Part shown: positions 1-55,668 of the stretch, piece by piece | Layout of the letters: every line of letters begins with the position of its first letter | How positions within the stretch are numbered: position 1 is the stretch's first letter | Source of the DNA: an uncultured Eubacteriales bacterium | GTDB lineage: Bacteria; Bacillota; Clostridia; Peptostreptococcales; Anaerovoracaceae | DNA length: 55,668 bases | Assembly: GCA_902763505.1 (NCBI GenBank) | Contig: CACWSO010000013.1 | Coordinates: forward strand, 1-55,668 | Reading direction: 5' to 3' | Position numbers and translations under genes: made by a program | The notes under the pieces: generated by a model | Databases searched by the model: none | What the model was told of the DNA's origin: nothing | The model's input: the letters and a program-made list of their open reading frames with translations, nothing else

Positions 1-1
1 C

Positions 2-199
2 AAGGACGAGAAGAAGACACCGGATGCAGAGATCGTAGGCAAGATCGTACAGAACGCAATGAACAAGGGCCTGATGCTGGAAGCAGCAGGAACATTCAAT
101 AACGTTATCAGAATCCTTTGCCCACTGGTTGCAACTGATGAGCAGCTGGAAGCAGGACTGAAGATCTTCGAAGAAGCACTGGCAGAAGCTGCTAAATAA
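2..199 (+). CDS. Class III aminotransferase, C-terminal fragment (GabT-like)
   Basis: The last 65 residues of a protein that begins before the window. The readable tail holds the small-domain pattern of class III (pyridoxal phosphate, fold type I) aminotransferases: NKGLMLEAAG, then NVIRILCPLVATDEQLEAGL and a closing helix. This arrangement is typical of 4-aminobutyrate and related omega-aminotransferases. The PLP lysine lies outside the window, so the substrate cannot be judged. A strong hairpin terminator begins 38 nt after the stop codon, so this is the last gene of its transcript. Confidence 0.75.
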   Translation, partial: KDEKKTPDAEIVGKIVQNAMNKGLMLEAAGTFNNVIRILCPLVATDEQLEAGLKIFEEALAEAAK

Positions 200-236
200 G
201 AAGAAGCGCATAAGCGCAGTCTAAACAAACAGCGAT

Positions 237-287
237 ATCCCGCAGAGCAGAGACCGCAATGGTCCCGCTTCTGCGGGATTTTGTTTT
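237..287 (+). terminator. Intrinsic terminator after the aminotransferase
   Basis: ATCCCGCAGA at 237-246 pairs with TCTGCGGGAT at 270-279 (10 bp), followed by TTTGTTTT. It separates the aminotransferase from the M28 peptidase gene. Confidence 0.85.
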
Positions 288-380
288 ATCTGTGTTTTTA
301 TTGTGCTAAACCGATAAAGATATAGTAAAATGTATAAAGTAAAAACGAAAGCAAACCATATGAGAGGAGGAGTAACGGAC

Positions 381-2483
381 ATGAAAAAACTACTGGCCAT
401 ATTGATGTCTTTGGTTTTTGCATTCACCATGTTTGGTCTTTCGGGATGTGGAAACGAAGAGGCTCAGATGGAGGAAGAGGAGGCCGCAGCAGAACCGGCA
501 GTGGAACTCAGCGAAGAGTATACTGCCTTTGCAGATGCGGTTGACATGGATTTCGCCAAGGAAGTTAATAAAACAGTTGCATCCTTCGGGGATGACGAAG
601 CAGTAGGAATGAGATCCGCAGGATCCCCGGCCGAAAAAGAGACATGTGATTATCTGGAAGGCGTGATGAATGATATCGGACTGAACAACGTTACAGTTGA
701 TAACATTACCGTCGATGGATGGACCTTCAACGGCGCGAATATCACATTCACAAATGCGAAGGGTGAAGAGCAAAAGATCGATCTGGGCGGATATCAGACG
801 ACGATCCAGGCTGACAATCAGGAGGTCGAGCTCGTATACGTCAATCGCGGAACGGAAGAAGACTACGAGGGACTGGATGTTACCGGTAAGCTGGTGCTCT
901 TTGAAATTAACCAGGAAGAAGATTGGTGGATCAACTACCCTGCTTATCAGGCAAAGGAGAAGGGTGCCCTTTGCGCAATTGCCATGAGGGAGTTTGCAAA
1001 CAAGGATGAAGATGGAACGAGAATCGGCGTGCAGGATGTATGCGGGCCTGCGGATGCTCCGGCGCTTGCAATCAGCCGCAAAGACTGCAATGCTCTGAAG
1101 AAGGCCATCAAAGCATCCGGTGAGGATTCCATCAAGGTCACATTCAACGCGGATTCGAAGGTGACGGAGAATGCGACGTCCCACAATCTCTACGGAGAGA
1201 TTCCGGGAGCGGAAGACGAGACGATCTTTGTATTTGCTCACATGGATGGATATTTCCACGCTGCATATGATGATGCGTGGGGCGTTGCTGTCAGCATGGC
1301 TATCGCAAAGGCTATGATCGACAGCGGCTACACGCCGGATAAGACGATTCGCTTCTGCATACACGGCGCAGAAGAATGGGGACGTGAAGGAAGTGAATAC
1401 GACTGGTCTGTAGGAGCCTATGAGGACATCATGACCAATCACCCTGATTGGGTCGATGGTGGATTTGCAATCGTAAACAACGACAGTGGATATACCGTTG
1501 AAGGAGAACCGAACAAAGGCACCAGAAGCTCTATCGAGCTGAAATCCTTTGCCAAGAGCAGCATAGATGAACTTGCAGACAGCTCCAAGTACACATGGAA
1601 GCATCAGAATCTGAGCACATACACAGAGGATTTCCAGTGGACGAGAATGGGTATTCCGGCGATCTGCGCAGGAGATGGCGATGGAACCAGTTATGATGAC
1701 AACGGTTATCACTCCACCTACGACAGTTGGGAATACCAGCCTTTGGATGAAGAGGGTATGGCGGAGATGATCAGAACCTTTGGAAAGGTCACAATGGATC
1801 TGGATTCCTGCCTCGTCAGACCGATGAACTTCAAGGCGAGAATCAAGAATTTCGAGAAATCGCTTAATGACGATGCGAAGGATCAGTTCGCAGAGTCACT
1901 TGAAGAAGCATATGCGGCGGCTGACGCACTTAAGGCTGTCATGGATGAAGTGGAGGAATCCGGTGATGACGCTGCGGCAACGGAGCTGAATAAACAGACA
2001 CAGGAAGTGTATCTGGCGTTCCAGAATTCTCTCCTCGGACTCGACTTTATCAACGTAGACGCCATCATCAGACATGACATGTATGAAGATAATATCGAGT
2101 ATCTTGACCAGACGATCAAAGCACTGGAGGCAGGCAATATCCAGGAAGCCTATGACGAGTATCTGTGGGCAATCGACTGGTCATGGTACGATATGTTCTT
2201 TGATAAAGGGACAACAGATTACATGAAGAACCAGCTCTTCAGCAAGCGTGATGATACTTGGGGCGCAGACCTCATCAAGTATCCTCATGCAGATACCAAT
2301 GCCATCGTCGTATCCCTGAGAGATAAATACGATCAAGAAGGCGCAGATGTCAGCGAAGAAATTGCGGCACTGAAAGCAATCAAAGCCCAGCAGGAAGGTT
2401 ATCTGAAAGAAGTATATGCAGAGGAATTGGCCGGCATCCAGAACGCCACAAAGCTGATGAATGGAATTGTAACAAACGAATAA
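381..2483 (+). CDS. Secreted M28-family zinc peptidase lipoprotein
   Basis: A 700-residue predicted extracellular lipoprotein. The first 24 residues form a lipoprotein signal ending in the lipobox LSGC, then an acidic linker. A PA-like insert fits about residues 150-250. The M28 di-zinc core is visible: His287 in AHMDGY, Asp297/298 in YDDAWG, catalytic Glu331 in GAEEWG, an NND motif, and His444 in GYHSTYD. It is expected to trim peptides outside the cell. The C-terminal about 230 residues are helical and acidic with no recognised domain. An upstream in-frame ATG at 330 exists, but AGGAGG at 366-371 and the signal peptide fix the start at 381. A possible -10 (TATAGT, 321-326) lies upstream. 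Confidence 0.85.
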   Translation: MKKLLAILMSLVFAFTMFGLSGCGNEEAQMEEEEAAAEPAVELSEEYTAFADAVDMDFAKEVNKTVASFGDDEAVGMRSAGSPAEKETCDYLEGVMNDIGLNNVTVDNITVDGWTFNGANITFTNAKGEEQKIDLGGYQTTIQADNQEVELVYVNRGTEEDYEGLDVTGKLVLFEINQEEDWWINYPAYQAKEKGALCAIAMREFANKDEDGTRIGVQDVCGPADAPALAISRKDCNALKKAIKASGEDSIKVTFNADSKVTENATSHNLYGEIPGAEDETIFVFAHMDGYFHAAYDDAWGVAVSMAIAKAMIDSGYTPDKTIRFCIHGAEEWGREGSEYDWSVGAYEDIMTNHPDWVDGGFAIVNNDSGYTVEGEPNKGTRSSIELKSFAKSSIDELADSSKYTWKHQNLSTYTEDFQWTRMGIPAICAGDGDGTSYDDNGYHSTYDSWEYQPLDEEGMAEMIRTFGKVTMDLDSCLVRPMNFKARIKNFEKSLNDDAKDQFAESLEEAYAAADALKAVMDEVEESGDDAAATELNKQTQEVYLAFQNSLLGLDFINVDAIIRHDMYEDNIEYLDQTIKALEAGNIQEAYDEYLWAIDWSWYDMFFDKGTTDYMKNQLFSKRDDTWGADLIKYPHADTNAIVVSLRDKYDQEGADVSEEIAALKAIKAQQEGYLKEVYAEELAGIQNATKLMNGIVTNE

Positions 2484-2518
2484 GACGAATCATTTATAAA
2501 TCATTGCGGAAGGAAGAC

Positions 2519-3505
2519 ATGCTTCTGATTATCAACGACAGCAATAATGCATATTACAATCTGGCAGCAGAGGAATATCTCATCGACAACTTCGATGAGG
2601 ACATTGTGATGCTGTGGCGTAATGACAACACCGTTGTTGTAGGAAAAAATCAGAATACTATAGAGGAGATCGACAGTCGCTATGTGGAAGAGCATAGCAT
2701 CAGCGTTGTCCGACGTCTGACTGGCGGCGGTGCCGTCTTCCATGACATGGGGAATGTGAATTACACGATCATCCAGCCTTATCAGGAGGGGTTGTTCTCC
2801 AACTATGCGTACTTCACAGAAGCAGTCCGTGATTTTTTGCAGGGACTCGGCATTAGCGCTGAGCTAAGCGGAAGAAACGATTTAATGATTGACGGGAAAA
2901 AATTCTCCGGGAATGCCCAGTGCGTCAGAAAGGGCAGAATGATGCACCATGGAACACTCATGTTCCGTTCTGATGTGAAAGACATTTCCGGAGCCCTCAC
3001 CCCGAACCGAAAGAAGACGGAGAGCAAAGGCGTGAAGTCTGTTCAGTCCCATGTGACGAACATTTCCTCTCACCTGCCGTATGACAGGATGAGCGTTGAA
3101 GACTTCATGGACCGGCTGTATCATTATTTCCTGCGTCGGTTTCCGGAAGCCGTTCCTTATGAACTGACACAGGAAGAGAAAACCGCCATCCAGCAGCTGA
3201 CGGATGAGAAGTATTCCACCTGGGAGTGGAATTACGGCGCCTCTCCTGCCTTTGGAGTAAGCGCCAGCCACAAGTATGACTTCGGACTCGTTGATGTCAG
3301 ACTGAATGTCATACGCGGCTGCATCAAAGAGATTCGCATTTTCGGTGACTTCTTTGGCGTTAGAAGTATTTCGGAACTTGAGGATTTACTCGTCGGCACT
3401 GAATACCGGGCCGACGCCATCAGACAGGTGCTTGCCGGCATTGCGCTCGGCGATTACATCAGTGGAATGACAGCGGAAGGACTAACGGACCTCATCGTCC
3501 GGTAA
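2519..3505 (+). CDS. lplA: Lipoate-protein ligase A
   Basis: A 328-residue cytosolic ligase that activates lipoate with ATP and attaches it to lipoyl-domain lysines (2-oxoacid dehydrogenases, GcvH). The BPL/LplA fold is recognisable from NAYYNLAAEEYL near the start, RRLTGGGAVFHD (lipoate-binding loop), NYTI and the catalytic-lysine stretch DGKKFSGNAQ. The C-terminal small domain is present, as in full-length LplA. An in-frame TTG at 2504 would add five residues, but GGAAGGA just before the ATG at 2519 favours the shorter form. A terminator follows the gene. Confidence 0.9.
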   Translation: MLLIINDSNNAYYNLAAEEYLIDNFDEDIVMLWRNDNTVVVGKNQNTIEEIDSRYVEEHSISVVRRLTGGGAVFHDMGNVNYTIIQPYQEGLFSNYAYFTEAVRDFLQGLGISAELSGRNDLMIDGKKFSGNAQCVRKGRMMHHGTLMFRSDVKDISGALTPNRKKTESKGVKSVQSHVTNISSHLPYDRMSVEDFMDRLYHYFLRRFPEAVPYELTQEEKTAIQQLTDEKYSTWEWNYGASPAFGVSASHKYDFGLVDVRLNVIRGCIKEIRIFGDFFGVRSISELEDLLVGTEYRADAIRQVLAGIALGDYISGMTAEGLTDLIVR

Positions 3506-3540
3506 AGCAACCGCTTTCGCACTCGGATAAATCAACAGCA

Positions 3541-3584
3541 AATAGACCCAAAAACCGGTCATGCGGCATATTGGGTCTATTTTA
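3541..3584 (+). terminator. Intrinsic terminator after lplA
   Basis: AATAGACCCA (3541-3550) pairs with TGGGTCTATT (3572-3581), followed by TTATT. It isolates lplA from the copper module. Confidence 0.8.
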
Positions 3585-3613
3585 TTAATTGGAAGTTTAG
3601 TTCAATGGAGGCC

Positions 3614-3642
3614 TTTACACATACCCCTAGGGGGTATATAAT
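3614..3642 (+). promoter_or_regulatory. csoR-copA promoter with CsoR operator in its spacer
   Basis: TTTACA (3614-3619), a 17-nt spacer and TATAAT (3637-3642) form a near-consensus sigma-A promoter. The spacer holds the G-tract palindrome ATACCCCTAGGGGGTAT (3621-3637), the form of known CsoR operators. Apo-CsoR bound here would block both promoter boxes, and Cu(I) would release it. The element therefore predicts copper-inducible, autoregulated expression of csoR and copA. Confidence 0.88.
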
Positions 3643-3666
3643 GAGTGCCGTCAGGAGGACAAAAAA

Positions 3667-4002
3667 ATGAACAGAGCGATACAAGATAACTGCTGCAGCA
3701 GACAAACAGAGAACTGCTGTGGGACAAGAACGAAAGAAAGATCCCAGGCGGAATATAAAGATTTGATCAATCGGCTCAGCCGCATTGAAGGTCAGATTAG
3801 AGGATTGAAGAGAATGGTAGAAGAAGGCGCATACTGTCCGGACATACTCAACCAGAGCGCGGCGGCAAGCGCGGCATTGTCCAGTTTCAATCGTGTGCTC
3901 ATGTCGAATCACATCAAAAGCTGTGTGATCGATGACGTGAGAGCAGGAAATGATGAAACAGTGGATGAGCTTCTTGGCGTTTTGCAGAAGCTCATGAAAT
4001 AA
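3667..4002 (+). CDS. csoR: Copper-sensing transcriptional repressor CsoR
   Basis: A 111-residue all-helical DUF156/CsoR repressor. The Cu(I) ligand set is visible as Cys in AYCPDIL, then His and Cys in NHIKSCV, matching the C...H-x3-C pattern of CsoR. The nickel/cobalt (RcnR) and formaldehyde (FrmR) branches differ at the first position. The RLSRIEGQIRGLKRMVEE helix is the family hallmark. An odd N-terminal extension carries two Cys-Cys pairs (CCSRQTENCC) not needed for the core fold; it could be an extra metal site. The gene lies behind its own operator and 17 nt before copA. Confidence 0.93.
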   Translation: MNRAIQDNCCSRQTENCCGTRTKERSQAEYKDLINRLSRIEGQIRGLKRMVEEGAYCPDILNQSAAASAALSSFNRVLMSNHIKSCVIDDVRAGNDETVDELLGVLQKLMK

Positions 4003-4019
4003 GCTGAGTAAGACAGAGG

Positions 4020-6572
4020 TTGAGTAAGGCAGAAATCATTAAGGCAAACAGAAAAATGGAACAGTATTTCGTGACAGGGATGAGCTGCGCAGCATGTCAG
4101 GCGAGAGTGGAGAAAGCAGTATCCAATGTGCCGGGCGTTGAAAGCTGTTCAGTCAGTCTGCTGACATATTCCATGGGAGTCGAAGGGACAGCTTCCCCGG
4201 ATGACATTATAGAAGCAGTAGAGAAGGCCGGCTACGGAGCAAGAGCGAAGAACACATCGGCAAGCGCATCTGCAGCCGACGAAGAGATGCTGCGCGATAC
4301 GGAGACACCGGTACTGAAGAAGAGATTGATTTCTTCCGTAGCGGTTCTTGTTGTGCTCATGTACTTTTCGATGGGCCACAGCATGATGGGCTTTCCGCTT
4401 CCTGGTTTTTTCGAGGGGAATCACATCGCAGTCGGTATGGTGGAGATGATACTGGCCTTTGTGGTCATGCTGATCAACAAGAAGTTTTTCACCAGCGGTT
4501 TCAAATCGCTGATTCATAGGGCACCAAACATGGACACGCTGGTGGCTATGGGTTCATCAGTTTCATTTGTTTGGAGCATGCTCTTGTTATTTAAAATGAC
4601 GAGAGACCTGACGGATGGTAATATGGATGCCGTGATGGAAGGCGGACACAGCTTGTACTTTGAGACGGCAGCCATGATCGTCACACTCATCACCATCGGC
4701 AAGATGCTGGAAGCCATGTCCAAAGGCAGGACGACCGATGCGCTGAAAAGCCTGATGAAACTGTCTCCAAAAGAAGTGACGATCATCGTAGACGATGAGG
4801 AAAGAATCGTACCAGTCGAAGACGTCAAGGTCGGTGATGTTTTTGCCTTGAAACCGGGAGAGAACATACCGGTAGATGGCGTCATCATCGAAGGAAGCAC
4901 CGCAGTCAACGAAGCGGCGCTGACGGGCGAAAGCATTCCGGTCGATAAAGCCGAAGGAGATCAGATTTCCGCAGCGACCCTGAACCAGTCGGGATACATC
5001 AGGGCAAAAGCCACGAGAGTGGGACAGGATACAACCCTATCACAGATCATCAAGATGGTTAGCGATGCTGCTGCAACGAAGGCACCGATTGCGAAGATTG
5101 CAGATAAAGTATCCGGCATCTTCGTACCTGCAGTGCTGATTATCGCAGCCATCGTAATCATCATCTGGATCATAGCAGGCCAGGAGATCGGTTACGCACT
5201 TGCCCGCGGTATCTCCGTTCTGGTGATCAGCTGTCCATGCGCTTTGGGACTTGCGACGCCGGTTGCGATTATGGTTGGCAATGGGCTTGGCGCTAAAAAC
5301 GGAATTCTCTTCAAAACCGCGCAGTCGCAGGAAGAGGCAGGGCGCATCGGTATCGTTGTTTTAGATAAGACGGGTACGATTACAGAAGGACAGCCGGTTG
5401 TCACGGATGTAATTCCGGCAGAAGATATGGATGAAGACGCATTCATCGCGAAGACTTACGCACTTGAATGCAAAAGCGAACATCCTCTCGCAAAGGCAGT
5501 GACAGAAGCTGCAAAGGCAAGAAACCTGAGGCCGGAAGAGGTGACAGATTTTACGGCAGTCGCCGGAAACGGATTGACCAGCAAGTTGGGTGAACAGGAG
5601 CTGATTGGCGGAAATCAGGAGTTCATTCAGAAGAGATCCGGCATCGAGATTGAAGAGAAATATACACTGCTTGCAGAGAAGCTCGCAGGAGAGGGAAAGA
5701 CCTGTCTCTACTTCGCAGAGAGCGGACGGTTCCTTGGAATCATAGCAGTTGCAGATACGATAAAAGAGGACAGCCCTGAGGCGATTCGCCAGCTTAAGAA
5801 TATGGGTATCCGTGTCGTCATGCTGACAGGAGACAACGAACGGACAGCACGTGCAATCGCCGAGCAGACAGGAGTGGATGAAGTTATCTCAGGGGTCAAA
5901 CCTGACGGCAAGGACAGGGAGATTCGAAAACTTAAGAAAAAAGGAAAAGTCGCGATGGTCGGAGATGGCATCAATGATGCTCCCGCGCTCACAAGAGCAG
6001 ATGTGGGCATCGCCATCGGAGCCGGAACCGATGTGGCCATCGACGCCGCTGATGTCGTGCTGATGAACAACAGACTTTCCGAAGTGCCTGCTGCAATCAG
6101 GCTGAGCAGGGCAACGCTCAGGAACATACATGAAAATCTTTTCTGGGCATTCATATACAACGTCATATTGATTCCGGTTGCAGCGGGAGCATATGTCAGC
6201 CTGACAGGCTGGACAATGAATCCGATGCTCGGAGCAGCAGCGATGAGCTTATCGAGCGTTTGTGTTTGTATGAATGCGCTTAGACTCAATCTATTTGATA
6301 TCCACAGCACACAAAGAGATAAGAAAATAAAGATCAAGACAGTAGAAACGGAGGAACAGGAAATGGAAAAAACGATGAACATTGAAGGCATGATGTGCAC
6401 ACACTGCGAAGCGACGGTGAAAAAGGCGCTTGAGGCAATTGATGGCGTGGAAACCGCAGAAGTAAGCCATGAGCAGGATAAAGCTGTCGTAACATTGAAT
6501 GCAGATGTGGCAGATGACGTCTTGAAGAACGCTGTAGAGGCGAAGGATTACACGGTTATTTCTATCGAATAA
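4020..6572 (+). CDS. copA: Copper-exporting P1B-type ATPase with C-terminal CopZ-like domain
   Basis: An 850-residue Cu(I) efflux pump. Order: N-terminal heavy-metal domain with GMSCAAC (Cys23, Cys26), two membrane helices, TGES actuator loop, CPC transport motif (Cys405-Pro-Cys407), phosphorylation site DKTGT (Asp449), SEHPLA nucleotide motif, GDGINDAP (Asp649) and two last helices. The protein then carries a second heavy-metal domain (GMMCTHC, Cys793/Cys796) after a basic linker; an extra C-terminal domain of this kind is uncommon. TTG 4020 is the longest start, and ATG 4056 is possible; neither has an ideal ribosome site. Co-transcribed with csoR. Confidence 0.93.
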   Translation: MSKAEIIKANRKMEQYFVTGMSCAACQARVEKAVSNVPGVESCSVSLLTYSMGVEGTASPDDIIEAVEKAGYGARAKNTSASASAADEEMLRDTETPVLKKRLISSVAVLVVLMYFSMGHSMMGFPLPGFFEGNHIAVGMVEMILAFVVMLINKKFFTSGFKSLIHRAPNMDTLVAMGSSVSFVWSMLLLFKMTRDLTDGNMDAVMEGGHSLYFETAAMIVTLITIGKMLEAMSKGRTTDALKSLMKLSPKEVTIIVDDEERIVPVEDVKVGDVFALKPGENIPVDGVIIEGSTAVNEAALTGESIPVDKAEGDQISAATLNQSGYIRAKATRVGQDTTLSQIIKMVSDAAATKAPIAKIADKVSGIFVPAVLIIAAIVIIIWIIAGQEIGYALARGISVLVISCPCALGLATPVAIMVGNGLGAKNGILFKTAQSQEEAGRIGIVVLDKTGTITEGQPVVTDVIPAEDMDEDAFIAKTYALECKSEHPLAKAVTEAAKARNLRPEEVTDFTAVAGNGLTSKLGEQELIGGNQEFIQKRSGIEIEEKYTLLAEKLAGEGKTCLYFAESGRFLGIIAVADTIKEDSPEAIRQLKNMGIRVVMLTGDNERTARAIAEQTGVDEVISGVKPDGKDREIRKLKKKGKVAMVGDGINDAPALTRADVGIAIGAGTDVAIDAADVVLMNNRLSEVPAAIRLSRATLRNIHENLFWAFIYNVILIPVAAGAYVSLTGWTMNPMLGAAAMSLSSVCVCMNALRLNLFDIHSTQRDKKIKIKTVETEEQEMEKTMNIEGMMCTHCEATVKKALEAIDGVETAEVSHEQDKAVVTLNADVADDVLKNAVEAKDYTVISIE
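6350..6365 (+). promoter_or_regulatory. Internal ribosome site and start inside copA for a CopZ-like peptide
   Basis: GGAGG at 6350-6354 stands 8 nt before an in-frame ATG at 6363. Initiation here would give a free 69-residue protein ending at the copA stop, consisting exactly of the GMMCTHC heavy-metal domain (CopZ size and layout). The ribosome site is better than either candidate at the copA start. It may be functional, or a relic of a separate copZ gene that fused to copA. Confidence 0.55.
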
Positions 6573-6597
6573 TCGACGGCAGTTCAGTCAGAAGAAC

Positions 6598-7617
6598 ATG
6601 AAAAATATCAGACCAGTATTTCACAAAAGCACGATCAACACGGATCCTGCGGTTGAAGAATGGCTCGGCAGTCAGAATGCATCTAATGATGAAAGCATCA
6701 GAGAGTACATCATCCACCATAAGCGGAGCATCGAAGAGATGATCTTCTGGGAGGACAAGGTGGCGTGGATGCAGAATTACCTGACGGTCCGAAAGGATTT
6801 CATTGAGCGGAGCATAGATAAACGCATCAAGCGCGACTATGCTTATCTTGACGTGATCGACAGTTTGATTCAGAGAGCAATCGAAGAGAACTGCATGCAG
6901 ATTCGTGCCTGGCTTGTAGAGTACAAGAACAGAACCTTTGGCAATGCCTTTATAGATGAGGCGGAAGCAGACCAGTTCGATTTGGAATTTGAACTCAGGG
7001 ATCCTTTGCCGGCGGAAAAACACGCCGTTGGAGAAGAGCTCAGATTGGGCAGCTACTGTTATGATGCTTCCGGGCAGAAACGGGATATCGTCTGGCAGGT
7101 ACTTGACATCATTGAGGACAGGGCGCTGATCGTAAGCCGGGAAGTACTCGCGTTCAAGCGCTTTAATGAAGACTGGGGAAGGATGACATGGGAGAATTGT
7201 TCTCTGCGAAAATGGCTCAATGAAGACTTCCTGCAGACTGCCTTTACAGAAGAGGAACGGTATAGAATCGCCCGCGGATCGATTCGTAACAGAAAGAATG
7301 ATATGTTCGGAACGGATGCTGGGCCGGACACGGAAGACAGCGTTTTTCTGCTCAGTATGGAAGAGGCCAGAGAATACTACACAAGCGATGAAGACCGTCA
7401 GGTTATGGCGACGCCATACGCAACAGCAGAAGCCGGCTTCGCCGGCGATGCGGAAGCGGCACCGTGGCGGCTCCGTACACCGGGATATAAAGGCGGGTGT
7501 TATAATGCGTATATCCGCACAAACGGAATGATCAATACACACGGTTGCTTTAACGATCAGGATGGTTTCGGAATCCGTCCTGCCATGTGGGTAAAGCTAA
7601 AGAATGAACATCAATAA
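6598..7617 (+). CDS. DUF6273-like protein of unknown function
   Basis: A 339-residue soluble protein with no signal peptide or membrane segment. Residues 1-135 are charged and helical without a recognised domain. The C-terminal half (about 140-337) matches the pattern of DUF6273 proteins: an opening beta segment LGSYCYD, then WQVLDI, RALIVSREVL, SLRKWLNEDF, and the closing GFGIRPAMWVKL. Such domains occur widely in gut Clostridia but have no established function. Its stop overlaps the start of the VWA-like gene by 14 nt, so the two are translationally coupled. The ribosome site is weak (AGAAGA). Confidence 0.6.
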   Translation: MKNIRPVFHKSTINTDPAVEEWLGSQNASNDESIREYIIHHKRSIEEMIFWEDKVAWMQNYLTVRKDFIERSIDKRIKRDYAYLDVIDSLIQRAIEENCMQIRAWLVEYKNRTFGNAFIDEAEADQFDLEFELRDPLPAEKHAVGEELRLGSYCYDASGQKRDIVWQVLDIIEDRALIVSREVLAFKRFNEDWGRMTWENCSLRKWLNEDFLQTAFTEEERYRIARGSIRNRKNDMFGTDAGPDTEDSVFLLSMEEAREYYTSDEDRQVMATPYATAEAGFAGDAEAAPWRLRTPGYKGGCYNAYIRTNGMINTHGCFNDQDGFGIRPAMWVKLKNEHQ

Positions 7618-8992
7618 ACCGACAGAAAAAAACACTGGCACAATCGCCCGTGAAATACTGGACCTGGCCCGTAATACACTGCTTCTGCATCTCCGCTTCA
7701 TGGATATGGCCATATGCAGTCTGAAACTGCAGGAGTATCGCGGCACGATTGCGGTTGACGAAGAGGCGATTTCGTTCGACCCGGAATTTGTGATTGCAAA
7801 GTACAGGGCAGACAAGAGCATGCTCCCGCGCCTTTACCTGCACATGGTATTCCACTGCGTGTTTCACCACATTCCTGAGGAAACACCTGTAGACGCGCGG
7901 CTTTGGAATCTGGCCTGTGATATCACCGTCGAAAATATAATCGACGGGATGCACCTTGGGAGCATCTACTGTGAGACAGGCGTTAACGAGAAAAGGCAGC
8001 TGGAAAAACTGAAGACAAAAGTGAGCACGATCACGGCTGAGAAACTGTATCGGTACTTCGCAGAAGAAAAGCTGCCGGAAAAAGAGATCGAGGAACTGGA
8101 AGAATCATTCGCAGCGGATGATCACATAGGATGGTACAGGGACAGCGGAGCACGGACTGTCATTACAACCTATGGCACCGGGGATTCCTATATCGAGGAA
8201 GAATCCGACGAAGGCGAGCTTGCCTTTGGTTCAGGTGAAAGCGAAGAAGGCGGCGTCCAAAAGAAAAAAGATAAGTGGCGCGACATCGCGGAAATGATGC
8301 TGATGGAACTGGAGAGTTTTGCGAAACGCCAGGGAGACACCGCCGGAGACATGCTCCAAAACCTGAGAGAATCGACGAGAGAGAAGTACGACTATGCCAC
8401 GTTTTTGAAGAAATTCTCCGTCATGGGAGAAGAGATGACGGTGAGCGATGAGGACTTCGACTATATCTTTTATACATATGGGCTGAAACTCTATCAGAAC
8501 ATGCCGCTGATCGAGCCGTTGGAATACAAAGAATCCAGGAGAATACGGGACTTCGTGATCGCAATCGACACATCGGGTTCCGTCTCAGGAGAACTGGTTC
8601 AGAAATTCATCGATAAGACATATAATATACTGCAGCAGGAGGACAGTTTCTTCCGCAAGGTCAACCTGCACATCATTCAATGCGATACGGAGATTCACGA
8701 GCATGTCAAACTCACTTCGAAGCTTGAAGTCGACCGTTACCTGAAGGAGATGGTTCTCAAGGGATTTGGCGGCACAGATTTTAGACCTATATTTGAATTT
8801 GTGAATGAGATGAACAGCGCAGGGGAGTTCACGGATTTCAAAGGACTGATTTATTTCACGGACGGTTACGGAACATATCCTTCGAAGCCTCCGGATTATC
8901 AAACCGCATTTGTGTTTATCGACGATGAGTACAATAATTACAATGTACCTTCCTGGGCGATCAAAATAATACTGCAAAGTCATGAACTGTAG
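7604..8992 (+). CDS. VWA-like metallopeptidase-type protein (DUF2201 family), partner of MoxR ATPase
   Basis: A 462-residue soluble protein. The N-terminal region carries His80-x3-His84-x3-His88-His89 in a helix, typical of the putative metallopeptidase domain that precedes VWA-like domains in the COG3864/DUF2201 group. An acidic linker follows (about 190-225). The C-terminal VWA-like domain begins with FVIAIDTSGSVSG, a good MIDAS motif (Asp322, Ser324, Ser326). The next gene is a MoxR-type AAA+ ATPase. Such pairs are thought to act as ATPase plus metal-binding adaptor in complex assembly or metal insertion; the client here is unknown. Confidence 0.8.
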   Translation: MNINKPTEKNTGTIAREILDLARNTLLLHLRFMDMAICSLKLQEYRGTIAVDEEAISFDPEFVIAKYRADKSMLPRLYLHMVFHCVFHHIPEETPVDARLWNLACDITVENIIDGMHLGSIYCETGVNEKRQLEKLKTKVSTITAEKLYRYFAEEKLPEKEIEELEESFAADDHIGWYRDSGARTVITTYGTGDSYIEEESDEGELAFGSGESEEGGVQKKKDKWRDIAEMMLMELESFAKRQGDTAGDMLQNLRESTREKYDYATFLKKFSVMGEEMTVSDEDFDYIFYTYGLKLYQNMPLIEPLEYKESRRIRDFVIAIDTSGSVSGELVQKFIDKTYNILQQEDSFFRKVNLHIIQCDTEIHEHVKLTSKLEVDRYLKEMVLKGFGGTDFRPIFEFVNEMNSAGEFTDFKGLIYFTDGYGTYPSKPPDYQTAFVFIDDEYNNYNVPSWAIKIILQSHEL

Positions 8993-9018
8993 CATAAACA
9001 ATAAATGGAGAAACAAGC

Positions 9019-10524
9019 ATGAATATTAAAGACGCAAAAACGCAGATCAAAAATGCTATGAGAGCGTACTTCACAAAGGATGAACACGGAAACTATGTAA
9101 TTCCGGTCCAGAAGCAGAGACCTGTTTTCCTGATGGGTCCTCCGGGAATCGGCAAGACAGCGATCATGGAACAGATCGCCGCGGAGATGGGAGTCGGCCT
9201 TCTGACTTATTCCATGACGCATCATACCAGACAGTCTGCGCTGGGGCTTCCGTTTATCGAGCACAAAGTATATCAGGGGCAGGAATTCGACATTTCCGAA
9301 TACACGATGAGTGAGATCATCGCCTCTGTATATGAGCTGATGGAGAGCACCGGAACGAAGGAGGGCATACTGTTTCTCGATGAGATCAACTGCGTGTCCG
9401 AGACGCTTACGCCGATTATGCTGCAGTTTCTGCAGTACAAAGTCTTCGGGCGCCATAGTGTGCCGGAGGGATGGATCGTCGTAACAGCGGGCAACCCGCC
9501 TGAATACAACCAGTCGGTAAGAGAATTTGACATCGTCACATGGGACCGCCTGAAGCGGATCGATTGCGAACCGGATTTTGAAGTCTGGAAGGAGTACGCA
9601 ATCGGCGCCGGGGTGCACCCATCCGTTTTGACCTATCTCGAGATCAGACCGGAAGACTTCTACAGCATCGAATCCACCGTCGACGGCAAGACCTTCGTCA
9701 CTGCGAGAGGATGGGACGACCTGTCGCAGATGATTCTGCTGTATGAATATAACGACATCGCAGTAGACGAAAAACTTGTGCGGCAGTATGTGCAGGATCC
9801 GAAGATCGCCAAGCGCTTTTCTGTTTACTACGATTTGTTCAACAAATACAAATCGGACTATCAGGTGGAAGCGATTTTAAAGGGCGAAATCTCCGAAGAT
9901 ATTACAGCGAGAGCAAAGGCAGCAAACTTCGATGAGAGAATCTCTTTCATAGGGCTTTTGTCAGATGCAGTCTCCCGTGAAATGAAGCGGGTCACAGACA
10001 AAGACACGATGATCAAGAATCTTCTGCAGACGCTGAAGGTGTTCCGGAAGAGAGCTTTGGAGGAAGACCCTTCTGAAGTTATGGGAGAGCTGATTGCCGG
10101 CAGGGAATCGGAATTGACAAAAGGCAGGAAGGCAGGATCCCTTTCACAGGACGAGTACGACATCATCACAGATGAAATAGAAGCATTGACGAGGCAGATG
10201 AACCTGATTGCGGGAGAAAAAGACGGGAAGCCTGCCTTTGCAGTTGTCAAAAGAGATTTCGATGGAATCGTCAAATCGTCAAAAGACGATGCACAGAACG
10301 TAAAGCAGGAGCTTTCAAACATGTTCCGGTTCTGCGAGGAAGCTTTTGGCGAGGGACAGGAGTTGTTCCTCGTGACAAACAATCTGACCGTCAGCGACCA
10401 CGGAACGAGATTCCTGTCACGGTACGGATGTGAAGAGTACTTCAGACACAATAAGGACCTGATGCTCTATGATAAGGAAAAAGAAATCGATGCATATCTG
10501 GAAGGATTGGATGAAGAAGATTGA
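9019..10524 (+). CDS. MoxR-type AAA+ ATPase
   Basis: A 501-residue AAA+ ATPase. Walker A is GPPGIGKT (residues 40-47), Walker B ILFLDEIN (Asp121, Glu122), and sensor 1 sits in VVTAGNPPEYN. After the AAA+ core (to about residue 290) comes a long helical C-terminal region of about 200 residues. It follows the VWA-like gene by 26 nt with GGAGAA before the ATG, forming the common MoxR-VWA two-gene module. A chaperone-like role that remodels a partner protein is inferred from the family. Confidence 0.85.
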   Translation: MNIKDAKTQIKNAMRAYFTKDEHGNYVIPVQKQRPVFLMGPPGIGKTAIMEQIAAEMGVGLLTYSMTHHTRQSALGLPFIEHKVYQGQEFDISEYTMSEIIASVYELMESTGTKEGILFLDEINCVSETLTPIMLQFLQYKVFGRHSVPEGWIVVTAGNPPEYNQSVREFDIVTWDRLKRIDCEPDFEVWKEYAIGAGVHPSVLTYLEIRPEDFYSIESTVDGKTFVTARGWDDLSQMILLYEYNDIAVDEKLVRQYVQDPKIAKRFSVYYDLFNKYKSDYQVEAILKGEISEDITARAKAANFDERISFIGLLSDAVSREMKRVTDKDTMIKNLLQTLKVFRKRALEEDPSEVMGELIAGRESELTKGRKAGSLSQDEYDIITDEIEALTRQMNLIAGEKDGKPAFAVVKRDFDGIVKSSKDDAQNVKQELSNMFRFCEEAFGEGQELFLVTNNLTVSDHGTRFLSRYGCEEYFRHNKDLMLYDKEKEIDAYLEGLDEED

Positions 10525-10527
10525 CAA

Positions 10528-10556
10528 TTGCGAACAGTATATGCTGGTGTTAAAAT
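10528..10556 (+). promoter_or_regulatory. Predicted promoter of the radical-SAM gene
   Basis: TTGCGA (10528-10533), 17-nt spacer, TAAAAT (10551-10556), starting 4 nt after the MoxR stop codon. It would give a leader of about 55 nt that contains a tandem repeat. Confidence 0.5.
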
Positions 10557-10590
10557 AGAGTTCGTAATGTTAACGAGGTAAAGTATTTAG

Positions 10591-10616
10591 TAAGTCAGCA
10601 AGTTAAGTCAGCAAGT
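10591..10616 (+). repeat. Two perfect tandem copies of a 13-bp sequence in a leader
   Basis: TAAGTCAGCAAGT occurs twice without a gap (10591-10603, 10604-10616), ending one base before the radical-SAM ATG. There is no Shine-Dalgarno sequence in this stretch, so the repeat occupies the place where the ribosome would bind. Confidence 0.85.
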
Positions 10617-10617
10617 T

Positions 10618-11208
10618 ATGTCAATAGTTTACGATTATTTCGGCGGTTTATATATCAACATCACAAACAGATGCCCCAACGCCTGTGAGTTTTGCATCAG
10701 GAATTTCACGAACGCACTCGGCGACGCGGACAGCCTCGTATTGAAGGAGGATCCGACTGTCGAGGAAGTGAAGAAGGAGCTGGAGAGCTGGGATGTTCGC
10801 GCCTATGACGAAGTGGTCTTCTGCGGATACGGCGAACCGACGGAGCGGCTGCCGGAAGTTTTGGAACTCGCTCGTCACATCAAAGCCAAGTACGGAAGGC
10901 AGATCAGAATCAACACAAATGGGCTTGCAGATTTGATATGGGGCCGTCCGACAGCGCCGGATCTGAAAGGCGTGGTCGACGCCGTTTCAGTGAGCATGAA
11001 TGAAGCAGATGCGCAGAAGTATTACGATCTCTGCCACCCGAAGTTCGGGCTGAAGTCCTACGATGCAGTCATCAAATACATTGAAGATGTGAGAGATTAC
11101 GTTCCTTATGTCGCAGCATCTGTCGTGACATCTGCCATATCGAGCGAGTCCATCAACATATGCCGCGCAAAGGCAGCAGAGCTTGGCGTTGTGTTCAAGC
11201 TCAGATAG
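10618..11208 (+). CDS. Short radical-SAM protein, TatD-associated type
   Basis: A 196-residue radical-SAM protein. The 4Fe-4S motif is Cys19-x3-Cys23-x2-Cys26 in NRCPNACEFC, followed by VVFCGYGEP (SAM-binding GGEP equivalent) and INTNGLADL. The opening MSIVYDYFGGLYINITNRC matches the TatD-linked radical-SAM group (TIGR04038 type), whose members are short and often next to or fused with TatD nucleases. No TatD gene is seen here. The substrate is unknown. The ATG has no ribosome site, and no other in-frame start is available before an upstream stop codon at 10591. Confidence 0.78.
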   Translation: MSIVYDYFGGLYINITNRCPNACEFCIRNFTNALGDADSLVLKEDPTVEEVKKELESWDVRAYDEVVFCGYGEPTERLPEVLELARHIKAKYGRQIRINTNGLADLIWGRPTAPDLKGVVDAVSVSMNEADAQKYYDLCHPKFGLKSYDAVIKYIEDVRDYVPYVAASVVTSAISSESINICRAKAAELGVVFKLR

Positions 11209-11266
11209 AATCTGATTACAGACAATCATCAGATGACAAACATGGTTAAAAACAGGCGAAAGCCTG
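11201..11266 (+). other. Competing hairpins between the radical-SAM gene and iorA
   Basis: ATCTGAT (11210-11216) can pair with ATCAGAT (11228-11234) or, in part, with TCAGAT (11201-11206) before it. A separate CAGGC-GAAA-GCCTG hairpin follows at 11253-11266 and is trailed by a T-poor stretch. This may be a weak terminator or an iorA leader structure; the sequence does not decide. Confidence 0.35.
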
Positions 11267-11305
11267 ATCAAATATTGTTTTCAATAAGGAAGTGAAGGTA
11301 AAAAC

Positions 11306-13189
11306 GTGGAATGGATGACAACAAAGAATGAACCGGGCAAAACTTACCTGATGCAAGGTAATGAAGCAATTGTCCGGGGAGCTCTGGAAGGCGGGGTGCA
11401 TTTCGCATCATCCTATCCGGGCTCACCATCGTCCCAGGTTCTTGGAATGCTGGGACACATCGCAGAAGACCAGGGCTTCCGTGCTGAATGGTCGACGAAT
11501 GAGACCACAGCACTGCAGTCGTGCATGGGCGCGTCCTTTGCGAACGGCAGAGCGATCTGCATCGTCAAGCAGAACGGACTGTTGTTTCATGGTGATACGA
11601 TCCACTGCGGAGCGCTGGGAGGAGTCAAGGGAGGACTGGTAATCATCAGCTCCGATGACCCTGATTCCCATTCAAGTACAAACGAGTTTGACTCAAGACA
11701 CATGGCGGTTTCAGCAAACATCCCGATGCTGGAGCCTGCGAGCGTACAGGAAACAAAGGACATGATTCCGTATGCCTTTGAACTGTCCGAGGAACTGGAA
11801 CAGATGGTGCTGATCAGAGTCACCACTAGAATCTGCCACGGCAGAGGCAGCGTTACCCTCGGCGAGATTCCTGAGAAGAGACCGTTCACCCCGATCGGAC
11901 TCTGGGACAGAATGGTTGGAATCAACTGGCTGCACAGCTTCCTGCTGGAGAAGCTCGAAAGAGCGAGGGAAGCTTTTGAAGTAAGCCCGTTCAATCACTA
12001 CATGGGAAAGGAAGATGCAGACAAGCTGATCATCACTGGCGGCACCGGAATGAAGTACGTTCAGGAAGCGCTGGAGGAATTTGGTCAGGAAGGCGAAGTC
12101 GGCGTACTCAGCCTCGGATGTCTGTGGCCGCTCCCTGAGAAACTGATCCTGAAGCATCTTGCAAAGGCATCAAAGGTCCTCGTTGTAGAAGAAGTCGATC
12201 CGTTCCTTGAGGAACATATTTCGGCCATCGCAGGTAAGGCTAGACTGAACGTGGAAATCAACGGAAGAGCAGACCTGATTCCTCCGATCGGCGAGCTGAA
12301 TCCGGAGGTCGTATTCAAGGCAGTCGGCGAATTCCTGGGTGAAAAGCCGAAGTGCTGCGGCGAAGGATGCCCGGCCATCGAAGGCGTGAATATTCCGGCA
12401 AGAGAGCTTACGTTCTGCGCGGGCTGTCCGCACAGAGCATCCTTCTTCATTCTGAAGCAGGCGCTGAGAATGGAAGGCCATAAGGGCGTCGTTATGGGAG
12501 ACATCGGATGTTATACCATGGCCGGCCAGAGAGCGGGCCAGTACGGTTACCACTTCATGAGCTGCATGGGTTCAGGAATCAGTGCGGCGGAAGGCCTCGG
12601 TCAGCTGACCAACTACGGTTTCGATCAGCCGGTCGTCAGCCTTTGCGGTGACTCTACATTCTTCCATTCCGTCGTACCGGGACTGATCAACGCCAAGATG
12701 AATGAGGCGAATATACTCCATATCGTACTCGACAACTCAGCAACGGCAATGACCGGATTCCAGCCGCACCCTGGTACAGGACAGACCGCGATGGGATACG
12801 AAACCGATAAGGTTTCCATCACAGCGCTCTGTGAATCACTGGGATGCAGAGTCTGGAGAGCGGATCCGTTCGATGTTGAAAATACGAAGAATCTCATCTG
12901 TGAGCTGATTGGAATGAAAGGCCTCAAGGTGCTGATTCTTGAGCAGCCGTGCGCAACGCTCGCAGCGAAGACAAGAGAGAAGAAAAAAGTCTGGGTAGAC
13001 ACTGATATATGCAGAGGCTCAAACTGCGGATGCGACGGATACTGCAGCAGAGTCTGGGGATGCCCGGGCAACATCTGGGACTTTGAGAAAAACTGCGCTG
13101 CAATTGACGAAGTCGTATGCGTAGGATGCGGGGCGTGCGCGAGCATCTGTCCATCCGGCGCGATCAAAGTGGAAGGAGGCGATGAGTAA
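11306..13189 (+). CDS. iorA: Indolepyruvate:ferredoxin oxidoreductase, alpha subunit
   Basis: A 627-residue thiamine-diphosphate enzyme that, with IorB, oxidatively decarboxylates aryl-pyruvates to aryl-acetyl-CoA and reduces ferredoxin. Visible parts: N-terminal pyrimidine-binding region (GNEAIVRGALEGG, SSYPGSPSS, WSTNETTA), the PP-binding region (GDIGCYTMAG, CGDSTFFHS, DNSATAMTG) and a C-terminal two-cluster ferredoxin domain (CRGSNCGCDGYC and CVGCGACASICPSGA). GTG 11306 is used because AAGG lies 8 nt upstream; ATG 11315 is an alternative. Its stop overlaps the iorB start. It indicates fermentation of aromatic amino acids. Confidence 0.93.
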   Translation: MEWMTTKNEPGKTYLMQGNEAIVRGALEGGVHFASSYPGSPSSQVLGMLGHIAEDQGFRAEWSTNETTALQSCMGASFANGRAICIVKQNGLLFHGDTIHCGALGGVKGGLVIISSDDPDSHSSTNEFDSRHMAVSANIPMLEPASVQETKDMIPYAFELSEELEQMVLIRVTTRICHGRGSVTLGEIPEKRPFTPIGLWDRMVGINWLHSFLLEKLERAREAFEVSPFNHYMGKEDADKLIITGGTGMKYVQEALEEFGQEGEVGVLSLGCLWPLPEKLILKHLAKASKVLVVEEVDPFLEEHISAIAGKARLNVEINGRADLIPPIGELNPEVVFKAVGEFLGEKPKCCGEGCPAIEGVNIPARELTFCAGCPHRASFFILKQALRMEGHKGVVMGDIGCYTMAGQRAGQYGYHFMSCMGSGISAAEGLGQLTNYGFDQPVVSLCGDSTFFHSVVPGLINAKMNEANILHIVLDNSATAMTGFQPHPGTGQTAMGYETDKVSITALCESLGCRVWRADPFDVENTKNLICELIGMKGLKVLILEQPCATLAAKTREKKKVWVDTDICRGSNCGCDGYCSRVWGCPGNIWDFEKNCAAIDEVVCVGCGACASICPSGAIKVEGGDE

Positions 13190-13797
13190 TGATGACCAAC
13201 GTAGTTATCTGCGGAATCGGCGGACAGGGAAACATTCTGGCATCAGGCCTCATGGGCTCCGCCCTTGTAGAGATGGGATATAAGGTCGCAGTAGGCGAGA
13301 CCTACGGCGCGTCCCAGAGAGGCGGCTCTGTTATGAGTCACTTGAGAGTATCCGATGATGTAGAAAGAGGCGTACTCATTCCACATGGAAAGGCAGACAT
13401 CGTTGTTGCCTTTGAACCTGTAGAGGCGCTGAGAATTCTGCGTGTGTACGGAAACCCTGACACGAAAGTAATCTACGACACGCGTCCGGCATATCCGCTT
13501 GGCGTTTTGATTGGAGAGGACGAGTATCCTTCCATCGAAGACATCGATGCGGAAATCAAGGCGCGCAGCAGCGAGAGTTACCCGCTTCCGGCAACGGAGA
13601 TGGCAATGGAAGCCGGAAACGCCAAGGTTGCGAACATCCTCATGATGGGCGCGCTGGCGGCTCTTGACGAGATGCCGCTCGGACCGGATGATTTCTTCAA
13701 GGTTCTGGAGCAGAACTTCCACGGCAAGGCGCTCGAACTGAACAAAGAAGTGTTCATGACAGGATACAGAAGGATCAAAGAAGGGGGGAGAAAGTAA
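13189..13797 (+). CDS. iorB: Indolepyruvate:ferredoxin oxidoreductase, beta subunit
   Basis: A 202-residue gamma-type 2-oxoacid:ferredoxin oxidoreductase subunit. The opening VVICGIGGQGNILAS is the hallmark CoA/pyrophosphate-side motif, and GETYGASQRGGSVMSHLR is the next conserved block. It forms the heterodimer with IorA. The start ATG shares a base with the iorA stop (TAATG), with GGAGG 10 nt before; a second ATG follows directly at 13192. Its own stop overlaps the next start in the same way, so four genes are tightly coupled. Confidence 0.93.
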   Translation: MMTNVVICGIGGQGNILASGLMGSALVEMGYKVAVGETYGASQRGGSVMSHLRVSDDVERGVLIPHGKADIVVAFEPVEALRILRVYGNPDTKVIYDTRPAYPLGVLIGEDEYPSIEDIDAEIKARSSESYPLPATEMAMEAGNAKVANILMMGALAALDEMPLGPDDFFKVLEQNFHGKALELNKEVFMTGYRRIKEGGRK

Positions 13798-14063
13798 TGA
13801 CTGAAATCAAGAAACAGAAATGCAGATTCTCCCATCCTCTGCGCAGGACATTTTATGAGACGGAAGTTCCTGTGGACATGACATTCAAGGAAATCGAGGG
13901 AAAACTGATCGAAGAAGGTTTCATAGATGCGAAAGTAGGCGGATACCAGTTCATATTTGAGGATCATATGTGCAAGCTGGCAGCTCCGCTGTCTGATTAC
14001 GTTCCTGAAGGAGAGGAATGTATGGAAATCAGAATCCACGGACTCCTGATTGTTCTGACATAG
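13797..14063 (+). CDS. Small iorAB-operon protein, possible ubiquitin-like (beta-grasp) fold
   Basis: An 88-residue protein not recognised with certainty. The order strand (FYETEVPVDM), helix (TFKEIEGKLIEEGF), strand (YQFIFEDH), then LSDYVPEGEECMEIRIHG resembles EsaB/YukD and other ubiquitin-like folds, where a final segment of the type 'L-x-D-Y-x-x-x-x-G-x' precedes the last strand. It has no C-terminal Gly-Gly. It starts on the iorB stop and is followed closely by an FrhB-like gene. It could be a structural subunit or regulator of the oxidoreductase; this is inference only. Confidence 0.5.
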   Translation: MTEIKKQKCRFSHPLRRTFYETEVPVDMTFKEIEGKLIEEGFIDAKVGGYQFIFEDHMCKLAAPLSDYVPEGEECMEIRIHGLLIVLT

Positions 14064-14073
14064 GAGGTGTGTG

Positions 14074-15108
14074 ATGTACAGTATTTTAGAACTAGAAAGA
14101 AAAGTAGTAGAAACCGGTATCTGCACAAACTGCGGCGCCTGCCAGGGAATGTGCCCGTACTGGAAATCATGTGAAGGACGCACCTTCGTAGATTATGACT
14201 GCGACAGGAAAGAAGGACGCTGCAAGTACTTCTGCCCTAGAATGCCGGCGGATCTCGATGCGCTCCGTGATAGATTCTTCGGAAAAGACGGATGTGAGAT
14301 TATTCCTGAGATCGGACCGTTCAGAGCGCTCTATCTGACCAGGGCGGCAGATCCTGAAATCAGAAAGAATGCGCAGCACGGCGGTACGATGACTGCACTG
14401 GTAGAGTTCGCGCTTCAGGAAGGCTTTATCGATGCGGCAGTTCTGTCGAAGGCAGAAGGAACCCTCGATCCAGTCGGATGTCTCGTAACAGACCCGGCAG
14501 AGGTCAGAGAATGCGGCGGCTCAAGCTTCCAGATTCCTCCGACATTGGCAGTGCTCAATGAGGCTCTTGCAGAGGGTGAATACAAGCAGATCGGCGTTGT
14601 CGGAACACCTTGCAAGGCACTTGCCGTTGCAAAGATGAAGGCGAAACCGTTTGAGGAGAACGACAACAATGCGGATAACATCGGCATGGTATTCGGTCTC
14701 TTCTGTGGATGGGGATTGGACTGGAAGGGCCTCGCTGCTTTGGGCGACGCTGACCACGTTGACATACTTCCGAGCAAGTTCCACCGCATGGATATGGATG
14801 ACCGTCAGGTTGATCTTGACGAAGTTCTTCCTCTCGTGAGAAACGCCTGTAAGTACTGTGATGATATGACGGCCGAGTTTGCGGATCTTTCCGTAGGCGG
14901 CGCAAGAAGCGCAGAAGGCTGGGATGTGGATAAAGGCTGGAATCAGCTTATCGTCCGTTCCGCGAAAGGTCAACAGCTCGTAGACCTGGCCCGCGAGAAG
15001 GGCGTACTCGAATTCAGAGAATTCGGAGATGAAGAAGCAGAAGCTGCAGCGATGAATAAGCTCATGAGAGCGTCTGCTTCAAAGAGAGAAAAAGCGCTCA
15101 AGCTGTAA
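14074..15108 (+). CDS. FrhB/FdhB-type iron-sulfur flavoprotein
   Basis: A 344-residue member of the coenzyme F420 hydrogenase/dehydrogenase beta-subunit family. The N-terminal cluster motif is CTNCGACQGMCPYW, and a second Cys group is CDRKEGRCKYFCPRMP. The middle holds AQHGGTMTALVEFAL and VGTPCKALAVAKMK, and the C-terminal part carries CKYCDDMTAEFADLSVGG. Family members move electrons between ferredoxin-like centres and a flavin, and in organisms without F420 the partner differs. AGGAGG stands 6 nt before ATG 14074; GTG 14071 is too close to it. Last gene of the iorAB operon; a terminator follows. Confidence 0.82.
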   Translation: MYSILELERKVVETGICTNCGACQGMCPYWKSCEGRTFVDYDCDRKEGRCKYFCPRMPADLDALRDRFFGKDGCEIIPEIGPFRALYLTRAADPEIRKNAQHGGTMTALVEFALQEGFIDAAVLSKAEGTLDPVGCLVTDPAEVRECGGSSFQIPPTLAVLNEALAEGEYKQIGVVGTPCKALAVAKMKAKPFEENDNNADNIGMVFGLFCGWGLDWKGLAALGDADHVDILPSKFHRMDMDDRQVDLDEVLPLVRNACKYCDDMTAEFADLSVGGARSAEGWDVDKGWNQLIVRSAKGQQLVDLAREKGVLEFREFGDEEAEAAAMNKLMRASASKREKALKL

Positions 15109-15137
15109 AGGCCTGAACAATATGTGCAAAGGCAACA

Positions 15138-15168
15138 AAAGGGAGCCCGCAGGGGCTTCCTTTTTTTA
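15138..15168 (+). terminator. Intrinsic terminator of the ior operon
   Basis: AAAGGGAGCCC (15138-15148) pairs with GGGCTTCCTTT (15153-15163; one G-T wobble), loop about 4 nt, then more T residues. Confidence 0.82.
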
Positions 15169-15200
15169 GGAAAAAGGTGGAAACGCATGTTTTTTTGGTG

Positions 15201-15206
15201 TATAAT
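15201..15206 (+). promoter_or_regulatory. Predicted -10 box upstream of the membrane-anchored protein pair
   Basis: A perfect TATAAT lies 57 nt before the start at 15263, right after the ior terminator. No convincing -35 is seen at 16-18 nt. Confidence 0.45.
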
Positions 15207-15262
15207 GCTACTAACTATAAATATGTGTATTCGTAGGAAGAAAAATATGGGGGAATCCATAT

Positions 15263-15943
15263 ATGACGATTGTTGGAATAATCGCCATTATTGTGATGGG
15301 CATTCTCTGTATTCTTTGCGTTGTTTGTATTGCGGTCATTTTGGGCAACAGACGTCAGGCCAGAGCGAACAGTGAGGCCATTAGGGATATTGAGAAGAGT
15401 CTCAGCTCATTCGGTGATTCAATAAAAGAGCAGACAGGTCAGCTGATCGAGCACCTTGAGCAGCAGCAGTCGAACGATTTCCAGGAACGACGGTTAGAAC
15501 TGTTGGAAGAGGAAGTCAGACGACTCAGCAGGTTTGATGAAATCGATTTTCCGGACGATGTGGAAGATGTTTTCAATCAACCGGAAGAGCCGGAAGAGAT
15601 AGAAGAACTGGGTGATGACGTTGAACTGGAGGAACTTCTGAGAGAGCTGAACGCACTGGCTTCAGAGGTACAGGAGGAACCGGAAATCCCGCAGCCGGCA
15701 CCACAACCGGTACAGCAGGTAACGCAGCCGACACAGGCACCGGTATTAGAGCCGGTACAACCGGTACAGCCAGTACAGCCGACACCACAGCCGGTACAGA
15801 CGCCGGTGGTAGAACCGGTACAGCCGGTTCAGCAACCGGCCGAGGAAATTCTGGGAGAAGCCAGACACCATCAGGGATACAACATTGGGAGAAGCGGAAG
15901 AAGATACACAGCAGAAGAACTGAATATGCTGATCAGAGAATAG
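15263..15943 (+). CDS. Membrane-anchored protein with acidic and Pro-Gln-Val-rich tail
   Basis: A 226-residue protein with no recognised domain. Residues 3-27 form one strongly hydrophobic helix (IIAIIVMGILCILCVVC), then a basic stop-transfer sequence, a coiled-coil stretch (about 35-85), an acidic region, and a Pro/Gln/Val repeat region (about 145-197: PVQPVQP, QPVQTPVVEPVQP). The last 25 residues are basic and less repetitive (YNIGRSGRRYTAEELNMLIRE). GGGGGA lies 8 nt before the start. It sits in the same strand and probably the same transcript as the next gene, which has a similar mixed architecture. Confidence 0.7.
   Translation: MTIVGIIAIIVMGILCILCVVCIAVILGNRRQARANSEAIRDIEKSLSSFGDSIKEQTGQLIEHLEQQQSNDFQERRLELLEEEVRRLSRFDEIDFPDDVEDVFNQPEEPEEIEELGDDVELEELLRELNALASEVQEEPEIPQPAPQPVQQVTQPTQAPVLEPVQPVQPVQPTPQPVQTPVVEPVQPVQQPAEEILGEARHHQGYNIGRSGRRYTAEELNMLIRE
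15700..15842 (+). repeat. Low-complexity coding repeat, CCGGTACAG-type codons
   Basis: Many copies of CCGGTACAG and close variants encode Pro-Val-Gln. The repetition is seen at the DNA level as well as the protein level, so length is likely to vary between strains. Confidence 0.7.
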
Positions 15944-15989
15944 AACTAAGAACTAGTAACTGAAAAGAAACTAGAGGAGGAAACAACAA

Positions 15990-18896
15990 ATGTATTGCAG
16001 TAAGTGCGGAAATCAAATTGCAGATGGATCAAGGTTTTGTAGCTTTTGCGGCGCACCTGTGGCAGAAGTGAACAGCTACGCCCCGGAAGTGGAAGTTCCG
16101 GCAGCAGCACCGGAGCCAGAGGTTGAAGCTCCGGCAGAACCGGAACCTGTGAGAAAACCTTTCATAGAGGAGATCAACTGGAATGTCAATGAGTATCCGG
16201 CTACAGACACAATCGAAAAGACAGACGATATAGATTTTGACTGGGGTGCGGACCCTGCCGAAATCAGAAGCAGATACACAAGGGAATATCCTGCAGAGGT
16301 GAAAGCGGAAGTCAATGAAAGAGCGGACGCCCTTAACGTCGAAGATCTGATCCCTTCCAAACCGGTACAGCCGGAGATGCCTGCGGCACCGGAAGTGCCG
16401 GATGATATCAGTGCTGCTGACAAAATCGACAAGTTCTATACCTTCAGCAGAAAGAATGAAGAATTCCAGCAGCTGCTCAACAAAGAATATGACAAGATCA
16501 AAGGCGGGAACCCGATAGAGCAGGAAAAGGCAATTGCAGATAAGGCAGCTGAGGAGAGATTCGAGGCAAGAGATAAAGAGCCTTCCATGGAAGCATTCCT
16601 GAGCAGAGAAGGAGTCAAGTACGAGCCGAAGGCATTCGAGTCAGATGTACTCGAGAGAATTGAAGCGCACGAAAGAGCTCTTGAGCAGAAGCGCGCGGAA
16701 GAAGAAGCTCGTCAGAAGATGATTGAAGAAGAGAGGGCAAAGGCTGAGGCAGAGATGAGAGCTGCTGAGGAAGCCCGTCTCAAAGCAGAACAGGAAGAGA
16801 GAGAGAGAATCGCAGCGGAGGCGAGAGCTCGCGCTGAGGAAGAAGTCAGAAGAGCTGAGGAAGCTGCAAGACTGGCAGCAGAAGAAGCAGCTAGAGCAGA
16901 AGAAGAAGCCACCAGACTGGAAGCGGAAGCAGCAGCAAAACTTGCCGCTGAGGAAGAAGCAAGAAGACTGGAGGATGCGAGAGAAGCCAAAGAAGCTGTC
17001 GAAGAAGCTAGACGCAAGACAGAAGAGAGAGAAAGAGCAGAAGCAGAGGCGAAGGCCAGAGCGGAAGAAGAAGCCCGCATCAAAGCTGAAGAAGAAGCGA
17101 GAGCAAAGGCGGAAGAGGAAGCAAGACTGGCAGCCGAAGAAGAAGCTAGAAGAAAAGAAGCAGAAGAAAAGGCGAGAATCGAGGCAGCAGAAGCACTCAG
17201 AGCCCAGCAGCAGGCTGAGAAGATCAGAGCGCAGCAGGAAGCTAGGCAGGCTGCCACCGAAAAGGAAAAGAGAATCGCAGAAATAGAGAGACGCCGTCAG
17301 GAAGAAGAAGAGCTCAAGAAGAATCTTGAGAAGAAGCAGGCGGATCTGCGTCTGCAGGCAGAATCTGCGGCAGCTGCTGAGGAGGCCAGAAAAGTTCTGG
17401 CAAGCACAAAGCAGATGAGAGAAGAGGAAGCTGCGAAAATCAGAGCGGCGATCGCCGGACTCAAGGGCGAAACAGTGAAACCGGAACCGGTGAAGCCGGC
17501 AGTTCCGGAAACGCCAGCAGCACCGAAGACATCGACAGCACCGACCATTCACTTCAGTGAAGATATATTCAAGGCAGCGATGGAAAAGGCAGAAGAACCT
17601 GTCGCAAAGGCAGTTGATGAGCCGACTATTGTTGCAAAACCGGAACCGAAGCCTGCACCTCAGGTCAGACCAAGTGTTTCAAGAGAAGAAGCAGCAAGGC
17701 AGGACGCCCACAGAGCAACACAGGCAGATCTCAGCAAGATGGCTCAGGCGAGGGCACAGTTCCTGGCTGAGTTTGGCATAGATCCGATTTCAGGAAAGGC
17801 TCCAGAAGAACCGAAACCGGCACCGGAACCTGTTCCTGCAACAGTAGAGGAACTGCTCGGTGAGAAGCCGGTAACCGGCAGAGAGACGATGATCTCTAAG
17901 GCAATCGACAACATCCAGACGAAGACTGTCAGCAAAGAAGATGTTATCAGAGGGCTTGAAAACACAAGAAGAATCAGCAAAGACGAACTGAAGGCTGTTG
18001 AAGTGATTCCGGCTGAAGAGATGGAAGCGCAGCCGCTCAGAAGTATTGACGAAATACAGCACACAAAGACTGTAGAAGAAATGCTGGAAGAGTTATCCTC
18101 ACCAGCCGTTACAAGCGAACTGGGATCAGTTCTGTTTGGTCAGCAGCAGTCTGCACCGCAGCCGGAACCTGAAGATGAAGCATTCACACTTGCGGATGTA
18201 GCATCAGGTGAAGCGGCTGAGACAGAGCCGGAAGAAGTCGCTGAGCCGGTAGTGGAACCAGCCGTACCGGAGCCGGAAGTTGAAGTTACACCAGTTCCGG
18301 AACCGGAAGTGGCCCCAATCGAGGAGCCGGCGGTTCCTGAAGAAACGGAAGAACCTGTCGTTGGTGATGAGCCGGAAATTGCGGAAGGTCTCGTCGCGAA
18401 GGAAGAACCGGAAGCGGTTCCTGATGAAGTCATGAGCGAGGGATTAAAGCCTGGCTTGAATGATACGATGGTCATGACAGGACTGGACATTGAGAAGGAT
18501 GCAGATGATAGTTTCGCAAACTATGGCGAGGAAGAAGCAGAGCAGCTGAGACAGATGCAGCAGGCAGAAGCAGTTGCAGAAGAAGTGGCTGCAGCACCTG
18601 CAGAGGTGGTTGAAACCGTGGAAACTGCAGTTCCTGCCGTTGAAGAAACAGCGGAAGTAGCAATAGAAGAAAAACCAGTGAAAGCAAAGGGCGGAGCAGG
18701 AAGAACCATACTCAAAGTCCTGCTCGTGATCCTGATTATCATATTTGTCATTGAGCTGGCCGGTATCGGAATCAAGTGGCTGGCACCTGACAGCGGAGCA
18801 GCTGAATTCATAGACAATCAGCTGAACAAAGTTATTCACCTTATTACCGGAAGTGAAATCGATTATCAGGTTCCGGGAGTTGACTACGAAGTATAG
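15990..18896 (+). CDS. Zinc-ribbon / long coiled-coil / C-terminally anchored membrane protein
   Basis: A 968-residue mosaic protein with no known full-length relative that I can name. An N-terminal zinc ribbon (Cys3-x2-Cys6 and Cys17-x2-Cys20) is followed by an acidic linker. A very long Ala/Glu/Arg-rich helix comes next (about residues 215-490, heptads such as EEARLKAEEEAR), then a Pro/Glu-rich region (about 500-840), and one membrane helix near 905-930 (VLLVILIIIFVIELAGIGI) with a short tail. With an N-terminal zinc ribbon and C-terminal anchor the bulk is probably cytoplasmic, a tail-anchored layout. AGGAGG lies 10 nt before the ATG. The function is unknown; a scaffold is plausible. Confidence 0.8.
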   Translation: MYCSKCGNQIADGSRFCSFCGAPVAEVNSYAPEVEVPAAAPEPEVEAPAEPEPVRKPFIEEINWNVNEYPATDTIEKTDDIDFDWGADPAEIRSRYTREYPAEVKAEVNERADALNVEDLIPSKPVQPEMPAAPEVPDDISAADKIDKFYTFSRKNEEFQQLLNKEYDKIKGGNPIEQEKAIADKAAEERFEARDKEPSMEAFLSREGVKYEPKAFESDVLERIEAHERALEQKRAEEEARQKMIEEERAKAEAEMRAAEEARLKAEQEERERIAAEARARAEEEVRRAEEAARLAAEEAARAEEEATRLEAEAAAKLAAEEEARRLEDAREAKEAVEEARRKTEERERAEAEAKARAEEEARIKAEEEARAKAEEEARLAAEEEARRKEAEEKARIEAAEALRAQQQAEKIRAQQEARQAATEKEKRIAEIERRRQEEEELKKNLEKKQADLRLQAESAAAAEEARKVLASTKQMREEEAAKIRAAIAGLKGETVKPEPVKPAVPETPAAPKTSTAPTIHFSEDIFKAAMEKAEEPVAKAVDEPTIVAKPEPKPAPQVRPSVSREEAARQDAHRATQADLSKMAQARAQFLAEFGIDPISGKAPEEPKPAPEPVPATVEELLGEKPVTGRETMISKAIDNIQTKTVSKEDVIRGLENTRRISKDELKAVEVIPAEEMEAQPLRSIDEIQHTKTVEEMLEELSSPAVTSELGSVLFGQQQSAPQPEPEDEAFTLADVASGEAAETEPEEVAEPVVEPAVPEPEVEVTPVPEPEVAPIEEPAVPEETEEPVVGDEPEIAEGLVAKEEPEAVPDEVMSEGLKPGLNDTMVMTGLDIEKDADDSFANYGEEEAEQLRQMQQAEAVAEEVAAAPAEVVETVETAVPAVEETAEVAIEEKPVKAKGGAGRTILKVLLVILIIIFVIELAGIGIKWLAPDSGAAEFIDNQLNKVIHLITGSEIDYQVPGVDYEV

Positions 18897-18921
18897 CCAT
18901 AATCAAGGAGGTTAAAAAGAA

Positions 18922-21900
18922 TTGGAGAGCACTAACACAAACATGAATGCAGGCAAGAAGAAGAGAAAGATAGGAGTCAAAGGCATTATCATTATCGTAC
19001 TTCTCATAGTACTTGTCTTTGTCCTTCTCATCAGATGGCTGACAGATCTTATGTGGTTCAATGATCTGTCCTATATTTCTGTATTTCTGACAAAACTGTT
19101 CACTCAGCTGAAGATAGGAATACCGACGTTCATTGTGGTAACGTTCCTGGCGTACATCTATCTGAAGTTCATCAAGAAAGGATATGTGCACAGGGTCGAA
19201 TCAGATGAACTGCCTGACAACAAGAAACTGAACCTTATCACTTGGGGGCTTGCGGGAGCCTTTGGTGTTATCACCACTTATTTCGCAGTCACCAGACTGT
19301 GGTTCCAGACGCTGCAGTTCACCAACAGTACGGATTTTGACATCAAAGATCCGCTGTACAACATAGACATCTCTTTCTATGTATTCAAACTGAACTTCAT
19401 TGAACAGCTGAACCAGATTGTAATATTGCTGATTGTTGCTTTTGCACTACTCACATTTATTTATTACTCTGTTCTGCTGTCAGTCAGAACGCCGAGAATC
19501 TTTGAGGCGGTTGAAGAGGATACGGAACCGGAAGAGGCGGAGCCTGCTGATGAGTTCCAGTACGATGACGAAGAAGACGAGTACGAATACGAAGAAGACA
19601 GATACACCGGCGGAGAAGGCGGACGCCCGATCGATGACAATCCGTTCAGTGAAATCAACGATATGTTTGGCAAGTTCACCAAGCAGTTCACCGGCGGCGG
19701 TCAGCAGGGCAGAGGCCAGCAGGGCGGCGGTATGTTCGGCAACATGTTCGGCGGCGGACGTCCTCAGCAGAAGCGCCCGGCGAAGAAGACCACGCAGGTG
19801 GATAATCAGAATGTGAAGATGATTCTGCACATCGCTGAGAAGCAGCTCATCGTCGTTGGCGTGCTGTTCTTCCTGATGATCGGCGTATACTTCCTGCTCA
19901 AGCAGTTTGACCTGCTCTTCGGCAACACAGCCGGCGGAGCCGTTTACGGCGCAGGATTCACAGATGTTAACATCACACTCTGGATGTACCGCATCCTCAT
20001 CGTACTGTCCGTATTTGCGGCCATCGGAGTTGCATATGGTATTTCCAAGAAGAAGTTCAAACCGGCAGCAGTTGTCCCGGCCCTCATGATCGCAATTGGT
20101 CTCCTGGGAACAGGTGTTGGACTTGTTGTCCAGAACTTCATCGTATCTCCTGACGAAATCAACAAGGAGAGCAAATACCTTGAGAGAAATATCGAATACA
20201 CCCAGTACGCGTATGGACTTGACGGTGTAAACATCAAGGCTTTCAAGGCGACGGAGGATTTGACCAGCAACGATATCGCCAAGAACGAAGAGACGATTTC
20301 CAATATCAGAATCAACGACTATGCTCCGGCCAAGAAGTTCTACAACCAGACACAGAGTATCAGACAGTACTACGACTTCAATGACGTAGACGTCGACAGA
20401 TACACGATCAACGGGGATTACACCCAGACATTCCTCTCAGCAAGAGAGATCAACGAAGAAAAGATCAGTAACACCTGGCTGAACAGACATCTGAAGTACA
20501 CCCACGGATATGGCGCGACCCTTTCCAGAGTAGATAAGATCACCGCCAGCGGTCAGCCGGATATGCTGATTCAGAACATCCCTCCTGAATCCGCTGTAGA
20601 TGTACAGATCACGGATCCTGAAATCTATTTCGGAGAGAGCACGAACGACTACGTTCTTGTTAATACAGACGAGGATGAATTCGACTATCCTGACGGAAAC
20701 AGCAACAAGTACTGTCAGTATAAGGCAGATAACGGAATCAAGATGAATCTGCTCACAAGATTCATGTTCTCCGTAAGAGAAAAATCCCTCAAGATGCTGG
20801 TATCCGGCAACATCAACAGCGATTCCAAGATTCTGATCAACAGAAACATCGCGACAAGAGTACACGAGATCATGCCTTATCTTGATTACGATGAGGATCC
20901 ATACATGATCACAGTTGACGGACATCTCTATTGGATCGTCGATGCGTATACTGCAACCAACAGATATCCTTATTCAGAACCTTACAGTGAAGAGACGGAT
21001 GTCGACTATGTAAGAAACTCCATTAAGGTTGTCATTGATACATACACTGGTGAGACCAACTACTACATCGTCGACCCAACAGATCCGATCGCTCAGACAT
21101 TCCAGAACATTTACCCGAAGCTCTTCAAGGATTTCAAGGAAATGCCGGAAGGTATCAGAGCGCACATCAGATATCCGGGAACTCTGCTGAACATTCAGGC
21201 TCAGATTTACCAGAGATATCACATGAACGATGTTAAGGTATTCTATCAGAATGAGGACCTGTGGCAGATCGCCAGCGAAATCTACGGAACGGAAGAGCAG
21301 TCCATGACGCCGAACTACTACATCATGAAGCTGCCGGGTGAACAGAGTGCAGAATTTGTTAACTCCATTCCGTTCACACCGAAGGACAAGAAGAACATGA
21401 TGGGTCTTCTGGTAGCGAGAAACGATGGCGATAACTACGGTAAGCTGGTGCTCTATCAGATGCCGAAGAGCAAGATCGTTTACGGTCCAATGCAGGTCGA
21501 GGCACAGATCGACCAGAATACAGAGATCTCCAAGGAATTCTCACTGTGGAATTCATCCGGATCAACATACAGCAGAGGAAACCTCTTCGTTATTCCTATC
21601 GAAGACTCACTGCTCTATGTAGAACCTGTATATCTGGAAGCTACGAACTCCAGTATTCCTGAAGTTAAGAGAGTTATCGTAGTATTTGGAGATGACATTG
21701 CGTACGAACCGACGCTTGCAGAAGCACTCAACTCCATGTTCGGAGAAGGAAGTGCTCATGAGAGCAAGGGCAGCGAAGAAGCAGGAGATAATGAGGGCAA
21801 GTCTGAAGGACCTGCTGAAATGTCTCAGACAGAGCTGATCCAGGCAGCACAGGCTGCTTACGATGAGGCTCAGGAAGCACTTGCTGACGGCAATTGGGCA

Positions 21901-21957
21901 GAGTACGGCAAGCACATGGATGAGCTTGAGCAGTATCTGAACAAGCTCGTGAAATAA
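18922..21957 (+). CDS. UPF0182 (COG1615) family membrane protein
   Basis: A 1011-residue member of UPF0182, a family of large bacterial membrane proteins without known function. It begins with a basic stretch and a hydrophobic helix (about 20-42), the conserved DLMWFNDLSYISVF segment, further helices to about residue 180, a charged and Gly/Gln-rich insertion (about 195-295, with GGGMFGNMFGGG), more helices to about 415, and a large extracellular domain (about 420-930). The end has an acidic linker and a helical tail. AAGGAGGT stands 9 nt before TTG 18922, so TTG is preferred over ATG 18943. Confidence 0.85.
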   Translation: MESTNTNMNAGKKKRKIGVKGIIIIVLLIVLVFVLLIRWLTDLMWFNDLSYISVFLTKLFTQLKIGIPTFIVVTFLAYIYLKFIKKGYVHRVESDELPDNKKLNLITWGLAGAFGVITTYFAVTRLWFQTLQFTNSTDFDIKDPLYNIDISFYVFKLNFIEQLNQIVILLIVAFALLTFIYYSVLLSVRTPRIFEAVEEDTEPEEAEPADEFQYDDEEDEYEYEEDRYTGGEGGRPIDDNPFSEINDMFGKFTKQFTGGGQQGRGQQGGGMFGNMFGGGRPQQKRPAKKTTQVDNQNVKMILHIAEKQLIVVGVLFFLMIGVYFLLKQFDLLFGNTAGGAVYGAGFTDVNITLWMYRILIVLSVFAAIGVAYGISKKKFKPAAVVPALMIAIGLLGTGVGLVVQNFIVSPDEINKESKYLERNIEYTQYAYGLDGVNIKAFKATEDLTSNDIAKNEETISNIRINDYAPAKKFYNQTQSIRQYYDFNDVDVDRYTINGDYTQTFLSAREINEEKISNTWLNRHLKYTHGYGATLSRVDKITASGQPDMLIQNIPPESAVDVQITDPEIYFGESTNDYVLVNTDEDEFDYPDGNSNKYCQYKADNGIKMNLLTRFMFSVREKSLKMLVSGNINSDSKILINRNIATRVHEIMPYLDYDEDPYMITVDGHLYWIVDAYTATNRYPYSEPYSEETDVDYVRNSIKVVIDTYTGETNYYIVDPTDPIAQTFQNIYPKLFKDFKEMPEGIRAHIRYPGTLLNIQAQIYQRYHMNDVKVFYQNEDLWQIASEIYGTEEQSMTPNYYIMKLPGEQSAEFVNSIPFTPKDKKNMMGLLVARNDGDNYGKLVLYQMPKSKIVYGPMQVEAQIDQNTEISKEFSLWNSSGSTYSRGNLFVIPIEDSLLYVEPVYLEATNSSIPEVKRVIVVFGDDIAYEPTLAEALNSMFGEGSAHESKGSEEAGDNEGKSEGPAEMSQTELIQAAQAAYDEAQEALADGNWAEYGKHMDELEQYLNKLVK

Positions 21958-21972
21958 CAATAAGAGAGTAGT

Positions 21973-23895
21973 ATGCTTGAATTTGATTTCGACAGAATGC
22001 TCTACACTATACCAGCAGATAAGCACAGCGAAGAAGAAATCCGGGGGGCTTTAACAGCCCACCCGGAGATTAAATTTATATCTGTTGTAGGTATCGATGT
22101 AGGGGGAAATGATACAGACGAAAAAATTCCTGTTGAGGAGTTCCTTAAGGACATAGAAGGGTTCCTGAAGAATGGCGTGCAGACTGACGGCTCTTCCGTT
22201 GTACTGCCTAAGATTGCAGATCTCAATAACGGTAAGGTAGATATCATACCTGACCGCACCGTCAATTGGTTCGTAGATCACAACTTCAACTACACAGACC
22301 CGGAGACAGGACTTCCAATCGGCACCCTCCGCATTCCATCCAGCCTGATCCACAATGAATCAGACAGAGTGGGATCCAGGGTGATACTTCGTGACGCTGT
22401 TTTTAACTTCAAGGAAGACCTGCTGGAGCTTTTGAAAGAGAATCCATACGTGTTCGATTATATGGATATCGATAGTGTGGATGATATCGAGAAACTGGAC
22501 ATCACTGCCGCCACAGAGCTGGAGTTCTGGGTGAAGACACCGGATGATGACGCTGACAGAGAGCAGCTATCAACGGCCCAGATGCTGAAGGAGCAGTATT
22601 GGAAGAGAACGACAGGACCTGTAAGAACGGCTCTGGAAGAAGCACTGCAGGTTTTGCAGAGATACGGATTTGAAGTGGAAATGGGCCATAAAGAGGTCGG
22701 TGGCGTCAAAGCCAAGTTCGGCAACTCCGGACGTTACGACCATGTTATGGAACAGCTGGAGATCGATTGGAAGTATTCCACGGCAGTTCAGGCAGCGGAT
22801 AATGAGAACCACATCAAGTATGTCGTAAGAGATATCTTCAGAAGATACGGACTCGACGTTACCTTTATGGCAAAACCAATAGAAGGCGTTGCCGGAAGCG
22901 GAGAACATACACACATGGGTGTTGCCGCTGTGCTGAAAGACGGAAGAAGAGTGAACCTCTTTTCACCGGCGCCGGAAGATGCTGACAAGCAGTTCCTCAG
23001 CCCGGTAGGATTCGGAGCGTTGATGGGGCTGCTGAAGAACTACGATGTAATCAATCCGTTCGTCAGCTCAACCAACGATGCGTTCAACAGACAGAAGCCG
23101 GGTTATGAAGCGCCTGTCTGCGTTGTTACGTCTCTTGGACACGACGCCAGAATGCCGTCCCGTAACAGAACGGTCCTCGTAGGTCTCGTCAGGGAGCTTG
23201 AGAATCCGCTCGCTACGAGATTTGAGCTGAGATCTCCGAACCCGATGAGCAACACATATCTTGTTCTGGCTGCATCCTATATGGCCATGCTGGATGGCAT
23301 CAAGGAAGCCCTTGAGCACAGCAAGACGCCGGAGGATCTGGAAAAATCACTTTCAAAGGAATACGGCGAAGAAGATTTCTATCTGGATAAAGACAGAGTG
23401 TACAGAAGTGAGCTCAATGTCTTCGATGACTTCACTGAGGAAGAGAGGACCAAGTTCTTCGGAGAAGTTCCAAGGACCGTATGGGAGAACATGTGCGCCT
23501 TTGACAAGTATCCGGAGAAGCTGGAAATCTTTAAGAGAGATGACGTTATGACAGATATGGCGCTCCTCTCTTACAAGGAAGCCGTCCTCGGACAGTGGTC
23601 CATGGAGCTGCAGGGAAGAATCGTTCCAGAAACGATGGATTTGCTTCGCCACTGCAGAAAGATGCACAAGGAAGAAGACTGTGTGGATTACGACCGTCAC
23701 TATTGGGGCAAGTTCGTAAGAATCCGCAACTATATCGGCAAGAACACACTGGAAGATATTTGTCTTCTGACTCAGATTATCGACGCCCTCGAGGCAGGAG
23801 ATTATGCAAAGGCATCCGATCTGCAGATTGAAATGCAGGAAAAGGTCGAAGAGATGAGAGACCTTTATGTGAAATACAGAAAGAACTTATTTTAG
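21973..23895 (+). CDS. Glutamine synthetase family protein, long form
   Basis: A 640-residue glutamine synthetase-type enzyme (ATP + glutamate + ammonia to glutamine). The catalytic domain is clear: TELEFWV metal site, [15 protein letters not shown] (His ligand for gamma-phosphate), [31 protein letters not shown], and [17 protein letters not shown]. It exceeds GSI-alpha (about 440-470) by some 170 residues, mainly a helical C-terminal extension, so it fits a long clostridial subgroup. Whether glutamine or another gamma-glutamyl product is made cannot be read. It follows UPF0182 by 15 nt and precedes serS by 20 nt. Confidence 0.82.
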
Positions 23896-23915
23896 CAGTA
23901 AACCGGAGGTTATTC

Positions 23916-25190
23916 ATGCTGGACATTAAAAGAATTAGAGAAGATTTTGACGGAGTAAAGAAAGCTGTTGAGTCCAGAGGCAAAGGCGATTTCGGAATCG
24001 AAAAGGTAAGAGAGTACGACCTGAAGAGGCGCGAGATCCTCGCCAAGGTCGAACAGATGAAGAATGAGCAGAAGACGAAGTCAAAGCAGATTCCTGTCAT
24101 GAAGAAGAATGGGGAAGATACGACTGAGCTCATGGCAGAGATGAAGAAACTCAGTGATGAGATCAAGGAACTGGATGGCCAGGTAAGCGATGCAGAGGCG
24201 AATCTGAAGGACGCTCTGCTGGGAGTTCCAAACACACCATACAAGGATGTGCAGGAAGGGCTTGACGATTCCGATAATGTTGAACTCAGAAGATGGGGCG
24301 AGCCGACAGAATTTGATTTTGAAGCGAAGGCCCACTGGGATATCGGCGAAGACCTTGATATTCTTGACTTCGAAAGAGCAGCCAAGATTGCCGGCGCCAG
24401 ATTCACCGTTTACAAGGGACTTGGTGCCCGTCTTGAGCGGTCCGTCATCAACTTCATGCTGGATCTGCATACAGAGGAGCATGGATATACAGAGATCCTG
24501 CCTCCGTTCATGGTCAACAGAATGGCAATGACAGGAACAGGACAGCTTCCGAAGTTTGAAGAAGATATGTTCTATGTTCCCCAGAAGGATTTCTTCCTGA
24601 TTCCAACGGCAGAAGTTCCGGTAACGAATCTGTACGACAATGAAATCCTGAGCGCTGACCAGCTGCCGATCTATCACACGGCGTACACTCCTTGCTTCAG
24701 AGCCGAGGCGGGAAGCGCAGGCCGTGATACGAGAGGCCTCATCCGTCAGCATCAGTTCCAGAAGGTCGAAATGGTCAAGTTCGTAAAGCCGGAAGATTCC
24801 TATGCAGAGCTGGAGTCACTGACCGACAATGCGGAAGAAGTACTCAGAAAGCTGAACATTCCGTTCAGAGTGGTAAGGCTTTCCACGGGAGACCTCGGAT
24901 TCTCATCAGCAATGACTTATGACGTTGAAGTATGGATGCCGAGCTACGGAAGATACGTAGAAATCTCATCCTGCTCCAACTTCGAAGACTTCCAAGCGAG
25001 AAGAGCGAACATCAGATTCAGACCGGAAGAAAAAGGCAAACCTGAATTCGTACACACCCTCAACGGAAGCGGGCTGGCAGTTGGCAGAACAGTCGCAGCG
25101 ATATTGGAGAATTACCAGCAGGCGGATGGATCAGTCGTGATTCCTGAAGCGCTCAGAGAGTACATGGGCACAGATAGAATCACAAAGTAA
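23916..25190 (+). CDS. serS: Seryl-tRNA synthetase
   Basis: A 424-residue class II synthetase that charges tRNA-Ser (and tRNA-Sec) with serine. The N-terminal coiled-coil arm (about residues 28-100) recognises the tRNA long variable arm. Motif 2 appears as [20 protein letters not shown] with FQKVE, and motif 3 as [18 protein letters not shown]. Length is typical. CGGAGG lies 10 nt before the ATG. There is no T-box leader, because the gap to the upstream gene is only 20 nt. Confidence 0.97.
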
Positions 25191-25250
25191 CGGTCGGTAA
25201 CTGGCTGGATAATCGGTAGAAACCAAACAGTAGATAGGAAGGTTTTTCTT

Positions 25251-26288
25251 ATGCTTGAGAATATAAGAGCATATAAAAAAATGTATATAGCGCTTTTGGT
25301 TGCGTTGGCGTTTGCTGTAGCAGGCGCGTTTACATTTAACATGCTTGTTAAGCCTTATGCGGTCTATGCGGATGGCACCAAGGTTGAAGATCCTTGTATC
25401 GTCTCCGCTGATGGCAAGGAACTGTTCATTGTTGAGAATCCTGAAATCGCCGGTGATGTCATCCGTGATGTCATGGAGAGCTACGTAGCGGAAGACGGGG
25501 ATCTGGATTCCATTCAGATCGATGAGCAGCTGAAGATCGAAGACAAGACACTCTTCGTCGGTGTCAAACCTCCAAGAGTTCTTACAAAAGAAGAAGCGGT
25601 CGACAAGATCGTTGCAGCCAATGATGCTGATAATCCAATGATCCATGTCACGACAAAGACGAATGTGGATGTCACAGAGAAAGTGGAACCGGAAACAGTT
25701 TATGAAAAGACAGATAATCTCTATTCCGGCAACATGGAACTTAAGAGTGCAGGAGCAGAAGGTGAAAAAATCGTAACCAACGAAGTCACTCAGGTCAACG
25801 GCGTAGAGACAGATGTGGAAGCGGTGAACGAAAAGGTCACAGAAGATCCTGTGGACAAGGTCATTTATCTGGGAACAAAATCAAGGCCTGCAGATACAGC
25901 TTGGCAGGATTACAGCGGTTCCATCCTCGGTGAGGATAACGGAATCGAAATGGTCAACTACGGCATGCAGTTCGTTGGAAATCCTTACAGATATGGCGGA
26001 ACAAGCCTGACCAATGGAACAGACTGTTCAGGATTTATCTATGCGATTTATAATCACTTTGGATATAACGTTCCGCGACTTGGATTCTACAAGATGGGCA
26101 AAGGCGTCTGCCTCGACGAAGCGAAGCCGGGAGATGTCGTTTACTACCCTGGTCACTATGCGATGTACGCAGGTGATGGCAAGATCGTTCACGCATATAA
26201 CTCCCGCGCAGGAATCTGCGTGAGCAATGTGCATGCACCGGGAAGAATTCTTACAATCAGAAGATTTGTAGACGAGCCAGTCGAGTAA
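25251..26288 (+). CDS. Secreted G5-domain NlpC/P60 cell-wall hydrolase
   Basis: A 345-residue protein. One N-terminal hydrophobic helix (residues 12-33) serves as signal peptide or anchor. The middle holds a G5-like beta domain (about 125-215, with EKIVTNEVTQVNG). The C-terminal NlpC/P60 domain carries the catalytic Cys259 (TDCSGF), His302 (GHYAMYAG) and His314 (KIVHAYN). Such enzymes cut peptidoglycan stem peptides, usually after gamma-D-glutamyl. AGGAAGG lies upstream of the ATG, and a terminator follows the gene. Confidence 0.88.
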   Translation: MLENIRAYKKMYIALLVALAFAVAGAFTFNMLVKPYAVYADGTKVEDPCIVSADGKELFIVENPEIAGDVIRDVMESYVAEDGDLDSIQIDEQLKIEDKTLFVGVKPPRVLTKEEAVDKIVAANDADNPMIHVTTKTNVDVTEKVEPETVYEKTDNLYSGNMELKSAGAEGEKIVTNEVTQVNGVETDVEAVNEKVTEDPVDKVIYLGTKSRPADTAWQDYSGSILGEDNGIEMVNYGMQFVGNPYRYGGTSLTNGTDCSGFIYAIYNHFGYNVPRLGFYKMGKGVCLDEAKPGDVVYYPGHYAMYAGDGKIVHAYNSRAGICVSNVHAPGRILTIRRFVDEPVE

Positions 26289-26309
26289 ATGAAATATAGT
26301 TAATATAAA

Positions 26310-26357
26310 GCAGGCCTTGATTGGTACAGTAAAAACTGTCAATTGGCCTGTTTTTTA
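26310..26357 (+). terminator. Intrinsic terminator after the NlpC/P60 gene
   Basis: CAGGCC (26311-26316) pairs with GGCCTG (26345-26350); an inner ACAGT-AAAA-ACTGT stem lies in the loop. TTTTTT follows. Confidence 0.8.
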
Positions 26358-26419
26358 TTGGAGGTAAACGCTGTAAACTAGAAAAGAGTAGTTCTATCAA
26401 AAACAATCTTCCTCATAAG

Positions 26420-27823
26420 ATGAATCGCTTAAGCAGAAAAACAAAACTATTATATGGAGTGGCGGGAATCGGTGACTCCGCTCTTTATAGCCTGATGGGA
26501 AACTTCGCCCTGTTCTTCTTTACGACAGTTGCGGGGATAGACCCCGCCGTTGCAGGGGCTATTGTTGCCATAGGCGCCGTCTGGGATGTGGTCAGCGGAT
26601 CTTTTGTCGGCTATATCTCCGACAAAACCAAATCCTCTATGGGCCGGCGCAAGCCTTTTCTCCTTGCGGCGACATTTCCGCTGGCGGTATGCTGCAGTCT
26701 CATCTTTATCGTAATAGACGCGTCGCAGGCTGTTCGCTATGCGTATTATATCTTCATGTTCATCGCATTCTGGACAGGCTACTCTGTGTTCTTCGTACCT
26801 TATACGGCATGGGGAGCAGAGCTGACTGACAACTATGAAGAGAGAACGGAACTGAGAGGAATCGTCTATATCTTTTATTCTATCGGAAGTGCTTTTGGAA
26901 CAGCGCTGCCGCCGATTATCGTCGATCTTCTTATGCAATGGGGCGCGCGGGTCGAAACCGGATGGCTAAGCGTAGGTATCTTCGTGGGCGTTGTTTCAGC
27001 CGCCGCGATTTTCATCACCGGATGGATGGTACATGATCCGGAGCATATGGCTGCTGCAGACCATGAAGACGATGCAGAGCATTCTGCCTCCGGGGGCAAA
27101 GGCAGATTCAAGGGCCTTTCTGCAGCGGCGGATATCCTTCGCAACTACGGGCAGGTCTTACGATTCAAGCCTGCCAGGCTCATTGTGCTCACCAGTGTAT
27201 TTTATCTGATTTCCAACTCCATTATGATGGCGGATAGAATGTACTTTTTCACGTATAACATGGAACTGACAGCCAAAGAAGTCAGTCTCATCATGCTCGT
27301 CATGCAGGTCGTTTCGGTGCTGCTCGTTCCGCCGCTCATCAGAATCAACCGGGTGCTGGACAAGAGAACCCTCTGTATCGGCGGGATCGGAATGTCCGTT
27401 GCCTGCCTGACCATCTACGGGTTTATCGGCGTATCCAGCGTTCCGCACCTTCTGTTACTCTTCTTTATATACGGTATCGGGAGCATCTGTTACTGGCAGC
27501 TGATTCCTTCCATGCTCTACGATGTGTGTGACGCCGACAAGCTTGCGAACGGCACCGACAGAGCCGGCCTGATCATCTCCATGCAGGGTCTCTCAGAGTC
27601 CGTCTTTGAAGCGGTCGGATTTCAGATTCTGGGAATCCTGCTCCATCTGACAGGATTTCAAACGGATGCAGCCCGGCAGAGTCTGGAAACGATGCAGTGC
27701 ATACATGTATCCTTCACATTCATACCGGCCTTTTTCGCGCTGCTCGCACTGCTCATGATGATTCGGTATCCGATCACCCGCACGAAGCACGCGGAAATCA
27801 TAAAGAATCTTCAGCAAAAGTAA
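26420..27823 (+). CDS. GPH-family sugar:cation symporter (MFS)
   Basis: A 467-residue transporter with about 12 membrane helices. Early features match the glycoside-pentoside-hexuronide:cation symporter family: LLYGVAGIGDSALYSLMGNF in helix 1, WDVVSGSFVGYISDKTKSSMGRRKPF with the helix 2-3 loop, and a conserved IPSMLYDVCDADKLANG stretch between late helices. Such proteins import sugars or glycosides with Na+ or H+; the substrate is not readable. No sugar-utilisation gene is next to it. The ribosome site before the ATG is weak (CCTCATAAG). Confidence 0.82.
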   Translation: MNRLSRKTKLLYGVAGIGDSALYSLMGNFALFFFTTVAGIDPAVAGAIVAIGAVWDVVSGSFVGYISDKTKSSMGRRKPFLLAATFPLAVCCSLIFIVIDASQAVRYAYYIFMFIAFWTGYSVFFVPYTAWGAELTDNYEERTELRGIVYIFYSIGSAFGTALPPIIVDLLMQWGARVETGWLSVGIFVGVVSAAAIFITGWMVHDPEHMAAADHEDDAEHSASGGKGRFKGLSAAADILRNYGQVLRFKPARLIVLTSVFYLISNSIMMADRMYFFTYNMELTAKEVSLIMLVMQVVSVLLVPPLIRINRVLDKRTLCIGGIGMSVACLTIYGFIGVSSVPHLLLLFFIYGIGSICYWQLIPSMLYDVCDADKLANGTDRAGLIISMQGLSESVFEAVGFQILGILLHLTGFQTDAARQSLETMQCIHVSFTFIPAFFALLALLMMIRYPITRTKHAEIIKNLQQK

Positions 27824-27837
27824 CCCTTCTTTTGATG

Positions 27838-27843
27838 TATAAT
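27838..27843 (+). promoter_or_regulatory. Predicted -10 box before the TylF-like operon
   Basis: TATAAT lies 45 nt upstream of the next start. No good -35 is seen, so activity is uncertain. Confidence 0.4.
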
Positions 27844-27887
27844 AATGCAAAGGCATCACATCTCTTTTATTTCAAGCAGGTGGTATT

Positions 27888-28769
27888 ATGAAAAAGATCG
27901 TAATCGCAGGCGCAGGCCATATGGGTCTGTCAGCGTCAAAACTGCTAGACCCGAACAGGGTCGAGTTTCTTGGTTTTGCAGATAATGATCCGGCGAAGTG
28001 GACGCTGGAGGATGGCAGTTATCCTGAAGCATCGGAGAAAGCACCGGTGTTTTCCATTCAGACCGCAGTCGATTTGGCGCCGGACGAATTCATCATCAGC
28101 GCCATCGGGAAAGAACGCGCGCGGGCTATTGAGGAACAGCTGAAGGTCTGCCGGTTCTACGGCAACATCATGAAACTGCATGAACTATACGAGGACTTCG
28201 ATATTAGAAGCCGCTGCCTGAAGGAACTTGCCGGGCGTATCGATTATGTTCCCGGTGCGGTTGCGGAACTGGGCGTCTATCAGGGTGATATTGCATGGCA
28301 GATCAACGCACTGCTGCCGGACAGACAGTTCTATCTCTTCGATACATTTGAAGGATTTACGGAAGAGGACATTGCGACAGAAAAGGCATTCCGGTTGTCG
28401 GCTGCGGAAGAAGGAGAATTCTCCGATACAACCGTCGGTGCTGTTCTGGACCGTCTGCCGCATCCTGAGAAATGCCACATCAGAAAGGGCCATTTCCCTG
28501 AAACGGCAGCAGGGCTGGCTCATGCGGAGTTCGCTTTCGTCAGCATCGATCCCGATCTCTATGAACCGGCCAAAGCCGGCATCGAGTTCTTCTATCCAAG
28601 GCTCAATGAGGGCGGCATTTTAATCATACACGACTACAACAACACGCGCTTTAAGGGCATCCATCAGGCGGTCAAGGAATATGAGCGGAAGCTGGTCGAA
28701 TTCGGCGAGAAGCCGCTGAAGCTGGTGCCGCTTGGCGATCTCCACGGAAGCTGCGTGATCATCAAGTAG
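27888..28769 (+). CDS. Rossmann domain fused to TylF/MycF-type methyltransferase
   Basis: A 293-residue two-domain protein. Residues 1-105 form a nucleotide-binding fold (VIAGAGHMGLSASKLL, then FADND) like the N-terminal domains seen in sugar-modifying and CoA-binding enzymes. Residues 110-293 match the TylF/MycF O-methyltransferase family: VAELGVYQGDIAWQINALLP (SAM site), FYLFDTFEGF, FVSIDPDLYEP and GGILIIHDYNN (metal and SAM contacts). Methylation of a sugar or other hydroxyl group is the family role; the substrate is unknown. Two further genes follow at 1 and -4 nt. Confidence 0.75.
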   Translation: MKKIVIAGAGHMGLSASKLLDPNRVEFLGFADNDPAKWTLEDGSYPEASEKAPVFSIQTAVDLAPDEFIISAIGKERARAIEEQLKVCRFYGNIMKLHELYEDFDIRSRCLKELAGRIDYVPGAVAELGVYQGDIAWQINALLPDRQFYLFDTFEGFTEEDIATEKAFRLSAAEEGEFSDTTVGAVLDRLPHPEKCHIRKGHFPETAAGLAHAEFAFVSIDPDLYEPAKAGIEFFYPRLNEGGILIIHDYNNTRFKGIHQAVKEYERKLVEFGEKPLKLVPLGDLHGSCVIIK

Positions 28770-28770
28770 A

Positions 28771-29394
28771 ATGAGCAGAGTAGAATTACCATATTTCAAT
28801 ATCAGCAGATCTTACGGCGGAAACCAGAACTGGTTTCTGGATTTCTGGATGCACATCGGTGGTTGCGGGGCATTGACCATGTGCGATTTGATGATTTACA
28901 TGGCCATGCACCGCGCAAGGTCCGAGTGTACTCCTTTCTCAACTGATCAGCTGACGCGCAGAAGCTACGTTCGGTTCGGTATGCAGATGAAGCCCTACCT
29001 GAAACCACGGAAGACGGGGATCAAAGACCTGAAAGCGTTTATGGATGGCGCGGAGGATTATCTGAAGAACAACAGCATAGAGGGAATTGAGCTGGAAGCG
29101 TTTCCCGGAACGCGGTCTTATGAATCGGCGGAGCTTGTTCTGAAAAACCAGATCGACGCCGGAATACCGGTTCCAATGTTGATGCTGAATCACAAACGTA
29201 AGGAATTCAGTTTTTTTGAATGGCACTGGTTTCTCGTCGTTGGATATGAAGACAGGAAAGAGGGGGAGAAGGTGGTGTGTTATGCAAAGGCAGCTACGTA
29301 TGGAAAGGCTCACTGGATCAGGTTCGACCGGTTCTGGGAAACAGGTGAAGAGGAACGCGGCGGACTGATTATTGTGAAGGAGAAGCAGCGATGA
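28771..29394 (+). CDS. Peptidase C39-like (papain-fold) protein
   Basis: A 207-residue protein without signal peptide. The layout suggests a papain-like fold: Gln19 (GGNQNW), Cys32 in HIGGCGALTMCDLM at the start of a helix, and His152 in EWHWFLVVGYE, followed by an HWIRFDRFWE segment that could hold the third polar residue. Similar 'C39-like' proteins occur in Clostridia and are not characterised. It starts 1 nt after the TylF-like stop and overlaps the next methyltransferase by 4 nt. An enzyme acting on amide bonds in the same pathway is inferred. Confidence 0.55.
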   Translation: MSRVELPYFNISRSYGGNQNWFLDFWMHIGGCGALTMCDLMIYMAMHRARSECTPFSTDQLTRRSYVRFGMQMKPYLKPRKTGIKDLKAFMDGAEDYLKNNSIEGIELEAFPGTRSYESAELVLKNQIDAGIPVPMLMLNHKRKEFSFFEWHWFLVVGYEDRKEGEKVVCYAKAATYGKAHWIRFDRFWETGEEERGGLIIVKEKQR

Positions 29395-30248
29395 CAGCAA
29401 TCAACTGGAATGAAATGTGGCGGAATACAGAAGATTCCATCGAACGGTCTAACAATCTGGAGTTCTGGAATGCCTTCGCTCCCAGATTTCGAAATAAAAC
29501 AGGAGAGCCGGATCCATATATTGAGCTCTTTTATGAATATATGGAAGCCGAGCCTGAAGAGACGCTCTTTGACATGGGATGCGGTTCAGGCACGCTGGCC
29601 ATTCCTTATGCGCAGAAAGGGCATGAAGTTTTTGCGGCGGATTTCTCGCCGGAAATGTTGAAGTATCTGATGGAAGGCGCGGAAGAAGCCGGTGTCGCAG
29701 ACCGGATTCATCCCATTGAACTCAATTGGAATGAGGACTGGAGTGTGCGCGATCTTCCGAAGTGCGATATCGCATTTTCATCACGATCTTTTATTACACG
29801 GGATTTGACCAGCTCTCTGGAAAAACTGGAATCTGTAGCAAAACGAAGGGTTTGTATTGGTGCATGGGATGTTCCGGCAGGCGGTTACGACCGGCATCTT
29901 GCCAAGGCCATCAGATATGAACGCCCGGGCATAGGCACGCACTACATGATCATGGGGGAACTCATGGACAGAGATGTTTTCCCGGAGATGAAATATATCT
30001 ATACGCCTTTCAGGTTGGAAAAGTATAAAAGCCGGCAAGAGGCCGAAGAGGAACTGAGGCGCGCCTTTTCCCACATGACAGAGGAACAGGAGAAGCAGTT
30101 CAGCGCCTATCTGGAGGAGCACCTCATCTTTCATCCTGAAAAAGGAGTCTTTCATGGAAAAGAGATGGACGGCTTCTGGCAATTTGATCACAATGACAAT
30201 AGTTCCATGGCTTTCATAAGTTGGAACATCAAGACCATATACGAATAA
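29391..30248 (+). CDS. Class I SAM-dependent methyltransferase
   Basis: A 285-residue methyltransferase. The SAM-binding motif I is LFDMGCGSGTLAIPYA, motif II ends in EVFAADFSPEML, and CDIAFSSRSF marks post-I motif IV. The N-terminal NWNEMWRNTEDS with WNAFAPRF is common in clostridial methyltransferases next to metabolic clusters. The substrate is unknown. It overlaps the preceding gene (ATGA) and ends just before the Crp/Fnr promoter. Confidence 0.82.
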   Translation: MTAINWNEMWRNTEDSIERSNNLEFWNAFAPRFRNKTGEPDPYIELFYEYMEAEPEETLFDMGCGSGTLAIPYAQKGHEVFAADFSPEMLKYLMEGAEEAGVADRIHPIELNWNEDWSVRDLPKCDIAFSSRSFITRDLTSSLEKLESVAKRRVCIGAWDVPAGGYDRHLAKAIRYERPGIGTHYMIMGELMDRDVFPEMKYIYTPFRLEKYKSRQEAEEELRRAFSHMTEEQEKQFSAYLEEHLIFHPEKGVFHGKEMDGFWQFDHNDNSSMAFISWNIKTIYE

Positions 30249-30281
30249 ATGTTGTTGCACAAACATTTTATGCTGTATAAT
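30249..30281 (+). promoter_or_regulatory. Promoter of the Crp/Fnr gene with operator site 1
   Basis: The palindrome ATGTTGTTGCACAAACAT (30249-30266) lies over the -35 region (TTGTTG, 30252-30257) of a promoter whose -10 is TATAAT (30276-30281). The site centre is at about -30.5 from the expected start near 30288, a position that normally blocks polymerase. Autorepression by the encoded regulator is the simplest reading. Confidence 0.65.
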
Positions 30282-30310
30282 TGTGCTAGTATAAGAGCGA
30301 AGGAGCACAT

Positions 30311-30961
30311 ATGCAGTATCTTGAAAGCGTGATAAACAGCGGTCTGCTGAATGAACTGAAGAAATCAGAATACGTGGAGGCCTTCGAGCAGCTCAAGATT
30401 TCAGGCAGAAACTATAAATCCGGAGAGACCATTTTCTTCGAAGGAGATATCATAGATAAATTCTGCATCGTCCGAAAGGGAAGCGTAAGAAGCGAGAAGA
30501 CCTATCTGAATGGTGAAGTCCACATTGTAGATTTATTTGATGAGGGATCGGTGTTCGGTCTTGCTTTTGCGTTGTCAAAAAGTCGCATCTCAGCCCTTGA
30601 TTTCATAAGCAATGAGGAATCGGAGATCGTCTTTGTATCAATGCATTCAATTCGTAAGAGCAACTTCTCTAACGATATGAACACAACGCTGAATTATATG
30701 ATGGCAGACAGCAATATCAAGATGAGCCATAAGATTGAGATCCTGGCAGAACGAGGGCTGCGGGAGAGAATCATGGTATACCTGCATGTTCTGCAGGCGA
30801 AGTCCGGGACAGATACTGTAACGATCAAGATGAGCAGAGAGCAGCTGGCACAGTATCTATGTGTGAACAGATCTGCGCTTTCCAATGAGCTCAGCAAGAT
30901 GAAGAAAGACGGAATCATAGATTTTAAGGGCTCCAGCTTTACCATATTGAAAAAAAGATAA
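30311..30961 (+). CDS. Crp/Fnr-family transcriptional regulator
   Basis: A 216-residue regulator. Residues 15-120 form the cyclic-nucleotide-type beta-roll (YKSGETIFFEGD, FCIVRKGSVRSEK). Residues 150-214 form the helix-turn-helix (MSREQLAQYLCVNRSALSNELSKM, recognition helix near 187-197). Only two cysteines occur (52 and 184), so an FNR-type iron-sulfur cluster is not expected, and the cAMP-contact residues of CRP are not evident. The ligand is unknown. Three copies of one palindrome around this gene are its probable binding sites. It stands between a methyltransferase operon and the molybdenum cofactor operon. Confidence 0.88.
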   Translation: MQYLESVINSGLLNELKKSEYVEAFEQLKISGRNYKSGETIFFEGDIIDKFCIVRKGSVRSEKTYLNGEVHIVDLFDEGSVFGLAFALSKSRISALDFISNEESEIVFVSMHSIRKSNFSNDMNTTLNYMMADSNIKMSHKIEILAERGLRERIMVYLHVLQAKSGTDTVTIKMSREQLAQYLCVNRSALSNELSKMKKDGIIDFKGSSFTILKKR

Positions 30962-30974
30962 GAAAAAACGAAGA

Positions 30975-31018
30975 ATGTTGGTGAAACAACATACAAAAGC
31001 TCTTCAAAGAAGTATCAT
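30975..31018 (+). promoter_or_regulatory. Operator site 2 with class II -10 box
   Basis: ATGTTGGTGAAACAACAT (30975-30992) is followed by TATCAT (31013-31018). The site centre is 29.5 nt before the first base of the -10, exactly as at site 3, so a start near 31025 would have the site centred at -41.5. No usual -35 is present, as expected for activator-dependent promoters. Confidence 0.55.
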
Positions 31019-31024
31019 TGACAT

Positions 31025-31104
31025 GCCTTAAGACGTAGAAACGTTTTGATTATTGACTTATATGACTTATGAACAGCAGCGGGGAAACCCGCTGTTGTTT
31101 TGTC
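31025..31104 (+). ncRNA. Candidate small RNA activated by the Crp/Fnr regulator
   Basis: A predicted 80-nt transcript with no open reading frame. It begins with a 7-bp hairpin (31030-31036 with 31041-31047, AGAA loop), has a single-stranded linker carrying TGACTTAT twice (31054-31061, 31063-31070), and ends in a strong GAAA-capped terminator. A dedicated upstream promoter with operator site 2 supports it as a real unit, not a read-through end of the regulator gene. Target unknown. An alternative is that the hairpin only ends the regulator transcript. Confidence 0.45.
31072..31104 (+). terminator. Intrinsic terminator between the regulator and the molybdenum operon
   Basis: AACAGCAGCGGG (31072-31083), loop GAAA, CCCGCTGTTGTT (31088-31099; one G-T pair), then TTGTC. 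The stem is 12 bp. Confidence 0.82.
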
Positions 31105-31169
31105 AGGACAACGAAATAATCAGAAGAAAAGCGAGCAGACGATGAGAAAAACAGGGTGCGATTCTTTAA

Positions 31170-31213
31170 ATGTTGTTAAAACAACATTTTTGAGAACGCA
31201 ATTAATATATAAT
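31170..31213 (+). promoter_or_regulatory. Promoter of the molybdenum cofactor operon with operator site 3
   Basis: ATGTTGTTAAAACAACAT (31170-31187), the best copy of the palindrome, is centred 29.5 nt before TATAAT (31208-31213). This puts it at -41.5 from the expected start near 31220, the classical class II activator position, replacing a -35 box. Flanking bases extend the symmetry to 22 bp (31168-31189). Confidence 0.7.
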
Positions 31214-31241
31214 GAAATCCGAACGACAGGAGGAATCATAT

Positions 31242-32264
31242 ATGAAAGAAATCAAAACAGTTGATGCAGTTGGTCACGTTCTGTGCCACGATATTACGCA
31301 GATCATCAAAGACGTCACCAAAGGACCCGTGTTCAGAAAAGGGCATATCATTCGCGAAGAGGATATTCCTGTGCTTTTGAGTGTGGGGAAGGATCACATC
31401 TACGTCTGGGAGAACGATGAGACGATGATGCACGAAGATGACGCCGCCGAAGTGCTGTGTGAAATATGCAAAGGCGATAACATCAGCCGCGGCGAAGCAA
31501 AAGAAGGAAAGATTGAGCTGATGGCTGAGTGTGATGGTTTGCTGAAAATCGACGAAGCGAAGCTGGACATGGTCAACTCCTTCGGTCAGATGATGATTGC
31601 GACAAGGCATGGAAATTTCCCGGTACACAAGGGCGACAAACTGGCCGGAACACGTATCATTCCGCTTGTCATCGAAAAAGAAAAAATGGAAGCAGTCAAA
31701 GCGAAAGCCGGCGAAGAGCCAATCCTTAATATACTTCCGTTCCGTCCTAAAAAAGTAGGAATCGTCACAACGGGAAATGAAGTGTTCTTAGGAAGAATCG
31801 AGGACACCTTCACGCCGGTTGTCATAGATAAAGTAAAAGAGTTCGGCGCAGAAGTTATCGGCCACAAGTATAGTGACGACGCAAACGAGCACATAGAAGA
31901 AGCCATTAGAGAACTGCTTGACGCAGGCGCCGACATGATTCTCTGCACAGGAGGCATGAGCGTAGATCCGGATGATAAGACGCCATTGGCAATCAGAAAC
32001 GTGTGCGGCGATGTGGTTACATACGGCGCGCCAGTGCTTCCGGGTGCCATGTTCCTGCTTGCATATTATGGTGATCAGCAGATTCCGGTCATGGGACTTC
32101 CGGGCTGCGTCATGTATGCGAAGAGAACGATTTTCGATCTGGTCCTGCCGCGCGTCGTTGCAGGAGAGATTCTTACCAAGGAAGATTTCAACAGACTGGG
32201 TCAGGGCGGACTCTGCCTTGGCTGCGATATATGCACGTTCCCGAACTGCGGATTTGGCAAATAA
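31242..32264 (+). CDS. MoeA/MogA-like molybdopterin-binding protein
   Basis: A 340-residue protein of the MoCF-biosynthesis fold. The pterin-binding region shows VGIVTTGNEVF, LCTGGMSVDPDD and GLPGCVMYAKR, as in MoeA-like proteins that insert molybdate into molybdopterin or carry the cofactor. It is shorter than MoeA (about 400), and the N-terminal part (KTVDAVGHVLCHDIT, FRKGHIIREEDIP) resembles MoeA domain starts. The C-terminus is Cys-rich (LGCDICTFPNCGFGK). An upstream in-frame ATG at 31212 lies within the -10 box; AGGAGG before 31242 decides the start. First gene of the operon. Confidence 0.82.
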   Translation: MKEIKTVDAVGHVLCHDITQIIKDVTKGPVFRKGHIIREEDIPVLLSVGKDHIYVWENDETMMHEDDAAEVLCEICKGDNISRGEAKEGKIELMAECDGLLKIDEAKLDMVNSFGQMMIATRHGNFPVHKGDKLAGTRIIPLVIEKEKMEAVKAKAGEEPILNILPFRPKKVGIVTTGNEVFLGRIEDTFTPVVIDKVKEFGAEVIGHKYSDDANEHIEEAIRELLDAGADMILCTGGMSVDPDDKTPLAIRNVCGDVVTYGAPVLPGAMFLLAYYGDQQIPVMGLPGCVMYAKRTIFDLVLPRVVAGEILTKEDFNRLGQGGLCLGCDICTFPNCGFGK

Positions 32265-32265
32265 G

Positions 32266-33231
32266 ATGATAGACACTTACGGCAGAGAAATCAATTATAT
32301 GCGAATATCCATCACCGACAGGTGTAATCTGAGGTGCCGGTACTGCATGCCTGCTGAAGGCATCGAGAAGGTACCGATGAGCCGCATTCTGTCCTACGAG
32401 GAAATCCTGCGGGTATGTGAATCGGCGGCAGGCATGGGAATCAGCAGATACAAGATCACGGGCGGCGAACCGCTCGTTCGCAAAGGCTGTATGGATCTGA
32501 TTCGTGAAATGAAGAAGATCCCGGGTGTGGAACAGATCACACTGACGACGAATGGACAGCAGCTCCCTGAAATGATCGAACAACTTGCGGAGGCTGGAGT
32601 TGATGGACTGAACATCAGCATGGACTCCCTCCGGGAGGACAGATACGCATTCATAACCGGCGGTGGGGAACTTCATAGAACGCTCACAGCCATAGATAAG
32701 AGCATCAGCGCAGGAATCAGAACAAAGGTCAACTGCCTCCTGCAAAAGAAGCTCAATGAAGATGAAATTCCGGACTTTGCTGCCTTTGCATTTGAGAAGG
32801 GCATCGATGTCAGATTCATAGAAATTATGCCGGTCGGTTTCGGCAATCCAGAAGCCGGCATCGCAAACGATGCCGTCCTGAAGGTGATTCAGGAAAGATA
32901 TCCGACCCTTACAAAAGATGAAACGGTACACGGCAACGGACCGGCGGTTTACTACAGACTGCCGGGCAATAACGGTGCAATCGGACTGATCAGCGCCATG
33001 AATCACAGTTTCTGTGAAAGCTGCAACAGAATCAGACTCACTTCGCAGGGACTGATCAAACCATGCCTGTGTTATGAGGATGGTGTTGACCTCAGACCTG
33101 CTTTGGCTTCAGACTCTGATGATCCGCTTAGAGAAGCATTGGAGAAGGCAATCCGTATGAAGCCTGCAGGACATACTTTTTATGACAGAACGACAGTGGA
33201 ACCAAAGGCCATGTCTCAGATTGGAGGATAA
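32266..33231 (+). CDS. moaA: GTP 3',8-cyclase (molybdenum cofactor biosynthesis)
   Basis: A 321-residue radical-SAM enzyme that starts pterin synthesis by turning GTP into 3',8-cyclo-GTP for MoaC. The SAM cluster is Cys20-x3-Cys24-x2-Cys27 in DRCNLRCRYC, followed by ITGGEPLVRKG. The second, GTP-binding cluster is FCESCNRIRLTSQG with a later Cys in IKPCL (C-x2-C-x13-C). The C-terminal Gly-Gly (SQIGG) needed by MoaA is present. The reading frame stays open far upstream inside the previous gene, but ATG 32266, directly after its stop, gives the standard N-terminus. Confidence 0.95.
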   Translation: MIDTYGREINYMRISITDRCNLRCRYCMPAEGIEKVPMSRILSYEEILRVCESAAGMGISRYKITGGEPLVRKGCMDLIREMKKIPGVEQITLTTNGQQLPEMIEQLAEAGVDGLNISMDSLREDRYAFITGGGELHRTLTAIDKSISAGIRTKVNCLLQKKLNEDEIPDFAAFAFEKGIDVRFIEIMPVGFGNPEAGIANDAVLKVIQERYPTLTKDETVHGNGPAVYYRLPGNNGAIGLISAMNHSFCESCNRIRLTSQGLIKPCLCYEDGVDLRPALASDSDDPLREALEKAIRMKPAGHTFYDRTTVEPKAMSQIGG

Positions 33232-33232
33232 A

Positions 33233-34168
33233 TTGGGAAAGCTTATCGCTATTTGCACAAGTGAAAAGAAAGGCACCCAGAAACAGCAGGTTGAAACCGC
33301 TGTGCTCAGAGAAAACCACGGCATCGAAGGGGATGCTCACGCGGGAAACTGGCACAGGCAGGTGAGCCTTCTGGGCCTTGAAAAGATAGAAGAGTTCAGA
33401 GCGAGAGGCGCAGATGTAGAGTTTGGCGCTTTCGGTGAAAACCTGGTCGTTGAGGGATTCGATTTCCGGAATCTCCCTGTCGGGACAAGATTTCGTATCG
33501 GCGATGTGCTTCTGGAGATGACGCAAATCGGCAAGGAATGCCACACCCACTGCGCGATTTATCATATGGTCGGGGACTGCATCATGCCAAGAGAAGGCGT
33601 CTTCGCGAAGGTAGTACACGGAGGCGAAATCAGGGTTGGCGATGAAGTCGTTCAGATCGAGCCGGATCCGGCGAGACCGTTCACCGCGGCATGGATCACC
33701 TTGTCTGACAAAGGCGCCCAGGGACAAAGAAAAGACGAAAGTGGTCCCCTGATTGGTAGCATACTAACAGAAAACGGCTACGATGTTGTTGAGACAATTC
33801 TCATTCCTGATGATGAAGATATACTAAAAAAGGAGCTCATAAGACTTGCAGATCAGCGGCAAGTAAATCTTGTGATGACAACGGGTGGAACTGGTTTTTC
33901 ACCGCGGGACATCACGCCTGAAGCGACAGAAGCAGTCTGTGAGCGCATGACGCCGGGGATATCGGAGGCGATCCGCGCCTACTCAATGACCAAGACTCCC
34001 CGTGCGATGCTTTCGAGAGCAGTCTCCGGAATTCGCGGAACAACATTGATCATCAATCTTCCGGGAAGCCCGAAGGCGGTCAGAGAGAGCATGGAATTTA
34101 TTATGTCTTCATTAAAGCACGGGTTGGAGATCCTGAATGGCAGAACCTCCGACTGTGCGAGAAAGTAA
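33233..34168 (+). CDS. MOSC domain - MogA domain fusion protein
   Basis: A 311-residue fusion. Residues 1-145 are a MOSC domain (GIEGDAHAGNWHRQVSLL, FGENLVVEGFD, QIGKECHTHC with the cofactor-type cysteines), found in sulfur-carrier and cofactor-handling proteins. Residues 150-311 are a MogA/MoaB domain (AWITLSDKGAQGQRKDESGP, TTGGTGFSPRD, INLPGSPKAV) that adenylylates molybdopterin. TTG 33233 with GGAGG 5 nt before it is preferred to ATG 33182, which would overlap moaA by 50 nt. The fusion joins two steps of cofactor handling and is known in clostridial molybdenum operons. Confidence 0.88.
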   Translation: MGKLIAICTSEKKGTQKQQVETAVLRENHGIEGDAHAGNWHRQVSLLGLEKIEEFRARGADVEFGAFGENLVVEGFDFRNLPVGTRFRIGDVLLEMTQIGKECHTHCAIYHMVGDCIMPREGVFAKVVHGGEIRVGDEVVQIEPDPARPFTAAWITLSDKGAQGQRKDESGPLIGSILTENGYDVVETILIPDDEDILKKELIRLADQRQVNLVMTTGGTGFSPRDITPEATEAVCERMTPGISEAIRAYSMTKTPRAMLSRAVSGIRGTTLIINLPGSPKAVRESMEFIMSSLKHGLEILNGRTSDCARK

Positions 34169-34181
34169 TCAGGAGGTAGGA

Positions 34182-35033
34182 ATGAAGAAATCATTATTGG
34201 TGCTGCTCACTTGTCTGGCGATGGTATTCGCGTTCACTGCTTGCGGAAGCAGTGACGAAGAAGCCGCAGCGCCGGAAGAGAGCACGGAAGTTATTGTTTT
34301 TGCTGCTGCAAGCATGCAGTCATCCCTTGAAGAACTGGAAGCAAGCTTCGAAGCAGAGAATCCCGGGATTGACGTAGTGCTCAACTGCGACAGCTCCGGG
34401 ACACTGGAAGAACAGATCCTGGAAGGCGCTCCTTGTGACATCTTCTTCAGCGCAGCGCAGAAGAACATGGACAATCTGGAAGCAGAGGGACTCGTTGTAG
34501 AAGGCACTCGCTCCAATGTACTGAACAATCAGCTAGTTGTCATCACCCAGCCGGACAGCGAGACAGCTGTAACAGGTCTTGAAAATCTGGGAGACGCGGA
34601 GAGCATCGCGTTGGCCGACGGCAGTGTACCGGTAGGTAAGTACACCCGCAGAGCACTGATGAATCTTGGCGTTCTCGCTGAAGTAGAAGACCCTGCTGTC
34701 TACACGACACAGGAAGTCTCCGATGCACTGGGCGGTGTTGAAATCAGCGAACAGGGCAACGTAAGCAAGGTTCTGGCAGCAGTACAGGAAGGCTCCTCAG
34801 AAGTTGGAACCGTTTATCTGTCCGACACTTATGGACAGGAAGATTCCGTAAAGATTCTGCAGACCGTCTCCTATGATGTTGCAGGCGATATCATCTATCC
34901 GATCGCACAGATCGTAAACCAGGATGCGGATGACGCAGAAAACGAAGCCGCAGCGGCGGTTCTTGAATACCTGACCAATGACAATGCGAAGTCAGTTTAT
35001 GAAACGCATCTCTTCGACATCGATGTAGAATAA
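34182..35033 (+). CDS. modA: Molybdate ABC transporter substrate-binding lipoprotein
   Basis: A 283-residue lipoprotein. The signal ends in the lipobox FTAC (Cys about residue 21). The mature part shows ModA hallmarks: VFAAASMQSSLEEL, CDSSGTLEEQILEGAPCDIFFSA and ALADGSVPVGKYTRRAL. It binds molybdate or tungstate outside the membrane and hands it to ModB. The family cannot be split into Mo- or W-specific by eye. AGGAGG lies 6 nt before the ATG, and the longer reading frame from 34137 is rejected. Confidence 0.93.
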   Translation: MKKSLLVLLTCLAMVFAFTACGSSDEEAAAPEESTEVIVFAAASMQSSLEELEASFEAENPGIDVVLNCDSSGTLEEQILEGAPCDIFFSAAQKNMDNLEAEGLVVEGTRSNVLNNQLVVITQPDSETAVTGLENLGDAESIALADGSVPVGKYTRRALMNLGVLAEVEDPAVYTTQEVSDALGGVEISEQGNVSKVLAAVQEGSSEVGTVYLSDTYGQEDSVKILQTVSYDVAGDIIYPIAQIVNQDADDAENEAAAAVLEYLTNDNAKSVYETHLFDIDVE

Positions 35034-35080
35034 TCATCGGCGTGAAGCGGAAGCATACTGATGAATAAAGCATACCAGGT

Positions 35081-35106
35081 CCCGGTCAGAATAAGCTCTG
35101 ACTGGG
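35081..35106 (+). other. Hairpin between modA and modB
   Basis: CCCGGTCAGA (35081-35090), loop ATAAGC, TCTGACTGGG (35097-35106): 10 bp with one G-T pair and no T-run. It sits in the 111-nt gap between modA and modB. Such stems behind binding-protein genes can protect the 5' part of the message; that role is inferred. Confidence 0.5.
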
Positions 35107-35144
35107 GCTCTGTGCTTTTAGAATCAAATGAAGGACGTTATCTC

Positions 35145-35840
35145 ATGATGGAATTTCTTGAAAGCCTGGACTGGAGTCCGCTCATCATCTCGCTCAAAAC
35201 CGGCGTAGTGGCGACGATCGTTTCATTCTTTTTGGGGCTGTTCGCCGCACGGAAAGTCATCAAACTTTCCTATAAAGCAAAGGCAGTCGTCGACGGCATA
35301 CTGACGCTGCCGATGGTTCTTCCGCCTACAGTCGCCGGTTTTATCCTTCTGCTCATTTTTTCCAGAAGGAGACCGATTGGAATCTTCCTCGATCAGCAGT
35401 TGGATATTCAGGTGGTGCACACCTGGCTGGGCTGTATTCTGGCAGCAACGGTCATCGCATTCCCGCTCATGTACCGGAACGCCAGAGCAGCTTTTGAGCA
35501 AATCGACGCCAACCTTGTCTATGCAGGGAGGACGCTGGGCATGTCGGAAATGAACATCTTCTGGAGAATCGTCGTGCCGACAGCAGGACCGGGGATTGCT
35601 TCAGGAACCATTCTGACCTTTGCCAGAGCCATGGGAGAGTACGGTGCAACATCTATGCTGGCAGGAAACATTCCGGGAAAGACAGGAACCATCTCCCAGC
35701 GAATCGCCATGGTCATTCAGGATGGAGATTTCGTAACAGCAGGCTTCTGGGTCGTCGTGGTGCTGCTGATTGCCTTTGTCATCATCTTTTTGGTAAACTT
35801 GGTGACAGGGAGCAGGATGAAGAACATCAAGCGCTGGTAA
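35145..35840 (+). CDS. modB: Molybdate ABC transporter permease
   Basis: A 231-residue permease with about five membrane helices. The opening SLDWSPLIISLKTGVVATIVSFFLG and the coupling loop around AGRTLGMSEMNIFWRIVVPTAGPGIASG (the EAA motif region that docks on the ATPase) match ModB/CysW-type permeases, as do ARAMGEYGAT and the terminal hydrophobic helix. Length fits ModB when ATG 35145 (AAGGA 9 nt upstream) is used; an earlier frame start at 35061 adds 28 atypical residues. Confidence 0.92.
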   Translation: MMEFLESLDWSPLIISLKTGVVATIVSFFLGLFAARKVIKLSYKAKAVVDGILTLPMVLPPTVAGFILLLIFSRRRPIGIFLDQQLDIQVVHTWLGCILAATVIAFPLMYRNARAAFEQIDANLVYAGRTLGMSEMNIFWRIVVPTAGPGIASGTILTFARAMGEYGATSMLAGNIPGKTGTISQRIAMVIQDGDFVTAGFWVVVVLLIAFVIIFLVNLVTGSRMKNIKRW

Positions 35841-35843
35841 TCT

Positions 35844-36926
35844 ATGAGTATTTGTTTGGATATCAAGAAAAAACTGGGAGATTTCTCCCTTGAAATATCA
35901 TTTGATTCTGACGCGAAACGCATCGGGATTCTAGGCCCGTCAGGCTGCGGAAAGAGTATGACACTCAAAAGCATCGCAGGCATTGAAAAACCTGACAGCG
36001 GGCAGATTCGGATTGATGGACGCACGCTGTTTGATCAGGCGCAGAAGATCAACCTGAAGCCTCAAAAGAGAAGAGTCGGTTATATGTTTCAGAACTACGC
36101 GCTATTCCCTACGATGACCGTTGTGCAGAACATCGGCGCAGGGCTGGGACTTTCCGAAGATGACAGAAATGCGCGTATTACCGACATGGTAGAACGCTTT
36201 CATCTGCAAGGCCTTGAGAAACACTATCCGGGGGAGCTGTCCGGAGGACAGCAACAGAGAGTTGCGCTGGCTCGAATCATGGCGTACAAACCGGATATCA
36301 TTCTTCTGGATGAACCGTTCTCAGCTTTAGACGAACACCTGAAGGAACGTCTGCAGCATGAAATGATGGCAATGCTTGAAGACTACGAAGGGCAAGTCAT
36401 CCTCGTCTCCCACAGCAGGGACGAAATATACAGGTTCAGTGAAGAGCTCATCATCATGCAGGAGGGACATGTTCTGGCGAAAGGGAAAACAGCGCAGCTG
36501 TTCGACGATCCGGGTACCGTGTCAGTAGCCCGCATGACGGGATGCAAGAACTTCTCTGCGGCACAGCGTCTGGATACCCATCATCTTAAGCTGATAGACT
36601 GGGGTATCACGCTGGAACTTGAGCGGGAAATACCAGAAGGAATCAACTCGGTCGGCTATCGGGCGCACGCCTTTCAACCGGTATGGGGAGAGCGGCAGAA
36701 GAATTGTCTGGCGTTCCATCTCTCCGGAGTAGATGAACTGCCTTTTGAACGCAGATATTATCTCCTACCGGAGGAGGATGGTGCTGCAGGCAGTTTGATT
36801 CGAAAGGATCCCAGTGAGCTGATCTGCTGGTTCATTCAGGACAGTGAAAGAACACAGATGGATGGGAAACCTGTGCCGGATTATTTGCAGTTTAACGAAG
36901 AGTCAGTGATGCTTTTGCGGAAATAG
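35844..36926 (+). CDS. modC: Molybdate ABC transporter ATP-binding protein
   Basis: A 360-residue ABC ATPase: Walker A GPSGCGKSM (about residues 31-39), Q-loop in MFQNYALFP, signature LSGGQQQR, Walker B IILLDEPFSALDE and switch His in VSHSRDE. A C-terminal regulatory domain of about 130 residues (about 230-360) is divergent from the usual Mop/TOBE domain. A separate tandem Mop protein is encoded two genes on. Start 4 nt after the modB stop. Confidence 0.92.
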   Translation: MSICLDIKKKLGDFSLEISFDSDAKRIGILGPSGCGKSMTLKSIAGIEKPDSGQIRIDGRTLFDQAQKINLKPQKRRVGYMFQNYALFPTMTVVQNIGAGLGLSEDDRNARITDMVERFHLQGLEKHYPGELSGGQQQRVALARIMAYKPDIILLDEPFSALDEHLKERLQHEMMAMLEDYEGQVILVSHSRDEIYRFSEELIIMQEGHVLAKGKTAQLFDDPGTVSVARMTGCKNFSAAQRLDTHHLKLIDWGITLELEREIPEGINSVGYRAHAFQPVWGERQKNCLAFHLSGVDELPFERRYYLLPEEDGAAGSLIRKDPSELICWFIQDSERTQMDGKPVPDYLQFNEESVMLLRK

Positions 36927-36959
36927 GGTTGTTATTGCTTTTGCATTGGAGAAGGTATT

Positions 36960-37430
36960 ATGGAATTCACACATTTCGATGAACAGGGAAACGCCCGCAT
37001 GGTAGATGTTTCGGGCAAAGAAGTGACACACCGTGTTGCAGTCGCGGAAGGAATCATTTCCGTCAGCCGCGAAGTGATGGATGCGATCACAGGCAACAAA
37101 GTCAAGAAGGGCGATGTGCTGACCGTATCACAGGTGGCTGGAATCATGGGAACCAAACGCACGCCGGATCTCATTCCGATGTGTCATCCACTGTCGCTGA
37201 CAAACGCAGAAGTAACATTTGAGGTGGATGAAGAAGTTTGCGAGATCAAGGCAATCTGCCGGGCTGTTACGGATGGGAAAACAGGTGTGGAGATGGAAGC
37301 GCTGACAGGCGTTTCTACAGCGCTCCTGACTGTTTACGATATGTGCAAGGCCATCGACAAACGTATGGTGATCAAAGAAATACACCTTGTCAGCAAGGAA
37401 GGCGGCAAGAGCGGCCAGTTTACGTTCTGA
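36960..37430 (+). CDS. moaC: Cyclic pyranopterin monophosphate synthase
   Basis: A 156-residue enzyme that rearranges MoaA's cyclo-GTP product into cyclic pyranopterin monophosphate. Conserved blocks: ARMVDVSGKEVTHRVAVAEG, GTKRTPDLIPMCHPL (active-site loop with the conserved His), GVEMEALTGVSTALLTVYDMCKA and KEIHLVSKEGGKSG. Length and motifs are standard. GGAGAAGG is upstream of the ATG. Confidence 0.96.
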   Translation: MEFTHFDEQGNARMVDVSGKEVTHRVAVAEGIISVSREVMDAITGNKVKKGDVLTVSQVAGIMGTKRTPDLIPMCHPLSLTNAEVTFEVDEEVCEIKAICRAVTDGKTGVEMEALTGVSTALLTVYDMCKAIDKRMVIKEIHLVSKEGGKSGQFTF

Positions 37431-37459
37431 CAAAGATAAGAAACAGAAGGAGAAATGAC

Positions 37460-37879
37460 ATGAAATATACATTAAGCGCAAGAAATCAGTTTGAAGGAAA
37501 AGTAGTGGAAGTAAATGAAGGTGCAGTGAACGGTATCGTGGCACTCGACGTAAACGGGAGCAAGGTCAGCGCGACTATTTCCATGGCAGCTATTAAAGAA
37601 CTCGATTTGAAAGTGGGAGATACAGCGGTTGCTGTCATCAAGGCAACAGAAGTCATGGTTGGCAAGGGCAAACTGTGCCTGAGCGCAAGGAATCAGTTTC
37701 CGGGTGAAGTTGTTGCAGTGGAAGAGGGCGCAGTAAACGGAATAGTGAAGATCAAGGCACTGGGAGACAATGTAATCAGCGCGACCATTTCCATGGCAGC
37801 CATTAAAGAGCTGGGGCTGACAGTTGGCAGTGAAGCGACTGCAGTCATCAAGGCTACTTCAGTCATGATTGGGAAATAA
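37460..37879 (+). CDS. Molbindin with two tandem Mop domains
   Basis: A 139-residue molybdate-binding storage protein built of two Mop (TOBE-type) repeats. Each repeat shows LSARNQF, VxEGAVNGIV, SATISMAAIKEL and AVIKAT-VM; the repeat period is about 71 residues and the two halves are closely similar. Di-Mop proteins assemble into oligomers that bind several molybdate or tungstate ions. The true start is ATG 37460 (GAAGGAGAA upstream), not the open frame beginning inside moaC. It closes the molybdenum cofactor operon; a terminator follows. Confidence 0.93.
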   Translation: MKYTLSARNQFEGKVVEVNEGAVNGIVALDVNGSKVSATISMAAIKELDLKVGDTAVAVIKATEVMVGKGKLCLSARNQFPGEVVAVEEGAVNGIVKIKALGDNVISATISMAAIKELGLTVGSEATAVIKATSVMIGK

Positions 37880-37908
37880 TATCTGTAATAAGGAATAATA
37901 GAATTATA

Positions 37909-37939
37909 GGCCGGCGCATAAGACACGCCGGTCCTTTTC
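37909..37939 (+). terminator. Intrinsic terminator after the molbindin gene
   Basis: GGCCGGCG (37909-37916) pairs with CGCCGGTCC (37926-37934, one bulge), then TTTT. Confidence 0.78.
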
Positions 37940-37943
37940 ATGG

Positions 37944-37949
37944 TATAAT
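37944..37949 (+). promoter_or_regulatory. Predicted -10 box of the hydroxylase-maturation operon
   Basis: A perfect TATAAT lies 48 nt before the methyltransferase start, directly behind the terminator. The -35 region (near 37921-37926) is weak and overlaps the terminator stem. Confidence 0.5.
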
Positions 37950-37997
37950 ATAAATTCGGATAATAGGTTATTGAAACGACAAAACCGGAGGAATGAA

Positions 37998-38687
37998 ATG
38001 ACAATTGCAAGACCGGGCGGATTTGAGTTGACAGACAGAGCCCTTGAAATTGCTAACTATAAAATGGGAAGCCGCATCCTGGATATTGGATGCGGAGAAG
38101 GCGATACCGTCGATCGTCTCAATAAAATGGGATTGAAAGCAGAAGGTATCGACATCAATCTGGCCAAGATCGACAAGGCGAAGAAAGACTACCCGGGTAT
38201 CAACGTTAAGTTCGGCGACGGCGGATTTATGGATGACTATATGTCCTATACCTTTGACGGTATCATCAGTGAATGCACGTTGAGTACGATGCTGCAGCCG
38301 GACGAGGCCCTTCACGAGGTCTATTGTGTACTGAAAAAAGGCGGCAGGCTCATCATTACAGACTACTATGAAAAAGATCCGGATCCTAAGCAGCTGAAAG
38401 CAGTTGCCATTGAAGCAGCGCGTCAGGCGCGTCTGCCGCACAACGAAGGGGACTGTGAAGCGGGGACACCAAGTCACTTCACCAACTTCTGCTTTGAAGG
38501 AGCGTTCTTCAAGGAACCGCTGATCAGGATGATCGAAGACGAGCTGGGCATGAAAGTGCTGGCCTTTGAAGATGCCGGGATCGAAGTTGGAGCAGACGAT
38601 ATCTATACCGATGTGAAGACAGAGGTCGGCGGTAAGAAACGTGATATAGGATATTTCATTCTTGTGGCCCAAAAGGCCATCGTATAG
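37998..38687 (+). CDS. SAM methyltransferase of a molybdenum-hydroxylase maturation cluster
   Basis: A 229-residue class I methyltransferase. Motif I is RILDIGCGEGDTVDRLNKMG, then AEGIDINLAKI, and FDGIISECTLSTMLQPD follows. It is the first of four genes (methyltransferase, CoA-ligase-like, XdhC, NTP transferase) that together resemble the Desulfovibrio DVU_1551-DVU_1556 neighbourhood associated with molybdenum hydroxylases. The name of that group is from memory, and the methyl acceptor is unknown. CGGAGGA lies 5 nt before ATG 37998. Confidence 0.75.
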   Translation: MTIARPGGFELTDRALEIANYKMGSRILDIGCGEGDTVDRLNKMGLKAEGIDINLAKIDKAKKDYPGINVKFGDGGFMDDYMSYTFDGIISECTLSTMLQPDEALHEVYCVLKKGGRLIITDYYEKDPDPKQLKAVAIEAARQARLPHNEGDCEAGTPSHFTNFCFEGAFFKEPLIRMIEDELGMKVLAFEDAGIEVGADDIYTDVKTEVGGKKRDIGYFILVAQKAIV

Positions 38688-38695
38688 GAGCAGAT

Positions 38696-39646
38696 ATGGC
38701 ACTTGATTTAGACATTTGGACAGCAGAATTTTTGAGTGAAGAACTGGGCGGCAGACCTGACCTGGCTGTTGCGACGCTGCGTCAGGCAATCGATATTTAC
38801 ACAAGAGAAAAACTGCAGAAGATACTGGATGGAACCGACTGCGACAGATGGGCGAATGTTCCGTTTACGACCAGAGAGCAGCTGAACGCAGAGGAGGGTG
38901 CATCCCTGAAGCTTAGCGAAGCAGATCTGCAGCATGAACTGGACTTCTACACTGGTGGCCTGAAACTGGTCATCGACGAGACCGACACGGTTTTGATTCT
39001 CCTTCCAACTGAGGACGGCGGAACAGGAAAGTTCTTCTCTGATGCCGCAGACAATATCGGTGCGAAGACAATCAAATACGGAGAAGCATTCACCCGGACA
39101 GAGTCAGGCGGACGGGAGGAAGCAGATCAGATTCTGCAGTTAATTCGGGACGAGGGCATCACTTGTGTGATCGCCAGCCCGACCCATATGGTGGCGCTTG
39201 CCAGAGCAGCGGCTCGTCAGGCCGAAGCAGGAGCGGATGAAATTTATCTGAGAAGCATTTTGCTGAGCGGCGGACTGGCACCGAACAAGACCGTCATGAT
39301 GCTGGAGGAAATCTTCCAGGCCATGATCTTTGAATTCAGCGATGTTGCTGATGTTGGACTTGGATTTGCTGTCAGCTGCGGCTACGGCAAAGGCAGCCAC
39401 ATCCGTGAAACAGATATCTTTATTGAACTGATCAATCCGGTAACAGGGGAAGTGGTCCGTACAGAGTCACCGAAGACACCGGGCTTCAGCAACTACGGCG
39501 AAATCGTCTTCACCACGCTCAACAGAGACAGCGCGCCGCTTGTCAGATATCGAACTGGGTACTACAGTCGGTGGATCTTCGGAGAATGCCCTTGCGGCAG
39601 CTGGCTGAAGCGGCTGGACAAGGTTTATCCGCCGGAAGAGAAATAA
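38696..39646 (+). CDS. AMP-dependent CoA-ligase-like protein, shortened
   Basis: A 316-residue protein resembling the phenylacetate-CoA ligase type of adenylate-forming enzyme but about 110 residues shorter. Visible pieces: LPTEDGGTGKFFSDAADNIG (in the place of the Ser/Thr-Gly-rich ATP loop), IASPTHMVALAR, LLSGGLAP, and a late region with APLVRYRTGYYSRW in the place of the ribose-binding Asp motif (D-x-x-R-Y-R-T-G is not complete). Loss of usual residues suggests a changed chemistry. Its place in the molybdenum hydroxylase cluster suggests a maturation role. Confidence 0.65.
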   Translation: MALDLDIWTAEFLSEELGGRPDLAVATLRQAIDIYTREKLQKILDGTDCDRWANVPFTTREQLNAEEGASLKLSEADLQHELDFYTGGLKLVIDETDTVLILLPTEDGGTGKFFSDAADNIGAKTIKYGEAFTRTESGGREEADQILQLIRDEGITCVIASPTHMVALARAAARQAEAGADEIYLRSILLSGGLAPNKTVMMLEEIFQAMIFEFSDVADVGLGFAVSCGYGKGSHIRETDIFIELINPVTGEVVRTESPKTPGFSNYGEIVFTTLNRDSAPLVRYRTGYYSRWIFGECPCGSWLKRLDKVYPPEEK

Positions 39647-39689
39647 CAGCGTGATACAGTGTCATCATATAAATAGGAGAACTTTGAAC

Positions 39690-40565
39690 ATGGCAGATAA
39701 GATTTCATATATAGCCAGAAAATTCATTGAGGAAAACGTTCCATTCGTCATTGCGGAGGTTATTGAAACCAAAGGATCCGCCCCGCGTAAGCGCGACGCT
39801 GTGTTGCTCATGAACTTCGAAGAGAAGACATGGGGAACAGTCGGCGGTGGACTGCTGGAAGCAGAGACGGAACGCCACTGCAGGGAACAGCTGAAGACGA
39901 GGGAACCGCTTCGTACGTACGAGTTCATCCTTGATGAGAAGGCAACAGGCGAAGGCGCTTTGGCCATGGGCTGCGGCGGAGACGCTACCATTCAGATTCG
40001 CTATATCGATCCGCAGAACCCGGGAAACTTTGTGGAGGATTTCAAGACATCCTCACAGGCATACATCTTCGGCGGCGGGCATGTGGCGTTGGCTCTCGAC
40101 CCGGTGCTGAGGCACATTGATTTCGAGACAACCATCATCGATGACCGTGCGGATTACGCCAATGCAGAGCGTTTCCCTGCATCCAGAACGATTGTATGTG
40201 ATGATTTCGATCATTGTTTCGATGAAATCGAACCGGATGGGGACAGCTTCCTCATTATCGTGACAAGAGGACACAGAGGGGACCTGAAAGTTCTGCGTCA
40301 GGCGCTCAGGAAACCGCACGCATATCTCGGCATGATTGGGAGTCGCCGCAAGAACCAACTGCTGGTAGACCAGCTTCTGACGGAAGGCTTTACCCAGGAA
40401 GAACTGGACAAGGTCTACACCCCAATCGGTCTTGAAATCAAGTCTGAAACTCCGGAAGAAATCAGCATCAGCATCGCGGCGGAGATGATCATGGTCCGCG
40501 CCGAACACAATGAAGCGGCAGCGGCAGCACGTCATGCAGAAGGAATGGGTAAGATTCACGAATAA
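39690..40565 (+). CDS. XdhC-family molybdenum hydroxylase maturation protein
   Basis: A 291-residue XdhC/CoxI protein. The N-terminal domain shows VIEVIETKGSAPRKRDA-like spacing and GTVGGGLLEAE; the C-terminal Rossmann domain begins QAYIFGGGHVALAL and includes FETTIIDDRADYANAERFP and YLGMIGSRRKN. XdhC proteins bind molybdenum cofactor, sulfurate it and load it into xanthine dehydrogenase-type enzymes. ATG 39690 has AGGAG 10 nt before it; TTG 39684 and GTG 39651 are weaker alternatives. No hydroxylase gene is in this window. Confidence 0.88.
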   Translation: MADKISYIARKFIEENVPFVIAEVIETKGSAPRKRDAVLLMNFEEKTWGTVGGGLLEAETERHCREQLKTREPLRTYEFILDEKATGEGALAMGCGGDATIQIRYIDPQNPGNFVEDFKTSSQAYIFGGGHVALALDPVLRHIDFETTIIDDRADYANAERFPASRTIVCDDFDHCFDEIEPDGDSFLIIVTRGHRGDLKVLRQALRKPHAYLGMIGSRRKNQLLVDQLLTEGFTQEELDKVYTPIGLEIKSETPEEISISIAAEMIMVRAEHNEAAAAARHAEGMGKIHE

Positions 40566-40583
40566 AACAAAAGAAAAAGACAT

Positions 40584-42023
40584 ATGAGAATCGGCTACAA
40601 CAGAGAGAAAACAGAACAATATGATACACGGTTTGGTACAGTGATTCTGGCAGCGGGACTGTCGACGCGCATGAAAGCGTTCAAACCGCTCCTTCCTGTG
40701 GATGGAAGACCGGCGTTGGAAGGTCTGATCGAAACGGTGAAGGCGGCAGGACTCAGCGATATCACCGTGGTCACGGGTTACAACAGAGAAACGCTGACCC
40801 CGGAGCTTGCGCGTCTTGGCGTTACCGAGGCATATAACAAAAACTTCGAGAACGGCATGTTCTCTTCCATACAGGCAGGACTTGCAAAGGCAAGACAATC
40901 CGGCAAAGAAGGCTATCTGCTCATGCCGGTGGACTGTCCGCTCATCAGCGTCAGCGTCATGCGGGCGGTCATGGACGGCGTCACTGAGGCAGATGCCGCA
41001 GAAGATGGTGCAGGCGGTGATGCCTTTGCAGTTGCCGTATTTGAAGGCAAGAAGGGCCATCCGCTTTACATTCCGAAAGGCCACATCGATGAGATTCTGG
41101 CGTCGGAGGGGGCAGGCGGCCTTGCTGCAATCACAGACAAATACGCAGATACCATGATCCGCGTTGAGACAGGCGAGGAAGGATGCCTTTTGGATATGGA
41201 TACGCCGGAAGGGTATGAAGATATCAAGCGGTTTGTCGCGAAGGGGTTCGCCAGGGAGAAACTGGATCTTCTGACCGCGAGAAAGAGAATCATCCTCGTG
41301 CGCCATGGAGAAACACAGCAGCACGAAGAGCCAATGTTCATCGGGCAGTACGATGTTCCGCTGTCTGACGAAGGCCGTGCGCAGGCGGCAGAAGCAGGGC
41401 AGGAAATCGTGGGTCTCATGAAAGAAGATGTGGAAGCGGAAATGCTGGGCATGGATAAGTTCGGCAAAGAACCGATGCCTGCCATCGAGCGGATCTACGC
41501 CAGCGATCTGGTGAGGGCGAAGGAGACTGCGGACATCATTGCAGAGGCCGTCAACAAGGCCTATCCGCAGCTTACGGAGATGACAGGAGGCCCAGTGAAG
41601 GTGAAACTGGATGCAGGACTCCGGGAGATCAGTCTCGGCGATTGGAACGGACATCCGATTAGGGAAATTGCAGAAACGTATCCGGAAGAATATGAACGCA
41701 GAGGCAAAGACATATTCGCATTCAAGATGAGGAGCGCTGAGAGCTTCTACGACATGCAGTACAGAGTCAAGGCGGCACTTAGAAATATCCTGCGGAATGA
41801 TGACGCGAAGGATATTATCATCGTCGCGCACAGCGGCGTCATCCGCGCACTGGAGAACAACATTCTCGGGAAACAGGTGGATGATGCATGGGAACCGGTT
41901 CCGAAGGGCGGACTCAAAATGCTCGAGCCGTTCCCGGAACAGAAGAGTGAAAAAGTACACGGCGACAAACCGATGAACATGAATGACATGACCATGGAAG
42001 CCGTTTATGAGATGTACGAATAG
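40584..42023 (+). CDS. MobA/MocA-like NTP transferase fused to a histidine phosphatase
   Basis: A 479-residue fusion. Residues 15-200 form a nucleotidyltransferase fold: VILAAGLSTRMKAFKPLLPVDG (nucleotide loop), NGMFSSIQAGLA and PVDCPLIS, as in MocA/MobA enzymes that make molybdopterin cytosine or guanine dinucleotide. Residues 235-450 form a histidine phosphatase: VRHGETQQ (Arg240-His241-Gly242), IYASDLVRAKETADII, LREISLGDWNG, and IIIVAHSGVIRAL. Known relatives are grouped as DVU_1551-type. The phosphatase could remove a phosphate from a cofactor precursor; this is inference. Confidence 0.82.
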   Translation: MRIGYNREKTEQYDTRFGTVILAAGLSTRMKAFKPLLPVDGRPALEGLIETVKAAGLSDITVVTGYNRETLTPELARLGVTEAYNKNFENGMFSSIQAGLAKARQSGKEGYLLMPVDCPLISVSVMRAVMDGVTEADAAEDGAGGDAFAVAVFEGKKGHPLYIPKGHIDEILASEGAGGLAAITDKYADTMIRVETGEEGCLLDMDTPEGYEDIKRFVAKGFAREKLDLLTARKRIILVRHGETQQHEEPMFIGQYDVPLSDEGRAQAAEAGQEIVGLMKEDVEAEMLGMDKFGKEPMPAIERIYASDLVRAKETADIIAEAVNKAYPQLTEMTGGPVKVKLDAGLREISLGDWNGHPIREIAETYPEEYERRGKDIFAFKMRSAESFYDMQYRVKAALRNILRNDDAKDIIIVAHSGVIRALENNILGKQVDDAWEPVPKGGLKMLEPFPEQKSEKVHGDKPMNMNDMTMEAVYEMYE

Positions 42024-42049
42024 CCGTGTAAAACGTACGGAATAATAGG

Positions 42050-42490
42050 ATGACAAGAATTCATATTGCAAACGAAAAAGATACAGAAAAACTAGGCGAG
42101 AGAATCGGCCAGCAGGTGCAGCCCGGCACTGTGATCGCACTCATTGGAGATCTGGGAACCGGCAAAACAACTCTGACCAAATCCATCGCCAGAGGCTTAG
42201 GCGTGACGGAAACGGTAACGAGTCCGACGTTTAATATTATCAGAGAGTACAGGAGCGGAAGATTGCCCCTGTACCATTTTGATGTCTACAGAATCGGTGA
42301 CCCGGACGAGATGTTCGAACTGGGTTACGAGGAATACTTCTACGGAGACGGCGTATGCGTCGTGGAGTGGGCGGACATCATTGAAGAGTTGCTGCCGGAA
42401 GATGCGGTGGTCATATCCATTGACCGGGGTGCATCTGATGAAGAACGAGAATATGAAATAGAGGGCGAAGAAGACATATGTATATTCTAG
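42050..42490 (+). CDS. tsaE: tRNA threonylcarbamoyladenosine synthesis ATPase TsaE
   Basis: A 146-residue P-loop ATPase that works with TsaB and TsaD in adding threonylcarbamoyl to A37 of ANN-decoding tRNAs. Walker A is GDLGTGKTTLTKS, and VTSPTFNIIREY, LYHFDVYRI and VVEWAD are the family blocks. Its 3' end overlaps tsaB by 13 nt, so the two are coupled. Start at ATG 42050 after AATAGG. Confidence 0.95.
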   Translation: MTRIHIANEKDTEKLGERIGQQVQPGTVIALIGDLGTGKTTLTKSIARGLGVTETVTSPTFNIIREYRSGRLPLYHFDVYRIGDPDEMFELGYEEYFYGDGVCVVEWADIIEELLPEDAVVISIDRGASDEEREYEIEGEEDICIF

Positions 42491-43254
42491 CAATCGAAAC
42501 AACAGGAGCCTTCGCATCAGTGGCTGTTGCTGAAGCACTTGAGGATGGAAGCGAATGCCGCATCCTTGCCCATTTGGAAGGCCATGACAGATATTCACAC
42601 CTGCAGAATCTGACACCGCAGATCCAGCTGGTTCTTTCCGATGCGGAAATCACGATGGATGATCTCTCCGCCATTGCAGTTGCTAATGGACCGGGGTCCT
42701 TCACGGGAATCAGGATCGGCGTTTCTACAACGAGAGCATTGTCTCAGGTCAAAGGCATTCCATGTGTGCCGGTATCAAGCCTTGAAGCGTTGGCTGAGCG
42801 ATGCGTGCAGGTGGCCGGCAGCACAGATGCGCCAGAAGAAGGGGTACTGATTTGCCCGATTCTCGATGCGCGCAGAAGCCAGGTCTACGGCGGAGGATAC
42901 CTTCTTGAGAATACGGGCGAAGGCGCAGTACGGCTTCAGGAAGCGGTCAAAGCAGGTCCGTACACCATCGATGAATTCATGGAACTCGCCGGAGAATATG
43001 ATGAAATCTACATGTTGGGTGATGGCGTGGACACCTGCGGACAGAAGATAGAAGCAAACAGAGCAGAAGGCGTTGCCTTTGCACCGGAGGAAATGAGATA
43101 CCAGAGAGCAGAAGAAGTTGCAATGCTCGGTGCAGTGAAGTTCGCAGCGGGTCAGAGCGTTGCTTACGATATGCTCAAACCGGAATACATGAGGATGGCG
43201 GAGGCGGAACGAAAGCTCAGGGCAAAGCAGGCTGAGGTGAAAGCGAATGGCTGA
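42478..43254 (+). CDS. tsaB: tRNA threonylcarbamoyladenosine synthesis protein TsaB
   Basis: A 258-residue ASKHA-fold protein, inactive paralogue and partner of TsaD. Opening YILAIETTGAFASVAV, then IAVANGPGSFTGIRIG and the CPILDARRSQVYGGGY segment are diagnostic. It overlaps tsaE at the start and rimI by 8 nt at the end. Confidence 0.95.
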   Translation: MYILAIETTGAFASVAVAEALEDGSECRILAHLEGHDRYSHLQNLTPQIQLVLSDAEITMDDLSAIAVANGPGSFTGIRIGVSTTRALSQVKGIPCVPVSSLEALAERCVQVAGSTDAPEEGVLICPILDARRSQVYGGGYLLENTGEGAVRLQEAVKAGPYTIDEFMELAGEYDEIYMLGDGVDTCGQKIEANRAEGVAFAPEEMRYQRAEEVAMLGAVKFAAGQSVAYDMLKPEYMRMAEAERKLRAKQAEVKANG

Positions 43255-43795
43255 TGTGATAATCAGGCAGGCAGAGTCAAAGGATGCAGAGGACATCTTC
43301 GAAATCGAACAGATCTGCTTCCCGGATCCCTGGAGTATGGACTCCATCAGATATGAACTGAAGGAGAACCCAAGAGCCTTTTATGTTGTTGCGGAACACA
43401 GCGGCAAGGTAGTCGGATATGCAGGTCTTTGGTGGATCATGGACGAGGGGCACATTACGAATGTGGCAGTACGTCCGGGCTACCGGAACAGGAAGATCGC
43501 CGAAGGAATCATCAGTGTGCTGATTGGACACACAGCGCAGGAAGGAATCCTGCACCATACTTTGGAAGTGCGCAGAAGCAACGAGGCGGCGATCAATCTC
43601 TACAGAAAATTTGGCTTTGAAGTAGAAGGCGTCCGCAAAGGTTACTATAAATTTGAAAATGAAGATGCTCTGCTCATGTGGCGCCATGCAACAGAGGAAG
43701 AGCTCGCTGCATGGGAAGAAAAACTCGCCAAGCAGACCGAAGAGGCAGAGCAAACCGAGGCAGAAGAAACAGAAGAGACCGAGACAGAGGAGTAA
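43247..43795 (+). CDS. rimI: Ribosomal protein alanine N-acetyltransferase RimI
   Basis: A 182-residue GNAT acetyltransferase: IEQICFPDPWS, ITNVAVRPGYRNRKIAEGI (acetyl-CoA loop), LEVRRSNEAAINLYRKFGFE and YYKFENEDALLMW are RimI hallmarks; the family acetylates ribosomal protein bS18. The last 30 residues form a Glu/Thr-rich tail (EAEQTEAEETEETETEE) not needed by the fold, reading into a purine-rich repeat at the DNA level. Lies between tsaB and tsaD, the common order. Confidence 0.9.
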   Translation: MADVIIRQAESKDAEDIFEIEQICFPDPWSMDSIRYELKENPRAFYVVAEHSGKVVGYAGLWWIMDEGHITNVAVRPGYRNRKIAEGIISVLIGHTAQEGILHHTLEVRRSNEAAINLYRKFGFEVEGVRKGYYKFENEDALLMWRHATEEELAAWEEKLAKQTEEAEQTEAEETEETETEE

Positions 43796-43798
43796 AAG

Positions 43799-44815
43799 GT
43801 GATAGACGGTAAATTCGCAATTCTTGCAATTGAATCAAGCTGTGACGAAACAGCGGCGGCAGTCGTGCTGGAAGGGCGCGACGTACGTTCCAATGTCATT
43901 TCTTCACAGATCGATATCCACAAAGCTTACGGAGGTGTTGTTCCGGAGATCGCATCGCGCCATCATCTGGACAACGTCAACTGGGTGTGTGAAAAAGCAC
44001 TCGCAGATGCAGGGGCATCCATGGATGACATCGATGCCATCGGCGTGACCTACGGACCTGGTCTTGTAGGAGCACTTCTCATCGGACTGGCTACGGCAAA
44101 AGCGTACGCGCTGGCGACGGGAAAGCCGCTGATCGGCGTGCACCACATCCACGGACACATCTGCGCAAACTATATCGAACACAAAGACCTTCAGCCGCCG
44201 TTCATGGCGCTGGTCATCTCAGGCGGCCATACGAACATCGTAGAAGTCACCGACTACAATGAGCTGCATGTGCTCGGCGGAACCCGTGATGACGCGGCAG
44301 GGGAAGCCTTCGATAAGGTTGCCCGCGTGCTGGGACTCGGCTATCCGGGCGGACCGCTCATCGATAAGATCGCGAAAGAAGGCAACCCCGATGCAGTGGA
44401 GTTCAAGAGGGTGTTCCTTGAAAAAGGCAGCATGGACTTCAGTTTCAGCGGCATCAAGACCGGCGTGCTGAACTACGTCAACTCCGAGAAACAGGCAGGC
44501 CGCGAGATCAACATCGCAGACGTTGCCGCCGGTTTCCAGCAGGCCGTGCTGGATGTCGTAGTCGCAAAGACAATCGACGCAGCATTGTCTCTGAACAAGG
44601 ATAAAATCGTCGTTGCCGGCGGCGTGGCTGCAAACAGCAGACTCCGCGGCATGTTGAGCGCTGAATGTGAGAAACATGGACTGAAGCTGTATCATCCGTC
44701 ACCGATTCTCTGCACTGACAATGCGGCGATGATCGGATGCGCAGCCTATTATAAATACCAGGCGCAAGGACCGGATGATCTGACCCTGGACGCCATTCCG
44801 AATCTGCCGCTGTAG
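43799..44815 (+). CDS. tsaD: tRNA N6-adenosine threonylcarbamoyltransferase TsaD
   Basis: A 338-residue catalytic subunit for t6A. The start [16 protein letters not shown], the iron/zinc site HIHGH (His116, His120), [12 protein letters not shown], [18 protein letters not shown] segment and [12 protein letters not shown] are the family motifs. GTG 43799 starts 3 nt after the rimI stop, with GAGGAG upstream. Fourth gene of the t6A-rimI cluster. Confidence 0.96.
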
Positions 44816-44851
44816 GAGAACAGGAGTATTCAAACGCGCAGAACTTAGACT

Positions 44852-46795
44852 ATGATCGTAATATCCGCAAACAATCTGACAAAAGAATATGATGGTTCCA
44901 ACACGGTGCTGAATAAAGTGAGCTTCGCCATCAACAAGGGCGAACGCATCGGCATCATCGGCATCAACGGCGCAGGCAAATCGACGCTTCTGAAGATCCT
45001 GTCCGGTCAGCTCCCTCACGAAGGGGGAGATTTTTTCGTGTCCTCAGATCTCAGGATCGGATATCTGGAACAAGACGGCGGGTTCGATTCCGATAGGACA
45101 GTAATCGAGGAAGTAAACAAAGTGTTTGAACACTTCCCTGAGATGGAAAAGGAGATGGAGCGGCTGCTTGCCGAGGAAGAACTGACCCGCTACGAGCAGC
45201 TCCGTGAGCGTTATGAACGCATGGGCGGCTACATGTATCAGAGTGAGATCAGAGGCATTCTCACCAGCATGTCCTTTGATGAGTCCATGTACAATAAGAA
45301 GATTTCGACTTTGTCGGGCGGTGAGAAGACGAGGCTTGCACTGGCGATCCTGCTTTTGGAGAAGCCAGACATCCTGTTTTTGGACGAGCCGACAAACCAT
45401 TTGGACATTGGAACACTGAAGTGGCTGGAGCAGTACCTCAAGGGGTACAGAGGAACGATGATCATCGTTTCTCATGACAGATACTTTCTGAATGAGACCG
45501 TGAACAGGATTTTCGAAATCGAAAACGCACGACTGAATATCTACGAAGGGAACTACAACTTCTATGCCGCCGAACGCAGGAACAGACGTGAAGCGGAGAT
45601 GCGCCAATATGAGAAGCAGCAGAAGGAAGTCCAGCGCCAGGAGGAGATGATCCGCAGGTTCAAACAGCGCGGAACCGAGAAACTGGCCAAACGTGCGGCT
45701 TCAAGGGAAAAGCGGCTCTCTGCCATGGAACTGATGCAGCGGCCGGATCAGAGCAAAGGCAAGCTCAAACTGAACTTCCAGCAGAACTTCCAAAGCGGTA
45801 AGGACGTATTGATGGCCGAAGACTTAAGCAAAAGCTTCGGATACGGCATAAACAGAGTGGAACTATTCCGGGGCGTATCCATCGATGTGAAACGGGGCGA
45901 ACGCGTTTGCATCGTCGGCGCCAACGGCATCGGCAAGACCACGCTGATCAGGATGCTCATGGGCGATCTGGTCAGCACCACAGGACACATTAGGGTCGGG
46001 CATAATGTTCAGTTCGGATACTACGATCAGGGGCAGCAGCTCCTGAACGACAACAATACCGTTATTGAAGAACTGCAGGACGCATACAGTCTTTACTCAG
46101 AGGGAGAGCTGCGCAATATCCTCGGTCGATTTCTCTTCCGGGGCGAAGAGGTCTTCCAGGAGGTTGGGTCCCTGAGCGGCGGCGAGCGAGCAAGACTGTC
46201 TTTGCTGAAGCTCATGATGTCCGGAGCGAACACACTCATCCTGGACGAACCGACGAACCATCTGGATATCGAATCGAAGGAAGTCTTTGAAGAAGCTCTG
46301 CTGGAGTTTCCGGGGACATGCCTGATCGTTTCCCATGACAGATATTTTCTGAACAGGATTCCGACGAGGATCATGGAACTGACGGAAACCGGACTGGTGA
46401 ATTATCTCGGCAAGTACGATTACTATGTAGAGAAGAAACAGCAGCTGATTGAGTCGGGCAGCAAATATGTGGCCGGACTTGCAAAAGGGACTGCGGCAGA
46501 AGGTGTTGCCTTTGCATCGGAGGATGCAGAAGAGAAGACTGGGCTGTCCGCTGCAGAAGAACGAAAGCGCAAGAAAGAAATAGAAGCAGAGGAGCGCCGG
46601 CTGCGCCGAAAGAGAGAATCCCTGGAGAAGGAAATCGAGCAGCTTGAAGAGGAAATCAGCAAAGCCCATGATGAGCTGCAGAAGCCGGAAGTGATGACAG
46701 ATCATGAGAAGCTCCAGTCTCTCAGCGATAAGATGGCGGAGGATAAGGACAGACTCGATGCCTGCTATGAGCAGTGGCTTGAATTGCAGGAGTGA
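44852..46795 (+). CDS. ABC-F family ATPase
   Basis: A 647-residue soluble protein with two ABC domains: Walker A GINGAGKSTLLK and GANGIGKTTLIR, signatures LSGGEKTR and LSGGERAR, Walker B FLDEPTNHLD and ILDEPTNHLD. The 80-residue linker between them (QKEVQRQEEMIRRFKQRGTEK) is the P-site tRNA interaction motif. A C-terminal coiled coil (about 565-640) is present, as in Uup/YfmR-like housekeeping members. ABC-F proteins bind the ribosomal E site and relieve stalls; short linkers of this size argue against a dedicated antibiotic-resistance type. Confidence 0.9.
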   Translation: MIVISANNLTKEYDGSNTVLNKVSFAINKGERIGIIGINGAGKSTLLKILSGQLPHEGGDFFVSSDLRIGYLEQDGGFDSDRTVIEEVNKVFEHFPEMEKEMERLLAEEELTRYEQLRERYERMGGYMYQSEIRGILTSMSFDESMYNKKISTLSGGEKTRLALAILLLEKPDILFLDEPTNHLDIGTLKWLEQYLKGYRGTMIIVSHDRYFLNETVNRIFEIENARLNIYEGNYNFYAAERRNRREAEMRQYEKQQKEVQRQEEMIRRFKQRGTEKLAKRAASREKRLSAMELMQRPDQSKGKLKLNFQQNFQSGKDVLMAEDLSKSFGYGINRVELFRGVSIDVKRGERVCIVGANGIGKTTLIRMLMGDLVSTTGHIRVGHNVQFGYYDQGQQLLNDNNTVIEELQDAYSLYSEGELRNILGRFLFRGEEVFQEVGSLSGGERARLSLLKLMMSGANTLILDEPTNHLDIESKEVFEEALLEFPGTCLIVSHDRYFLNRIPTRIMELTETGLVNYLGKYDYYVEKKQQLIESGSKYVAGLAKGTAAEGVAFASEDAEEKTGLSAAEERKRKKEIEAEERRLRRKRESLEKEIEQLEEEISKAHDELQKPEVMTDHEKLQSLSDKMAEDKDRLDACYEQWLELQE

Positions 46796-46807
46796 TTTCG
46801 GTATAAT
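46779..46807 (+). promoter_or_regulatory. Promoter of rex
   Basis: TTGAAT (46779-46784), 17-nt spacer, TATAAT (46802-46807). The -35 lies inside the end of the ABC-F gene. The leader is about 65 nt. Confidence 0.72.
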
Positions 46808-46878
46808 TTTGGTAAGATCACGGGCACTTTACGGAGTGCTTCTGAAAGATAGAGAATTGGTAATTCGGAGAGAACGAT

Positions 46879-47523
46879 ATGAAAAAACAGGCGAAAATAT
46901 CCAATGCGGTAATTAGAAGACTTCCTCGTTACAGGAGGTATCTCAACGAGCTCCGCAAGAAGGGTGTGGACAAAATTTCATCCAATGAGTTCAGCAGCCT
47001 CATCGGTTACACTGCATCACAGATCAGACAGGATTTGAACAACTTCGGCGGATTCGGCCAGCAGGGATATGGATACAGCGTAGAAGGCCTTTACAACGAG
47101 ATTAGCTCCATCCTCGGACTGGACAGAGAGTATAAGATGGTCGTTGTAGGAGCCGGTAATCTCGGCAAAGCCATCGTAAACCACACTTATTACTATAAGA
47201 CGGGTTTCGTTGTGCAGGGCATCTTCGAAGTTAAGCCGGAACTCATCGGAACTGAGATCAACGGTGTTGAAGTCATGGATTATGAAGGCATTGTTGAGTT
47301 CGTTGAGAACAACAACATCGACATAGGCATCATCTGCACGACGAAAGAAGTCGCCCAGGAAGTTGCAGACAAGCTCTGCTTCGCAGGTGTCAGAGGATTG
47401 TGGAACTTCGCGCCGATCGATATTGAGACTCCGTCTCATGTGGCTGTTGAGAATGTACACATCAGCGAGAGCCTCCACTCACTGGCTTATCACATGAGCA
47501 GAGCATCGGACGAAAAGAGATAA
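46879..47523 (+). CDS. rex: Redox-sensing repressor Rex
   Basis: A 214-residue repressor that senses the NADH/NAD+ ratio and controls fermentation genes. The N-terminal winged helix (VIRRLPRYRRYLNELRKKG, ISSNEFSSLIGYTASQIRQDL) contacts DNA. The Rossmann domain (MVVVGAGNLGKAIVNH) binds NADH, and the C-terminal swapped helix ends in ENVHISESLHSLAYHM. It has its own promoter; no convincing Rex operator is seen in the window. Confidence 0.95.
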   Translation: MKKQAKISNAVIRRLPRYRRYLNELRKKGVDKISSNEFSSLIGYTASQIRQDLNNFGGFGQQGYGYSVEGLYNEISSILGLDREYKMVVVGAGNLGKAIVNHTYYYKTGFVVQGIFEVKPELIGTEINGVEVMDYEGIVEFVENNNIDIGIICTTKEVAQEVADKLCFAGVRGLWNFAPIDIETPSHVAVENVHISESLHSLAYHMSRASDEKR

Positions 47524-47542
47524 GATATGGCTTTAAAATGAA

Positions 47543-47569
47543 ATGACCGCTTCGTAATGAAGCGGTCAT
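47543..47569. terminator. Bidirectional hairpin between rex and the ferredoxin gene
   Basis: ATGACCGCTTC (47543-47553), loop GTAAT, GAAGCGGTCAT (47559-47569): a perfect 11-bp stem between converging genes. The T-run is poor on both sides. Confidence 0.72.
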
Positions 47570-47593
47570 AGAATTACGTTCCTTGGTAAAAGA

Positions 47594-47761
47594 CTATTCT
47601 TCTACTGGAGCATCTACAGGGCATGCACCTGCGCAAGCACCACAGTCGATGCAAGCTTCAGCGTCGATTACATAGATGTCGCCTTCTGAGATAGCTTCTA
47701 CTGGACATTCGTCTTTGCAAGCACCACAAGCGATGCATTCGTCAGTAATTTTGTAAGCCAT
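47594..47761 (-). CDS. 2[4Fe-4S] ferredoxin, clostridial type
   Basis: A 55-residue low-potential electron carrier. Two motifs C-x2-C-x2-C-x3-C are complete: CIACGACKDECP and CIDCGACAGACP. It is the standard partner for enzymes such as IorAB and hydrogenases. The open frame extends 23 codons further upstream, but AAGGAGG before the ATG at 47761 and the family length fix this start. It has its own promoter, divergent from the next gene. Confidence 0.96.
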   Translation of the reverse strand: MAYKITDECIACGACKDECPVEAISEGDIYVIDAEACIDCGACAGACPVDAPVEE

Positions 47762-47801
47762 TAATATTACCTCCTTAAAAGATTCTGCATTTGATGACTG
47801 A

Positions 47802-47830
47802 ATTATAGCATTTGCATAGAAAGAATTCAA
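47802..47830 (-). promoter_or_regulatory. Ferredoxin gene promoter (minus strand)
   Basis: On the minus strand: TTGAAT (47830-47825), 17-nt spacer, TATAAT (47807-47802). It begins 1 nt before the start codon of the divergent gene at 47832. Confidence 0.75.
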
Positions 47831-47831
47831 T

Positions 47832-48656
47832 ATGAAAGTTTACACATTATCGGGGAGAAGCGGAACAGGTAAGAGTTTCCAGGCTATCAACCTGTGCAAA
47901 GAAAGGAATATAGAAAGCATCATCGACGACGGCCTTTTCATATACCGGAACAAGGTCATCTCCGGTATTTCCGCCAAACGTGAACGCACAATCATCCGCG
48001 CCGTGCAGGCTGCTGTATTTGATGATGACGACAGAGCGGAAGAGGCAAAAGCAGCCATCGCGCGCATGAAACCGAATTCGATCCTGATCATCGGAACTTC
48101 GGACAGAATGGTTGATAAGATCATTGAGAGACTCGAACTTCCAGAACCGGAGGAGCGCATCTACATCGAAGAGATCACCACCGATGAAGAGAGAGTCATC
48201 GCCCGCAAGCAGCGCAAGGAAATGGGACAGCATGTTATCCCTGCGCCGACGTTCCAGCTGAAAAAGCAGTTCTCCGGATATTTTATGAAGCCGATGAAAC
48301 TGCTGAAGGATTTCAACCCGCTGGATCATTGGAAGGAGGGTGCCGAGAAATCCGTGGTTCGTCCTTCTTACAGTTATATGGGTCGGTATAACATTTCGGA
48401 GAAAGTCATGACAGACATTATCGACTGTATCAGACAGGATGCGGAGAGCATCAATGAAATCGATATGGTAACTGTCAAAGAAAACCGGGAAATGAGAAAT
48501 GAAGGTATCGAACTCAATGTCACTATCAATATGGATTACAGTGATGACTTGCCGGGAAAAGCTGAAACTTTCCAGGCCATGATCGCCACGATTATTGAGG
48601 AGATGACAGCCTTCAATGTCAACAAAGTCAATATCGATGTCAAAGAAGTCGTGTAG
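47832..48656 (+). CDS. P-loop NTPase with C-terminal Asp23/YloU-like domain
   Basis: A 274-residue two-domain protein. The N-terminal part has a Walker A (GRSGTGKS, residues 8-15) and a small NTPase-like layout ending near residue 110. The C-terminal region (about 165-274: VRPSYSYMGRYNISEKVMTDIIDCI, then INMDYSDDLPGKAETFQAMIATIIEEMTAFNVNKVNIDV) resembles the Asp23/YloU (DUF322) domain, which has alkaline-shock and envelope links. The combination occurs in Clostridia; its job is unknown. No ribosome site precedes the ATG, so it may be read from a very short leader. Confidence 0.72.
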   Translation: MKVYTLSGRSGTGKSFQAINLCKERNIESIIDDGLFIYRNKVISGISAKRERTIIRAVQAAVFDDDDRAEEAKAAIARMKPNSILIIGTSDRMVDKIIERLELPEPEERIYIEEITTDEERVIARKQRKEMGQHVIPAPTFQLKKQFSGYFMKPMKLLKDFNPLDHWKEGAEKSVVRPSYSYMGRYNISEKVMTDIIDCIRQDAESINEIDMVTVKENREMRNEGIELNVTINMDYSDDLPGKAETFQAMIATIIEEMTAFNVNKVNIDVKEVV

Positions 48657-48696
48657 GGAAGACTGCCATAATGACAGCCTTAAAGACGGCTTGCAG

Positions 48697-48722
48697 CGGC
48701 CCATTTGATGGGCCGTTTTTTA
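48697..48722 (+). terminator. Intrinsic terminator before groESL
   Basis: CGGCCCAT (48697-48704), loop TTG, ATGGGCCG (48708-48715), then TTTTTTAT. Confidence 0.88.
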
Positions 48723-48758
48723 TTTGTACTTTTTTTGTCGAAAGGATGAGAAAACAGG

Positions 48759-48787
48759 TTGACAAACACGTGCAATAGAGTTAAATT
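48759..48787 (+). promoter_or_regulatory. groESL promoter
   Basis: Consensus TTGACA (48759-48764) with TAAATT (48782-48787) at 17 nt. The expected start, near 48794, falls inside the CIRCE element. Confidence 0.75.
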
Positions 48788-48791
48788 ATAC

Positions 48792-48818
48792 TTGGCACTC
48801 AAACAAGGGGAGTGCTAA
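48792..48818 (+). promoter_or_regulatory. CIRCE operator for HrcA
   Basis: TTGGCACTC, 9-nt spacer, GAGTGCTAA; one change from the consensus TTAGCACTC-N9-GAGTGCTAA. HrcA binding here represses groESL until heat stress. Confidence 0.93.
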
Positions 48819-48898
48819 CAACAACAGAAGGGATGGATTAGAGGCCCGATAGAATGGGGCTTTGACGGCCCTTGAAAAATAAAAAGGAGATGACAAGT

Positions 48899-49177
48899 AT
48901 GAGTTACGGAATCAAGCCACTCGGCACAAAAGTAGTTATCAAAGAAGTTGCCAGTGAAGAGACAACAGCAAGCGGAATCGTACTTCCGGGCAGCGCTCAG
49001 GAGAAGCCTCAGATCGCTGAGGTACTGGCTGTAGGACCAGGAAGTGAAGATGTGAAGATGGAACTTCAGGTAGGCGACAAAGTAATATTCAGCAAGTACG
49101 CCGGAACAGAAGTGAAATACAACGGTGACGAAGTGATCATCATGGACCAGAGAGATATCCTGGCCGTGGTTGAATAA
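48899..49177 (+). CDS. groES: Co-chaperonin GroES
   Basis: A 92-residue cap of the GroEL folding chamber. [14 protein letters not shown], the mobile loop [17 protein letters not shown] and [21 protein letters not shown] are the family blocks. ATG 48899 follows AAGGAGA at 9 nt; in-frame starts at 48872 and 48890 would add residues that the family lacks. Controlled by CIRCE. Confidence 0.96.
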
Positions 49178-49191
49178 AAGGAGGTATATGA

Positions 49192-50832
<1,641 letters not shown>

Positions 50833-50896
50833 GCCGGCCAGTCCAGGCGCTGAATTTGTGACAGTTCCGTAGTAGATCTGTCAAAATATAGAGAAA

Positions 50897-50940
50897 CAAA
50901 CAACCCCGGTCTGCAGATTCGCGGATCGGGGTTTTGTTGT
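50897..50940 (+). terminator. Intrinsic terminator after groEL
   Basis: AACCCCG (50902-50908) pairs with CGGGGTT (50927-50933), with further pairing in the loop and outside (ACAAAC with GTTGT); TTTTG follows the stem. Confidence 0.82.
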
Positions 50941-50946
50941 GGGGTT

Positions 50947-51222
50947 AAAGTACAAAACATGGAACTGAACTCCATTGAATATTCGTAAGTGTTTTGTACT
51001 TTTGTCATTCCGCATCAGGAAAAGTACAAAAGATAAAGCTTAGAACAATTGTACCTCCGTAAAGTGTTTGTACCTTTTGTTTTTTATTATAAGAAAAGTA
51101 CAAATACTAAAGCTGTGACAGTTGAAACTTCGTCAGACTTTTGTACTTGCATCAAGGAATCTATAGAAAAGTACAAAACAATGGGAGACAAAACCCTGAA
51201 ACTTCGTCAGGCTTTTGTACTT
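50947..51222. repeat. Array of four palindromic repeat units, period 74 bp
   Basis: This fills most of the 514-nt gap between groEL and the next gene. Units: 50947-51002, 51021-51077, 51095-51148, 51168-51222. Each starts AAAGTACAAA and ends TTTGTACTT (10-12 bp inverted repeat; unit 2 has one inserted C), and each has CGTMAG-like sequence just before the right arm. Starts are 74, 74 and 73 bp apart; the 17-19 bp between units are unlike each other, as are about 18 bp after each left arm. The 28 bp at the right end of units 3 and 4 differ at only two positions. This is not a CRISPR array: repeat arms are short and the units themselves are palindromic. Confidence 0.85.
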
Positions 51223-51266
51223 GAGAGAATTGATTATTAAGAAATGAGACATCATTCAAAGCATTG

Positions 51267-51295
51267 TTGTAAAATAATATCAATAATGGTAAAAT
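51267..51295 (+). promoter_or_regulatory. Predicted promoter of the nuclease-like gene
   Basis: TTGTAA (51267-51272), 17-nt spacer, TAAAAT (51290-51295). GTAAAATAA is repeated at 51269 and 51289. Confidence 0.5.
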
Positions 51296-51346
51296 AAGGA
51301 ATCAAAGGCGCTCTGCAATTGAAATAATGGAGCAGGAAAGAAGAAA

Positions 51347-52249
51347 TTGAAGACGAAGGATAACTATACTAGGAAATCAACACTTGTTTTAACGCCCGTC
51401 ATTGCGAAAAGTCAGATTGATAGAATCAATAAAAGAATTAGCAGTGAATTGTATGAACTTCGCGATGAGCATAAGTCATTGCCAGAAGGAAAGCTTTATA
51501 TAAGATATCGCGGAGATTTAGTGCTTTTTACGGAACGATGCAAAGGCAAGCTATTCGGCATAACTAGAAATCGTGATTTGGTGCACAAGTTGGCTCGCCG
51601 TGAATATCTACAGCTTCAGATGGCTTTTATCGATGAAATTTTAGAGGAGGGTTGGACACCGAGAACAGAAAAAGTCATCGCCCGACTCTACCCTCAAATC
51701 GAAACTCTTCTAAAGAAATACGAGGATGCGGGATTGGACATTGACCAGATCACGATGACACCGAACCAGAGAATATGGAATTCAGACCGGCACAGCCAGA
51801 AGGAGAACAGGAGAGAGGAACTGATTTATCCAACGAGGGGAGGGGTATATATGCGTACGCAGTCAGAGAGGTTTATCGGGGACCTTCTTGAGAGACTGCA
51901 TATTCCGTACCGATATGAAACTCGTGTAACGATCAACAATCGGGCATACCATCCGGACTTCATTATTATGCTGCCTGATGGGAGACTAGTGATTCTAGAA
52001 CACGTGGGCAGGATGGATTTGAGGGAATATGACGAGGACCTCATTACACGACTTCAGGCTTATGACAGCATAGGCCTGATGATTGGAAGAAATGTTTTCA
52101 TGACCTTTCATCACGATATCCGGGAGGAGGCCAGAGTTAAAGAAGTATTGTTTCAGGTGCTCACCGCCAGCCCGCCATGGAACAAAACATTGGTTAGCGT
52201 CGCAAGAAAAGCGGGCTGTCAGATTGAACAGCCCGCATACGGATCATAA
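51347..52249 (+). CDS. PD-(D/E)XK nuclease-like protein with E-H-x-G active site
   Basis: A 300-residue protein. Residues 1-160 are basic and helical and may bind nucleic acid. The C-terminal domain has a restriction-endonuclease-like pattern: Glu174 (TQSERFIGDLLERLHI), Glu191 (YRYETRV), Asp204 (HPDFIIM) and Glu218-His219-x-Gly221 (ILEHVGRMD), where the usual E-x-K is E-H-x-G. Such proteins are known in Clostridia as uncharacterised relatives of DNA-cutting enzymes. TTG 51347 with AGGAAAG is the only plausible start. It is A+T-richer than its neighbours and lies directly behind the palindromic array. Confidence 0.68.
   Translation: MKTKDNYTRKSTLVLTPVIAKSQIDRINKRISSELYELRDEHKSLPEGKLYIRYRGDLVLFTERCKGKLFGITRNRDLVHKLARREYLQLQMAFIDEILEEGWTPRTEKVIARLYPQIETLLKKYEDAGLDIDQITMTPNQRIWNSDRHSQKENRREELIYPTRGGVYMRTQSERFIGDLLERLHIPYRYETRVTINNRAYHPDFIIMLPDGRLVILEHVGRMDLREYDEDLITRLQAYDSIGLMIGRNVFMTFHHDIREEARVKEVLFQVLTASPPWNKTLVSVARKAGCQIEQPAYGS
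52207..52236 (-). terminator. hslO terminator, inside the 3' end of the nuclease-like gene
   Basis: GCGGGCTGT (52211-52219) and ACAGCCCGC (52228-52236) form a perfect 9-bp stem; on the minus strand it is followed by TTTTCTT. So it ends minus-strand transcription although it is also coding for the last residues of the + strand gene. Confidence 0.75.
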
Positions 52250-52266
52250 TGCGTACGGATCATAAT
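52235..52266. repeat. Tandem 16-bp duplication at the gene junction
   Basis: GCATACGGATCATAAT (52235-52250) and GCGTACGGATCATAAT (52251-52266) differ by one base. The first copy contains the stop codon of the nuclease-like gene, and the second touches the hslO stop codon. Confidence 0.85.
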
Positions 52267-52267
52267 A

Positions 52268-53176
52268 TTATTCCGCTTCTTGTGTGTTTCGTTGCTGCAG
52301 AATCTCCTGCAGCTCATCGGTGCCGAACTTATAGGCGGAGTTGCAGAAGAAGCATTTGACTTCGAGCTCTTCGTCATCGGAGATCATGGACTCCAGGTCA
52401 TCGGTGCTCAGGGTGGCGAGGGCATGGGAAATGCGCTCGCGGGAGCAGTTGCAGTGGAAGCGGATAGGCTTTTCTTCGGTGATGATGAGATTCATATCGC
52501 CGAGGATGAGACGCAGGATCTCTTCCGGGCCGAGGCCGCGTTCCATCAGTGTGGTGACTGGTTCCAGCTCAGCCAGCTTGGCTTCCAGGGCTGCGATGAC
52601 TTCTTCCTGTGCGTCCGGCATCAGCTGGATGATGAAGCCGCCTGCGTGAAGGACGCTGCTGTCTTTACCGATCATGACGCCGAGGGCAACAGCACTTGGC
52701 GTCTGTTCAGAGACGGTGAAATAATAGGCGAGGTCTTCGCCGATTTCGCCGGTCTGCAGTTCGACCTGTCCGTTGTATGGCTCTTTGAGGCCCAGGTCCA
52801 TGCTCACGGTCAGAATACCCTGTCCGATGGCACCGCCCACGTCGAGCTTGACCGCGCCGCTGAGCGGATCCTCGCGGGGAGGAATATCAACGGAAGGATT
52901 TCCGGGGAATCCCTTCACATTACCGTGAGAATCTGCGGTAACAGTGATGCTGCCGATGGGGCCGTCGCCTTTCATGGTCAGTGTGATCAGGTCGTCGTCG
53001 CCTTTCATCATGGATCCCATCATGGCACCTGCCGACAGGAGTCTGCCGAGAGCTGCCGTGACAACAGGGAAGGTCTTATGTATTTCGCGGGCCTGCGCCA
53101 CCATTTCCGTGGAATCTACTGCAAAAGCTCTGATATATTCCTGGGCGGCGGTTGCGCGTATGATTTTATCGGTCAT
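52268..53176 (-). CDS. hslO: Redox-regulated chaperone Hsp33
   Basis: A 302-residue holdase activated by oxidation and unfolding. The zinc site is C-x-C (FHCNCSRERI) with C-x2-C (VKCFFCNSAY) near the C-terminus; the core shows GRLLSAGAMMGSMMKGDD, GNVKGFPGNPSVD and AGGFIIQLMPDA. Start ATG at 53176 has AAAGGA upstream; the longer frame adds 17 atypical residues. Transcribed with the DMT transporter, 22 nt apart. Confidence 0.95.
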   Translation of the reverse strand: MTDKIIRATAAQEYIRAFAVDSTEMVAQAREIHKTFPVVTAALGRLLSAGAMMGSMMKGDDDLITLTMKGDGPIGSITVTADSHGNVKGFPGNPSVDIPPREDPLSGAVKLDVGGAIGQGILTVSMDLGLKEPYNGQVELQTGEIGEDLAYYFTVSEQTPSAVALGVMIGKDSSVLHAGGFIIQLMPDAQEEVIAALEAKLAELEPVTTLMERGLGPEEILRLILGDMNLIITEEKPIRFHCNCSRERISHALATLSTDDLESMISDDEELEVKCFFCNSAYKFGTDELQEILQQRNTQEAE

Positions 53177-53198
53177 ATACGTAGTATCCTTTCGCGTT

Positions 53199-54086
53199 TT
53201 ATTCTTTATTCCTTTCAAGAAATGCAATGGTTGTAACAGCTATCAGTATTATAACACCGCCGATGATTTGTGTGGCGGTCAGGATTTTGCCGAAGATGAA
53301 AATGGAGAAGATGACCGCTGTGACCGGCAGTACATTTTCAAAGGCAGCGACCAGCGTCGTGGAAAGTTTGCCGACCGCGTAAACATATCCGAATTCACCC
53401 ATGATAATGCAGACGATGGAAGTGGCCAGCGTAACGATGATTCCGGCAGGGGTCAGTGTGACAGGCGTGTGTGTGATCGCTTGACTGATAATAACAGTAG
53501 GAATCTGTACGATGGTTCCTGAGTAGAACAGCCCTGTCATGAGCGTCAGCAGATCGTATTTATCGTAGAGCGGTTTCACAAGGACGAGATAGCAAGTCCA
53601 GGAAATGGCAGCTGCGAACATGGCGATAACGCCAAGCGTACTGATTCCCATCGGTTCGCCGGACACCAGCAGAAATACGCCTAGGATCGATGCGATGATG
53701 CAGATGACTTTGAGAGGAGTGATTTTGTTCCCGAAGAAAATCCGGTCGCCAAACATGCCGAAGATCGGAACGGTCGCCATAATGAGTGATGAAAACGACG
53801 CGGAAGTCAAGCCGGTTCCCAGATTCTCAATGGTAAAATAGGCAGCCATTCCGATGGCTCCGGAAAGAAAGATGCGGGGCATATCTTCTCTTCTGAAATG
53901 CGGGCCGCCTTTCAATATAAAGACACCTGCAGTCAGAACAATCACGCCGATGAGGAGTCTGATGAGCGTGAAAACGGCAGGGGACATGAACTGCATCATA
54001 TATTCGATAGCGATGAAGTCAAATCCCCAGATGAAATTCACGCATAGAATTGCGAGCAATGGTTTCAAAGATGTGTTTGTTGTCAT
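53199..54086 (-). CDS. EamA/DMT-family exporter
   Basis: A 295-residue membrane protein with about ten helices in two EamA repeats (residues about 8-140 and 150-290). The start LLAILCVNFIWGFDFIAIEYM and ALVIALISWTCYLVL-like second-half opening fit the drug/metabolite transporter superfamily, which exports amino acids and other small molecules. The substrate is unknown. AGAAGAGG lies before the ATG. First gene of a two-gene minus-strand unit with hslO. Confidence 0.85.
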   Translation of the reverse strand: MTTNTSLKPLLAILCVNFIWGFDFIAIEYMMQFMSPAVFTLIRLLIGVIVLTAGVFILKGGPHFRREDMPRIFLSGAIGMAAYFTIENLGTGLTSASFSSLIMATVPIFGMFGDRIFFGNKITPLKVICIIASILGVFLLVSGEPMGISTLGVIAMFAAAISWTCYLVLVKPLYDKYDLLTLMTGLFYSGTIVQIPTVIISQAITHTPVTLTPAGIIVTLATSIVCIIMGEFGYVYAVGKLSTTLVAAFENVLPVTAVIFSIFIFGKILTATQIIGGVIILIAVTTIAFLERNKE

Positions 54087-54119
54087 AAAAGGCCTCTTCT
54101 TAAAATGTCATTCCACAAG

Positions 54120-54128
54120 ATTCTAACA
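54120..54128 (-). promoter_or_regulatory. Predicted extended -10 promoter of the DMT-hslO unit
   Basis: On the minus strand TGTTAGAAT (54128-54120) is an extended -10, 34 nt before the DMT start. The -35 region is weak. The rest of the 224-nt gap up to guaA holds only the guaA promoter and leader. Confidence 0.42.
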
Positions 54129-54204
54129 CAAAAGCAACGCACCAAAAAGCGCTAAAGCAAAACACCCAAAAGCGTCATAATATATTTTCGCAGTATGACT
54201 TTTG

Positions 54205-54213
54205 TGCTATAAT
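54205..54213 (+). promoter_or_regulatory. Predicted extended -10 promoter of guaA
   Basis: TGCTATAAT (54205-54213) is a full extended -10. The start near 54220 would leave a leader of about 90 nt. I see no purine riboswitch core in it. Confidence 0.6.
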
Positions 54214-54310
54214 CAATTATTATTTGTGAAAGCATATGAGTATTTGCTGAAGCACATCAACTGCGTAAATTGTGTAAATAATGCATTGATATAAATTAGG
54301 AGGAAATGAA

Positions 54311-55285
54311 ATGGATCCAAATGTAAGACCGGAAACTATGGAGAGAATCATCAATCCGGAGCTGGCGCAGGCATTCATCGATGAGCAGATCGCGGCAGTG
54401 AAGGAGCAGGTAGGGGACAAGAAGGTGCTGTTGGCTTTGTCCGGCGGCGTTGACTCCTCTGTTGTAGCAGCACTGCTGATCAAGGCGATCGGCGATCAGC
54501 TGGTATGTGTCCACGTCAACCATGGACTCCTGCGCAAAGGTGAACCGGAGCAGGTCATCAAGGTGTTCAAGGAAGAACTCGGCGCGAATCTCATCTACGT
54601 CGATGCCGTCGACAGATTCCTGGATAAGCTTGCTGGAGTTGATGATCCGGAAACAAAGAGAAAGATCATCGGCAAAGAGTTCATCGATGTCTTTGCGGAA
54701 GAAGCGTCCAAGCTGGAAGGAATCGAATTCCTGGGACAGGGCACGATCTATCCTGACATTCTGGAATCCGATGGCGTCAAGGCGCACCACAATGTAGGCG
54801 GTCTGCCGGAAGATCTGCAGTTTGAACTGGTTGAGCCGGTTAAGCTTTTGTATAAAGATGAGGTCAGAGTTGTCGGCAAGCAGCTGGGACTGCCTGACAG
54901 CATGGTTTACAGACAGCCGTTCCCGGGTCCTGGTCTGGGCGTCAGATGTGTCGGCGCGATCACCCGCGACAGACTGGAAGCAGTACGTGAAGCAGATGCC
55001 ATCGTTCGTGAGGAAATCGGCAAGATGGATCCGGCTCCATGGCAGTACTTCGTAGCAATTCCGGATGTCAAGTCAACCGGCATCAAAGACGGCAAACGCT
55101 ACATGGGCTGGGCTGCAGTCATCCGTGCAATCCACACTGTCGATGCCGTTACTGCAAAGTCAGTCGAGATTCCTTGGGATATGCTCTGCATCATCCGCGA
55201 CAGAATCATCGCAGAAGTTCCGGGCATCAACAGAGTGCTCTGGGATATTTCAGATAAGCCGGTGTCCACGATAGAGTGGGAGTAG
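54311..55285 (+). CDS. guaA: GMP synthetase, ATP-pyrophosphatase subunit only
   Basis: A 324-residue protein that adenylates XMP and aminates it to GMP. The PP-loop is ALSGGVDSS (Ser44-Ser50), and VHVNHGLLRKGE, GLPEDLQFELVEPVKLLYKDEVR, QPFPGPGLGVR and the dimerisation-domain end STIEWE are GuaA blocks. The about 190-residue class I glutamine amidotransferase domain found at the N-terminus of common bacterial GuaA is absent. It must receive ammonia from a separate subunit (GuaAa type, as in archaea) or directly. TAGGAGGAA lies 7 nt before the ATG. Confidence 0.93.
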   Translation: MDPNVRPETMERIINPELAQAFIDEQIAAVKEQVGDKKVLLALSGGVDSSVVAALLIKAIGDQLVCVHVNHGLLRKGEPEQVIKVFKEELGANLIYVDAVDRFLDKLAGVDDPETKRKIIGKEFIDVFAEEASKLEGIEFLGQGTIYPDILESDGVKAHHNVGGLPEDLQFELVEPVKLLYKDEVRVVGKQLGLPDSMVYRQPFPGPGLGVRCVGAITRDRLEAVREADAIVREEIGKMDPAPWQYFVAIPDVKSTGIKDGKRYMGWAAVIRAIHTVDAVTAKSVEIPWDMLCIIRDRIIAEVPGINRVLWDISDKPVSTIEWE

Positions 55286-55291
55286 TCGCAA

Positions 55292-55375
55292 GTGGTTTGC
55301 CACATCGCTGAAACCCTTGGTATGACTGGGTTTCATGAACCGGGCATAGAGCCATGGTTCTAAAATGGTTCTAAA
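55292..55375. repeat. Inverted and direct repeats behind guaA, attachment-site-like
   Basis: Directly behind the guaA stop come GTGG-TTTG-CCAC (55292-55303), TGAAACCC/GGGTTTCA (55309-55316 and 55328-55335, 11-nt loop) and two perfect tandem copies of ATGGTTCTAAA (55354-55364, 55365-55375), with ATGGTTCT again at 55417-55424. The guaA 3' end is a known integration site for genomic islands, and such clusters of repeats can be recombinase arm sites. No integrase gene is visible before the window ends. Confidence 0.45.
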
Positions 55376-55392
55376 AATACAGCGATTTTATC

Positions 55393-55436
55393 AGACGCTG
55401 GAACGTTGATATTTCAATGGTTCTGGCGTCTTTTTT
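55393..55436 (+). terminator. Intrinsic terminator downstream of guaA
   Basis: AGACGCTGGAAC (55393-55404) pairs with GTTCTGGCGTCT (55420-55431; two G-T pairs), followed by TTTTT. It lies about 110 nt after the guaA stop. Confidence 0.8.
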
Positions 55437-55521
55437 AGTTCTCTGACTCTGAGTACAGACTTTTGTGCTCACGGCGTATTATGCTACTACATTATCACTG
55501 AAGATGAAGGAGGGGAAAGGT

Positions 55522-55668
55522 ATGAGCACATATTATGAATTCTATGCAGCTGTAGAAAAAGACGGGAAAATCGAGGCAATCGGTCCGTATATCCGCAAAG
55601 ATGGAGAATATCGTCTGACGCCGATATTGAGCCGCAGCCGTTCGTTCATCCAATGGGATGAATTCGGA
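55522..55668 (+). CDS. Hypothetical protein, N-terminal part (continues past window)
   Basis: The first 49 residues of a protein cut by the window edge. GGAGGGG stands about 6 nt before the ATG. The start (MSTYYEFYAAVEKDGKIEAI) is polar with alternating strands, has no signal or membrane segment, and matches nothing I recognise. If an element is inserted behind guaA, this would be its first visible gene. Confidence 0.6.
   Translation, partial: MSTYYEFYAAVEKDGKIEAIGPYIRKDGEYRLTPILSRSRSFIQWDEFG

Follow-up and report, generated by a model that had tools for sequence, protein, structure and literature searches.

A stretch of 55,668 nucleotides from an uncultured Eubacteriales bacterium, referred to here as the window, carries a regular array of palindromic repeats directly before a gene for a nuclease-like protein. 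The question raised by this locus is whether array and gene belong together and, if they do, what the array is for. An initial annotation, made from the letters alone, had described four palindromic units starting 74, 74 and 73 bp apart, and this observation was confirmed at positions 50947-51222 (Table 1). The left arms follow one another at intervals of 74, 74 and 73 bp and the right arms at 74, 73 and 74 bp, and the arms of unit 1 form a 13-nt pair with 100% complementarity. The linkers of 17-19 bp given in the annotation stand, whereas its interior of about 18 bp does not, the distance measured between the arms being about 30-34 bp. In the whole 2.29-Mb genome, the exact pattern AAAGTACAAA-N(25-50)-TTTGTACTT has 4 matches, all inside the window array; these represent three units, with unit 1 scored on both strands and unit 2 not an exact match. 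The reversed pattern, used as a control, gave 0 matches in the same 2.29-Mb genome. The array lies between the terminator of a gene that we take to be groEL and the 300-aa gene, which is followed by a presumable hslO/Hsp33-like gene. Inside the units a loose core like CTTGA(A/T)ACTACGT was seen by eye, in the window (50947-51222) and at L035, L038, L039-L041 and L227, despite the differing arms. On the gene strand this core runs forward where the array is upstream and backward in those downstream arrays that were inspected.

Table 1. Coordinates of the array, the adjoining gene and the flanking features in the window.
Feature	Position	Strand	Remarks
groEL (presumed)	49195..50832	+	left flank; ORF; adjoins the element or the empty site in relatives
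groEL terminator-like hairpin	50902..50933	+	array starts 13 bases further on
Array unit 1	50947-51002	.	arms 50947-50959 / 50990-51002
Array unit 2	51021-51076	.	imperfect arms; right arm TTTGTACCTT
Array unit 3	51095-51149	.	
Array unit 4	51168-51222	.	
Exchanged block (array, promoter region and N-terminal half)	50947..51687	.	differs as a unit from G013/G064; C-terminal half near-identical; limits by eye
Two promoter-like matches	51246-51275, 51267-51295	+	outside the array; consensus matches only
300-aa family protein	51347..52249	+	variable N-terminal half and E-H-x-G nuclease-like domain
N-terminal half, about aa 1-113	51347..51687	+	hypervariable; proposed arm-reading part; boundary by eye
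Motif residues	51866..52009	+	E174 (51866-51868), D204 (51956-51958), E218-H219-x-G221 (51998-52009)
hslO/Hsp33-like gene (presumed)	52268..53227	-	right flank; ORF

The gene next to the array starts with TTG, no ATG being close to the frame start. The annotation had given it a promoter of its own, and two promoter-like sequences (consensus matches only) do lie between array and gene. It had also described a PD-(D/E)XK-like protein with an altered E-H-x-G motif, and the frame proved to be a real one with E174, D204 and E218-H219-V220-G221. Among the members of the family, R170 and E174 are found in 120 of 120, D204 in 119 of 120, E218 in 118 of 119 and G221 in 119 of 119; H219 is present in 109 of 119, with Y in the remaining 10. 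The acidic residues of the PD-(D/E)XK fold, E...(P)D...E, are therefore present in the family. The lysine of E-x-K is absent, as only 1 of 119 members has K at position 220, where the others mostly have L, F, C, A, E or V. Searches of Pfam, NCBIfam and PDB gave weak matches only, including T7 endonuclease I (to RS..E...Y.PDF; PDB, E 0.31) and a TnsA-like N domain in 2 of 27 members (Pfam/NCBIfam, best E 0.015). Models of the PADLOC collection matched over the C-terminal domain, namely PDC-S68 in 27 of 27 members (best E 1.2e-34), HEAT_CxxC_PDDEXK in 13 and PDC-S69 in 10. The C-terminal, nuclease half has a dN/dS of 0.01-0.11 in eight close pairs, and the protein is thus under purifying selection. 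The N-terminal half is much more variable and matched no named DNA-binding domain in Pfam, NCBIfam or PDB. Its residue pattern had raised the suspicion of an AP2-like integrase arm-binding domain (Arm-DNA-bind_4), which was unsupported: hhalign gave a probability of 0.2% against the integrases of the genus (one of the nine integrase rows, L234, was misread and kept in), and there was no Pfam hit.

A search with the single protein found relatives in 33 of 61 genomes, that is, in 33 of the 37 genomes of the window's genus and in none of the 24 others. The restriction to the genus suggested by this result was withdrawn after a profile search across the class. The family profile A1, built from 27 members, has at least one match in 46 of 49 genus genomes and up to 15 in one genome, among the matches listed; two of the 15 are on duplicate contigs. 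In the order, 33 of 198 genomes were matched, 26 of them from the window's GTDB family and 7 from elsewhere in the order, and in these 7 only the C-terminal part was matched, inside open frames of 728-1304 aa. In the class, 51 of 391 genomes were matched, and other families, at least five in number (f25, f37, f42, f53 and f79), contain frames of about 250-350 aa to which most of the profile aligns. Long frames of about 700-1300 aa from other families (G151:C40, G107:C100, G188:C59 and others) likewise contain matches to a profile of the E-H-x-G domain. Goat gut or horse faeces is given as the source of 4 of 14 named family loci. No relative was confirmed among viral contigs, and phages and plasmids held no full-length relative; hits in 3 phage records and 2 plasmid records covered 29-40% of the protein. 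The window protein is one of a multi-copy family that occurs in several families of the class, including gut Clostridia.

Arrays were sought at 120 loci: 107 lie in the genus (picked from 134 among the matches listed), the other 13 in further genera of the family. A simple detector (at least 2 units, 9-base arms, at most 1 mismatch) found arrays in 50 of 230 gene flanks versus 4 of 196 segments lying 1.7-2.4 kb away; dinucleotide shuffles gave 0 of 460, and the tiles of window positions 1-50000 gave 0 of 79. With a stricter score the counts were 35 of 234 flanks versus 1 of 179 far segments, and the single far match is a genuine second array. Arrays common far from the gene, which the initial annotation had named as evidence against a link, were accordingly not seen. 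A phased and more sensitive test, applied to genes with both flanks, found an array at 61 of 110 genes versus 6 of 49 far pairs, with L074 and L080 scoring on both flanks. The remaining 49 of 110 genes had no array in this test; at four loci (L104, L113, L135 and L137) an array is visible by eye though missed by detection. Two loci of one assembly, L063 and L064 (G065:C25 and C34), have identical copies and flanks on two contigs and are probably a redundant assembly. L064 was left out of the phasing, neighbour-orientation, arm-correlation and covariation counts and was kept in the detector, strict-score, side and phased-test counts.

The pairing extends further. In other families 7 of 17 loci passed the strict score, five of them regular (L206, L208, L210, L218 and L224) and two poorly phased (L209 and L223), and L222, one of two further loci of the window's own family, also passed. 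Parts of two genomes, 400 kb each, were scanned for arrays. For the complete genome G216, which is of another genus, 11 of the 20 stretches were picked around family matches. Three arrays with a score of at least 6 and a coherence of at least 0.9 were found, all within 0-119 bp of a family ORF, and 5 unphased hits of score at least 6 were located elsewhere. A strong array stands at 3 of the 10 family ORFs of G216 and at none of the other 7. In the window's genome, 3 of 1540 tiles reached the strict score, one of which is phased and lies at a contig edge (G000:C6). Arm sequences differ widely from locus to locus. The association of an array with a dedicated nuclease-like protein, as claimed in the annotation, thus recurs with different arms in the genus, in the family and in other families of the class. 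Homologues normally lacking an array, the other point that the annotation had set against a link, are not the rule among the 110 testable genes; the picture is less clear elsewhere, with 3 of 10 in G216 and 7 of 17 in other families.

Several further arrays were recorded. At L162 (6693-6941, G016:C153) a second array without a family gene of its own lies about 2 kb from the family gene, between what we take to be LacI-type and sugar-kinase-like genes. In arms (ATTCTATA) and in spacing (72, 61, 72) it equals the gene-side array. At L227 (about 122-480, G070:C58) a five-unit array with window-like arms (AAAGTACAAAAGCC) was seen by eye at the contig edge, directly upstream of a presumed pyruvate-kinase-like gene, with no family gene in contig bases 1-1977, the part examined. 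The phased array at L190 (123-290, G000:C6) has the arms CTATACC/GGTATAG at 53-bp spacing, and the first 100 bases there give the impression of an insertion-sequence end. A different repeat array (GCGGAACAA) with a period of about 91 bp by eye, out of helical phase, lies at L243 (13202-13589, G216), 2.4 kb from a family gene.

The side on which the array lies is not fixed. The 35 strong arrays (L064 included) comprise 18 upstream and 17 downstream of the gene. Their opposite flanks hold 5 arm matches versus 4.4 expected, L053 being almost without an opposite flank; the rule is a single array, placed to one side of the gene. A two-ended transposon was unsupported, as matching sites at both ends were not found over the 35 arrays. 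The gene next to the array on its outer side has its 3' end towards the array in 22 of 29 determinable cases among 34 arrays.

The spacing of the arms follows the turn of the double helix. In 34 arrays, from which the near-identical duplicates L037 and L064 had been removed beforehand, 229 same-strand arm distances of up to 130 bp cluster near 41, 52, 62, 73, 83, 93, 104, 115 and 124 bp, with a few outside (such as 37, 67 and 80). The best period is 10.4 bp with a phase of -0.1 bp and a mean resultant length R of 0.715, a value that none of the 5000 jittered controls attained (maximum 0.232). A Rayleigh test on a single distance from each array gave a p of 1.4e-8. Spacing classes are mixed within single arrays, for example 72, 61, 72; 52, 52, 73, 52; and 74, 84, 73. 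The seven arrays of other families have a mean vector at 10.4 bp of 0.61 at 27 degrees, with L208 (75-bp spacing) and L210 (73-86-bp spacings) about 2 bp off whole turns. Whole-turn spacing places the half-sites on one side of the double helix.

The annotation had also considered that the arms fold in RNA or single-stranded DNA, or that neighbouring units pair. If the arms were kept as RNA hairpins, compensated changes would be expected within a unit, and these were mostly not seen. Arm deviations in 99 units comprised 88 one-sided and 14 two-sided (7 matching), versus 88 one-sided and 9 two-sided (4 matching) in 91 control pairings across linkers. There was no G-U excess (15 of 88 versus 20 of 88 in the control), and nothing in Rfam matched 50800-51400 up to E 1. 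The arms resemble double-stranded protein sites that share one face of the DNA. RNA, single-stranded DNA and pairing between units are unnecessary to the account, since the arms behave as double-stranded, one-face sites, and this part of the annotation is disfavoured.

The site between groEL and hslO is found in several states. The order groEL-array-gene-hslO is common to the window (G000), G035, G013 and G064. In G014, G020 and G070 the site is empty: array and gene are both missing, and the terminator is separated from the hslO stop by 17, 10 and 17 nt. In G019 the gene is inverted, and in G007 an inverted broken gene is accompanied by a well-kept array with different arms, TTTGTCAAA/TTTTGACAA (by eye). 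Presence and absence of the kind expected of an insertion sequence or transposon was therefore found at one locus, groEL-hslO, and no clear target duplication was seen there by eye. Of the 11 close pairs compared, 8 agree in at least one flank. Three pairs (L048/L053, L070/L073 and L069/L081) have C-terminal halves that are 83-84% identical and dissimilar flanks, so that copies change place over longer times. Recent movement was not seen, since all pairs with more than 95% C-terminal identity among the 120 loci are at matching flanks (the groEL locus, L063/L064 and L144/L145).

Occupied sites differ in a block. The window protein and those of G013 and G064 have 99% amino acid identity over aa 135-270 versus 47% over aa 16-112; the window has the arms AAAGTACAAA, G013 and G064 the arms CAACCAC. 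Between the window and G064, dS is 0.22 in the C-terminal half, and pS is 0.83 (saturated) in the N-terminal half. The N-terminal half was therefore replaced and did not simply evolve fast, and array and N-terminal half were exchanged together at this locus. In G035 the arms are CAACCACTG and the N-terminal half is 65% identical to that of G013. Arms are also kept (ATTCTATA) in L047/L055, with N-terminal identity of at least 70% and C-terminal identity of at least 0.6. In L048/L053 the N-terminal halves are 71% identical and both have the arms TGCCACAA (the L048 array is weak); these loci have no flank similarity, and the arms therefore went with the protein there. Over 741 pairs of 39 arrays, five weaker arrays having been added by hand, arm similarity of at least 0.6 is found in 3 of 4 pairs at N-terminal identity of at least 0.55, in 3 of 11 at 0.42-0.55 and in 23 of 726 below 0.42. 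The partial rank correlation of arm similarity with N-terminal identity, given C-terminal identity, is 0.090 (reached by 107 of 2000 permutations), which suggests a weak tracking over all pairs. Arms are also common to pairs with unlike N-terminal halves, L047/L071 (30%) and L036/L054 (22%); these either argue against a simple code or arose by chance, the arms being short and AT-rich.

From exchange, phasing and linkage, we infer that the arms are bound by the adjacent protein. The array is probably the cognate double-stranded DNA binding array of its neighbour, with the N-terminal half reading the arms and the nuclease-like domain positioned or restrained. Each arm would be a half-site whose sequence is read by the variable N-terminal half; there are 8 half-sites in the window, and 6 to 11 were detected in strong arrays. 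With units spaced by whole turns, bound subunits would lie on one face and touch, forming a cooperative complex, and the conserved PD-(D/E)XK-like domain (E...PD...E-H-x-G), if active as a nuclease, would thereby be held at a defined place. Such docking may restrain or position the nuclease, so that each locus would be self-contained and distinct in specificity from other copies in the cell, presumably to the benefit of the cell. A further reading of the same complex, which we consider improbable, is that of a "DNA antitoxin": the array would act as a decoy by which the nuclease is kept inactive, locked in the phased complex, and destruction or loss of the array would free a stable nuclease and kill the cell. 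Breakdown of the host chromosome by a phage, or replacement of the locus, could be the trigger. If true, this would explain the array on either side, arms and spacing that are kept while interiors drift, and the different arms of coexisting copies. It would also explain the joint absence of gene and array and a possible array-only locus.

Other readings have been weighed against cognate binding. A mobile or homing-like element, in which the nuclease recognises its own array as the element end or cuts empty alleles and gene and array spread into intergenic gaps, is doubtful. It would agree with a groEL-hslO site that is empty, occupied or occupied by an inverted gene (G019, and broken in G007), with the matches in nearly all genus genomes and their high number in one, with related copies at dissimilar loci and with neighbours that turn their 3' ends towards the array, as with insertions beyond terminators. 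However, one array on one side leaves no two-ended element, the most similar C-terminal halves are found only at matching flanks, full-length relatives are absent from the viral contigs, phages and plasmids searched, and the groEL site has no clear target duplication by eye. Of the "mobile" system proposed in the annotation, the alternative states of one site and the related copies at unlike loci stand; dispersal of the arms and a full-length plasmid, phage or viral relative were not found. Its "defence" system has a single basis, the match of the C-terminal domain to models of candidate defence proteins.

Autoregulation, with the array as the operator by which the protein sets its own expression, would suit the upstream half of the strong arrays and the window, where the array is just upstream of the promoter-like sites. 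It is nevertheless quite improbable, as an autoregulated operator has its sites at the promoter of the gene. With 18 arrays upstream and 17 downstream, ordinary operators are unlikely; the other flank is at chance level, and the window array does not overlap the promoter-like sites. A transcribed hairpin array, with units folding as RNA or single-stranded DNA and being processed or used as guides, would agree with arms that are able to pair and with the folding considered in the earlier annotation. The lack of a clear compensatory excess over the control and of a G-U excess, a spacing locked to 10.4 bp that RNA does not need, and the lack of an Rfam match over the array region make this reading very improbable. 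The idea that the arrays are independent genomic repeats, merely collecting in the same gaps as the genes, draws on the gene-less array of L162 and on gene-less arrays on two contigs, both at contig edges (G000:C6; G070:C58, bases 1-1977). It is just as improbable in view of the single far segment, the almost complete lack of hits in tiles and shuffles, the position of the 3 strong phased arrays of G216 next to a family gene, the exchange of array and N-terminal half together at one locus and the joint absence at empty sites.

Known systems resemble this gene-array pair in part. REPtrons, as described in PMC8266576, consist of a palindromic repeat that co-evolves with a cognate DNA-processing protein (REP and TnpA-REP, or RAYT), different pairs having different repeats; TnpA-REP is an HuH protein that acts on single-stranded REP, and REPs are present at high copy number. 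Palindromic sites, a cognate protein and repeats that differ from pair to pair are also seen here. The differences are a PD-(D/E)XK-like protein, sites that are apparently double-stranded and phased, and a window arm pair that is local only. No HuH/Y1 transposase domain is present among the Pfam/NCBIfam hits of 27 members up to E 1, and dispersed REPtron-like copies of the window arm pair are absent from the window's genome. Recognition of folded single-stranded DNA, as in REPtrons, was addressed indirectly: clear compensatory changes are lacking and helical phasing is present.

Iterons are helically phased rows of binding sites beside an initiator gene, usually direct repeats at an origin, whose specificity diversifies between coexisting systems. 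The likeness lies in a phased row of sites adjoining the gene of its (here proposed) binding protein; in contrast, the half-sites here are inverted and lie by a nuclease-like gene, and no replication family is among the domain hits. In HsdS-type restriction-modification a variable recognition part is exchanged and the catalytic part is constant, as is the case here, but the block exchanged here includes a DNA array, and the neighbours are presumably groEL- and hslO-like, with no methyltransferase. The C-terminal E-H-x-G domain is shared with PDC-S68, PDC-S69 and HEAT_CxxC_PDDEXK of PADLOC, although the PDC-S68 model has about 1200 positions and the window protein matches only 1089-1186 of 1221 (about 100). 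CRISPR arrays are regularly spaced palindromic repeats beside a nuclease-like gene, a description that would also cover the window; here, however, only split arms are conserved, interiors drift and spacing is quantised by helical turns. There is also no Rfam match over 50800-51400, and no cas gene among the window's neighbours, which are presumably groEL- and hslO-like. A literature search that covered few subscription journals or preprints gave no title or abstract opening describing such a gene-array pair. Overall, gene and array look like an undescribed kind of protein-DNA pair. If binding is confirmed, the family would supply a series of naturally occurring protein/site pairs whose specificity can be read, and with it a case, open to testing, in which a nuclease is positioned or restrained by DNA itself as its partner.
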